Shown here piece after piece: positions 1 through 39,329 of a stretch of DNA of 39,329 bases. This DNA is from Lentisphaerota bacterium (GTDB lineage Bacteria; Verrucomicrobiota; Kiritimatiellia; PWTM01). Below the pieces are notes generated by a model. It saw only the letters and a program-made list of their open reading frames with translations, did not search any database and was not told the origin of the DNA. Position numbers and translations under genes: made by a program. Positions within the stretch are counted from its first letter, which is position 1. The number at the start of each line of letters is the position of its first letter. The stretch lies in NCBI GenBank assembly GCA_016873715.1, contig VGWF01000027.1:1-39329 (forward strand). The letters run 5' to 3'.

Positions 1-716
1 GGGGGTACCCGGGCGACGAAGGGCGCCCGATCCGGGACCTGGTAGCGGTGATGACCCGGAGCTTGGTCCAGTCGTCGCACCCCGACGTCATGACGAGGGA
101 GGCCTTCCACGCACTCATCCGCGAAACGCCCTGGTTCGGCCCGTGGCTCAGGGACTCACTCCGAAACCCCCTGATCGCCGCATGCCTCGCCGGCCCGGCG
201 ATCCTCCTTCCGGCCCTGGGGCTCCTGCGGCGGCGGCCGAGGGGCCTCCAGGACGAGCGGACGCTCGATCCGCTGTACCTCCCCATCGTGGCCGCGCTCG
301 CCTTCTGGCTCCACGCCGCCCCGGCGATCCGCTTCGGCCTGCCGTTCCTCCTGATGATGAACCTGCTTCCCGCCGCGCAGATCCTCGCCCGATTCGCCCG
401 CGGCACCCGGCTCCCGGGCGGCGTCGCCGCCGTCGCCGCCCTGCTCCTCTCCGCGGCCGCCCTGGCGAACGGGTTCCCGGCCCGGTCCCGGCTCTGGCGC
501 ACCACCGTCCTCGCCGCGCCGATGCGGGCGAAGATGGCGTCCTTCACGACCCGGAGCGGGCTGGTGCTCCATGTGCCGGCCCACGACGTTCGCTGCTTCG
601 ACGCCCCCCTGCCCGCCACGCCCTTCCGGAATCCGGGTCTCTCCCTGCGGGATCCGGCCCGCGGCCTCGCCGGGGGCTTCAAGAACGAGGACCCGCCTCC
701 GCCGCACGGCCTTTGA
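1..716 (+). CDS. Multi-pass membrane protein, C-terminal fragment (5' end outside window)
   Basis: The frame is open from base 3, so the gene begins upstream; the GTG at 48 is just an internal codon. The visible part is about 238 residues. It has hydrophobic segments around NPLIAACLAGPAILLPALG, then a long pair from LYLPIVAALAF to LLPAAQIL, then GVAAVAALLLSAAALANGF, followed by a soluble tail. The tail contains CFDAPLPATPFRNPGLSLR and ends near GLAGGF. From memory this resembles the C-terminus of LIC_10190-type large membrane proteins of polysaccharide clusters (polyprenyl glycosyltransferase-like), but I cannot confirm it. The next gene, asnB, starts 38 bases downstream in the same direction, which fits a surface-glycan cluster. 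Confident that it is a coding membrane-protein tail; family assignment tentative. Confidence 0.7.
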   Translation, partial: GYPGDEGRPIRDLVAVMTRSLVQSSHPDVMTREAFHALIRETPWFGPWLRDSLRNPLIAACLAGPAILLPALGLLRRRPRGLQDERTLDPLYLPIVAALAFWLHAAPAIRFGLPFLLMMNLLPAAQILARFARGTRLPGGVAAVAALLLSAAALANGFPARSRLWRTTVLAAPMRAKMASFTTRSGLVLHVPAHDVRCFDAPLPATPFRNPGLSLRDPARGLAGGFKNEDPPPPHGL

Positions 717-718
717 GT

Positions 719-747
719 TTGTCCCGCCCGCGCGCTTCCTCTATCGT
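719..747 (+). promoter_or_regulatory. Sigma-70-type promoter of asnB, apparently leaderless
   Basis: TTGTCC (719-724), a 17-base spacer, and TATCGT (742-747). The asnB ATG at 755 lies only 7 bases past the -10 box, so transcription would start at or next to the start codon. No Shine-Dalgarno sequence is visible between -10 and ATG. The same geometry occurs at 34336-34364. Confidence 0.55.
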
Positions 748-754
748 CCGCCTC

Positions 755-2731
755 ATGTGCGGCATCTGCGGCATCCTCCCGCGCGACACCGTCCCCCTGG
801 GCCGGCGCCTCGCCGCCATGGCCGACGCCCAGCGCCACCGCGGCCCCGACGGCGAGGGCTGCTTCGTCGACCGCGCCGCCCCGCTCCTCCTCCACGACGT
901 GCGCCCGGCCGGCGACGAGGCCGGGATCTGCGGCCTCGGCCACCGGCGCCTCGCCATCCTCGACCCCGCCCGCGGCCGGCAGCCGATGGTCTCGCGCAAC
1001 GGCGCCCTCGCCGTCGTCTTCAACGGCGAGATCTTCAACTACCCCGACCTCCGCCGCGAACTCGAGCCGGACACGCCGTTCGAGTCCGATTGCGACACCG
1101 AGGTCCTCCTCCACCTCCACGCGCGCCATCCCGACGACCCCGGCGCATGGATCCCGCGGCTGAACGGCATCTTCGCCTTCGCCCTCTGGGACCGCTCGCG
1201 CCGCCGCCTCCTGCTCGCCCGCGACGCCCACGGCGTGAAACCGCTCCACGTCGCGCAGCACGACGGCGCCCTCCTCTTCGCCTCCGAGATCAAGGGCCTC
1301 CTCGCCGCCGGCCTGCCCGCCCGACTCAACCGCGCCGCGCTGCACGTGTTCCTGAACGTCCGCTACGTGCCCGGCGAGGACACCCTCTTCGACGGCGTCC
1401 GCCGCTTCCCGCCCGGCCACTACGCGTGGGCGCGCGACGGCGTGCTCGAGGCGCCGCGCCCCTTCTTCCGCCTGCCCGACGCCGACCCGGCCTCCGCCCC
1501 CGCGCCCGCCGAACGCGCCGCGCTCATCCGCGACACCTTCGCCCGCGCCGTCGGCGGACAGCTCCTCAGCGACGTCCCCGTCGGCATCAGCCTCTCCGGC
1601 GGCCTCGACTCGAGCATGAACGTCGCCGCCGCGGCGGCCGCCTACCGCGCCGACCCTCCCATCCGCTCGGGCGACCGCACCCTCCGGACCTTCTCCCTCG
1701 GCTTCAACGAGCCGACCGACGAACTCGACGACGCCCGCCTCGTCGCCCGCCGCTTCGGCGCCGAGCACCACGAGGACCGCCTCACCCTCAACCCCCTCGC
1801 CCGCATGGGCGAGGTCATCCGTGCCGTCGAGGAGCCCAAGATCAACATCATCCAGGGCTACGTCCTCTCGCAGTTCGCCTCGCGCAGCGTGAAGGTCCTC
1901 CTCAGCGGCCTCGGCGGCGACGAGCTCTTCGCCGGCTACGACATCCACCGCTTCTGCAACACCCTCGGCCGCGGCCACCGCCTCGTGCCCCGCGCCCTCC
2001 AGGCCGCGATCCCCGGCCCCCTCGGCCGCCTGTGGTGGCGCGCCCAGTCCGCCGCCGCGCCGCTCCGGTTCGAGCACTACCGGATCGGCGGACAGATCGC
2101 CCTCTCCCTCGGCGACCGCGCCCAGTTCTACACGCGCCTCCGCAACGCGTGGGACGCCGACCCCGGCATGTACGCGCGCGTCTACGCCGATCCCGGCGCC
2201 TTCCGCGCCCTGCCCGCGACGCGCACGCACTTCGACCCGCTCTTCGACGGCGGCGGCGACTACCTCGAACAGGTCCTGCGCGCCGAGTTCCGGACGAAGA
2301 TGGTCAACGACTTCCTCGTCAACGAGGACCGCGTCACCAGCGCCCACGGCGTCGAGGGCCGCGTCCCGTTCCTCGACCCCGCCCTCGTCCGCCTCGCCTT
2401 CTCCATCCCCGCCGCCGACAAGATGCGCGGCCGCGAGACCAAGGCGCTGTGGAAGGACGCCGTCGCCGCCGAACTGCCCCCGGAGATCGTCCGGAAACGG
2501 AAGCAGGGCTTCACCTTCAGCTCCTACCACCAGTGGACGAAGGACCTCCGCGGCGCCGTCGAGCGCGAGCTGACCCCCGCCTGGTGCCGCGACGCCGGGC
2601 TGTTCAATCCCGCGTTCGTGCGGACCCTGCTCGACACGCCGCCGCACCCGAACATGAGATGGCACTACTTCATGGCGTGGATGATGCTCGGCACCAAGCA
2701 CTGGATGGAGATCTTCCATGTCCGCCCCTGA
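755..2731 (+). CDS. asnB: Glutamine-hydrolysing asparagine synthetase-type amidotransferase (AsnB)
   Basis: 658 residues, the usual length of the AsnB family. The N-terminal class II glutaminase starts MCGICGI, so Cys2 becomes the nucleophile after Met removal; RHRGPDGEG and FNGEIFNY follow as expected. The synthetase domain carries the ATP-pyrophosphatase loop SGGLDSS at about residues 281-287 and LSGLGGDELFAGY further on. The family transfers ammonia from glutamine to an aspartyl or other carboxyl group activated as acyl-AMP. In polysaccharide clusters, paralogues probably amidate sugar uronates or other substrates rather than make free asparagine. ATG 755 is chosen because Cys must be residue 2. 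The gene sits between a membrane-protein gene and an overlapping toroid-protein gene, which suggests a role in surface-glycan modification. Function by family is firm; the physiological substrate is inference. Confidence 0.93.
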   Translation: MCGICGILPRDTVPLGRRLAAMADAQRHRGPDGEGCFVDRAAPLLLHDVRPAGDEAGICGLGHRRLAILDPARGRQPMVSRNGALAVVFNGEIFNYPDLRRELEPDTPFESDCDTEVLLHLHARHPDDPGAWIPRLNGIFAFALWDRSRRRLLLARDAHGVKPLHVAQHDGALLFASEIKGLLAAGLPARLNRAALHVFLNVRYVPGEDTLFDGVRRFPPGHYAWARDGVLEAPRPFFRLPDADPASAPAPAERAALIRDTFARAVGGQLLSDVPVGISLSGGLDSSMNVAAAAAAYRADPPIRSGDRTLRTFSLGFNEPTDELDDARLVARRFGAEHHEDRLTLNPLARMGEVIRAVEEPKINIIQGYVLSQFASRSVKVLLSGLGGDELFAGYDIHRFCNTLGRGHRLVPRALQAAIPGPLGRLWWRAQSAAAPLRFEHYRIGGQIALSLGDRAQFYTRLRNAWDADPGMYARVYADPGAFRALPATRTHFDPLFDGGGDYLEQVLRAEFRTKMVNDFLVNEDRVTSAHGVEGRVPFLDPALVRLAFSIPAADKMRGRETKALWKDAVAAELPPEIVRKRKQGFTFSSYHQWTKDLRGAVERELTPAWCRDAGLFNPAFVRTLLDTPPHPNMRWHYFMAWMMLGTKHWMEIFHVRP

Positions 2732-4055
2732 CCGGAGCGCGATCGCCCGCCGCCTGCTCGACGTGATGGCGTGGAGCGCCCGCCGCGACTACCGCGGCCA
2801 CGACAAGCACGACGCGCTCAACAGCCCGCTCGTCTCCGCGTGCGCGATGGGCGTGCCGTTCCTGCGCCTCCTCGCGACGCAGGCGGTCATGCGGTTCCCC
2901 TGGAACCTCCGCCCCCTGCTCGGCGTGCCCGCCGCGCGGAACCCGAAGGGCATCGGCCTCTTCGCCCACGCATGCCTCGACTTCGCCGACGCGCTCCGCG
3001 CCGACCCCTCCCCCGCCCCCGCCGAGCGGCCCGGGGCGTGGACCGCGCGCGCCTCCGACCTGCTCGCCTGGCTCGTCCACCACGCCTCGCCCCACGCGCC
3101 CGCCTCCGCCGCGCTGCGCTCGCGATTCGACGATCCCGGCGACCCCAAGCCCGATGCCACGCCGGACGCGACGGCCCTCGCCGGCTGCGGCTGGGGCTAC
3201 CATTACCCCTGGCAGGACTCCGGCTTCTTCCAGCCGCGCCATTTCCCCAACCGCGTCGTCACCTCGTGGATCGGCTTCGCCTTCCTCCGCGCCCACGAGG
3301 CCACCGGCGAGTCGCGCTTCCTCGACGCCTGCCGCGAGATCGCCGCGTTCCTCACGAGCAACCCGCGCGTGCTCTTCGAAGACGAGCAGCAGCTGTGCCT
3401 GAGCTACGTCCCGCTGCCCGACATCCGCATCGCCGTGATGGACGTCAGCGCCCTCGTCGCCGCCTTCCTCGCGCGCTTCGCCCGCCGCCTCCCGCCCGGC
3501 GATCCCGCCGCGGATTCCGCCCGCGCGACCGCCCGGCGGCTCATGGCGTTCGTCGTCGACAAGCAGACGGACTACGGCGCCTGGTTCTACACGTGGCCGG
3601 CCGGCGACAGCCCCATCAAGCACGACAACTACCACACCGGCATCATCCTCGACTGCCTCGCCGACGCGATCGAGTTCCTCGGCGAGCCCGCGTGGGAATC
3701 CGCCTACCGGCGCGGGCTCGACTACTACCGCGACACCCTCTTCACCGCGGACGGCGCGCCGCGCTGGATGAACGACCGGACCTTCCCCCACGACATCCAC
3801 GGCGCCGCCGCCGGCATCCTCGCCTTCACCCGCGCCGCGGCCCACGCGCGCACCGCCGGCGCGGACGCCGCGGTCGCGCCGCGCGACCTCGAAACAGCCG
3901 ACCGCATCCTGCGCTGGACCCTCGCCCACCTCTCCGACCCGGCGGGATTCTTCTACTATCAGAAGGGCCGCGTCCGCACGAACCGCTGGTGCCAGATGCG
4001 CTGGTGCAACGCCTGGATGTCCCGCGCCCTCGCCCAGCGCCTCCTCGCCCCCTGA
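2718..4055 (+). CDS. Alpha/alpha-toroid (six-hairpin-like) protein of polysaccharide clusters
   Basis: 445 residues, no signal peptide. It overlaps the end of asnB by 14 bases, so the two are probably translated together. The sequence has Trp/Tyr/His-rich helical stretches typical of alpha/alpha toroids: YRGHDKHDALNS near the N-terminus, WGYHYPWQDSGFF, then RVVTSWIGFAFLRAHEATG, DKQTDYGAWFYTWP and HDNYHTGIILDCL. Such proteins resemble glycan lyase, epimerase or hydrolase barrels and are often found beside AsnB-like enzymes in exopolysaccharide loci. That association is from memory. No catalytic residues can be assigned with confidence. A role in modifying a glycan or its lipid-linked precursor in the cytoplasm is inference. 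Confidence 0.8.
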   Translation: MSAPDRSAIARRLLDVMAWSARRDYRGHDKHDALNSPLVSACAMGVPFLRLLATQAVMRFPWNLRPLLGVPAARNPKGIGLFAHACLDFADALRADPSPAPAERPGAWTARASDLLAWLVHHASPHAPASAALRSRFDDPGDPKPDATPDATALAGCGWGYHYPWQDSGFFQPRHFPNRVVTSWIGFAFLRAHEATGESRFLDACREIAAFLTSNPRVLFEDEQQLCLSYVPLPDIRIAVMDVSALVAAFLARFARRLPPGDPAADSARATARRLMAFVVDKQTDYGAWFYTWPAGDSPIKHDNYHTGIILDCLADAIEFLGEPAWESAYRRGLDYYRDTLFTADGAPRWMNDRTFPHDIHGAAAGILAFTRAAAHARTAGADAAVAPRDLETADRILRWTLAHLSDPAGFFYYQKGRVRTNRWCQMRWCNAWMSRALAQRLLAP

Positions 4056-4243
4056 CCCGCCGCCGGCGCCCGGCCTCGGAATCGTCTCGGACAGCCCCGG
4101 ATCAAGCCGGAATGCAATGAACGCAGGATCGCACCCGGACACGGCGGGGCGCCGCGCGGTCCGGAGGGTGCGCCGGGTCTCCGAGGATGCGGGGGGGGGC
4201 GGGGCCGTCGCCCGCGGCGGCGGCTGGCGCGGATGCGCGCAGG
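4056..4243. other. Intergenic region with an imperfect hairpin and a G run
   Basis: I see no convincing gene here. An 11-base arm at 4130-4140 (CGCACCCGGAC) pairs with 4159-4172 across an 18-base loop with a three-base bulge. No T tract follows, so it is not a standard intrinsic terminator, though it could mark or stabilise the 3' end of the asnB/toroid transcript. A run of nine G begins near 4190. Confidence 0.4.
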
Positions 4244-4252
4244 TGATACGAT
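4244..4252 (+). promoter_or_regulatory. Extended -10 element upstream of the DTW gene
   Basis: TG at 4244-4245, one base, then TACGAT at 4247-4252 matches an extended -10 (TGnTATAAT-like). The best -35 at 17 bases is only CTGGCG (4224-4229). The ATG at 4262 is 9 bases beyond the -10 box. The only SD-like sequence, GGAGG at 4257-4261, abuts the ATG with zero spacing and is unlikely to work as a ribosome binding site, so a near-leaderless mRNA is suggested. Confidence 0.4.
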
Positions 4253-4261
4253 GCGCGGAGG

Positions 4262-5071
4262 ATGAATGGGGAGTCCAGCGCGGCCGGTGCGCCCCGGGGC
4301 CGGCTGCCGAAACGGCGGCACCGGAAGGCTCGGTGCCGCGGATGCGGCCTGCACGCGGAGATCTGCGTCTGCCCGCTGCTGCCGCGCGTCGACCTGCCGC
4401 AGGAGTTCCTCGTCATCCAGAATTCGATCGAGATCCTCCGCCCGACGAACACCGGACGGATCGTCGCAACGATGCTGCCGAACACGCGGCTCCTGCCCTT
4501 CGGCCTGCGCGCGGACTCGGTCGCCGCGCTCGTGCAGGCGCGTGACGAGGTCGAGCCGCTCCGCGCGGAGCCGGCGCCCGCGGCGGAGGCGGACGGCGAA
4601 TCCGGCCCGAAGCGGTCGGCGCCGTTCGACGAGTCCCCGCTGCGGCGGGACGACACCGACTACCTGCTGCTCTTCCCCTCCGACGACGCGGCGGATCTGA
4701 CCCCGGAGATGGCCGCGCCCCGGCCGGGCCGGCGCGTCGCCCTCGTGCTGCTCGACGGCACCTGGCACCAGGCGTCGCGGATGTCGCACCGGATCGCCGC
4801 GCTCCGCGGCATGCGGCGCGTGAAGCTGCCGCCGGGCGCGCCGTCCTCCTGGACGATCCGCAACCCGCTCCGCCCCGAGCAGCTCTGCACCCTCGAGGCG
4901 GCGATCCGCGTGGTCGACGTCCTCGGCCGCCGCGACGAGGCCGGCCGCATGATGGACGGCCTCGAGCTGATCGAGGCGCGGATGCTGTACATGAAGGGCC
5001 GGCTGCCGAGGCCGAGGGGCCTTGAGGACGTCCGGGCGGAGAGGCTGGCGAAGGAACGCAGGGAGGGATGA
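4262..5071 (+). CDS. tapT: DTW-domain tRNA-uridine aminocarboxypropyltransferase
   Basis: 269 residues. The DTW family (TapT in Escherichia coli, DTWD1/2 in humans) moves the 3-amino-3-carboxypropyl group of S-adenosylmethionine onto U47 or U20 of tRNA to form acp3U. The N-terminal zinc-binding pattern is clear: C25, C28, C35 and C37 in a CxxC-x6-CxC arrangement. The signature appears as DGTW followed by HQASRMSHR, and the RPTNTGR stretch near residue 60 is also typical. An extra low-complexity segment (about 100-125, rich in Ala, Glu and Pro) lengthens it relative to the 232-residue E. coli protein. The gene is alone between unrelated genes and seems to have its own promoter. Its stop codon lies inside an octamer repeat array. 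Confidence 0.85.
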   Translation: MNGESSAAGAPRGRLPKRRHRKARCRGCGLHAEICVCPLLPRVDLPQEFLVIQNSIEILRPTNTGRIVATMLPNTRLLPFGLRADSVAALVQARDEVEPLRAEPAPAAEADGESGPKRSAPFDESPLRRDDTDYLLLFPSDDAADLTPEMAAPRPGRRVALVLLDGTWHQASRMSHRIAALRGMRRVKLPPGAPSSWTIRNPLRPEQLCTLEAAIRVVDVLGRRDEAGRMMDGLELIEARMLYMKGRLPRPRGLEDVRAERLAKERREG

Positions 5072-5089
5072 ACGGATGAGAGGACGCAT
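5066..5089 (+). repeat. Octamer tandem array, left copy
   Basis: Three consecutive 8-base units beginning GGA: GGATGAAC, GGATGAGA, GGACGCAT. They start over the last codons of the DTW gene and run into the intergenic region; a weaker GG-rich unit continues to about 5097. The first 14 bases match, in reverse complement, part of the array at 5165-5204, so the two arrays face each other. Confidence 0.65.
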
Positions 5090-5164
5090 GGCGGAAAGCG
5101 CGGACGAACGGAGGGGGCGGAGGGAGGGAGCGAGGACGCAGGCACGGGACGCGTCCGGTCTCTT

Positions 5165-5204
5165 CCGCCGCCATCCATCCGACCATCCCGTCATCCGTTC
5201 ATCC
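5165..5204 (-). repeat. Octamer tandem array, right copy (inverted)
   Basis: Read on the minus strand, five consecutive 8-base units: GGATGAAC, GGATGACG, GGATGGTC, GGATGGAT, GGCGGCGG. The first two match the left array (5066-5081), giving a 14-base inverted repeat across about 130 bases. The array ends 20 bases before the next start codon, and no ribosome binding site is visible there. Confidence 0.7.
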
Positions 5205-5224
5205 GCCCGCCGCCGCGCCACACC

Positions 5225-5911
5225 ATGAAGATCCCCCTCGTCCGCCGCCGCGAGGCCGTCCGTCCGACGTGGGCGGGATGGCTGGTCATCCTGGCCGTGG
5301 CCGTTCTTGCGCTGCGATGGCTCGCGCCGGCGGCGTACGACTTCCTCGCGCCCCGGTCCGACGTCCACACCGGCATCCTGGCGATCGAGGGATGGCTTCC
5401 CGACGACGCGGTTCCGGCCGCGATGGAACGGATCCGCTCCGGCGGTCACCGGGCCGTCTACACCACCGGCGGCCCGCTGGACTACGGCGGATACCTCGGC
5501 GAGTTCCGCGACTACGCGACCGCCGCGCGCGCGACGCTGCTCGCGGCCGGCGCCCCGACCGGCTCGGTCACGGCCGTCCCCGCGCCGCGCGCGCGGAAGG
5601 ACCGCACCTTCGCCTCCGCCGTCGCGCTGCGCGAGCGCCTCGCGGCGGACGGCGTCCGCGACGGCACGGTCGCGCTGTTCACGTCCGACACCCACGCGAG
5701 GCGCAGCCGCCTGCTCTTCCGGCGGGCCCTCGGCCCCGCGTTCCGCGTCGACACCGTGCCCTACCCCAGCCCCCGCTTCGGCCGCAACGACTGGTGGACG
5801 TGCAGCGAGGGCGTGCGCTCGGTGCTGTCCGAGGGCATCGCGTGGCTCTACTCCGCCCTGCGCCCCCCTGCGCCCGGATCGGAACCCCCCGGAGGACTCC
5901 CCGCTCCATGA
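5225..5911 (+). CDS. YdcF/SanA-like (DUF218-type) membrane-anchored protein
   Basis: 228 residues. After a short basic N-terminus there is one membrane segment at about 15-38 (GWLVILAVAVLALRWL), then a soluble domain facing the periplasm. The domain begins GILAIEGWLPDDAV and continues with VYTTGGPLDYGG, EFRDYATAARATLLAAGAP, and VALFTSDTHARRSRLLFRRALG. These match the Rossmann-like ElyC/SanA/YdcF fold, whose members are linked to envelope barrier or lipid-carrier functions, with biochemistry mostly unknown. No clear ribosome binding site precedes the ATG; the upstream DNA is the octamer array. The stop overlaps the next gene's start by 4 bases, so it is cotranscribed with the rhamnosidase. Confidence 0.75.
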   Translation: MKIPLVRRREAVRPTWAGWLVILAVAVLALRWLAPAAYDFLAPRSDVHTGILAIEGWLPDDAVPAAMERIRSGGHRAVYTTGGPLDYGGYLGEFRDYATAARATLLAAGAPTGSVTAVPAPRARKDRTFASAVALRERLAADGVRDGTVALFTSDTHARRSRLLFRRALGPAFRVDTVPYPSPRFGRNDWWTCSEGVRSVLSEGIAWLYSALRPPAPGSEPPGGLPAP

Positions 5912-8691
5912 CGACGCCCGCCCGCCTTGCCGTGCTGCTCGCCGCCGCCTCCGCCGCGCACGCGGGGTTGCGGGTCGACCGCACGCTGTGCGAGTACGAG
6001 CCCGCGCCGATCGGCCTCGACACGCCGTCGCCGCGGCTGACGTGGTCGCTGGCGTCGGACGTCCGCGGCGACCGGCCGACCGCCTTCCGGATCTTCGCCA
6101 CGTCGTCCGAAGCGGGGCTCGCCGCCGATCGCGGTGACCTGTGGGACACGGGCCGCGTCGAGTCCGACGCGCACCTGCACGTCCCCTACTCCGGCCGCCC
6201 CCTCCGCTGCGGCGATCGCGTCCACTGGAAGGTGCGCGCGTGGGGCCGGGGCGGGAACCCGACGCCGTGGTCCGCCCCGGCCGCCTTCGAGATGGGGCCG
6301 ATGACCCCCGCCGACTGGGCCGGCGCGGCGTGGATCGCCCTGGCGGAGGACACCCGGCCGCCGGAGCACCGCGGGCGGGACATGCAGACGAAGCCCATGC
6401 CGGCGCCCGCCCGCGTCGATGCCTTCCCGGCCCCGCGCCTGCGCCGCGAGTTCGACGTTCCGGCGACGGTGCGTCGCGCGCGGCTGCACGTCTGCGCGCT
6501 CGGCCTCGGCGAGGCCTGGATCAACGGGAAGCGCGTCGGCGACGCGGTCCTGGACCCCGCGCAGACGACCTACGACGTCCGTTCGTTCTACGTCACGCAC
6601 GACGTGACGAAGCACCTGCGCCGCGGCCGCAACGCGGTCGGCCTCTGGCTCGGAAACGGCTTCCACGGCCAGAACGTCGGCTTCACCCGCGGCCTCGCGT
6701 GGGGCCCGCCGCGCGCCCTCGCCCGCCTCGCGATCGAGTTCGCGGACGGGACGACGCGCGACATCGTCACCGACGCCTCCTGGCAGGCCGCGACGGGGGC
6801 CGTGCTCTTCGACAACCTCTACGCGGGAGAGACCTTCGACGCGCGGCTCGACGACCCCGCCTGGTCCGCCCCCGGCGGCGGCGAGGGCTGGCCGGCCGTC
6901 CGGACCGTGCCGTCCCCCACCGCGCGCCTTCAGGCCCAGACGATCCCGCCGATGCGCAGGATCCGCGCCCTGAAGCCGGCGAAGGTCGTGCCGGCGGGGG
7001 GCCGCCGCTGGATCGTCGACTTCGGCCAGAACCTCGCCGGCTGGGTGCGCATCGTCGCCAACGAGCCCGCGGGCACGACCGTGACGATGCGTTTCGCGGA
7101 GCTGCTCTCCCCGGACGGGACGTCGCTCGACACCGCCTCGACCGGCGTCTTCGCGACGGGCGTCGAGCAGACCGATGTTCTGATCTGTCGCGACGGAGTC
7201 ACGGACTGGGAGCCGCGGTTCACCTACCACGGCTTCCGCTACTGCGAGATCGACGGCCTCGCCTCCGCCCCGACCGCGGAGACGATCGAGGCGTGGCTCG
7301 TCCGCACCGACGTGCCGGAGGCCGGCGCGTTCGAGTGCTCCGATCCGTTGCTCAACCGCATCCACACGACGTCGATGTGGACGATCGCGGACAATCTCCA
7401 CGGCACGTCGGAGGACTGCCCCCACCGCGAGCGTTGCGGATGGCTGGGCGACGCGCATGCCGTCGGCGAGACCGCGATCTTCAACTTCGGCATGGGGCCG
7501 TTCTGGGCGAAGTTCCTCGACGACATGGAGACCGTCCACGGCCGCGGCGGCGTCACCTACACGAAGCGCCCCGCGCAGCCGGGCATCCCGTGCAACATCG
7601 CCGTCGGCCGCCGGCTCTGCCAGGAGGCGCGGCCGGACTGGGGCGCCGCCTGCACGCTGCTGCCGTGGTACCTGTACGTCTACTACGGCGACCTCGATGT
7701 CGCGCGCCGCCACTACCCGCACATGGTGCGGTGGGTCGACTACGTGGAGGCGCTGACGACCAACGGCATCGTCCGCGAGGGCTACGGCGACTGGTGCCCG
7801 CCCGGCGGCAACGAGCGGATGGACTGTCCGTTCGAGCTGACCTCGACCGCCTTCCACTACGCCTCGCTCCGCCACGTGGAGACCTTCGCCCGCCTGCTCG
7901 GCCGGCCCGGCGAGGCCGCGGGGTTCGCGCGCCGCGCGGAGGCGACGAAGACCGCGTTCCTCCGGTGGTTCACGGCCACGAACGCGGTCGATTTCGGCTC
8001 GCAGACCGCCAACTCCGTCGCGCTGCGCTTCGGGCTCTTCCCGGAGGGCCGCGGCGACGAACTCGCGGCGGCCCTGGCACGGCGGATCAAGGCCGCCGGG
8101 GGCCACCACCACACGGGCATCCACGGCGCGCGATGGCTTTACACGGGGCTGTCGGATCGCGGACGGGATGGCGCCGCGCTCCTCACCCTGACCGCGAAGG
8201 GCTTCCCGGGCTACGCCGACCTCCTTGCCCGCGGCTGCACGACGTGGCCGGAGGTGGAACTGCCGCCGGCCGAGGACGCGGCGTGGCGCGGCCGGTCGCA
8301 CAACCACCCGATGCAGTCCGGGTTCGCGGCGTGGTTCCACGAGGGGGTCGCGGGCATCCGGCCGGATCCGGAGAAACCGGGCTTCGGCGGCCTGTTGATG
8401 CGCCCCGCGGCGGTGAAGGCGCTGGAGTGGGTCCGGGCCTCGCACGACTCGCTCCGGGGGCCCATCGCGAGCGAATGGCGGCGGGACGGGAAGGCGTTCG
8501 AGTGGACGATCCGCCTGCCACCGGGGTCAACCGCGCGGGTGCAGGTTCCGGCCGGGAAGGCGTCGTCGGCGACCGAGGGCGGCCGCCCCGTCGCGCAGGC
8601 CCCGGACGTTGCGGTCGACGGATGGACGAACGGCTGGACCACCCTGCGGATCGGCTCCGGCGAGTACCGCTTCCAGTCCGCGCTGCCCTGA
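5908..8691 (+). CDS. Secreted alpha-L-rhamnosidase (GH78)
   Basis: 927 residues with a Sec signal peptide ending near AASAAHA (about residue 19). The order of domains is the standard one: N-terminal beta domains beginning LRVDRTLCEYEPAPIGLDTPSPRLTW, a rhamnose-binding beta domain around ARLHVCALGLGEAWINGKRVGD, the (alpha/alpha)6 catalytic barrel, and a C-terminal beta domain. The motif DCPHRERCGWLGDA supplies the probable general acid E508, and the later TTWPEVELP supplies the probable base E782; SHNHPMQSGF follows as in the family. The enzyme releases terminal alpha-L-rhamnose from polysaccharides or glycosides by inversion. ATG 5908 overlaps the preceding stop (ATGA). The long minus-strand frame over this gene is a GC-driven shadow. 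Confidence 0.93.
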   Translation: MTTPARLAVLLAAASAAHAGLRVDRTLCEYEPAPIGLDTPSPRLTWSLASDVRGDRPTAFRIFATSSEAGLAADRGDLWDTGRVESDAHLHVPYSGRPLRCGDRVHWKVRAWGRGGNPTPWSAPAAFEMGPMTPADWAGAAWIALAEDTRPPEHRGRDMQTKPMPAPARVDAFPAPRLRREFDVPATVRRARLHVCALGLGEAWINGKRVGDAVLDPAQTTYDVRSFYVTHDVTKHLRRGRNAVGLWLGNGFHGQNVGFTRGLAWGPPRALARLAIEFADGTTRDIVTDASWQAATGAVLFDNLYAGETFDARLDDPAWSAPGGGEGWPAVRTVPSPTARLQAQTIPPMRRIRALKPAKVVPAGGRRWIVDFGQNLAGWVRIVANEPAGTTVTMRFAELLSPDGTSLDTASTGVFATGVEQTDVLICRDGVTDWEPRFTYHGFRYCEIDGLASAPTAETIEAWLVRTDVPEAGAFECSDPLLNRIHTTSMWTIADNLHGTSEDCPHRERCGWLGDAHAVGETAIFNFGMGPFWAKFLDDMETVHGRGGVTYTKRPAQPGIPCNIAVGRRLCQEARPDWGAACTLLPWYLYVYYGDLDVARRHYPHMVRWVDYVEALTTNGIVREGYGDWCPPGGNERMDCPFELTSTAFHYASLRHVETFARLLGRPGEAAGFARRAEATKTAFLRWFTATNAVDFGSQTANSVALRFGLFPEGRGDELAAALARRIKAAGGHHHTGIHGARWLYTGLSDRGRDGAALLTLTAKGFPGYADLLARGCTTWPEVELPPAEDAAWRGRSHNHPMQSGFAAWFHEGVAGIRPDPEKPGFGGLLMRPAAVKALEWVRASHDSLRGPIASEWRRDGKAFEWTIRLPPGSTARVQVPAGKASSATEGGRPVAQAPDVAVDGWTNGWTTLRIGSGEYRFQSALP

Positions 8692-8738
8692 CCCGCGGAG
8701 CGACGGCTTGCCGGACTGGAAATCCGGGGAGACCGGGG

Positions 8739-8744
8739 TATAGT
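8739..8744 (+). promoter_or_regulatory. Possible -10 box for the 57-residue peptide gene
   Basis: TATAGT in a short gap between genes, 47 bases before the ATG at 8792. A -35 at the normal distance is poor (CTGGAA at 8716-8721). A better-looking TTGCCG at 8708-8713 is too far away (25-base spacer). The gene's isolation and its own terminator make a local promoter likely. Confidence 0.35.
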
Positions 8745-8791
8745 CCCCCCGTGCGGCCGAAAGACGGTTGCCAGTTGAAAGGACACACTCG

Positions 8792-8965
8792 ATGAAGAAG
8801 CTGATGATGGTTCTCGCGTGCGCGGTGGCGATGGGCTCGTTCGTTCTGTCCGCCTCGGCGGCCTCGTGCGGCTCGTGCGGCGGCGGCAAGGACAAGAAGG
8901 CCGGCGGCAGCTGCGGCGGCAACACGAACCAGGCCGAGCAGGCCCAGGGCGGCGCGGCGAAGTAA
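8792..8965 (+). CDS. Small secreted Gly/Cys-rich peptide
   Basis: 57 residues: a clean signal peptide (basic MKK, hydrophobic core MMVLACAVAMGSFVL, cleavage near SASA-A), leaving a mature part of about 33 residues. That part has three Cys in SCGSCGGG and GGSCGGN around a Lys-rich turn, and an Ala/Gln tail. AAAGGA lies 8 bases before the ATG (8778-8783). The gene is framed by its own likely promoter and a strong terminator, so it is a real, independently expressed monocistron. I do not recognise a named family. Possible roles, all inference: metal or thiol binding, or an envelope structural peptide. The gene is too small and low in complexity for a confident homology call. Confidence 0.8.
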   Translation: MKKLMMVLACAVAMGSFVLSASAASCGSCGGGKDKKAGGSCGGNTNQAEQAQGGAAK

Positions 8966-8996
8966 TCGCCCGGCACGCAGCCGGCAACGGCCGGAG

Positions 8997-9030
8997 GAGC
9001 CCGCGGGATTCCGCGGGCTCTTTCGTTTCT
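8997..9030 (+). terminator. Strong intrinsic terminator
   Basis: Perfect 10-base stem: GAGCCCGCGG (8997-9006), GATT loop, CCGCGGGCTC (9011-9020), followed by TTTCGTTTCT. It closes the 57-residue peptide gene. The convergent DUF2585 gene ends at 9030, so the hairpin also separates the two transcripts. Confidence 0.9.
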
Positions 9031-9629
9031 CAGCGGGGCCGCCCCTCGGCCTGCCACGCCTTGATCGCCGGCGACGGGTGGACGAGCATCCACACGTTGA
9101 GCGTGAGATTGTCGCGGACCCACAGCAGGCAGCCGATCTCCATCGCGAGGATGAGGACCACCACAACGCCCACGCGACAGATCCGGGCGATGCCGAAGCC
9201 GATCGCCATCATGACCACATCGCAGGCGGAGTTGAGGATGCTGTCGCCGGAGTAGCCCTGCGCGATGGTTGCCTCGCGGTAGCGGTTGATGATGATCGGC
9301 GAGTTCTCGAGCATCTCCCAGCCCACCTCCAGCGCGACGGCGATCAGGAGCCGGCGCCCGGCGGGCATGCGGCGCGCGACGAGCCACAGCAGGCCGTAGA
9401 ACAGCATGCCGTGGATGATGTGCGAGAACGAGTAGGCGTCGGCGACGCGCTGCGAGTTCGTGCTGGACCAGATGTCGCCATCCCACCAGCCGAAGCGTCC
9501 GTCCGGCCCCAGCGGCGGACGTCCCGTCGCCAGCTCGAACGCCACCAGGGCGGCGAGGAGGCCCAGGCAGCCGAGGAGGACGGCCGCGTGCCGGCGCAGG
9601 AAGGCGGCGGGCGGGACGGTCGCAGGCAT
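9030..9629 (-). CDS. DUF2585/UPF0314-family integral membrane protein
   Basis: 199 residues from ATG 9629. Hydrophobic segments: AVLLGCLGLLAALVAFELA near the N-terminus, IIHGMLFYGLLWLVA, LLIAVALEVGWEM, ACDVVMMAIGFGIARI and VGVVVVLILAMEIGCLLWV, so about five membrane spans. The conserved stretch is EMLENSPIIINRYREAT, with GDIWSSTNSQ before it and HPSPAIKAWQAEG near the end; these mark the UPF0314 family. Its function is unknown, and its acidic and Arg residues between helices hint at a VanZ-like layout. It runs convergently to the 57-residue peptide gene. A small open frame ends 5 bases upstream and may be cotranscribed. Confidence 0.85.
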   Translation of the reverse strand: MPATVPPAAFLRRHAAVLLGCLGLLAALVAFELATGRPPLGPDGRFGWWDGDIWSSTNSQRVADAYSFSHIIHGMLFYGLLWLVARRMPAGRRLLIAVALEVGWEMLENSPIIINRYREATIAQGYSGDSILNSACDVVMMAIGFGIARICRVGVVVVLILAMEIGCLLWVRDNLTLNVWMLVHPSPAIKAWQAEGRPR

Positions 9630-9634
9630 GCCGG

Positions 9635-9820
9635 TCAGGCCCCGCGCAGGATCCGCAGCCCGGCCAGGCCGGACAGGTTGGCCGACATCATGAACCTCTG
9701 GATGGTGAAACCCCGCAACGGCATCGCGCCGACCTTCCGCTCGCGGCGCATCACGCGCCCTTTCGGCCGCAGGATGCCGGACACGTCGCCCGAGATCAAT
9801 CCGAGAACGTGCACATACAT
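9635..9820 (-). CDS. Hypothetical 61-residue protein upstream of the DUF2585 gene
   Basis: An ATG-started frame ending 5 bases before the DUF2585 start, in the same direction. The sequence is basic in the middle (LRPKGRVMRRERKVG) with mild hydrophobicity at both ends (MYVHVLGLISGDVSG and FMMSANLSGLAGLRILRG). No family recognised and no good Shine-Dalgarno. The close spacing to a real gene and a fairly protein-like composition support it; the high GC content, which makes chance frames common, argues against it. Confidence 0.35.
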   Translation of the reverse strand: MYVHVLGLISGDVSGILRPKGRVMRRERKVGAMPLRGFTIQRFMMSANLSGLAGLRILRGA

Positions 9821-9855
9821 GACCGCCCCCGTCCGCCGACCGCGCCGGGAGGCCT

Positions 9856-9876
9856 GGGAACTTGGAACTTGAGACT
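9856..9876 (+). repeat. Short heptamer array
   Basis: Three 7-base units: GGGAACT, TGGAACT, TGAGACT. They lie between the divergent 61-residue frame and the 810-residue protein gene. The last unit overlaps the TTGAGA that may be the -35 box of the downstream gene. Confidence 0.5.
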
Positions 9877-9896
9877 CGCCCCGCGCATGCCATGAT
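9869..9896 (+). promoter_or_regulatory. Possible promoter of the 810-residue secreted protein
   Basis: TTGAGA (9869-9874), 16 bases, CATGAT (9891-9896). The ATG at 9922 follows 26 bases later, with an AGGGGA ribosome binding site at about 9909-9914, 7 bases before it. Confidence 0.4.
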
Positions 9897-9921
9897 GCGC
9901 GGCAAATTCAGGGGACGCATC

Positions 9922-12354
9922 ATGACGCGACAGGCGGTTCTTGCGGCGGGGCTGGCGGCGTGGGTCGGGGCGGCGGGCGCGGCGGAGCCCCCGTGCGTGT
10001 CGGGCACCTACCCGCACCTGGCGATGTTCAACAACGAGGGCGAGTGCGGCACCGGGGCCGTCCTGCCGTGGGCGGACCGGCTCTGGGTCATCAGCTACGG
10101 GCCGCACCTGCCCACCGGCTCCTCGGACAAGCTCTACGAGATCACGCCCGAGCTGCGGCAGATCATCCGCCCCGAAAGCATCGGCGGCACGCCGGCCAAC
10201 CGGATGATCCATCGCGAGTCCAAGCAGCTCGTCATCGGTCCTTACTTCATTGACGAGCAGCGCAACGTCCGCGTCATCCCCTACAAGAACATGCCCGGCC
10301 GCCACACCGGCAACGCGCGCCACCTCACCGACCCGGCGAACAAGGTCTATTTCGCCACGATGGAAGAGGGCCTCTACGAAGTGGACGTGAAGACACTCGA
10401 GGTGCGCGGCTTCATCCGCGACGGCAACTTCAAGAAACCGTTCCCCGGCGAGAACCATCCGGCAACGATTGATTCGCAGCTTCCCGGCTACCACGGCAAG
10501 GGCTTCTATTCCGGGCAGGGGCGGCTCGTCTATGCCAACAACGGCGAGCGCGGCAACGTCCATGACCCGACGATCCCCAGCGGCGCGCTGGCCGAGTGGA
10601 CCGGCGAGGGCGACTGGCGCCTGGTCCGCCGCAACCAGTTCACCGAGGTCACCGGCCCCGGCGGCATCGAGGGCAATCCGAACCCCGCGACCGACCCGAT
10701 CTGGAGCGTCGGCTGGGACCACCGGTCGCTCATCCTGATGCTGCTCGACCGCGGCGCGTGGCACGCCTACCGGCTGCCGAAGGCGAGCCATTGCTACGAC
10801 GGCTCGCACGGCTGGAACACCGAGTGGCCGCGCATCCGCGACATCGGCGAGTCCGACCTGCTGATGACCATGCACGGCACCTTCTGGCGCTTCCCGAAGA
10901 CCTTCGCCGCCGCGACGTCGGCCGGGATCGCCCCGCGCTCGACCTACCTCAAGGTCGTCGGCGACTTCTGCCGCTGGAACGACCGGGTCGTGCTGGGGTG
11001 CGACGACAGCGCCAAGAGCGAGTTCCTCAACAAGCGGAAGCTCAAGGGCGGCATCGGCGGGCCGGGGCAGTCGCAGTCGAACCTGCGGTTCCTCGACCCG
11101 GCCGACCTCGACCGCATGGGCCCCGCCCTCGGCCGCGGCGCGGTGTGGCTCGACGACCCGGTGAAGGCGGGCGAGCCGTCCGATCCGTTCCTCTTCGCCG
11201 GCTTTCCGCACCGCTCGCTCCTCCTCGCGCACGACGGCGACCAGGCCGTCACCTTCACGCTCGAGGCCGACGCGAAGGGCGACGGGACGTGGGCTCCGCT
11301 GAAGACCGTGAAGGTCCCGGCCCGCGGCAGCGCGTGGACCGCCTTCGGCGACGGCGAGGACGGCGCGTGGGTCCGCGTGCGCGCGGACCGCGACTGCGTG
11401 AAGGCCACCGCGTTCTTCCACCTCCGCGGCGCGGACGCGCGCCCCGCGAAGGCCGACCCGATGTTCGACGGCATCGCGAAGCCCGGCGACGCGAAGGTCC
11501 TCGGCGGACTCGTCTACGCCCGCGGCGGCGGCATCCAGACCCTGCGCATGGCCGCGGACGGCGGCGGCGACACGTGCTTCGACCTCGACGCGGGGCTGAC
11601 GCTGGCGGCGACGAACGATGCGGCCGGCGCGGCCTACACGCGCAAGAACTACGCGGTCCCGACCGACGTCGTCACGGTCGACGAGGCCTCCGTGCTGATC
11701 GTCGACGAGAAGGGCCGCCGCTGGCGCCTGCCCAAGGGCGACCCCGCGTTCGACGCGCCCGGCCCGCTCGGCGCCGAGCGCGTGTGCCGCGAGGTCTGCA
11801 CCGAGCGCGACCTGCTCAACGTCGGCGGGACGTTCTACGAGCTGCCCGCCGAGAACGCCGGCGGCCTCATCAAGGTGCGCCCGGTCGCGACCCACAACCG
11901 GCGGATCAAGGACTACACCTCGCACCGCGGCCTGCTCGTGATCAGCGGCATCGCGGCCGACGCCCCGGCGGGCCCGCACGTCGTCCGCAGCGAGGACGGC
12001 GCGGCGGCGCTGTGGGTCGGCTCCGTCGACGACCTCTGGAAGTTCGGCAAGCCCCGCGGCCTCGGCGGGCCGTGGAAGAACACGGCCGTCAAGGCCGGCG
12101 AGCCCAGCGATGCCTACCTCATGACCGGCTTCGACCGGCGGTCCGTCGAGTTCACCCACGACGCCGGCGGCCCCGTCACGATGCGCATCGAGGCCGACGT
12201 CACCGGCACCGGCGCGTGGACCGGGCACGCCTCGGTCGAGGTGCCCGCGGGCGCGACCGTCCGCCACGACTTCCCCGCCGCCTTCGGCGCCTACTGGGTC
12301 CGCGTCACCGCCTCCACGCCCTGCCGCGCGACGGCGGCGTTTGCCTACGAATGA
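9922..12354 (+). CDS. Large secreted protein of unknown function with duplicated C-terminal module
   Basis: 810 residues. I place the start at 9922 because it gives a compact signal peptide (MTRQAVLAAGLAAWVGAAGA, then AEPP) with an SD-like AGGGGA in front; upstream ATGs at 9892 and 9895 would bury it. The first 400 residues look like a beta-propeller-type fold (repeating VYFATMEEGLYEVD, LWVISYGP, SLILMLLDRGAWHAY). A module of about 90 residues occurs twice. The first starts VKAGEPSDPFLFAGFPHRS (about residue 414) and the second VKAGEPSDAYLMTGFDRRS (about 726); both continue into a beta-rich stretch ending in a CxKAT/CRATAAF strand. I know no named family. It lies among polysaccharide-degrading genes, so a carbohydrate-related role is only contextual inference. 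Confidence 0.8.
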   Translation: MTRQAVLAAGLAAWVGAAGAAEPPCVSGTYPHLAMFNNEGECGTGAVLPWADRLWVISYGPHLPTGSSDKLYEITPELRQIIRPESIGGTPANRMIHRESKQLVIGPYFIDEQRNVRVIPYKNMPGRHTGNARHLTDPANKVYFATMEEGLYEVDVKTLEVRGFIRDGNFKKPFPGENHPATIDSQLPGYHGKGFYSGQGRLVYANNGERGNVHDPTIPSGALAEWTGEGDWRLVRRNQFTEVTGPGGIEGNPNPATDPIWSVGWDHRSLILMLLDRGAWHAYRLPKASHCYDGSHGWNTEWPRIRDIGESDLLMTMHGTFWRFPKTFAAATSAGIAPRSTYLKVVGDFCRWNDRVVLGCDDSAKSEFLNKRKLKGGIGGPGQSQSNLRFLDPADLDRMGPALGRGAVWLDDPVKAGEPSDPFLFAGFPHRSLLLAHDGDQAVTFTLEADAKGDGTWAPLKTVKVPARGSAWTAFGDGEDGAWVRVRADRDCVKATAFFHLRGADARPAKADPMFDGIAKPGDAKVLGGLVYARGGGIQTLRMAADGGGDTCFDLDAGLTLAATNDAAGAAYTRKNYAVPTDVVTVDEASVLIVDEKGRRWRLPKGDPAFDAPGPLGAERVCREVCTERDLLNVGGTFYELPAENAGGLIKVRPVATHNRRIKDYTSHRGLLVISGIAADAPAGPHVVRSEDGAAALWVGSVDDLWKFGKPRGLGGPWKNTAVKAGEPSDAYLMTGFDRRSVEFTHDAGGPVTMRIEADVTGTGAWTGHASVEVPAGATVRHDFPAAFGAYWVRVTASTPCRATAAFAYE

Positions 12355-12472
12355 CACCGGAAGGCCGCCGCCGCAACCGCAACAGGGCAAGCGCCTGATC
12401 TCGCTGCACTGGCAGCACAAGGCGGCCCTGGAGGCGGATCTGGAGGCGAAGATGAAGGAGATGCGACGATGA
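12355..12472 (+). pseudogene. Coding-like remnant or tiny ORF ending in an ATGA overlap
   Basis: The gap between two large genes holds an open frame with protein-like content, ending in a TGA at 12470-12472 that overlaps the next ATG (12469). It reads ...QGKRLISLHWQHKAALEA followed by DLEAKMKEMRR: a helical, charged tail quite unlike random GC-rich translation. No ATG or GTG opens it; only a TTG at 12341, inside the previous gene and without a ribosome site, could. The simplest reading is the 3' stub of a deleted gene that once was coupled to the GHL10 gene. Its AAGGAG (12455-12460) still serves as ribosome binding site for that gene. Confidence 0.45.
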
Positions 12473-14901
12473 GACCCTTCCGCTTGACCGCCGTGGCGCT
12501 GGTTCTCCTGGCCGGGTGCGCGACGCCCGTCGCGCCGCCCGTGACGAAGCGGCCGGAGGCGCCGCCGTGCGTGGTGGTCGCCAAGGCCCGGTGGCAGCCG
12601 ATGAAGGGCTCGCCGCCGGCCGAGGTCGTCACCGCCGACGGGCGCGAGGCCGTGCGGCTGGGCTGCCCGTTCGCCGGGACGGCGATCGAGCGCGCGTCGT
12701 GGGATGTGCCGGTGACGCTCGACCTGACCCCTGCGCGCGGGCTGCGCTTCGAGGTGCGGTGCGACGACCTCGCGCCGGTCTCCCATTTCTCGCTCTACCT
12801 GCGGAGCGGCAGCGGCTGGTACAGCACCACGTTCCATCCCGAGTCGACGGGCCGGTGGGAGACCGTCGTGGTCGAGCGCGACGGCGCGCGCAAGGAGGGC
12901 GAGCCGGCCGGCTGGGGATCGATCGACATGCTCCGCTTCTCGGCGTGGCGCGCGAAGGATGCCGACACCTCGTTCTGTCTCGGCGACGTCCGGCCCGACG
13001 GCCTGCCGGGCGGCGACACGCTCGTCGCGGTCCTGCGCGCCGACTCCGTCGCGAAGGCCGACGAGGGCGAGGCGAAGTCGGTCGCGCAGTTCACCGACGG
13101 CATGGCCGCGGCTTTCCGCGAAGCCGGGGCCGGGTGCACGGTGGTGAGCGATCTCGACATCGCCGCGGACCGGCTCGCGCCGTTCCGCCTCGTGGTGCTG
13201 CCCTACAACCCGAAGCTCCCGGAGGGCGCCGAGGAGGCACTCGCCCGGTTCGCCGCGCACGGCGGGAAGCTGATGGCGTTCTACTCGGTTCCGGCGAGGC
13301 TGCGTCCGCTGCTCGGCATCGAGGGCGGCGCGCACGTGAAGGCGGAGCGGGACGGGCAGTTCGCGGCGATCCGCCCGGTCCGCGGCGCCCTCGACGGGGC
13401 CCCGAAGACGACCGGGCAGAAGTCCTGGAACATCCACTCGTTCAAGCCCGTCGCGGGCGCGGGCCGCGTCGTGGCGGAATGGCTCGACGACCGCGGCAAG
13501 CCGGCCGGCCATGCCGCGATCCTCGGCTCGACCAACGGCCTCGTGATGACGCACGTGCTGCTGCCCGACGATCCCGCGAACAAGCGGCGCCTGCTGCTGG
13601 CGATGGCCGGGAGCCTCGCGCCGCAGGTCTGGCGGCAGGTTGCCGAGGCCGCGATCGCCGGGGTGGGCGGCGAACTGGGCTACGACACGTTCGAGAAGGC
13701 GGTCGAGGGCATTCGGTCCCTCCGTGGCGCCGACTGGAGCGGCCGGCGGACGCTCTCCGCGGCGCGCTCGGAGCACGCGGCGGCCTTGCGCGCCCTCTCC
13801 CGCGGGCGTTTCGCCGACGCGACCGACCGCGCCGCGCGGGCGGACCGGTCGATCGTGGAGGCCTTCTGCGCCGCGCAGCCGCGGACGCCGCTCACGTTCC
13901 GGGCGTTCTGGTGTCACGACGCATACGGCGTGGCGGGGATCCGGTGGGACGAGGCGATCCGCCGCCTGAAAGCCAACGGCTTCACCGCGATCGTGCCGAA
14001 CATGCTGTGGGGCGGGTCGGCGTTCTTCCCGAGCGACGTGCTCCCCGTGGCGGCGAAGGTCGCGGAGCGCGGCGACGCGGTGGCCGAGTGCCTGGCCGCG
14101 TGCCGGAAGTACGGCATCGAGATGCACGTGTGGAAGGTGAACTGGAACCTGGGCTACTCGGTGCCGAAGGAGTACGTCGAGCGCATGCGCGCCGAAGGCC
14201 GCCTCCAGAGAAGCTCGACGGGCGTCGAGGAGCCGTGGCTGTGTCCGTCGCACCCGGCGAACCGGCAGCTCGAGATCGACTCGATGGTCGAGGTTGCGCG
14301 GAAGTACCCGGTGGACGGCATCCACTTCGACTACATCCGCTATCCCGACCACGACCATTGCTTCTGCGACGGCTGCCGCGAGCGCTTCGGCAAGGCTGCG
14401 GGCGCGCCGGTCGCGAACTGGCCCGCCGACGTGCAGCGCGGCGGCCCGCTGCATGCGAAGTGGCTCGACTGGCGGCGCTCGAACATCGACGCGGTCGTCG
14501 GGGCGGTCCACCGCGAGGCGCGCGCCGCGCGGCCGGGCATCAGGATCTCGGCGGCGGTGTTCCGCGAGTGGGCCACGGACCGCGACAGCGTCGGGCAGGA
14601 CTGGAAGCTGTGGTGCGACAACGGCTGGCTCGATTTCGTCTGCCCGATGAACTACACGCCCAGCAGCGGCCGTTTCGAGGGCATGGTGTCGAGGCAGGTG
14701 GAATGGTCGGGGAAGGTGCCGTGCTATCCGGGCATCGGCGTCAGCGCGTCGTCGTCCCGCTTCGGCGCCCCGCGCGCGATCGAACAGATCCGGATCGCCG
14801 AGCGGTTCGATACCGGCGGGTTCATCATCTTTAACTACGGCGCGAACGAGAGTTCGGTCCTGCTGCCGCACCTCGGCCGCGGCATCACCCGGCCGGAGTG
14901 A
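12469..14901 (+). CDS. GHL10-type (family 10-like, DUF187) glycoside hydrolase lipoprotein
   Basis: 810 residues. The N-terminus is a lipoprotein signal: MRPFRLTAVALVLLAGC, with lipobox LAGC and Cys17. Next come a jelly-roll-like region to about residue 180 and a domain at about 190-320 (VVLPYNPKLPEGAEEALARF) resembling a glutamine-amidotransferase-like or beta-galactosidase trimerisation fold. The GHL10 barrel runs from about 475 to the end. It has FRAFWCHDAYG, NGFTAIVPNMLWGG, EMHVWKVNWNLG, VDGIHFDYIRYPD with its acidic DYIRYP strand, and WLDFVCPMNYTP; these are hallmarks of the DUF187/GHL10 group. Members are putative glycan hydrolases with few tested activities. It probably sits in the outer membrane facing the periplasm or outside. 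AAGGAG 8 bases upstream supports the start. Confidence 0.85.
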   Translation: MRPFRLTAVALVLLAGCATPVAPPVTKRPEAPPCVVVAKARWQPMKGSPPAEVVTADGREAVRLGCPFAGTAIERASWDVPVTLDLTPARGLRFEVRCDDLAPVSHFSLYLRSGSGWYSTTFHPESTGRWETVVVERDGARKEGEPAGWGSIDMLRFSAWRAKDADTSFCLGDVRPDGLPGGDTLVAVLRADSVAKADEGEAKSVAQFTDGMAAAFREAGAGCTVVSDLDIAADRLAPFRLVVLPYNPKLPEGAEEALARFAAHGGKLMAFYSVPARLRPLLGIEGGAHVKAERDGQFAAIRPVRGALDGAPKTTGQKSWNIHSFKPVAGAGRVVAEWLDDRGKPAGHAAILGSTNGLVMTHVLLPDDPANKRRLLLAMAGSLAPQVWRQVAEAAIAGVGGELGYDTFEKAVEGIRSLRGADWSGRRTLSAARSEHAAALRALSRGRFADATDRAARADRSIVEAFCAAQPRTPLTFRAFWCHDAYGVAGIRWDEAIRRLKANGFTAIVPNMLWGGSAFFPSDVLPVAAKVAERGDAVAECLAACRKYGIEMHVWKVNWNLGYSVPKEYVERMRAEGRLQRSSTGVEEPWLCPSHPANRQLEIDSMVEVARKYPVDGIHFDYIRYPDHDHCFCDGCRERFGKAAGAPVANWPADVQRGGPLHAKWLDWRRSNIDAVVGAVHREARAARPGIRISAAVFREWATDRDSVGQDWKLWCDNGWLDFVCPMNYTPSSGRFEGMVSRQVEWSGKVPCYPGIGVSASSSRFGAPRAIEQIRIAERFDTGGFIIFNYGANESSVLLPHLGRGITRPE

Positions 14902-14910
14902 GGGCTGCCA

Positions 14911-15079
14911 TTTCCGGCCCCACCGGGACAAGCCCGGTGGGAGCCCGGAACACTCCCGGACGCGCCCGGTGGGAGCCTGAGATGCTCCACACTCGGCCGC
15001 TCCCACCGGGCTTGTCCTCGTGGGAGCCAGGGATGTTGTACACTCGGCCGCTCCCACCGGGCTTGTCCCGGTGGGGCGG
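14911..15079. repeat. REP/BIME-like palindrome module, left of the RAYT gene
   Basis: The core unit is a 9-base palindrome with a 5-base loop: CCCACCGGG (14919-14927), ACAAG, CCCGGTGGG (14933-14941). It is followed by inverted and direct part-copies. A 29-base segment starting ACACTCGGCCGCTCCCACC occurs at 14989-15017 and again at 15040-15068. The module ends with an inverted copy at 15049-15079. The first 41 bases (14911-14951) and the last 31 bases are repeated exactly on the right side of the transposase gene. Confidence 0.9.
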
Positions 15080-15099
15080 GAAACGGAAGGAGGCGACGC

Positions 15100-15879
15100 A
15101 TGCGGTACACGGGCGTGAACGTGCACATCCCGCACAAGCTCCTCCTCGACTGGACCGGCTGGCTCTCCGATGGCGTCGCATTCCCTGCCGCCACGGCCGC
15201 CGCCATCGAATCCACCGCGCCGGTCTGGGCCGGCGACGGCCTCACCCTCGACACCTTCCGCATCGCCGGCGACCTCGTGCAGATCCTCTTCGCAACGACA
15301 CCCGACGTGAGCCCGACCCTCCTGGCCGGCCGCGCCAAGGGCCGCCTTCAGCACGCGCTCCGCGCCGCGGGTGCGCCGGTCGCGTTCAGCCGCAAGGTGT
15401 CCGTCCGCTCCGTCGGCGAGAACACCCGCGCCGATGTGGAGGGCTACCTCGCGCGACAGGTGGAGCGCGGCGAGTTCGCCGACCCGCGCTTCCGCGGGCG
15501 GATGGCGCGCTACACGGTCGTCCGCGACGGCGTCGACCTCGCAGCGCCGTCGGCGGGCGGACACGGCCGCTACTGGTACAACCTGCACGTGGTCCTCGTC
15601 ACCGCCGACCGGTTCCGATTCGGGGCGGAGGACATCCTCGCCGGCGTGCGCGACGCGGCCCTCGCGGCGGCGGACCGGGGCGGGCATGCCCTCAAGTCGG
15701 TCGCGGTGATGCCGGACCACGTGCACCTGGCGCTGCGAGGCCATATCGAGCGATCCCCGCGGGAGATCGGGGTGGGGTTTCAGAACGCCCTGGCGGAGGC
15801 GGTCGGCTGTCGCGCGTGGCAGGACGGGTTCTACGCGGGCACGTTCAGCGAATACGACGTCAGCGCCATCCGCCCTTGA
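15100..15879 (+). CDS. REP-associated tyrosine transposase (RAYT, IS200/Y1 HUH family), unusual two-half architecture
   Basis: 259 residues, start supported by AAGGAGG 6 bases upstream. The C-terminal half has the HUH metal-binding motif, H207-V-H209 in VMPDHVHLAL, followed by SPREIGVGFQNALAEAVG and W240-QDGFYAGTFSEYDVSAI. It stops exactly where the catalytic Tyr helix should begin. The N-terminal half (about 53-122) instead looks like the other end of a Y1 domain. Its HUH strand is degenerate (GDLVQILF), but a K-GR helix, FSRKVSVRSVG, and a Tyr helix with the YxxxQ pattern (Y116, Q120) follow. So one chain seems to hold one HUH and one Tyr from two fused copies. RAYTs cut single-stranded REP hairpins; the flanking palindromes are the obvious substrate. 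Confidence 0.85.
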   Translation: MRYTGVNVHIPHKLLLDWTGWLSDGVAFPAATAAAIESTAPVWAGDGLTLDTFRIAGDLVQILFATTPDVSPTLLAGRAKGRLQHALRAAGAPVAFSRKVSVRSVGENTRADVEGYLARQVERGEFADPRFRGRMARYTVVRDGVDLAAPSAGGHGRYWYNLHVVLVTADRFRFGAEDILAGVRDAALAAADRGGHALKSVAVMPDHVHLALRGHIERSPREIGVGFQNALAEAVGCRAWQDGFYAGTFSEYDVSAIRP

Positions 15880-16031
15880 TTTCCGGCCCCACCGGGACAA
15901 GCCCGGTGGGAGCCCGGAACGGGCTCTCCCGCCCCACTACCAGGGCACGCCCGGTGGGAGCCTGACTACCGGCGCACGCCCGGTGGGAGCCAAGTGCGGG
16001 CGCTCCCACCGGGCTTGTCCCGGTGGGGCGG
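15880..16031. repeat. REP/BIME-like palindrome module, right of the RAYT gene
   Basis: It begins one base after the transposase stop codon. Bases 15880-15920 are identical to 14911-14951, and 16001-16031 are identical to 15049-15079 (31 bases starting CGCTCCCACCGGG). The interior has further half-units GCCCGGTGGGAGCC. The two modules therefore frame the gene as direct repeats, and each module is itself an inverted pair. Confidence 0.9.
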
Positions 16032-16185
16032 AAAACGGATGAAGACGGACGCGCGCGCGGCACAGGATCGCCGCCGCGAACCACGAAGCGACGGCCTTGT
16101 CGCTCGCGAACCCGGTTCCGGTGCCGCGCTCGCCGCCGACGCGAAGGGCACATCGAGATCAGGTGCCCCGGGAAGCGGCGTGCGC
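16032..16185. other. Intergenic sequence between REP module and hydrolase gene
   Basis: No gene recognised. One small hairpin is present: AGCGAC (16087-16092), 6-base loop, GTCGCT (16099-16104), with no T tract. Several frames are open only because of high GC. Confidence 0.4.
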
Positions 16186-16191
16186 TATAAA
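16186..16191 (+). promoter_or_regulatory. -10 box of the secreted hydrolase gene, leaderless position
   Basis: TATAAA ends 6 bases before the ATG at 16198 (a second ATG follows at 16201). It is the best -10 match in this GC-rich stretch. The -35 region is weak (GGTGCC near 16162-16167). Transcription from here would start at the start codon. Confidence 0.4.
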
Positions 16192-16197
16192 CGGGGC

Positions 16198-17580
16198 ATG
16201 ATGACTTGCCTCCGTTGGTCGAGCCTCACCGCGGGCGTCCTGGCGCTCGCGATCCGGACCGTCCCCGCCCAGAACCCGCCGTACGATGTCTTCCCGCCCG
16301 CGGAGCCGCCGGTCTACCGCGTGCGCTACGAGGCCTCGGCGGAGCCGGGCGGACTGGCCTTCCCCGTGAACTACACCATCTGGATCCCGCCCGGCGCGAA
16401 GACGCTGCGCGGCGTGATCGTCCACCAACACGGCTGCGGCGAGGGCTCGTGCAAGTCGGGCCTGACCGGCGCCTACGACCTGCACTGGCAGGCCCTCGCG
16501 CGGGCCCACGACTGCGCGCTCCTCGCGCCGGCCTACGAGCAGCCGGAGAAGGCCGAGTGCCAGAAGTGGTGCGATCCTCGCAACGGGTCGGACGCGGCCT
16601 TCCGGCGCTGCCTCGCCGACCTCGGCGCGCGCTCGGGCCATCCCGAAATGGCGACGGTGCCGTGGGCGCTCTGGGGCCACAGCGGCGGCGGACACTGGGC
16701 GGGCGCCATGGTGCTGCTGCATCCGGGCAGGGTCGCTGCCGCGTGGCTGCGTTCGGGCGTGCCGCTGCTGGCGGCCAACCCGGAGCGGCCGACGATCAAG
16801 CCGCACGCGCTGCCCGACGCGCCGTTCGGGGTGCCGATCATGTGCAACCCCGGCACGAAGGAGGGCGTGACCGTCAAGGAGGGCCGCTTCAAGGGCGTGT
16901 GGCCCGCCAACGAGGCCTTCTTCGGCTCGGTGCGGGCGCGCGGCGAACCGATCGGCATCGCGATCGATCCGCTGACCAGCCACGAATGCGGCAACCAGCG
17001 CTACCTGGCGATCCGGTGGCTCGACGCCTGCCTCCGCGCCCGTCTGCCGGAAACCCCGGGCGGCGCGCTCCGCCCGATGCCGGCCGGCGCCGCGTGGCTG
17101 GCCCCCGTGGGCGGCACGGAGGCCGTGCCCGCCGCGTCGTTCCAAGGCGACCCGCTGAAGGCCGTGTGGCTGCCCGACGGGGCCGTGGCGCGGCTGTGGA
17201 TGCAGTACGCGAAGGACACGGCGGTCGCCGACACCACGCCGCCGTCCGCGCCGGTGAATGTGCGCGTCACGGACAACGTCCTCACGTGGGAGGCGGAGGC
17301 CGATCTCGAGAGCGGCATCGCGCGGTTCATCATCGAGCGCGACGGGCAGGTCCTCGCGCGCGTGCCGGAGAAGGACGCAAACCCCTTCGGCCGCCCCCTC
17401 TTCCAGGGACTCCAGTACAGCGACACGCCGGTCCAGCCGCTCGTGCCGATGCGCTACGCCGACGCCGTCCCCGGCCGCGCGCATGCCTACCGCGTCATCG
17501 CCGTCAACACGGCGGGTCTCCAGTCGGCGCCGTCCGCACCGAACGGGAAGGATGGCAAACGAATGGGGGCAGGCGAATAG
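16198..17580 (+). CDS. Secreted alpha/beta hydrolase with C-terminal fibronectin III-like domain
   Basis: 460 residues. A signal peptide ([23 protein letters not shown], cleaved before QNPP) precedes an alpha/beta-hydrolase fold. The nucleophile elbow is G160-H-S162-GGG in [16 protein letters not shown]. The oxyanion region is [12 protein letters not shown], and H262 in [18 protein letters not shown] is the likely catalytic His. From about residue 346 an FN3-like domain begins [14 protein letters not shown] and shows [17 protein letters not shown] and [16 protein letters not shown]. This is the esterase/LpqC-like class; a polysaccharide acetyl- or feruloyl-esterase role would fit the neighbourhood but is inference. 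The start could equally be the ATG at 16201. No Shine-Dalgarno is visible, in line with the -10 box close to the ATG. Confidence 0.8.
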
Positions 17581-17903
17581 AAGGCGAACGGCGACAGGAC
17601 GAGAACCGAGGTGGCTGACGTCCGCCATCACACCCTGTTGGAGGGGCGAGCTACCGCGAGCCCGAACGCAGCGCATCCGAAGCATCCTCTGCCCCCAGCC
17701 TCGCACAGCTCGGCTCTCCATCGAACCGCCGGGCAAGATGCCAGATGGCCACGGTCGGGAGCGGAGTTCCATGTCGTTGGATGTCGGCTCCGACCTTCGA
17801 TGTTGGATGTTCGATGTTCGGCGTTCGGCGTTCGCCTTTCCTCCCGGCTTCCGCCTCCCGCACCTTTCATGGCATGGTGTCCGTCGCACGAGGGAGAAAA
17901 CGG
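17581..17903. other. 323-base non-coding stretch before the sulfatase/GH26 operon
   Basis: No gene supported; several open frames on both strands are low-complexity shadows. It contains the heptamer array at 17796-17837. A possible promoter lies at TTCCGC (17849-17854), 18 bases, CATGGT (17873-17878), 25 bases before the operon's first ATG. Base use here is less GC-rich than in the genes. Confidence 0.5.
17796..17837 (+). repeat. Heptamer tandem array
   Basis: Six consecutive 7-base units: TTCGATG, TTGGATG, TTCGATG, TTCGGCG, TTCGGCG, TTCGCCT. A further TTGGATG lies just upstream (about 17776-17782). The array ends 66 bases before the first gene of the operon. Confidence 0.8.
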
Positions 17904-19697
17904 ATGAAACGTATCGCAGGGCTTGTCGTGATGGCGGCGGGGCTGGCGGGGGCGGTTGAGCCGGCGGACCGCGACCTCATCCCCGAGGCGCGGGCGGTGC
18001 TCGGCTATCTCGAGTCCGTTTACGGAAAGCAGTCGCTCGGCGCGGTGTCCGGCAACGACAACGCGGGCTTCGTGCAGGAGGTGTCCGGGCGCCTGCCGGC
18101 GATCGTCTCGTTCGACCTCTGCGGCTGGAACAGCCCGACGTGGGGAAAGACCTACACGCCGGTGGTCGAGGGCTCCATCGAGTCCGCCAAGGCCTGGTGG
18201 GATCGCGGCGGCATCGTCGCCATGCAGTTCCACTGGAAGCATCCCGCGAAGACGAACGGCTCCGCGTGGGTCGGCAAGCACGGGAACAGCCCGCCGAGCG
18301 GCCCCTACGACATGGCGAACGTCACGAAGCCCGGCACGCCCGCGCACGAGGCGTTCATGACGGACCTCGCGCGGCACGCCGACTACCTGCAGCGGCTGGC
18401 CGAGGCCCGGGTGCCCGTGCTGTGGCGTCCGTTCCACGAGATCGACGGCGGCTGGTTCTGGTGGACGGACACGGAGACCCCGGAGAACACCGCCGCCGCG
18501 TGGCGGATGATGTTCGACTTCCTCGTGAAGGAGCGGAAGCTCCACAACCTGATCTGGGTCTTCAATCCCGGCGTCCACGCGGGCGGTTACAAGAAGATGC
18601 TGCGCGAGACGAAGAAGGAGGGGACGCTCGCCGACGAGATCGCGTTCCGAAAGCGCTACTACCCCGGCGCGGCCTACTGCGACCTCGCGGGCATCGACAT
18701 CTACCCGAACAAGGCCGAGGGCTACGGCGATCCGACGGGCGACACCTTCCCGAAGGCGTGGGAGATCATGACGCAGGTCGCGCCGGGGAAGATGCTCGCG
18801 ATGTGCGAGTCGTCCGGCGTGATCCACCCCGGCCTGATGGAGGCGAAGGGGCCGCGCTGGCTCTACACGCTCCAGTGGTTCTCCGGCGAACCCGCCTACG
18901 CGCGCGAGGTCTATGCCCACGGCTTCCTCGTCACCCTCGACGAGCTGCCGCCGCTCAACCCCGGCGCCCTGCCCTTCGCGCGGCTCGTCGCGCCGGCGGA
19001 CGGCGCGGCGCTGCCCGCCGGCGACGTCGAGCTGAAGGCCGACACCGGCGCGCGGGCGGGCGACATCGCGCAGGTCGAGTTCCTCGCCCTGCCCGGGTCG
19101 TGGAAGAACGGGTGGATGATGAAGGCTTCGGAGAAGGAGGCGGCCTTCGCCGGTGCCGCGCCCGTCGGGGTCGCGAAGGCGCCGCCGTTCACGGCGACGT
19201 GGAAGGCCCCGCCGGCCGGACTGCACACGGTCGTCGCGCGCATCACGGACCGGAAGGGCCGGTCGACGGTCTCCAACGCGGCGCGCGTCGCGGCGGGGCT
19301 GGACAACCTGGCGCGGCGCGGAACGTTCACGGCCTCGTCGGGGGCGGACGGCGCGGCGAAGGCGGGCGACGGCGACCTCTTCACGCCGTGGAGCGGCGAC
19401 AAGAAGGAGGACCAGTGGCTGGCGGTCGACCTCGGCGCGGCCACGACCGTCGGCGCCGTCGCCGTGTCGTGGTGGAAGGCCTACGCGAAAGCGTGGGAGA
19501 TCCAGGTCTCCGACGACGGCGCGGCGTGGCGGACGGTCCACGCGGTGCCGAAGAAGAGCGAGTTCCTCGGCAACACCGACGTCGTCCGCTTCGACCCGGT
19601 CCGCGCGCGGCACGTCCGGCTCTTCTGCAAGGAGCGCGGCACCGACTGGGGCGGCTACACGGTCTACGAACTCGGCGTCTACGGGAGCCTGCCATGA
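17904..19697 (+). CDS. Secreted GH26 beta-mannanase-like hydrolase with Ig-like and discoidin (CBM32-like) domains
   Basis: 597 residues; GGGAG 7 bases before ATG 17904 and a signal peptide MKRIAGLVVMAAGLAGA fix the start. The GH26 barrel (about 22-345) shows SFDLCGWNSPTW, VAMQFHWKHP, the acid/base E179 in WRPFHEIDGGWFWW, and the nucleophile E302 in LAMCESSG. This is the pattern of family 26, mainly endo-beta-1,4-mannanases. A bacterial Ig-like domain follows (about 355-460, ending TVVARITDRKGRSTVSNAARV). A discoidin/F5-8C domain comes last (about 468-597, with QWLAVDLGAATTVGAVAVSWW and ARHVRLFCKERG), probably a carbohydrate-binding module. It opens a six-gene operon with sulfatases, suggesting attack on a sulfated mannose-containing glycan; the substrate is inference. 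Confidence 0.9.
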   Translation: MKRIAGLVVMAAGLAGAVEPADRDLIPEARAVLGYLESVYGKQSLGAVSGNDNAGFVQEVSGRLPAIVSFDLCGWNSPTWGKTYTPVVEGSIESAKAWWDRGGIVAMQFHWKHPAKTNGSAWVGKHGNSPPSGPYDMANVTKPGTPAHEAFMTDLARHADYLQRLAEARVPVLWRPFHEIDGGWFWWTDTETPENTAAAWRMMFDFLVKERKLHNLIWVFNPGVHAGGYKKMLRETKKEGTLADEIAFRKRYYPGAAYCDLAGIDIYPNKAEGYGDPTGDTFPKAWEIMTQVAPGKMLAMCESSGVIHPGLMEAKGPRWLYTLQWFSGEPAYAREVYAHGFLVTLDELPPLNPGALPFARLVAPADGAALPAGDVELKADTGARAGDIAQVEFLALPGSWKNGWMMKASEKEAAFAGAAPVGVAKAPPFTATWKAPPAGLHTVVARITDRKGRSTVSNAARVAAGLDNLARRGTFTASSGADGAAKAGDGDLFTPWSGDKKEDQWLAVDLGAATTVGAVAVSWWKAYAKAWEIQVSDDGAAWRTVHAVPKKSEFLGNTDVVRFDPVRARHVRLFCKERGTDWGGYTVYELGVYGSLP

Positions 19698-21199
19698 AGC
19701 GGACGATGGCGGGCGCGGTGGTCTTCGGACTGGCGGCGGCGCTCGGTTGGGCGACACGGGGGACGGCCGCGGACGCGCCGGCGGCGCGGATGAATGTGCT
19801 CTTCGTCGCGGTCGACGACCTGCGCCCGGAGCTGGGCTGCTACGGCGTGAAGGGGGTCCTCTCGCCGGCCATCGACCGGCTCGCCGCGCGCGGCACGGTC
19901 TTCGAGCGCGCCTACTGCCAGCAGGCGGTCTGCTCGCCGTCGCGCACGAGCCTGCTGACCGGCTGCCGGCCGGACACGACGCGGGTCTACGACCTCGAGA
20001 CGCACTTCCGGAAGAACCTGCCGGACGTCGTCACGCTGCCGCAGCACTTCAAGGCCCACGGCTACTTCACGCGCAGCGTCGGCAAGATCTTCCACAACGG
20101 GCTCGACGACGCGCCGTCGTGGTCCGAACCGTCCGCGAAGGCCACGCGCCCGCAGTACTCGCTGCCCGCCAACCGGGAGCTGGTCGCCCGCAGGACCGAG
20201 GAGGCGAAGGGACGCGAGTTCAAGACCGCCAGCGCCCGCTACAACGCGACGACCGGTCCGTCGACCGAATGCGCCGACGTCGCGGACAACGCCTATTCCG
20301 ACGGCGCGATCGCCGACGCCGCCATCGGGATGCTGCGCGCCGCGAAGGACGGGCCGTTCTTCCTCGCCGTCGGCTTCCTCAAGCCGCACCTGCCCTTCAT
20401 CGCGCCGAAGAAGTACTGGGACCTCTACCGGCGGGACGACATCGCGGCCGCGCCGAACCCCTTCGCCCCCGACGGCGCGCCCGGGTTCGCGCTGCCCGAC
20501 TGGGGCGAGCTGCGCGCCTACGCGGACATCCCGCGCTCGGGTCCGCTGCCGGAGGAGCAGGCACGCCTGCTCAAGCACGGCTACTACGCCTGCGTCAGCT
20601 ACATGGACGCCCAGCTCGGGCGCGTGCTGGACGAACTGGACCGCCTCGGCCTGCGCGAGACGACCGTCGTCGTGCTCTGGGGCGACCACGGCTGGAAGCT
20701 CGGCGACCACGGCGCGTGGTGCAAGCACACCAACTTCGAGATCGACACCCGCGCGCCGCTGATCTGCGCGGCGCCGGGGCGGAAGGGCGCGGGGCGCACC
20801 AGCCGCGCGCTCGTCGAATTCGTCGATATTTACCCCTCGCTGTGCGAGCTCGCCGGCCTGCCGCTGCCGACGCACCTGGAGGGCCTGAGCTTCGCGCCGC
20901 TGCTCGACACGCCGGACCTGACCTGGAAGCCCGCCGCGTTCAGCCAGTACCCGCGCGGCCCGGTCATGGGCCACACGATGCGCACCGACCGGTACCGGTT
21001 CACGCGCTGGGTCGCGAAGGACGGCACGGAATCCGCCCGCGAGCTGTACGACCACCAGGCGGATCCGCAGGAGAACCGGAACGTCGCCGGCGCGCCCGAA
21101 CACAAGGCGCTGCTTGCGGACCTCACCGCGCAGATGCAGGCCGGATGGAAGGCCGCGCGCGCCGCAGTCGCCGGCGGATCGAAGGAGAACCGGCCATGA
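19694..21199 (+). CDS. Secreted sulfatase, iduronate-2-sulfatase-like (S1_7 type)
   Basis: 501 residues; start overlaps the GH26 stop (ATGA). Signal peptide to about residue 26. The formylglycine motif is C80-S-P-S-R84 in QAVCSPSRTSLLTG, a Cys-type site. Metal ligands include D41/D42 (VAVDDLRPELGCYG) and D331/H332 in GDHGWKLGDHG. The stretch AWCKHTNFE after it is characteristic of the iduronate-2-sulfatase branch, as are RPDTTRVYDLETHFR and GFLKPHLPFIAPKKYWDLY. It would hydrolyse a sulfate ester in the periplasm or outside the cell. Maturation needs a formylglycine-generating enzyme or anSME, not present in this window. Confidence 0.93.
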   Translation: MKRTMAGAVVFGLAAALGWATRGTAADAPAARMNVLFVAVDDLRPELGCYGVKGVLSPAIDRLAARGTVFERAYCQQAVCSPSRTSLLTGCRPDTTRVYDLETHFRKNLPDVVTLPQHFKAHGYFTRSVGKIFHNGLDDAPSWSEPSAKATRPQYSLPANRELVARRTEEAKGREFKTASARYNATTGPSTECADVADNAYSDGAIADAAIGMLRAAKDGPFFLAVGFLKPHLPFIAPKKYWDLYRRDDIAAAPNPFAPDGAPGFALPDWGELRAYADIPRSGPLPEEQARLLKHGYYACVSYMDAQLGRVLDELDRLGLRETTVVVLWGDHGWKLGDHGAWCKHTNFEIDTRAPLICAAPGRKGAGRTSRALVEFVDIYPSLCELAGLPLPTHLEGLSFAPLLDTPDLTWKPAAFSQYPRGPVMGHTMRTDRYRFTRWVAKDGTESARELYDHQADPQENRNVAGAPEHKALLADLTAQMQAGWKAARAAVAGGSKENRP

Positions 21200-22623
21200 A
21201 CGTCCGTCACGCGATCGCCCCCCTCGCCGGCCTGGCCGTCCTCGCGGCCGCCGCCGCGGCCGCGCAGCGGCCGAACCTGGTGCTCGTCACCGCCGACGAC
21301 ATGGGCTTCCAGCTCGGCTGCTACGGGGATCCCGTCGTCACGACGCCGCACATGGACCGGCTCGCCCGCGAGGGCCTTCGGTTCACGCGGGGCTACGTGA
21401 CGCAGGCCTCGTGCAGTCCGTCGCGCAGCAGCATGCTGACCGGGCTCTATCCGCACCAGAGCGGGCAGATCGGGCTCGCCCACCTCGGCTACTCGATGCG
21501 GCCGGATGTCCCGACGATGCCCACGCTGCTGAAGCGGGCCGGCTACCGCACCGGCATCATCGGCAAGCTCCACGTCGCGCCGGAGGCCGCCTTCGATTTC
21601 GACTTCAAGGAGACGAACACCGCCGACACGCGCGACATGGCGAAGGTGCGGGCGAAGTGCGAGGCGTTCGTCGGCGCCGATCCGCGGCGGCCGTTCTTCC
21701 TCATGCTGAACTTCTTCGACCCGCACGACCCGCACCTGCAGGACGTCAACGGCAGCCCCCGGGCGAAGATCGCGGCGGAGCAGGCCCGGGAGTACCCCTT
21801 CTTAGGAACCAACGCACCGGCGATGCGGCAGCGGGTGGCGGAGTTCGCGACGTGCGTGAACCGCGTCGACGAGGGCATCGGCGTGCTGATGGAGATCCTG
21901 CGCGGGCGCGGGCTCGACTCGAACACGGTGGTCGTGGTCCTCGGCGACAACGGCCCGCCGCTGCCGCGCGCGAAGGTGACGTCCTTCGAGGCCGGCGTGA
22001 ACGTTCCGTTCCTCGCGTGGGCGCCCGGCCGGATCGCGCCGCGCGTCGGGGACGAACTCGTCTGCACGACCGACCTCCTGCCGACCTTCCTCGAACTCGC
22101 CGGCGCGCCGGCGCCCGGCGGGCTGCCGGGCCGGTCGCTGCTCCCGGCCTTCCGCGGCGCCCCCCCCGGCTGGCGCGCGACGCTGGCCACCGAGTACACG
22201 ACGCACGAGCCGCGCAACCTGAACCCGCAGCGCAGCCTCCGCGACGCGCGGTACAAGCTCACCACGACCCTGCTGCTCGACCCGGCGTTCCGGTGGCCCG
22301 ACGGCATCGACCCCGAGGAGTACCGCAAGGTGCAGCGCAAGGCCGCCACGGGAGAGTTCCTCGAGCTGTACGACCTGCAGGCCGACCCGCACGAGTTCAC
22401 GAACCTCGCCGGCCGCGCGGAACTGCGCGACGTGCAGGAGCGTCTCTCCGCCGAACTCCGCCGCTGGCGCGAGGCGACGCAGGACCCGCTCCTCGACCCC
22501 GCTGCGCTGCAGGCGCTCGTGGTGAAGGAGAAGGACGCCCCGCCGACGCCCGTCCCCGCGTGGAGGAAGGCGAAAGCCCCGCCCGCGCCGGCGCCCGGAG
22601 GCCGGAAAGGCGGGACGCCGTGA
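21196..22623 (+). CDS. Secreted sulfatase, heparan N-sulfatase (sulfamidase)-like
   Basis: 475 residues, ATGA overlap with the preceding sulfatase. Signal peptide MNVRHAIAPLAGLAVLAAAA, cleaved before QRPNLV. Formylglycine site C73-S-P-S-R77 in QASCSPSRSSMLTG. Metal-site residues D34/D35 in VTADDMGFQLGCYG and the GDNG of VVVVLGDNGPPLPRAK. GLYPHQSGQIGL, YRTGIIGKLHVAPE and FFLMLNFFDPHDPH are typical of the sulfamidase-like S1_8 branch. The tail beyond about 440 is Pro/Ala/Lys-rich (PTPVPAWRKAKAPP) and probably disordered. Second sulfatase in the operon, so the substrate probably has more than one sulfate position. Confidence 0.92.
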   Translation: MNVRHAIAPLAGLAVLAAAAAAAQRPNLVLVTADDMGFQLGCYGDPVVTTPHMDRLAREGLRFTRGYVTQASCSPSRSSMLTGLYPHQSGQIGLAHLGYSMRPDVPTMPTLLKRAGYRTGIIGKLHVAPEAAFDFDFKETNTADTRDMAKVRAKCEAFVGADPRRPFFLMLNFFDPHDPHLQDVNGSPRAKIAAEQAREYPFLGTNAPAMRQRVAEFATCVNRVDEGIGVLMEILRGRGLDSNTVVVVLGDNGPPLPRAKVTSFEAGVNVPFLAWAPGRIAPRVGDELVCTTDLLPTFLELAGAPAPGGLPGRSLLPAFRGAPPGWRATLATEYTTHEPRNLNPQRSLRDARYKLTTTLLLDPAFRWPDGIDPEEYRKVQRKAATGEFLELYDLQADPHEFTNLAGRAELRDVQERLSAELRRWREATQDPLLDPAALQALVVKEKDAPPTPVPAWRKAKAPPAPAPGGRKGGTP

Positions 22624-24593
22624 GAATCCGGATTCCAGCCGCCCTCGCGGCGGCGCTGGGGGCGTTCGCGGCGGCGGGCGGGCCGGACGGCGGCGGGCTG
22701 CGCGTGTACCACATCGGCAACAGCCACACCGATTCGCTGCGGAACACGCTGATGCCCCTGGCCGTCGCGGCCGGGCACTCGAACCACTTCTTCTCGACGT
22801 CGATCATCCTCGGCGCGCCGCTGCGGTGGATCCGCGACCACGACAAGGACTGCCGCGAGCGGCCGTGGTCGGAAGGACTCGCGCCCGCGAACGCATGGGA
22901 CGCGGCCACCCTCCAGTGCTACGCGAGCGACGAGGACGACATCGCCGCCGCCGTCCACTTCGCCGGGCTGCTCCTCCGCGGAAACCCGAAGTGCCGCATC
23001 CTCATCTACACCATCTGGCCCGGCGCGGACGACGATTGGGAGGCCCCGAAGCACGAACGCACCGAGGCCCGCTCGGAACTCTACGCCGCCGCCATCGCGA
23101 AGGCCTTCCCCGACGCGCCGGCGCCGCGCGTCGCGCCGACCAGCCTCGTGATGCGCGAACTCGGACGCCTCGCCGACGCCGGGGAACTGCCCGGCGTGCC
23201 GTCGCGGTTCGCCCTGCTCTCCGACGGCGGCCACCTCGCCGCGGCCGGCCACTACGCCGTCAGCGCGGCGTTCTGCTCGATGCTCTACAACGAGCCGCCG
23301 TTCGCCTACCCCGGCCGGATCCTGGCGTACGCGAGGGAGTCGAAGACCGAGAAGCGGGTCAGCCCCGACCGGGTGCAGTTCGAACTGCCGTCCGAAACGG
23401 CGTCGGTCATCCGGCGGGTCGTGTGGGATGTGCTCGCGACCTATCCGCCCGCGGGCGTCGACGCCGGACTGGTCATCGCCGACCGCGCGCTGCCCGCCGC
23501 GATCGCCGGGCGCCCGTACGCCCATGCGTTCCGCGCGCTCCACGCCTCCGGCCCGGCCGCATGGTCGCTCGCGGGCGGCACGCTCCCGGCCGGGCTGGCG
23601 CTGGGCGTGGACGGCGCACTCTCGGGAACCCCGGCGGCGCCCGGGTCGTTCGCGTTCACGATCCGCGTCGAGGCCGGTGGGCGCCGGTTCGAGAAGCCCT
23701 TCACGCTGGTCGCCAGCGGGGACCGTCCGCCGCGGATCGCGCCGGCGGATCCCGGGGCCGTCCCGCTCGACCGGCCCGTGTTCCACGAACTCCGGGCCGA
23801 CGGCGGCGTGGGCAAGCTCGCGTGGAGCCTCGCGTCGGCCGACGCCCGGCTGCCCTACGGCGTGCGGCTGGCGAAGACGGGGATCCTTCTCGGCACGCCG
23901 GGCGAGGCGGGGGAGTTCCGCTTCGCCGTGCGCGTGACCGATGCGCATCCCGACGGGCCGCGCAGCGACGAAAGGTCCTTCGTGTGGCGGATCGACCCCG
24001 CGACGCCGGCCGCGCTGGTGGTGCCCGTCGTGAAGGCCGCGCCCGTGCTCGACGGGAACCTCGACGAGCCCTTCTGGCGGCTCGACCAGGCCGTCACCGG
24101 CGCCCCGCCCGCGAAGGCCGCCTCGTTCGGGGCCGTCTGGGTGCCGAACCGCGACTGGCGCAAGGGCGGCACCGTCTACATCGGCGTGAAGGTGGGCGAC
24201 GGCGCCGCGGGACGGGGCCCCGGGGATGCGGTCCACCTCTATCTCGACGGCATGCACAACCGCGAGACGATGTACAACCAGGACGACACCCACTTCGTGA
24301 TCCGGCGCGACGGGAAGACGGAGTCGGTCCGCGGCAAGCCGAACTGGTTCCTCAAGGCCGCCGCGCGCGAGGCCGACGGCGGCTGGACGCTGGAGATCGC
24401 CGTGCCGCACAACTACTTCGTCGGCGCCGGCGCATGGATCGACATGGCGCCGCGGGCCGTCTATGGATTCGACCTGGCCGTCGGGTCCGGTGCGGGCGGC
24501 TCGGCGCGGTCGTACTGGCGCGGCTCGGCGGCGAACGACGAGGACACGAGCGGATTCGGAAGCCTGGTGCTCGGCGGGGAGGGGAAGCAATGA
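22620..24593 (+). CDS. Secreted SGNH-like esterase with two putative-Ig domains and a CBM9-like domain
   Basis: 657 residues, GTG start overlapping the previous stop (GTGA). After a short signal sequence comes an SGNH-hydrolase-like domain: VYHIGNSHTDSLRNTL with S35 as probable nucleophile, and D202-GG-H205 in LLSDGGHLAAAGHY as the Asp/His pair. Two He_PIG-type Ig modules follow (about 290-370 and 380-460), each with the LPAGLALGVDGALSGTPAAPG-like pattern or its variant TGILLGTPGEAGEF. The last part (about 463-657) is CBM9/DOMON-like: APVLDGNLDEPFWRL, VYIGVKVGD, DAVHLYLDGMHN and DDTHFVIRRDG. The likely role is removal of acyl groups from a polysaccharide held by the C-terminal domain; the activity is inference. 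Confidence 0.75.
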   Translation: MRIRIPAALAAALGAFAAAGGPDGGGLRVYHIGNSHTDSLRNTLMPLAVAAGHSNHFFSTSIILGAPLRWIRDHDKDCRERPWSEGLAPANAWDAATLQCYASDEDDIAAAVHFAGLLLRGNPKCRILIYTIWPGADDDWEAPKHERTEARSELYAAAIAKAFPDAPAPRVAPTSLVMRELGRLADAGELPGVPSRFALLSDGGHLAAAGHYAVSAAFCSMLYNEPPFAYPGRILAYARESKTEKRVSPDRVQFELPSETASVIRRVVWDVLATYPPAGVDAGLVIADRALPAAIAGRPYAHAFRALHASGPAAWSLAGGTLPAGLALGVDGALSGTPAAPGSFAFTIRVEAGGRRFEKPFTLVASGDRPPRIAPADPGAVPLDRPVFHELRADGGVGKLAWSLASADARLPYGVRLAKTGILLGTPGEAGEFRFAVRVTDAHPDGPRSDERSFVWRIDPATPAALVVPVVKAAPVLDGNLDEPFWRLDQAVTGAPPAKAASFGAVWVPNRDWRKGGTVYIGVKVGDGAAGRGPGDAVHLYLDGMHNRETMYNQDDTHFVIRRDGKTESVRGKPNWFLKAAAREADGGWTLEIAVPHNYFVGAGAWIDMAPRAVYGFDLAVGSGAGGSARSYWRGSAANDEDTSGFGSLVLGGEGKQ

Positions 24594-26200
24594 ATCGGAC
24601 GATCGGGATCGCGGCGGCCGTGGCGGTGGCGGTGGCGGCGGCACTGGGCGCGCCGGGGCTCGCGGGGACGGGGGCGGCCGCGCAGCCGGCGGAGGCGCCC
24701 GCCGCGACGCGGCTGGGGATCAACCTCGCCGGCCCGGCGGACTGGAACAGCGAACTGCCGTTCGTGGATGTCTTCCGCCAGTCGCGCCTGTGGATCAGCC
24801 AGCGGCAGGGGGCGGCGTGGGGCAAGGGGCCGGACCTCGACCTGGACGAGTTCGGCTGGGTGAAGCGGCTGGAGCCCGGATGCTACGCCGAGAGCATGCT
24901 CTGCACGGTCTCCGGCGGGCACTACCCGGCGGGCGTCTACACGGTCCTGTACGAGGGCGAAGGGCGGATCGAGTTCGGCAAGAGCGCAAAGGTGGTCGAG
25001 GCGAAGCCGGGACGGATTCGGATCGACGTCGACTCCTCGAAGGGCGGCTTCTCCGTGCAGATCAGGGAGACGAACACCGCCAACCCCGTCCGCGACATCC
25101 GCGTCCTCATGCCCGGGTTCGAGACGACGTGGGAAAAGGCCCCGTTTCACCCCGCGTTCCTCGCGCGGTGGAAGGGCTTCGCGTGTTTCCGCTTCATGGA
25201 CTGGATGCACACCAACGGCTCCGAGATCCGCACGTGGGCCGACCGCCCGACGCTCCGCCACGCGACCTTCTCCAAGCGCGGCGTCGCGCTGGAGTGGATG
25301 ATCGAACTGTGCAACCGGCAGAAGGCCGATCCGTGGTTCTGCATGCCTCACCTGGCCGACGACGACTACATCCGACGCTTCGCGCAGATGGTGAAGGAAC
25401 AACTCGACCCGGGGCGGAAGATCTACATCGAATACTCCAACGAAGTCTGGAACGGCCAGTTCCCGCAGAGCCGCTACGCCGGCGAGCAGGGCGTGAAGCT
25501 GGGGCTCGGCCCGAAGGACAAGCCATGGGAGGCCGGCTGGCATTACACGGCGGTCCGGTCGACCGAGATCTTCCGCATCTGGGAGGAGGTCTTCGGCGGG
25601 CACGACCGGTTTGTCCGCGTCCTGCCCGTGCAAACCGGCGTCGGCTCGGTCGCGGACGGCGTCTGCGGCTTCCGCGACGCGGCGAAGCACGCCGACGCGA
25701 TGGCCGTCGCGCCGTACATGAGCTACAGCATCGGGCGCGGGAAGACCGCGGATCTCGGCCCGACCATGCGCGACTGGACCGCGGAGCAGATGCTCGACCA
25801 TTTCGAGAAGACCGGCTTCGCCGGCGCGATGGAGCGCATGGCGAAGGACAAGGCCTCCGCCTCGAAGCACGGCCTCGCGCTCGTCGCCTACGAGGGCGGC
25901 CAGCACATGGTCGCGTTCGTGAAGGACCGCGATCTGACGACGGCCCTGACGAAGACGATGCAGGCCTGCAACCGGCATCCGCGGATGGGCGACCTCTACC
26001 GCCGCTACTTCGCCGAATGGGCGCGGCTCGGCGGCGGAACGTTTGCGCACTTCTCCAGCATCGGCGGATGGAGCAACCACGGCTCGTGGGGCCTCGCCGA
26101 GCATTACGACAGCAAGCCCGCCGACTACCCGAAGCTCGCGGCGACGCTGGAGTGGGCGAAGTCGCTCGGCCAGCCGGTCGATCAGGAGGTCCGCCCATGA
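24590..26200 (+). CDS. Secreted clan GH-A-like glycoside hydrolase of uncertain family
   Basis: 536 residues; ATGA overlap with the previous gene. A long Ala-rich signal peptide ends near residue 32. The N-terminal part (about 40-175) begins RLGINLAGPADWNSELPFVD and looks beta-rich (VYTVLYEGEGRIEFG). The C-terminal part looks like a (beta/alpha)8 barrel. YIEYSNEVWNGQFPQ gives the probable acid/base E285 in the Asn-Glu pattern of clan GH-A, and LALVAYEGGQHM gives the probable nucleophile E435. Similar proteins are often annotated only as cellulose-binding or hypothetical. I cannot assign a CAZy family. Its place between an esterase-like gene and a sulfatase gene supports an endo-hydrolase acting on the same glycan. 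Confidence 0.75.
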   Translation: MNRTIGIAAAVAVAVAAALGAPGLAGTGAAAQPAEAPAATRLGINLAGPADWNSELPFVDVFRQSRLWISQRQGAAWGKGPDLDLDEFGWVKRLEPGCYAESMLCTVSGGHYPAGVYTVLYEGEGRIEFGKSAKVVEAKPGRIRIDVDSSKGGFSVQIRETNTANPVRDIRVLMPGFETTWEKAPFHPAFLARWKGFACFRFMDWMHTNGSEIRTWADRPTLRHATFSKRGVALEWMIELCNRQKADPWFCMPHLADDDYIRRFAQMVKEQLDPGRKIYIEYSNEVWNGQFPQSRYAGEQGVKLGLGPKDKPWEAGWHYTAVRSTEIFRIWEEVFGGHDRFVRVLPVQTGVGSVADGVCGFRDAAKHADAMAVAPYMSYSIGRGKTADLGPTMRDWTAEQMLDHFEKTGFAGAMERMAKDKASASKHGLALVAYEGGQHMVAFVKDRDLTTALTKTMQACNRHPRMGDLYRRYFAEWARLGGGTFAHFSSIGGWSNHGSWGLAEHYDSKPADYPKLAATLEWAKSLGQPVDQEVRP

Positions 26201-27627
26201 AGGCTCCTCACCACGTACCGCACCTGGTCTGCCTGGCCCTGCTCCTTTCGGTCTCGCCCGGCTCCAGCCAGGAAGGCCGGCCGGCGGCGGGCGGGAGGCC
26301 CAACGTCCTCCTCATCATCGCGGACGACCTCAACCGGAGCCTGCCGTGCTACGGACAGACGCTTGTCCGGACGCCGAACGTGGACCGGCTCGCGGCGCGG
26401 GCGGTGCGCTTCGACCGCGCCTACTGCCAGTACCCGGTTTGCAGCCCGTCGCGCGTGTCGTTCCTGAGCGGGCGGCGGCCGGAACAGACGCGGATGTTCG
26501 GCAACGAGGAGGCCTCGCGCACGCCGTCGCTGAAGGACGCCGTGTTCCTGCCGGAGTACTTCAGGCAGAAGGGCTACTTCACCGCGCGCGTCGGCAAGGT
26601 GTTCCACATCGGGCGCGACGTGCCGGAATGCTGGGACGTCACGGAGGAGGGAACGCCGGACGGCAAGGTCATCTACCAGCCCCAGGAGCCGGACAAGCTC
26701 GGCCTGCGGGAGAGCATCGCGCAGGAAGGCAGACTCGACGGCGACACCGGCGAAGGCGGACACTGGTACCGGCTCGCATCGGCCGAGGAGAAGCTGATCG
26801 ATCCGACCACCGCGCGGCGCGTGTCGGAATTGGTCGAGCAGGGAACCGGGAGCGGCAAGCCGTTCTTCATCGCGTGCGGCTTCCGGCGTCCGCATCTCCC
26901 GTGGATGGCGCCGGAGGAGTTCTTCGCGCCCTACGCGCCGGAGACCCTTCCGCTTCCGGTCCGGGGCGACGTGCCGCGGCCCGTGGGTCCGGTGCAAGGA
27001 AAGTCGCCCGCCGCCTCGGACGACTCGCGCCGTGCCGCCCTGCGCGCCTACTTCGCCTGCATCAGTTTCATGGACAAGCAGCTCGGACGCGTGCTCGACA
27101 CGATGGACAGGCTCAAGCTCTGGGACAACACGGTCGTGCTGCTGCTCGGCGACAACGGCTACCACCTCGGCACGCGCGGCGGCTACTGGGGCAAGGGCAC
27201 GCCCTACGAGGAGAGTTGCGGCGTGCCGCTGCTCATCGCCGCGCCCGGCAAAGCGAAGGCGACCGGCTGCAAACGCGTTGTGGAATACGTCGACTTCTAT
27301 CCGACGCTCGTGGACCTCTGCGGCCTGCCCGCGCGCAGCGACCTTGAAGGGCGCAGCCTGAGGCCGTTGCTCGACGATCCCGCCGCGCCGTGGGAGCACG
27401 CCGCGTTCAGCATCAACGCCCGGAACAACCAGCCGTACAATCTCGCCGTCAGCACGGAGCGGTTCCGGTACGTCGAGCACGCCGACGCAAAGAAGCCCGC
27501 CGAACTCTACGATCTTCAAGCCGACCCGCGCGAGTGGTCCGATCTCGCCGGCGCGCCGGAACACGCCGCGACGCTGGATGCGCTGCGGAGGCTGGCGGCG
27601 GAGCATCGGCGGAAGTTCTGGAGGTAG
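26197..27627 (+). CDS. Secreted sulfatase (S1_7-like), last gene of the operon
   Basis: 476 residues, ATGA overlap with the upstream hydrolase. Signal peptide to about residue 24 (LVCLALLLSVSPGSSQ). Formylglycine site C82-S-P-S-R86 in YPVCSPSRVSFLSG. Metal-site D43/D44 in IIADDLNRSLPCYG; the second metal motif is GDNGYHLGTRGGYWGKGTPYEES. Most relatives have His where this protein has Arg in LGTRG (LGEHG is common), which may alter substrate binding. Other family marks: GYFTARVGKVFHIG, CGFRRPHLPWMAPEEFF, YDLQADPREWSDLAG. As the last member of the coupled series it is followed by a 188-base gap, so the operon probably ends here. Confidence 0.92.
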   Translation: MKAPHHVPHLVCLALLLSVSPGSSQEGRPAAGGRPNVLLIIADDLNRSLPCYGQTLVRTPNVDRLAARAVRFDRAYCQYPVCSPSRVSFLSGRRPEQTRMFGNEEASRTPSLKDAVFLPEYFRQKGYFTARVGKVFHIGRDVPECWDVTEEGTPDGKVIYQPQEPDKLGLRESIAQEGRLDGDTGEGGHWYRLASAEEKLIDPTTARRVSELVEQGTGSGKPFFIACGFRRPHLPWMAPEEFFAPYAPETLPLPVRGDVPRPVGPVQGKSPAASDDSRRAALRAYFACISFMDKQLGRVLDTMDRLKLWDNTVVLLLGDNGYHLGTRGGYWGKGTPYEESCGVPLLIAAPGKAKATGCKRVVEYVDFYPTLVDLCGLPARSDLEGRSLRPLLDDPAAPWEHAAFSINARNNQPYNLAVSTERFRYVEHADAKKPAELYDLQADPREWSDLAGAPEHAATLDALRRLAAEHRRKFWR

Positions 27628-27630
27628 GGA

Positions 27631-27819
27631 GTGCAACGCACGCCGGCAAGGCTGACGATCCTCCCCGCCCTGGCGGCCCGAGGCGGCTGGTCCCCGCTGC
27701 GCGACGGACTACCGTCTTGCATCAACGGCGCCGTTGAGCCGATCGCGCGGGCCGTCCGTGAGGCCATCGGACACGTTCTCGCCAATCATCCCATCGCCGG
27801 CCCGGAAAGGAAGCCATGA
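27631..27819 (+). other. Doubtful 62-codon open frame in the gap, with a perfect 14-base palindrome
   Basis: A GTG-started frame runs through the gap and ends by a 4-base overlap (ATGA) with the next gene. Its second half (EPIARAVREAIGHVLANHPI) looks somewhat protein-like, the first half does not. It may be chance or a gene remnant. The same DNA holds a perfect palindrome CAACGGC/GCCGTTG at 27723-27736, which could be an operator for a LacI-like or other dimeric regulator of the downstream gene. No convincing promoter was found. Confidence 0.3.
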
Positions 27820-28979
27820 GATTCCGCCCCCGACCGAACCGAAGGACGTTCCTTCTCCACTGCGCAACCTCGTTCGCCGGCGTCTGCCTTGGGCCGCGGG
27901 TTCAGGCCGCCGAGAGCGTGACGCTGGGGTCGTGGGAGACGGTCGAATTCCCGGGCCGCCCGCCCAAGAGCCGCCGGCTGATGAAGATCAACGCGAGCAA
28001 CGGCGCAGCCGGTTACTCGCGCGCCTGCGCGACGGACCTGAAGAACGCGGCCGCGGCGGCGGGCGATGCGAACCTGCTTGACCACGGGGCGCTGTGGGAG
28101 CGGCTTCGGGCCGCGGGCGTCCCGAAGAGTGAGATTGCGACGCTCGACATCGCGGCGTGGGACCTGCACGCGCGGATGCTCGGGAAACCGCTGCACTCCC
28201 TGCTCGGGACGAAGCGAACGAAGGTCCTCCGCTACGGCGACGTGCGCGGGCAGCAGCCGGGATTTGCGCCGCAGGCCTACGCCGACGGCGTTGCCCGATA
28301 CCTCGAGCGTACCGGGCTGCGAGCGACGAAGCTCCACTTCCCCGGCGCCATGGGCACGCCGGAGAGCGTTCCGTTCGCGACGGTCCTCGACACGCTGCGG
28401 GCCGTGCGCAGGGCGGTCGGCGCGGACGCGATCCTTGCGTGGGACCCGTACCCCGGCTCGGCGGAGTCGGCGACCCCCTCGGTGGATGAGGCAAAGCAGA
28501 TCCTGGCTTTGATGGACGAACTCGGCTACGCGTGGATCGAGGGCCCGCTGCCGCCGGTGCCGTTCGAGACGCAGATCCCGAAGTACGCGGAGCTGGTGAA
28601 GTCCGGCGCGAAGTTGCGCATCCAGGCCGAGGGGCCGGGCTCGCCGGTCGGCGACGGCACCGGCTTCGACGACATGAAGCGGTGGACGGACGCCGGCGCG
28701 ATCACCCAGTGCTCCACCGACGCCTACATCCACACCGGCGTGACCAACTGCCTGCGGATCCTCGAATACGCCAGGGCGCACCCGCCGCTGGTGGTCAACC
28801 TGCACTGGGCCTGGGCGCCGCACGCGCACCTCGCCATGGCGTCGGACGAGGCGACCATGCCGCTGGTCGAGTTCCCGATGGGCGAGGACGTGCCGAAGGA
28901 GTTCATGTCCGGCCCTTGGCTTCTCGCCCCCGACTGGCCGGGGATCTACCGGATCGACGGGGGGCAGGAACGCGGGTGA
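27816..28979 (+). CDS. Tat-exported enolase-superfamily protein (mandelate racemase/muconate lactonizing type)
   Basis: 387 residues; GGAAAGGAAG just upstream supports ATG 27816. The N-terminus has a twin-arginine signal, R9-R10-TFLLHC, with a hydrophobic stretch to LGPRVQAAES, so the mature protein is exported folded. The superfamily barrel follows: EIATLDIAAWDLHARMLGKPLHSLLG, then metal ligands D210 (LAWDPYPG), E242 (WIEGPLPP) and E272 (IQAEGPGS). The catalytic strand reads K172-L-H174 rather than the usual KxK, and a second His cluster appears in NLHWAWAPHAH. These enzymes take a proton from the carbon next to a carboxylate, as in acid-sugar dehydratases and epimerases. Enolase-superfamily members are usually cytoplasmic, so export is unusual. 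Substrate unknown; an acidic sugar would fit the surroundings. Confidence 0.85.
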   Translation: MRFRPRPNRRTFLLHCATSFAGVCLGPRVQAAESVTLGSWETVEFPGRPPKSRRLMKINASNGAAGYSRACATDLKNAAAAAGDANLLDHGALWERLRAAGVPKSEIATLDIAAWDLHARMLGKPLHSLLGTKRTKVLRYGDVRGQQPGFAPQAYADGVARYLERTGLRATKLHFPGAMGTPESVPFATVLDTLRAVRRAVGADAILAWDPYPGSAESATPSVDEAKQILALMDELGYAWIEGPLPPVPFETQIPKYAELVKSGAKLRIQAEGPGSPVGDGTGFDDMKRWTDAGAITQCSTDAYIHTGVTNCLRILEYARAHPPLVVNLHWAWAPHAHLAMASDEATMPLVEFPMGEDVPKEFMSGPWLLAPDWPGIYRIDGGQERG

Positions 28980-28995
28980 TCGAACCGGCCCGTCC

Positions 28996-29024
28996 TTTCC
29001 GCCGCGCGGGTTTCGTGCTACACG
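28996..29024 (+). promoter_or_regulatory. Possible promoter of the DoxX/TIM-barrel gene
   Basis: TTTCCG (28996-29001), 17 bases, TACACG (29019-29024), with TG one base upstream of the -10 (29016-29017), making it an extended -10. The leader to ATG 29077 would be about 45 bases and holds GGGAGGA at 29066-29072. Confidence 0.45.
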
Positions 29025-29076
29025 GAGGCCCGGCGCATCGCCGCACCGGATGCGCCGGACCGCGCGGGAGGACCGC

Positions 29077-30564
29077 ATGAGAACGACGATCGTGGTGACG
29101 GTTCTGCGGATGCTCGTCGGCTGGCACTTCCTCTACGAGGGGCTCGCCAAGATCGTGCAGCCCGGCGGCTGGTCCGCCGCAGGCTACCTTCGCATGAGCC
29201 GCTGGTTCGCCGCCCCGCTGTTCCACCACATCGCCGACACGCCGGCGCTGCTGCGCGCGTGCGACCTGTTCAACATGGGAGGGCTGACGCTGATCGGGCT
29301 GGCGCTGATCCTCGGCGTGCTCGTCCGCCCGGCGGCGCTGTGCGGCATCGCAATGCTGGCCTTCTACTACATCGCCCATCCGCCGTTTCTCTCATGGGCG
29401 GCCGAGGGACACTTCCTGTGGATCGACCGCAACGTCGTCGAGGCGGCGGCGCTGGCGGTGATCGCGCTGCTGCCGTCGGCCGACCTCGGCGCGTGGATCG
29501 CCGCGAGGCTGCGGGCCCGCCGCGGCTCGGCGGCCGACGCCGCGACGGTCGCCCTGCCCCCGGCCTCGCAGACCCGGCGCGACCTGCTTCTCCGCCTCGG
29601 CTCGCTGCCGGTGCTCGGCGCATTCGGGTTCGCCTTCCTGCGCAAGCACGGGCCGGTCTGGGAGCGCGAGAACCTGAAGGACCGCGTCGACACCGTCACG
29701 ACCGCCACGGTCAAGGCCTTCGACTTCGCCGACATCAGGGACCTGAAGAAGCCGGTCGACAAGTTCGGGACGATCGGGAAGCTGAAGCTCAGCCGGATGT
29801 TCCTCGGCGGAAACCTGATCGGCGGCTGGGCGCACGCGCGCGACCTGCTCTACGCCGACAAGCTCGTGAAGGCCTACTTCACCGACGACCGCGTCTTCCG
29901 CACCTTCCGCATGGCCGAGGCGTGCGGCATGAACACGATCCTCACCAACCCGGCGCTGATGCGGGTGATCAACGACTACTGGAAGAAGGAGGGCGGCAGG
30001 ATCCAGTTCATCTCCGACTGCGGCCACAAGGACGGCCTGATCCGCGGCGCGGAGGTGTCCGTCGAGCACGGCGCCTGCGCGGTCTACACCCACGGCGGCC
30101 GGTCAGACCAGCTGGCCGCCGGCGGCGCGTTCGGCGAGATCGCCAAGACGCTCGACGCGATGCGCAAGCTCGGCGTTCCCGCGGGGATCGGCGCGCACCG
30201 GCTCGAAACGGTGAAGGGGTGCGTCGAACGCGGCATCATCCCGGACTTCTGGATGAAGACGCTTCACCACACGAAGTACTGGTCCGCCCATCCCGAGGCC
30301 GGCTACTACTCCCACGACAACGTCTGGTGTCTCGACGCCGACGACGTCGTCGCGACCATGGAGTCGCTCGAGCAGCCGTGGATCGCCTTCAAGATCCTCG
30401 CCGCCGGTGCGATCGAGCCGCGCGAGGCCTTCCCCTACGCCTTCCGGAGCGGCGCGGACTTCATCTGCGTCGGAATGTACGATTTCCAGCTCGTCGAGGA
30501 CGTCAACCTCGTGAACACCATCCTCGACGCCCCCATCGAGCGCCGCCGCCCCTGGAGGGCATAG
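29077..30564 (+). CDS. DoxX membrane domain fused to a TIM-barrel-like domain
   Basis: 495 residues from ATG 29077, chosen over ATG 29050 because GGGAGGA lies 4 bases upstream. Residues 1-140 form a DoxX-type four-helix membrane domain: VTVLRMLVGWHFLYEGLAK, LTLIGLALILGVLVRP, LCGIAMLAFYYIAHPPF, VEAAALAVIALLPSADLG. A linker leads to a twin-arginine-like motif R167-R168-DLLLRLG followed by a hydrophobic helix (SLPVLGAFGFAFL), placed in mid-chain. The remainder (about 210-495) resembles a TIM-barrel enzyme: GKLKLSRMFLGGNLIGGWAHARDL, KAYFTDDRVFRTFRMAEACGMNTILT, GIIPDFWMKTLHHTKYW, AFKILAAGAIEPREAF. In Planctomycetes such barrels occur as separate Tat-exported proteins, from memory. The fused product would be a membrane-tethered periplasmic enzyme; activity unknown. 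Confidence 0.8.
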   Translation: MRTTIVVTVLRMLVGWHFLYEGLAKIVQPGGWSAAGYLRMSRWFAAPLFHHIADTPALLRACDLFNMGGLTLIGLALILGVLVRPAALCGIAMLAFYYIAHPPFLSWAAEGHFLWIDRNVVEAAALAVIALLPSADLGAWIAARLRARRGSAADAATVALPPASQTRRDLLLRLGSLPVLGAFGFAFLRKHGPVWERENLKDRVDTVTTATVKAFDFADIRDLKKPVDKFGTIGKLKLSRMFLGGNLIGGWAHARDLLYADKLVKAYFTDDRVFRTFRMAEACGMNTILTNPALMRVINDYWKKEGGRIQFISDCGHKDGLIRGAEVSVEHGACAVYTHGGRSDQLAAGGAFGEIAKTLDAMRKLGVPAGIGAHRLETVKGCVERGIIPDFWMKTLHHTKYWSAHPEAGYYSHDNVWCLDADDVVATMESLEQPWIAFKILAAGAIEPREAFPYAFRSGADFICVGMYDFQLVEDVNLVNTILDAPIERRRPWRA

Positions 30565-30679
30565 ACGCCCGCGGACCGCCACCGCCCGCGTCCTCGCATG
30601 CCCGCTCTTCACGCGGGACGACCGAATCGGGCGGTCGGGGTTGGTCGAACCGTGGACTTCGTAGCGACGCGGCGCCGCT
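30565..30679. other. Convergent intergenic region
   Basis: No gene. Short dyads GACCG...CGGTC (about 30617-30638) and GGTT...AACC (about 30640-30652) are followed by CGTAGCGACGCGGCGCC, which resembles CGTAGCCGTGGCGCC at 34204-34218. These could form weak termination structures between the convergent genes; no T tract is present. Confidence 0.35.
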
Positions 30680-31435
30680 TCAGGATGCCGGGGCCTTGCG
30701 TCCGGCCATCATGAGCCAGTGTCCACGTCGCTTGAAGATCCGTTCCAGAGGTTTCCCCGGCCATGCCGGGAGAGGCATCAATCCGATCGTGGTCACGTCA
30801 ACGTGGGCAAAGCCGACGCGGCGCATCAGGTCCTCGGCCTGGCGGCAGCCCAGGACGCGCACGTGCCCCGAGATCCCGCTGAAGGCGGGGTCGTCCAGCG
30901 CGAGGGCGCCGAGGTCGATGGCGATGTCCTCCCCGGCGTGAAGCCCCAGCGGATTCCCCAGATACCAGCCGCAGGTCTGCTGGAGGGAGAACGGCGTGTA
31001 CCCAAGGACAGCGGCGAGGGTGTTCAACCAACTCGTCAGGTTCTCGGACGTCATGAACGCCCAACCGCCCGGCCGGAGCACGCGAAGAGCCTCGGCCATG
31101 AAGAGCCGGGAGTTGTGGACATGCTCGATCACCTGCGAGGCATGCACGGCGTCAAAGGACCCGTCGGAGAACGGCCATCGGCCGTTGAGGTCAAAGGCCG
31201 ACACCTGGATGCCGCGCGCCCTGGCCTCGGCGGCAAGACCCGGATGGCCCTCCACGCCGCAGAACAACTTCGGCAGCGGATTCAGATACTTGAATAGACG
31301 GCTGCCGTCGCCACATCCGACATCCAGGAGGTGCTCCGGCCGCCTCGCGGCCACGGCCCTCCCGGCCCAGTCATAGGATCGGTCCCCGCTCTCGACATAG
31401 GACCGTCCCACCATTTTCTGCAGGATCGACATCAT
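30680..31435 (-). CDS. Class I SAM-dependent methyltransferase
   Basis: About 251 residues from ATG 31435; a GTG at 31444 and an ATG at 31432 are alternative starts. The SAM-binding motif I is LLDVGCGDGSR (about residues 36-46). It is followed by the acidic CGVEGHPG strand, ISAFDLNGRWPF-like motif II, and FDAVHASQVIEHVHNSRLFMAEALRVLRPGG, the usual methyltransferase type 11 pattern with the IEHV motif. The C-terminal third (FTPFSLQQTCGWYLGNPLGLHAG in outline, then HVRVLGCRQAEDLMRRVGF) is typical of glycan- or lipid-associated methyltransferases. It is the only minus-strand gene near the polysaccharide genes and is divergent from the YfhO-like gene. Substrate unknown; O-methylation of a surface sugar is a guess from context. 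Confidence 0.85.
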   Translation of the reverse strand: MMSILQKMVGRSYVESGDRSYDWAGRAVAARRPEHLLDVGCGDGSRLFKYLNPLPKLFCGVEGHPGLAAEARARGIQVSAFDLNGRWPFSDGSFDAVHASQVIEHVHNSRLFMAEALRVLRPGGWAFMTSENLTSWLNTLAAVLGYTPFSLQQTCGWYLGNPLGLHAGEDIAIDLGALALDDPAFSGISGHVRVLGCRQAEDLMRRVGFAHVDVTTIGLMPLPAWPGKPLERIFKRRGHWLMMAGRKAPAS

Positions 31436-31605
31436 CGCTTCCACCCGCCCCCGGGATGTTGTCCCAACTCAGGGACGGAATACAAGTCGCCATCATCGTA
31501 CCGGGGCAATCCCCCGCTCGAAACCGCCCCTGCTCTCGCCAGCGGCGCCGGGAGCGGTTACCCTCCGAGCTTGTTGAATCCGCCGTTTCCGATGGAGGAC
31601 GACCC

Positions 31606-34092
31606 GTGAACGAGAACGCCAACGCTCGCGCCGCCGAAACGGCCGGACCGCTCCGCCGGGGAATCGGAGCCGGGATCCTGCTGGGCTTCCTGCTTCTGGC
31701 CGCCACGGGCATGGGGAAGGTGCTCCTGCATCCGGACCAGGTCCTGGATTTCAACGACGGCAACATCGAGTCGGTCCTTTCGCCGACCTACGCGCTGCCG
31801 GGTGCGCTCCTCCGCGTTTGGGACAACCAGTTCTTCTTCGGCCAGGGCGGCAAGCTCTTCTCCCTCGGCTCCGCAAGCGCGGGCGAGTCGCTCGCCGGGC
31901 CGCACCACTACCGCCGCGGCTTCATCGCCCTGCTTCTCGCGCTTGTCGGCGGCGCCCTCTACTGGATGCTTCGCCAATACCGCCTGCCCCGGACCGCCTC
32001 CGCCCTCGCAGCGGGCGCGGTGATGCTCGGGGGAACCTGCTTCTCGTTCGCGGTGCTCGGGCTGGCGGTCCGCGCCAGCGCGCTCGGTTTCGCGGCGCTG
32101 GCGGCCGGATTCCTCGAGCGCGGGCGTCGCGACGATGCATGGATCCCCTACGCCCTCGGCGGCGGATGCCTCGGGTTGTCGATCTCCGAGGTGCCCGACA
32201 TCGGCGTCTTCCTCGCGCTCACGACCGCGGGGATCTGGCTGTGGACGCACTGGCCGGAGGCCCCGGCGAAGGCGCCGTGGGCGAAGCTGGCCGGCCGGTT
32301 CGTCCTGTACGTCGCCTGCAGCGGCCTGCTGGCCTGGCAGACGATCGGCGTGATGTTCGCAACGCAGGTGGAGGGCGTGCAGCAGGGCGCCGCCGAAGAC
32401 CCCGCCGAGCGATACGCCTGGGCGACGCAGTGGAGCCTGCCTCCGGAGGAGACGTGGAACCTGGTTTCGGGAACCTACTTCGGCACCACCTCGCGCTCGG
32501 CGGAGGCGCCGTACCGCGGCCGGATGGGACGCAGCCCCGGCTGGGAGACGACGAAGCAGGGCTTCCGCAACTTCTCGCTGACGGGCCACCACCTCGGCGT
32601 CGTCCCGGCGATCCTGGCCCTGGCCGCGATCGGCGTGGCCGTGGCGGGCGCGCGCGAACGGCGCCGGCTTGCGTGGCTCGCGGTGGGCGGGGGCGCGCTG
32701 GCGCTCCTGCTGGCCCTGGGCAAGTTCACGCCGCTCTACCGGCTCGTCTTCTCGCTGCCCTACCTCAGCACGATCCGCAATCCGGAGAAGTGGATGGTGC
32801 CGTTCGTCCTGTTCGCCACGCTCGGCATCGCGCTGGCGCTCGAGGCGCTTCTGAGCCCCTCCGCCGAGACGGCCCGCCGCGCGCGCCGCTGGACGCTCTG
32901 GACCTGCGCCGGGATCGGCGGGCTCTCGCTTCTGCTTCTCTTCGCGACGTTCGCCGGGAAATCCGGCTTCCTCGCGCAGCTGCAGGCCGAGGGCTACGGC
33001 GGGCAATCCGCCGCCGCGTGGTCGGCGGCCGTCATGGCCTGCCTGAAGACCGCGGCCATCGCGGGGGTGTTCGCCGCCGTCCTCGCCGTTGCCGCCCGGG
33101 CCGGCGGACTGCCGGAAGCGCGCCGCGCCACCATCGTGGCCTCCGCCGTCGGCCTGCTCGCCGTCCTCGACCTCCTCGCGGTCAACGGCCATTACGTCGC
33201 CGGCCGCACCTACGGCGCCGTGCTCGCCTCCAACCCGCTCCGGCAGTTCATCGACGCCCACCGCGGCGACGGCCGGTTCAAGATGCTCCCCCCCACCCAC
33301 CCGGCCCTGAACAACATCCGCATGAGTCACATGCAGGTGTCGGGCTGCGACCTCTTCGATCCGGTCAGCGTCTCGCGCATGCCGACGGACTACGCCGCGC
33401 TCTTCGAGGCCCTCCAGACCCTGCCGACGCGGGTCTGGGAGCTGGGCGGCGTGCGCTACTTCGTGACCCTGCCCGGCGGCGCGCAGCAGCTCGAGCAGGC
33501 CGACGGCGGCCGCGGCCGCGTAAAGGAGGTCTTCGCCGCGGGCATCGCGCAGATGGATGGCGCGCTCGTGCCCGTCGACGGCGCCCCGGCGGACCAGCAG
33601 GTCCTCCGCATCGCCGAGTTCTCCGGCGCCCGCCCGAAGCTCGCCTTCGCGACACGCGTGACCCCCGTCCCCGCCACCGCCGAGGGCGAGAAGGCCGCAC
33701 TGGCCCGGCTCGTCGCGCCGGATTTCGACGCCGCCTCCGAGGCGGTCGTCCACGCGGAGCCCGCGCCGCCCGCGGCGCCTGCGGAGGCGAAGGTGCTGCG
33801 GAGCGTGCGCGACGAACCCGCCGCCGCCGCGGTCGAGGTGGAAACGCCCGCCCCCGCCCTGCTGACCCGCGCGACCAAGTTCGACTCCGACTGGAAGGTG
33901 CGGATCGACGGCGCTCCCGCCGCCCTTCTGCGCGTCAACGCCGTCTTCCAGGGCGTCGTCGTGCCCGCCGGCCGTCACACGGTCGACTTCGAGTACCGCC
34001 CCGACCGCAGCTCGCTCGCCGTCGCCGCCGCCGGCCGGGCCGGCTGGCTTGGTCTCTGGCTCGTCTGGCTCGTCCGCCGCCGCGCCGCCTGA
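31606..34092 (+). CDS. YfhO-like multi-pass membrane protein (GT-C fold)
   Basis: 828 residues. GTG 31606 has GGAGG 7 bases upstream and gives a sensible cytoplasmic N-terminus; the longer frame from 31456 reads through intergenic DNA. The first membrane span is GILLGFLLLAATGMGKVLL, then a large loop, then a series of spans from FIALLLALVGGALYWML to about residue 545. The middle contains FSLPYLSTIRNPEKWMVPF, a strong YfhO mark. The C-terminal 280 residues are soluble: HYVAGRTYGAVLASNP, then FDSDWKVRIDGAPAALLRVN and GVVVPAGRHTVDFEYRP before a final span GWLGLWLVWL. YfhO proteins are GT-C-type glycosyltransferases using lipid-linked sugars, for example in teichoic acid or lipid glycosylation. 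Acceptor here unknown. Confidence 0.85.
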   Translation: MNENANARAAETAGPLRRGIGAGILLGFLLLAATGMGKVLLHPDQVLDFNDGNIESVLSPTYALPGALLRVWDNQFFFGQGGKLFSLGSASAGESLAGPHHYRRGFIALLLALVGGALYWMLRQYRLPRTASALAAGAVMLGGTCFSFAVLGLAVRASALGFAALAAGFLERGRRDDAWIPYALGGGCLGLSISEVPDIGVFLALTTAGIWLWTHWPEAPAKAPWAKLAGRFVLYVACSGLLAWQTIGVMFATQVEGVQQGAAEDPAERYAWATQWSLPPEETWNLVSGTYFGTTSRSAEAPYRGRMGRSPGWETTKQGFRNFSLTGHHLGVVPAILALAAIGVAVAGARERRRLAWLAVGGGALALLLALGKFTPLYRLVFSLPYLSTIRNPEKWMVPFVLFATLGIALALEALLSPSAETARRARRWTLWTCAGIGGLSLLLLFATFAGKSGFLAQLQAEGYGGQSAAAWSAAVMACLKTAAIAGVFAAVLAVAARAGGLPEARRATIVASAVGLLAVLDLLAVNGHYVAGRTYGAVLASNPLRQFIDAHRGDGRFKMLPPTHPALNNIRMSHMQVSGCDLFDPVSVSRMPTDYAALFEALQTLPTRVWELGGVRYFVTLPGGAQQLEQADGGRGRVKEVFAAGIAQMDGALVPVDGAPADQQVLRIAEFSGARPKLAFATRVTPVPATAEGEKAALARLVAPDFDAASEAVVHAEPAPPAAPAEAKVLRSVRDEPAAAAVEVETPAPALLTRATKFDSDWKVRIDGAPAALLRVNAVFQGVVVPAGRHTVDFEYRPDRSSLAVAAAGRAGWLGLWLVWLVRRRAA

Positions 34093-34335
34093 TTCACGCG
34101 GAGCCGTCCGATCGGGAGCGGTGACGGTCCCGCTGACCGCGTAGCCGCAGGGCTACGACCTGCGGCGCTGCGGCTTCCGCGACCGCCCCCCGGCACGCCA
34201 CGTCGTAGCCGTGGCGCCACCCGGAACCAAGGCACGAGACCAATCCGAAGTCGCGAGCGGCAAGCACGAAGCCGCCGTCTTCTTCCAGGTTTCAGGTTTC
34301 ATCCCTCATCCCTCGACGCCGCCCGGGCCGCCGGG
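34093..34335. other. Intergenic region with hairpins
   Basis: No gene. Contains GTAGCC-GCAG-GGCTAC (34141-34156), a perfect 6-base hairpin, then a palindrome GTGGCGCCAC (34211-34220). No T tract, so termination is uncertain. The heptamer array at 34283-34317 lies at its end, directly before the promoter of the next operon. Confidence 0.45.
34283..34317 (+). repeat. Heptamer tandem array
   Basis: Five 7-base units: TTCCAGG, TTTCAGG, TTTCATC, CCTCATC, CCTCGAC. It ends 18 bases before the -35 box of the downstream operon promoter. Confidence 0.7.
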
Positions 34336-34364
34336 TTGATTCCGGCCTTGGCCGCGGCTACTCT
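34336..34364 (+). promoter_or_regulatory. Sigma-70-type promoter of the polysaccharide operon, apparently leaderless
   Basis: TTGATT (34336-34341), a 17-base spacer, TACTCT (34359-34364). The ATG at 34372 is 7 bases past the -10, exactly as at asnB. The TTG of the -35 box could be misread as a start codon, adding 12 residues in front of MSNPP; this promoter argues against that. Confidence 0.55.
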
Positions 34365-34371
34365 GCACATC

Positions 34372-35319
34372 ATGAGCAATCCTCCGCAACGTGTGCTGGT
34401 CACGGGCGGCGCCGGCTACATCGGGTCGATTCTCGTCCCGATGCTGCTGGCCCGGGGCCACAAGGTGACGGTGCTGGACAACTTCCTCTACGGCCAGGCC
34501 ACGCTGCTGGACTGCTGCCACGACCCCAACCTGCGGATCGTCCGCGGCGACGCCCGCGACGAGGGCCTCCTGAAGCGCCTCGTCCCCGAGGCCGACGTGC
34601 TGATCCCGCTCGCGTGCCTCGTCGGCGCCCCGCTCTGCGAGAAGCGGCCGGTGGAGGCGAAGACCCTGAACCTCGACGCCGTCGAGGCGGTCGTCGCCCT
34701 CAGCCGCCCCGGCCAGAGGATCGTCTACCCCAACACCAACAGCGGCTACGGCATCGGCGAGGAGAACCTCGAGTGCACCGAGGAGTCGCCGCTGCGGCCG
34801 ATCTCGCTCTACGGCCGGCTCAAGGTCGACGCCGAGAAGGCGGTGCTCGGGTCCGGCCGCGGCGTGGCGCTCCGCCTGGCGACGGTCTTCGGCATCAGCC
34901 CGCGCATGCGGCTCGACCTGCTCGTCAACGATTTCACCTACCGCGCCGTCACCGACCGCTTCGTCATCCTCTTCGAAGCCCACTTCAAGCGGAACTACAT
35001 CCACGTGCGCGACGTCTCGCAGGCGTTCATCCACGCGATGACCCACTTCGAGGCGATGCAGGGCCAGGCCTACAACGTCGGCCTGAGCGAGGCGAACCTG
35101 TCCAAGATGGAACTCTGCCTCGCGATCCGGGAACAGGTGCCGGACTTCACGATCATGGAGGCGGCGATCGGCAAGGATCCCGACCAGCGGAACTACATCG
35201 TCAGCAACGCGAAGATCGAGGCGACCGGCTACCGCCCGCGCGTCGGGTTGAAGGCTGGCATCGCGGAGCTGATCAAGGGCTACCAGGTCGTCCGGCGGAA
35301 CCAGTTCTCCAATGTCTGA
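34372..35319 (+). CDS. NAD-dependent extended-SDR sugar-nucleotide epimerase/dehydratase
   Basis: 315 residues. Rossmann nucleotide site T11-GGAGYIG18, which is the extended-SDR pattern. The active-site Tyr/Lys pair is Y147-GRLK151 in SLYGRLKVDAEKAVL, with the Ser/Thr region NTNSGYGIGEEN before it. ILFEAHFKRNYIHVRDVSQAFIHAM and YNVGLSEANLSKMEL are typical of UDP- or GDP-sugar epimerases and dehydratases. The start at ATG 34372 puts the beta1 strand (RVLVTGG) at the usual place. It opens the second polysaccharide operon. Two further SDR genes and a GHMP kinase downstream suggest synthesis of an uncommon nucleotide-activated sugar. The exact reaction cannot be read from the sequence. Confidence 0.88.
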   Translation: MSNPPQRVLVTGGAGYIGSILVPMLLARGHKVTVLDNFLYGQATLLDCCHDPNLRIVRGDARDEGLLKRLVPEADVLIPLACLVGAPLCEKRPVEAKTLNLDAVEAVVALSRPGQRIVYPNTNSGYGIGEENLECTEESPLRPISLYGRLKVDAEKAVLGSGRGVALRLATVFGISPRMRLDLLVNDFTYRAVTDRFVILFEAHFKRNYIHVRDVSQAFIHAMTHFEAMQGQAYNVGLSEANLSKMELCLAIREQVPDFTIMEAAIGKDPDQRNYIVSNAKIEATGYRPRVGLKAGIAELIKGYQVVRRNQFSNV

Positions 35320-35364
35320 GACGGACGGATATCACGGGGGCGCGGAGATCGCGGAGAAGACGAT

Positions 35365-35955
35365 GTGAAGGAAGAGCCCGCCAGACCGATCCCGTCGCAC
35401 GCGTGCGATCCGTCGCAGCCGCTGGCGCGCCGCCTTGGGATCACGGTGCATGTGTCGCCGCTGCGGATGCGATTGCGCCGACTGATGGCGGAGCATCCGT
35501 CCGCCGGCGCCGCTTGCGTCGAAGACTGGCTTCTCGATGTCGCGCAGGCCCGCGGGGTCCGATCCGTCACGCGGGACATCCATCCCCCCGCAGGCTTCCG
35601 ACCCCCGTCGGTATCGGAGCTTTCGACCGAGGAGCTTGTCGCAGCAATCGCGCAGCCGCAGAACCTGGACCGACCCCAGATCCTGCGCGCCGCCGCGGAA
35701 CTGGTTTCGCGCGGAGACGTGGACCCCTCCATGCTGGCGGCGGTAGCCCGCAGGGAGCGCGCGGATCGTGTCCTGGCCGAACTGGGGCGGCAGGCGCTCC
35801 ATGTCGAGCCCGCCCATTCGGTCTGGCACGCGCTGGCCGGTGCCCTCGGCGATGCCCGGCCACTTCGTTCGCCGCTGCTGCATTGGACACGAATCGCCTT
35901 CCCCGTTCCCGACGAGCGGGGTGTCTGTCGGGGCCTATGGAGGCTGGTCGCGTGA
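35365..35955 (+). CDS. Hypothetical partner protein of the DUF6036 gene
   Basis: 196 residues from GTG 35365, with GGAGAAG 5 bases upstream; an ATG two bases earlier reads straight into a stop. No signal peptide or membrane span. Residues 1-60 are variable and Arg/Pro-rich; the C-terminal part is helical and looks conserved: PPSVSELSTEELVAAIAQPQ, DRPQILRAAAELVSRGDVD, RRERADRVLAELGRQALHV, HWTRIAFPVP. From memory, this kind of protein is found directly before DUF6036 genes in other Verrucomicrobia-like genomes, but I cannot verify that here. The stop overlaps the next start by 4 bases (GTGA). A possible antitoxin or adaptor role is inference; no helix-turn-helix is obvious. Confidence 0.65.
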   Translation: MKEEPARPIPSHACDPSQPLARRLGITVHVSPLRMRLRRLMAEHPSAGAACVEDWLLDVAQARGVRSVTRDIHPPAGFRPPSVSELSTEELVAAIAQPQNLDRPQILRAAAELVSRGDVDPSMLAAVARRERADRVLAELGRQALHVEPAHSVWHALAGALGDARPLRSPLLHWTRIAFPVPDERGVCRGLWRLVA

Positions 35956-36488
35956 ATCGCGCGGAGATCATCCTGGCGACGCTGGACCGGCACCTGCAAT
36001 CCCGGGTCGAACTCACCCTGTTCGGCCGGGCCGCGATGGCCCTCGGCTTCTCCGATCCCCCGCCCGAGTTCGGGCTGAGCCTCGATGTGGATGGCGTCCT
36101 CTGGAACGGTCAGGCCGAGGAACTGCTGGAGCGGACGAATTTCTGGAGCGCGGTCGAGCTGGCGAATGCCGAGTTGGCCGACGCGAAGCTCTACATCAGC
36201 CATTTCTTTCAGGAAGATCAAGTCGTGCTCTCTCCCGCCTGGCGCACCCGGCGGGCGGCCCTGCCCGGCGCGTGGAACCGACTGACCCTCTTCCGGCTTG
36301 GCGACGAGGATCTCTTCCTTTCCAAACTGATGCGCGTGGATCCGCAGGATCTCGCCGATGCGCGGTTTGTTGCGGGCCGCGCCGGCTGGACTCCGGCGCA
36401 GATTCGGACAATCCTCAAGGAAGCGCGGGTGCCGGGCATTCCCGAGATCCGCGAACAATTCGAGCTGTGTTCCAGAGAATTCTCATAA
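35952..36488 (+). CDS. DUF6036-type nucleotidyltransferase-like protein
   Basis: 178 residues from GTG 35952, overlapping the upstream stop. Features: LATLDRHLQSRVELTLFGRAAMALGF, then SLDVDGVLWNGQAEELL, LYISHFFQEDQVVLSP, and FRLGDEDLFLSKLMRVDPQDLADARFV. This matches the DUF6036 group, distantly related to AbiEii/MNT nucleotidyltransferases: the hGxA-like FGRAAMAL, an acidic strand near LDVD, and the LSKLMR..D.QD core. Family members act in toxin-antitoxin or abortive-infection-like pairs, or are orphan. The end of this gene overlaps the start of the fcl-like gene by 22 bases. This two-gene unit is foreign to the sugar pathway around it. Confidence 0.75.
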   Translation: MNRAEIILATLDRHLQSRVELTLFGRAAMALGFSDPPPEFGLSLDVDGVLWNGQAEELLERTNFWSAVELANAELADAKLYISHFFQEDQVVLSPAWRTRRAALPGAWNRLTLFRLGDEDLFLSKLMRVDPQDLADARFVAGRAGWTPAQIRTILKEARVPGIPEIREQFELCSREFS

Positions 36489-37411
36489 CCGGCGCCACGG
36501 GGTTTCTCGGGCACCACATCGTGCCGGCGCTGCGGGCGGCGTTCCCGGGCGCCGAGCTGGTGCCCGTCGGCCGGCGCGACGCCGACCTGCTCGAGCCCGG
36601 CGCGCCCGCGCGGCTGCTGGCGGACGTGAAGCCGGACGCCGTCGTCCACCTCGCCGCGAAGTCCGGCGGCATCCAGGACAACCGGAAGCGGCCGGCGGAC
36701 TACTTCTACGAGAACCTCGCGATGAACACCGCGGTGTTCGAGGCCTCGTTCCGCTCCGGCGCGGCGAAACTCCTCACGCTGATGGGCGGCTGTTCCTACC
36801 CGTCGAAGGCCGTCTCGCCGATCGGCGAGGACCAGATGTGGAACGGGTTCCCGCAGATCGAGAGCGCGGGCTACTCGGTCGCGAAGAAGATGATGCTCGT
36901 CCAGTCGTGGGCCTACCGCGTCCAGCACGGCTTCAACTCCGTCGTGCTGATCCCGGGCAACGTCTACGGCGAATGGGACAACTTCAACCTCGAGCAGTCG
37001 CACGTGATCCCGGCGCTCGTCCGCAGGTACATCGAGGCGCGCGACCGCGGCGACGCGGAGATCGTCGCGTGGGGCACCGGCCGGCCGACGCGCGACTTCG
37101 TCTACGCGGGCGACATCGCCGCCACGATCCCGTGGTTCCTCGCGAACCACGACTCCAGCGACCCGGTCAACATCTCGTCCGGCACGCGCATCACCATCCG
37201 CGAACTCGCCGAGACCGTCGCGCGAACGACCGGGTTCGCCGGCCGCATCGCGTGGGACACCACCAAGCCGGACGGCCAGATCGACAAGATCTTCGACGTG
37301 TCGCGCCTGCACGCGCTGGGGCTCTCGTGCCCGACGACGCTGGAGGAGGGCCTCCGCCGCACCGCGCAATGGTTCGAACGGGCCCGATGCGACGGGACGG
37401 TCCGCCTGTGA
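36467..37411 (+). CDS. GDP-L-fucose synthase-like extended SDR
   Basis: 314 residues from GTG 36467, the only start that places the nucleotide site T8-GATGFLG15 correctly. It has no clear Shine-Dalgarno and overlaps the DUF6036 gene by 22 bases. The catalytic Tyr/Lys are Y136 and K140 in SAGYSVAKKMM. Other marks of the fucose-synthase branch: VVHLAAKSGGIQDN, LLTLMGGCSYPSKAVSPI, VLIPGNVYGEWDNFNLEQSHVIPALVRR, TGRPTRDFVYAGDIA. Fcl carries out the 3,5-epimerisation and 4-reduction of GDP-4-keto-6-deoxymannose; the product here could be GDP-L-fucose or a GDP-6-deoxyheptose relative, given the heptose-kinase-like gene downstream. The overlap suggests that its original 5' end was changed when the two-gene module arrived. 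Confidence 0.85.
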   Translation: MFQRILITGATGFLGHHIVPALRAAFPGAELVPVGRRDADLLEPGAPARLLADVKPDAVVHLAAKSGGIQDNRKRPADYFYENLAMNTAVFEASFRSGAAKLLTLMGGCSYPSKAVSPIGEDQMWNGFPQIESAGYSVAKKMMLVQSWAYRVQHGFNSVVLIPGNVYGEWDNFNLEQSHVIPALVRRYIEARDRGDAEIVAWGTGRPTRDFVYAGDIAATIPWFLANHDSSDPVNISSGTRITIRELAETVARTTGFAGRIAWDTTKPDGQIDKIFDVSRLHALGLSCPTTLEEGLRRTAQWFERARCDGTVRL

Positions 37412-38220
37412 GCGCCGCCGGCCAGCGCACGTGCCTCGTGCTCGGCGCGCGGGGCTTCGTCGGCTCCGCCATCGCCGCCGAGGCGGCGCGGCGCGGCTGG
37501 ACCGTGCTCGCCGTCGACAAGGACGAGTACGACGCGGCCGCCGGTTCCGCCTGCGACCTGCTGGTCAACGCCAACGGCAACTCCCGCAAGTATCTCGCGG
37601 CGCAGGATCCGAAGCAGGAGTTCGACCTCTCCGTGCGGTCGGTCGAGCGGTCCCTGCACGACTTCCGCGCGGACGTCCCCGTTCATCTCTCGACCATCGA
37701 CGTGTACGCCGACGCCTCCTCGCCCGCGACGACGGACGAGGACGCGCCGATCGACCCGGCGCGGCTCTCTCCCTACGGCTTCCACAAGTGGCTTGCCGAG
37801 CGGCTGGTCGAGCACGACGCGCGGCGGCGGCTGATCCTGCGCATGGGCGGCTTCGTCGGCCCGCGCCTGTGGAAGAACTCCATCCACGATCTCCTCGCGG
37901 GCGTCCCGCTGCGCGTGCATCCGGACTCGGAGTACCAGTACCTCGACACGCGCGAGCTGGCGCGGATCGTGTTCGACCTCGTCGCGGCGGGCGCCGAGGG
38001 GATGCGCCTCAACGCCTGCGGCGCCGGCACCGTCGCGTTGCGCGAGGTGGCCTCGTGGATCCCGGGCTGCGACCTGTCCGCGCTGCCCGCCGGGCTTCCG
38101 CGCGAACGCTACGAGGCGTCGACCGCCCGCCTCGCGGCCCTGCGCCCCGTTCCGCCCACCCGCGACATGGTCCGCGCCTTTCTCGACGAATGCCGGACGG
38201 CCGGAGGAATCCCCCGATGA
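37408..38220 (+). CDS. Extended SDR, sugar-nucleotide reductase-like
   Basis: 270 residues from GTG 37408, which overlaps the fcl-like stop by 4 bases (GTGA); an ATG at 37387 inside that gene is less likely. Rossmann site L12-GARGFVG19 in CLVLGARGFVGSAIA. The catalytic Tyr/Lys are Y123 and K127 in SPYGFHKWLAERLV. The acidic residue after beta2 (AVDKDEYD) suggests NAD(H) preference. LSTIDVYADASSPATTDED and LRMGGFVGPRLWKNSIHDLL are in keeping with the dTDP-4-dehydrorhamnose-reductase or UDP-sugar reductase group. At 270 residues it is short for an extended SDR. Its place between the fcl-like gene and the sugar kinase indicates a step in one sugar pathway; exact substrate unknown. Confidence 0.8.
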   Translation: MSAAGQRTCLVLGARGFVGSAIAAEAARRGWTVLAVDKDEYDAAAGSACDLLVNANGNSRKYLAAQDPKQEFDLSVRSVERSLHDFRADVPVHLSTIDVYADASSPATTDEDAPIDPARLSPYGFHKWLAERLVEHDARRRLILRMGGFVGPRLWKNSIHDLLAGVPLRVHPDSEYQYLDTRELARIVFDLVAAGAEGMRLNACGAGTVALREVASWIPGCDLSALPAGLPRERYEASTARLAALRPVPPTRDMVRAFLDECRTAGGIPR

Positions 38221-39203
38221 TCATCGCGCGCGCCCCGTTCCGCATCAGCTTCTTCGGCGGCGGCACCGACTTCCCCGGGCACTACCGGCGGCATGGCGGC
38301 GCCGTGCTGGCGACGACGATCGACAAGCACGCCTACCTGAGCCTCCACGCGCTCAGCCCCTTCTTCCAGTACCGCTTCCGCGCCAGCTACGCGAAGACCG
38401 AGCTCGTGCAGAACCCGCGGGAGTTCGAGCACCCGCTGATCCGCGAGAGCCTGCTGATGCTGCGCGTCCGCGAGGGCCTGGAGCTGACGCACGTCTCCGA
38501 CCTGCCCGGCCGCACGGGGCTGGGCACGTCGTCCGCCTTCACCGTCGCGCTGCTGCACGCGCTGCACGAGCGGCGCGGCGACCGGGTCGGCCCGGAGGAT
38601 CTCGCCCGCGAGGCGATCGAGGTCGGGGGGGAGCGCGTCGGCGATTCCGGCGGCCACCAGGACCAGTACGCCGCGGCCTACGGCGGCATGATGCGCATCG
38701 ACTTCGGTCCGCGCGACGCGGTGCGCGTCCGCCCCCTCGCCCTCCGCGCCGCCCGGCTCGCCGCGCTCGAGGGCCGCCTGCTGCTGTTCTATCTCGGGCG
38801 CGAGGAGTCGGCCGAGACCATCCTCGCCGAGCAGACGCGCCGCTCGCGCCGAAACGCCGGCGCCCTGGAGCGCATGCACCGCATGGTCGACCAGGCCGAG
38901 CGGATCCTCCACTCCGGCGACCTCGACGATTTCGGCCGGCTGCTGCACGAGAGCTGGACGCTGAAGAAGACGCTGTCCAGCGGCATTTCCAACGCGCCGA
39001 TCGACGACGCCTACGCGGCCGCGCGCAAGGCCGGCGCGCTGGGCGGCAAGCTGCTCGGGGCGGGCGGCCGCGGCTTCCTGCTGGTCTTCGCCGATCCGTC
39101 GCGCCACGCGGCGATCCGCCGACGCCTGGCCGCGCTGCGCGAGGTCCGGTTCCGCTTCAGCCGCGAGGGGAGCCGGATCGTGTTCCGGTCCGGCGAGCCA
39201 TGA
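38217..39203 (+). CDS. GHMP-family sugar kinase, D-glycero-D-manno-heptose 7-phosphate kinase-like
   Basis: 328 residues, ATGA overlap with the previous gene. The opening IIARAPFRISFFGGGTDFPGHY is diagnostic of the HddA-type branch of GHMP kinases. The ATP-binding glycine/serine loop is PGRTGLGTSSAFTVALLHAL (about residues 98-117). GGERVGDSGGHQDQYAAAYGG supplies the second motif with its acidic catalytic residue, and GALGGKLLGAGGRGFLLVF is motif 3. HddA phosphorylates D-glycero-alpha-D-manno-heptose 7-phosphate at C1 on the way to GDP-heptose; close relatives act on fucose or other sugars. Linked to the fcl-like and SDR genes, a GDP-heptose or 6-deoxyheptose route is plausible. That pathway statement is inference. 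Confidence 0.88.
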   Translation: MIIARAPFRISFFGGGTDFPGHYRRHGGAVLATTIDKHAYLSLHALSPFFQYRFRASYAKTELVQNPREFEHPLIRESLLMLRVREGLELTHVSDLPGRTGLGTSSAFTVALLHALHERRGDRVGPEDLAREAIEVGGERVGDSGGHQDQYAAAYGGMMRIDFGPRDAVRVRPLALRAARLAALEGRLLLFYLGREESAETILAEQTRRSRRNAGALERMHRMVDQAERILHSGDLDDFGRLLHESWTLKKTLSSGISNAPIDDAYAAARKAGALGGKLLGAGGRGFLLVFADPSRHAAIRRRLAALREVRFRFSREGSRIVFRSGEP

Positions 39204-39329
39204 CGGAGCCGGCCGGCCCCGCGCCTCGCGCGTCGGTGATCGTCCCCTTCAAGAACGAGGAGGCGACGATCCCGCTCGTGCTCGACAGTCTCGCGCGGCA
39301 GGTCGTCGATTTCCCCTACGAGGTCAAAC
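39200..39329 (+). CDS. Family 2 glycosyltransferase, N-terminal fragment (3' end outside window)
   Basis: The first 43 codons are visible. The ATG overlaps the kinase stop (ATGA). After a short leader the sequence reads ASVIVPFKNEEATIPLVLDSL, the beta1 strand and first helix of a GT-A fold family 2 transferase (the VIVPFKNE motif contacts the nucleotide). Substrate cannot be told from this piece. Its position as the next gene in the operon supports assembly of the polysaccharide from the sugars made by the upstream enzymes. Confidence 0.85.
   Translation, partial: MTEPAGPAPRASVIVPFKNEEATIPLVLDSLARQVVDFPYEVK

Follow-up and report, generated by a model that had tools for sequence, protein, structure and literature searches.

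Described Y1 transposases and the two-domain gene

The closest described relatives of the gene reported here are the TnpA proteins of IS608 and ISDra2 (IS200/IS605; TnpA-Y1 class 1), which are single-domain homodimers with two active sites. In IS608 TnpA, one subunit provides the HUH histidines that bind the metal, and its partner provides Gln131 as a further ligand and Tyr127 as the nucleophile (PMC5934647); this Tyr and Gln both lie on helix D and complete the HUH site of the partner subunit (PMC5934647, PMC6006769). The RAYT or TnpA-REP proteins (TnpA-Y1 class 2), as in E. coli and Pseudomonas, contain a single Y1 domain and a YxxxNP helix whose Asn serves as third metal ligand; their REPs have a GT[AG]G foot, and the E. 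coli protein appears to be monomeric (PMC6006769). The survey of the superfamily by Quentin et al. 2018 describes its class 3, from Planctomycetes and Acidobacteria, as single-domain proteins of ~178 aa with a Gln five residues past the Tyr (YV[VI]xEQ) and a CnGA foot (PMC6006769). A survey of REPs themselves lists GTAG and CGTC repeats, the CGTC ones without a known transposase (PMC3733652).

Here we describe a Y1 transposase of two domains, with the active-site residues split between them and with its own REP class, which is neither a RAYT nor an IS200/IS605 element. Its gene lies at 15100..15879 (+ strand) of the window, the whole 39,329-nucleotide stretch of Lentisphaerota DNA that was analysed; it encodes 259 aa and is supported by its open reading frame, Pfam, AlphaFold2, conservation and dN/dS. 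The neighbours are a GHL10 glycosidase gene and an open reading frame without a Pfam match. The gene is single copy, with one match in its own genome and the same in most carriers.

The Pfam Y1_Tnp model (PF01797) matches the protein at 44 bits (cut-off 23) in two stretches, with a match at residues 160-252 (E 2.9e-11). When compared with PDB sequences by phmmer, residues 156-216 pair with ISDra2 TnpA 15-76 and residues 100-121 with its Tyr helix, 117-137, an order reversed relative to one Y1 site, with the Tyr helix first and the HUH part second. Relatives likewise have single frames that the Pfam model matches twice, its C-terminal part and then its N-terminal part (for example G316 C1:698349-698924 and G048 C94:20255-20884). 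Against a profile of IS200-type TnpA built from a small set of single-domain sequences, hhalign recovers both the N-half (residues 10-125; 15127..15474, +; P=1.8e-12), in which the HUH strand is degenerate and the KGR and Tyr helices are intact, and the C-half (residues 155-259; 15562..15876, +; P=1.5e-21), in which the HUH motif is intact and the Tyr helix absent. The profiles of the two halves can also be aligned to one another, with P=1.4e-4 for main-family sequences alone and 1.6e-6 when a divergent subfamily is included.

An AlphaFold2 model based on the protein and seven homologues (pLDDT 85.4, pTM 0.84) predicts the beta-alpha-beta-beta-alpha-beta fold twice, as E15-22, H32-45, E48-56, E59-66, H72-89, E100-105 and H110-122 in the N-half and E161-168, H177-194, E197-203, E207-213, H220-235 and E240-249 in the C-half, with the final (Tyr) helix in the N-half only and a linker of ~35 residues from it to the C-half. 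The top Foldseek matches in the PDB are ISDra2 TnpA, S. tokodaii TnpA and IS200 TnpA (E ~2e-5 to 8e-5), with IS608 TnpA also among the best and E. coli TnpA-REP (4ER8) at rank 29. Modelled alone the N-half is predicted with lower confidence (pLDDT 72.5), and its 28 Foldseek matches at E<=0.001 are all IS200/IS605 TnpA. The two predicted Y1 folds bear out the fused pseudo-dimer of the original prediction; the one-domain alternative, a single Y1 fold after simple domain truncation, is ruled out by AlphaFold2, Foldseek and profile alignment.

Catalytic residues and the homologue family

The HUH and YxxxQ motifs are both present, in separate halves of one chain. Residues Y116 to Q120 (YLARQ; 15445..15459, +; Y116 codon 15445-15447) align to the ISDra2 Tyr helix and hold the predicted nucleophile and third metal ligand, while the sole intact HUH motif is H207-V208-H209 (15718..15726, +); in register with TnpA, Y116 and Q120 fall on the catalytic Tyr and Gln, and H207-V-H209 on HVH. 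The YxxxQ motif occurs in 37/37 full-length homologues, among which Y116, Q120, D206, H207, H209, H163, R171, K80 and G81 are invariant.

The positions that would make up a second site show no such constraint. Profile register sets D58-L59-V60-Q61 of the N-half opposite D-H-V-H of the C-half, with Q61 at the second His, and so places the lost N-half HUH motif at L59-V60-Q61 (15274..15282, +), where no His is conserved: position 59, that of the first His, has 14 residue types among the 37 homologues, and position 61 has Gln in 29, Leu in four, Met in two, Lys or Ile in the others and His in none. At the other end of the protein, profile alignment puts the chain end about one residue short of the C-half Tyr position, which holds Tyr in 0/33 main-family members and I, L, A or the chain end instead; some relatives extend a few residues past the C-half end without a Tyr (e.g., DVIRRIVGKS).

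These results agree closely with the original prediction. The sequence does contain the 259-residue frame at 15100-15879 with Y116, Q120, H207 and H209 where they had been placed, and the proposed N-half with a Tyr helix and a broken HUH strand is upheld by the profile register and by the lack of a conserved His at 59 and 61. The claim that the C-half keeps its HUH motif and stops where its Tyr helix is due is exact for the 259-aa protein, some relatives being those few residues longer. Homologues with the same order of halves conserve Y116, H207 and H209 in all 37 cases but do not conserve the alternative positions, so that the idea of one chain with exactly one complete in-trans set of residues also stands, with its intramolecular assembly inferred. 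Read from sequence, and in the absence of Tyr-HUH distance data, this pattern implies that Tyr and HUH would be combined in trans between the two domains.

Of the 346 genomes of the class, most of them draft or metagenome assemblies, 33 yielded homologues in a single-sequence search, and a profile search added members from further classes of the phylum (L064, L066, L067, L070, L071 and L076); others came from Chthoniobacter-like genomes and one Planctomycetaceae MAG. Copies on plasmids and phages were searched for and none was found. Across eleven pairs dN/dS was 0.09-0.24, indicating purifying selection. In one relative (L008 1501-2007; G051:C48:9510-10007), which is probably a decayed copy, an in-frame deletion has left a frame of 187 aa with H207-V-H209 immediately after Y116-L117 (YLHVHVAVRG).

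Four members (L009, L012, L034 and L076; ~280-290 aa) form a divergent subfamily B, whose C-half retains a Tyr helix of its own in altered form (YxxxW, Trp for Gln at +4), giving two tyrosines and one HUH; its nucleophile could differ from that of the main family. When the domains were placed in a tree, N-halves from the main family and subfamily B grouped together (support 99/94), as did their C-halves (97/98). On the basis of this tree the two-half layout probably arose once, before the main family and subfamily B diverged. AU tests rejected neither a single clade of N- and C-halves (p 0.44) nor a grouping of N-halves with IS200 TnpA (p 0.41), and leave unresolved whether the layout originated by duplication or by fusion of two different TnpA genes.

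REP hairpins and the place of the gene among known systems

The gene is flanked by two inverted REP pairs, one per side. Upstream, a first arm with a TTT foot and an ACAAG loop (14911..14950, +) faces an inverted arm (15044..15083, -), and an imperfect copy with 2 mismatches lies within the pair (15002..15024, -). Downstream, the TTT foot of the first arm (15880..15919, +) directly follows the stop codon, and the inverted arm is at 15996..16035 (-). The genome has 35-38 REP copies and no match to a reversed control pattern. Thirty aligned genome copies have a sharp 5' edge at TTT (T at 27/30, 23/30 and 30/30) without GTAG, a paired outer stem that varies among copies, an inner stem of 8-9 bp and an RCAAG loop; 23 of the 30 have an unpaired (bulged) A on the 3' side, and homology fades outside the REP. 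The DNA folding z is about -5. We also observed arrays in which REPs are spaced by 72 or about 54 bp, and copies of the 3' half only (CCCGGTGGGAGCC), at G000:C181:4241-4703, C100:15574-15767 and window positions 14965, 15950 and 15979.

Hairpins with five-base loops near the homologues most often carry CAAG, and by a wide margin (82, against 10 for the next unrelated loop), and the stems vary from species to species; their covariation is partly a selection effect, as only hairpins with at least 8 pairs were chosen. RCAAG-loop hairpins occur near 28/36 main-family genes (31/36 at 6 bp) and near 0/16 single-domain Y1 control genes, including two of the gene's own genome. Within the class, REP-model matches were found in 26 of 33 gene carriers versus 39 of 313 other genomes (Fisher p=1.8e-15); the model was trained on the flanks of two-domain genes and the association is therefore inflated, so we regard it as supportive and not independent. 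Where a REP lies downstream, its loop starts 12-18 bases past the stop codon at 8 of 18 loci.

RCAAG hairpins of at least 6 bp are absent from a distant clade (L007, L031 and L032); in the flanks of L007 and L032 a hairpin of another kind, for example TTCGCCCCGCAAGCGGGACTCCG, is repeated many times. In four other loci (L014, L015, L016 and L018) REP hairpins can be read within an apparent N-terminal extension of the transposase frame, the start sites being uncertain. Rfam contained no relevant family for RCAAG-loop REPs, and in open-access papers, the only ones covered, we found no description of a REP class with this loop and a TTT foot.

This combination sets the gene apart from each of the described systems compared here. 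With IS608 and ISDra2 TnpA, its best sequence and fold matches, it shares the Y1/HUH fold, the YxxxQ helix, the HUH strand and, by inference, a trans site in which Tyr and HUH come from different domains; unlike those homodimers, the 259-aa chain has both domains and one site, and unlike their tnpA genes it is single copy, outside any insertion sequence and flanked by REPs. The curated IS200/IS605 model NF033573 scores 41.5 bits, below its cut-off of 55, and this score, the copy number and the neighbours rule out an IS200/IS605 element, that is, a mobile multicopy insertion sequence, often with tnpB.

The label "RAYT" in the original prediction holds only for the genomic setting, which is that of a REPtron and RAYT-like: a single-copy, non-IS gene enclosed by inverted REP pairs, numerous REPs elsewhere in the genome, a bulged REP hairpin and, as inferred for this protein, one active site per functional unit. 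It does not fit the protein, which has YxxxQ, a fold closer to IS200/IS605 TnpA and only 13.9 bits with the NCBIfam RAYT model NF047646 (cut-off 80). This score, the Y-motif, the REP foot and the number of domains rule out a canonical RAYT, from which the gene differs in having two Y1 domains, YxxxQ, a TTT foot and an RCAAG loop. The single-domain proteins of class 3 resemble it in a Y-motif ending in Q, atypical hairpins and an origin in related phyla. None of the 12 subclasses in the available portion of the superfamily survey has a two-domain split-site layout, and Verrucomicrobia are not mentioned there (PMC6006769); a description in a subscription journal is not excluded.

Proposed mechanism, competing readings and significance

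The IS608 residue set (Y116, Q120, H207 and H209) is kept exactly once, and from this we infer an intramolecular pseudo-dimer in the trans state. In our judgement the single chain is probably a pseudo-dimer whose only site is composite and locked in trans, as arranged in IS608/ISDra2 TnpA, both the intramolecular site and REP cleavage being inferences. The last helix of the N-half would contribute Y116 as nucleophile and Q120 as third metal ligand, the C-half would contribute the metal-binding histidines H207 and H209, and the halves together would form a single site fixed in trans. In the IS608 model, the cis state is required for strand exchange. Here that state would be unavailable, because the N-half lacks an HUH motif and the C-half a Tyr; with one site and no cis alternative, two ends would not be cut at once and there would be no IS608-type reset from trans to cis. 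The enzyme most likely binds single-stranded RCAAG-loop REP hairpins, both those flanking the gene and those scattered in the genome, and would then cleave beside the foot by forming a 5'-phosphotyrosine bond, after which the strand is rejoined and REPs are spread or edited. It would act sequentially, one REP per cut, or as two paired chains. No activity data support these steps; cleavage of REPs is inferred from the gene-REP linkage and from known RAYTs (PMC8266576).

The same residues could instead meet between chains, Y116 of one with H207 and H209 of another, in a four-domain dimer with two active sites. IS608 TnpA does form its site across chains, and the ~35 residues that link the Tyr helix to the C-half could permit such a swap, yet the domains of a single chain are predicted to pack in a well-defined way (pTM 0.84), with no need of a second one; without direct evidence on either side, we regard the inter-chain site as possible but unlikely. 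That the REPs are moved by another Y1 transposase, the two-domain gene merely lying among them, also has to be considered, as the genome encodes two canonical single-domain Y1 proteins, L036 and L037 (G000:C147:7128 and C8:27489), of the YVRRNP and YIERNP types. Neither has an RCAAG hairpin in its 3-kb neighbourhood, however, nor do the 14 other single-domain Y1 genes have any nearby, and REPs flank two-domain genes in genome after genome, which makes this explanation improbable.

Loss of half of each duplicated site, together with the lack of activity data, would also suit a catalytically dead REP-binding or regulatory protein whose conserved residues are structural leftovers. We think this very improbable, since without activity any of the complementary Y, Q, H and H residues should vary, whereas all are invariant in 37/37 homologues and the other copies are free. 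We give almost no credence to a layout without function, produced by a decaying tandem duplication or by a sequencing or assembly fusion: the assemblies are draft or metagenomic and the decayed relative with an in-frame deletion (G051) exists, but the same layout recurs in dozens of independent genomes from several classes under a dN/dS of 0.09-0.24. Conservation and dN/dS rule out an assembly fusion or pseudogene.

The single-chain, one-site pseudo-dimer thus remains our preferred reading. Whether it represents a separate lineage of REP-associated transposases is a proposition to which we assign even chances; in such a lineage two IS200-type TnpA domains would have been joined and lost half-sites reciprocally, remaining permanently in trans; REPs would be cleaved and joined in a cycle with one site, in contrast to the two-site, trans-to-cis cycle of IS608, and REPs would be recognised by the RCAAG loop and not by a GTAG foot. 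By analogy with E. coli TnpA-REP, which appears to be a monomer (PMC6006769), coupling to REPs may commonly lead to a single site per unit.

The trans/cis switching of the Tyr helix in IS608-type transposases and the one-site action of RAYTs are hard to test because the subunits of a homodimer are identical. The two-domain family may be viewed as a natural experiment, in which each catalytic residue occurs once and in a known half, so that single mutations probe trans assembly directly. It adds a REP class defined by its loop and spread through Verrucomicrobiota, and suggests that coupling to REPs may have evolved repeatedly, as may the reduction to a single active site.
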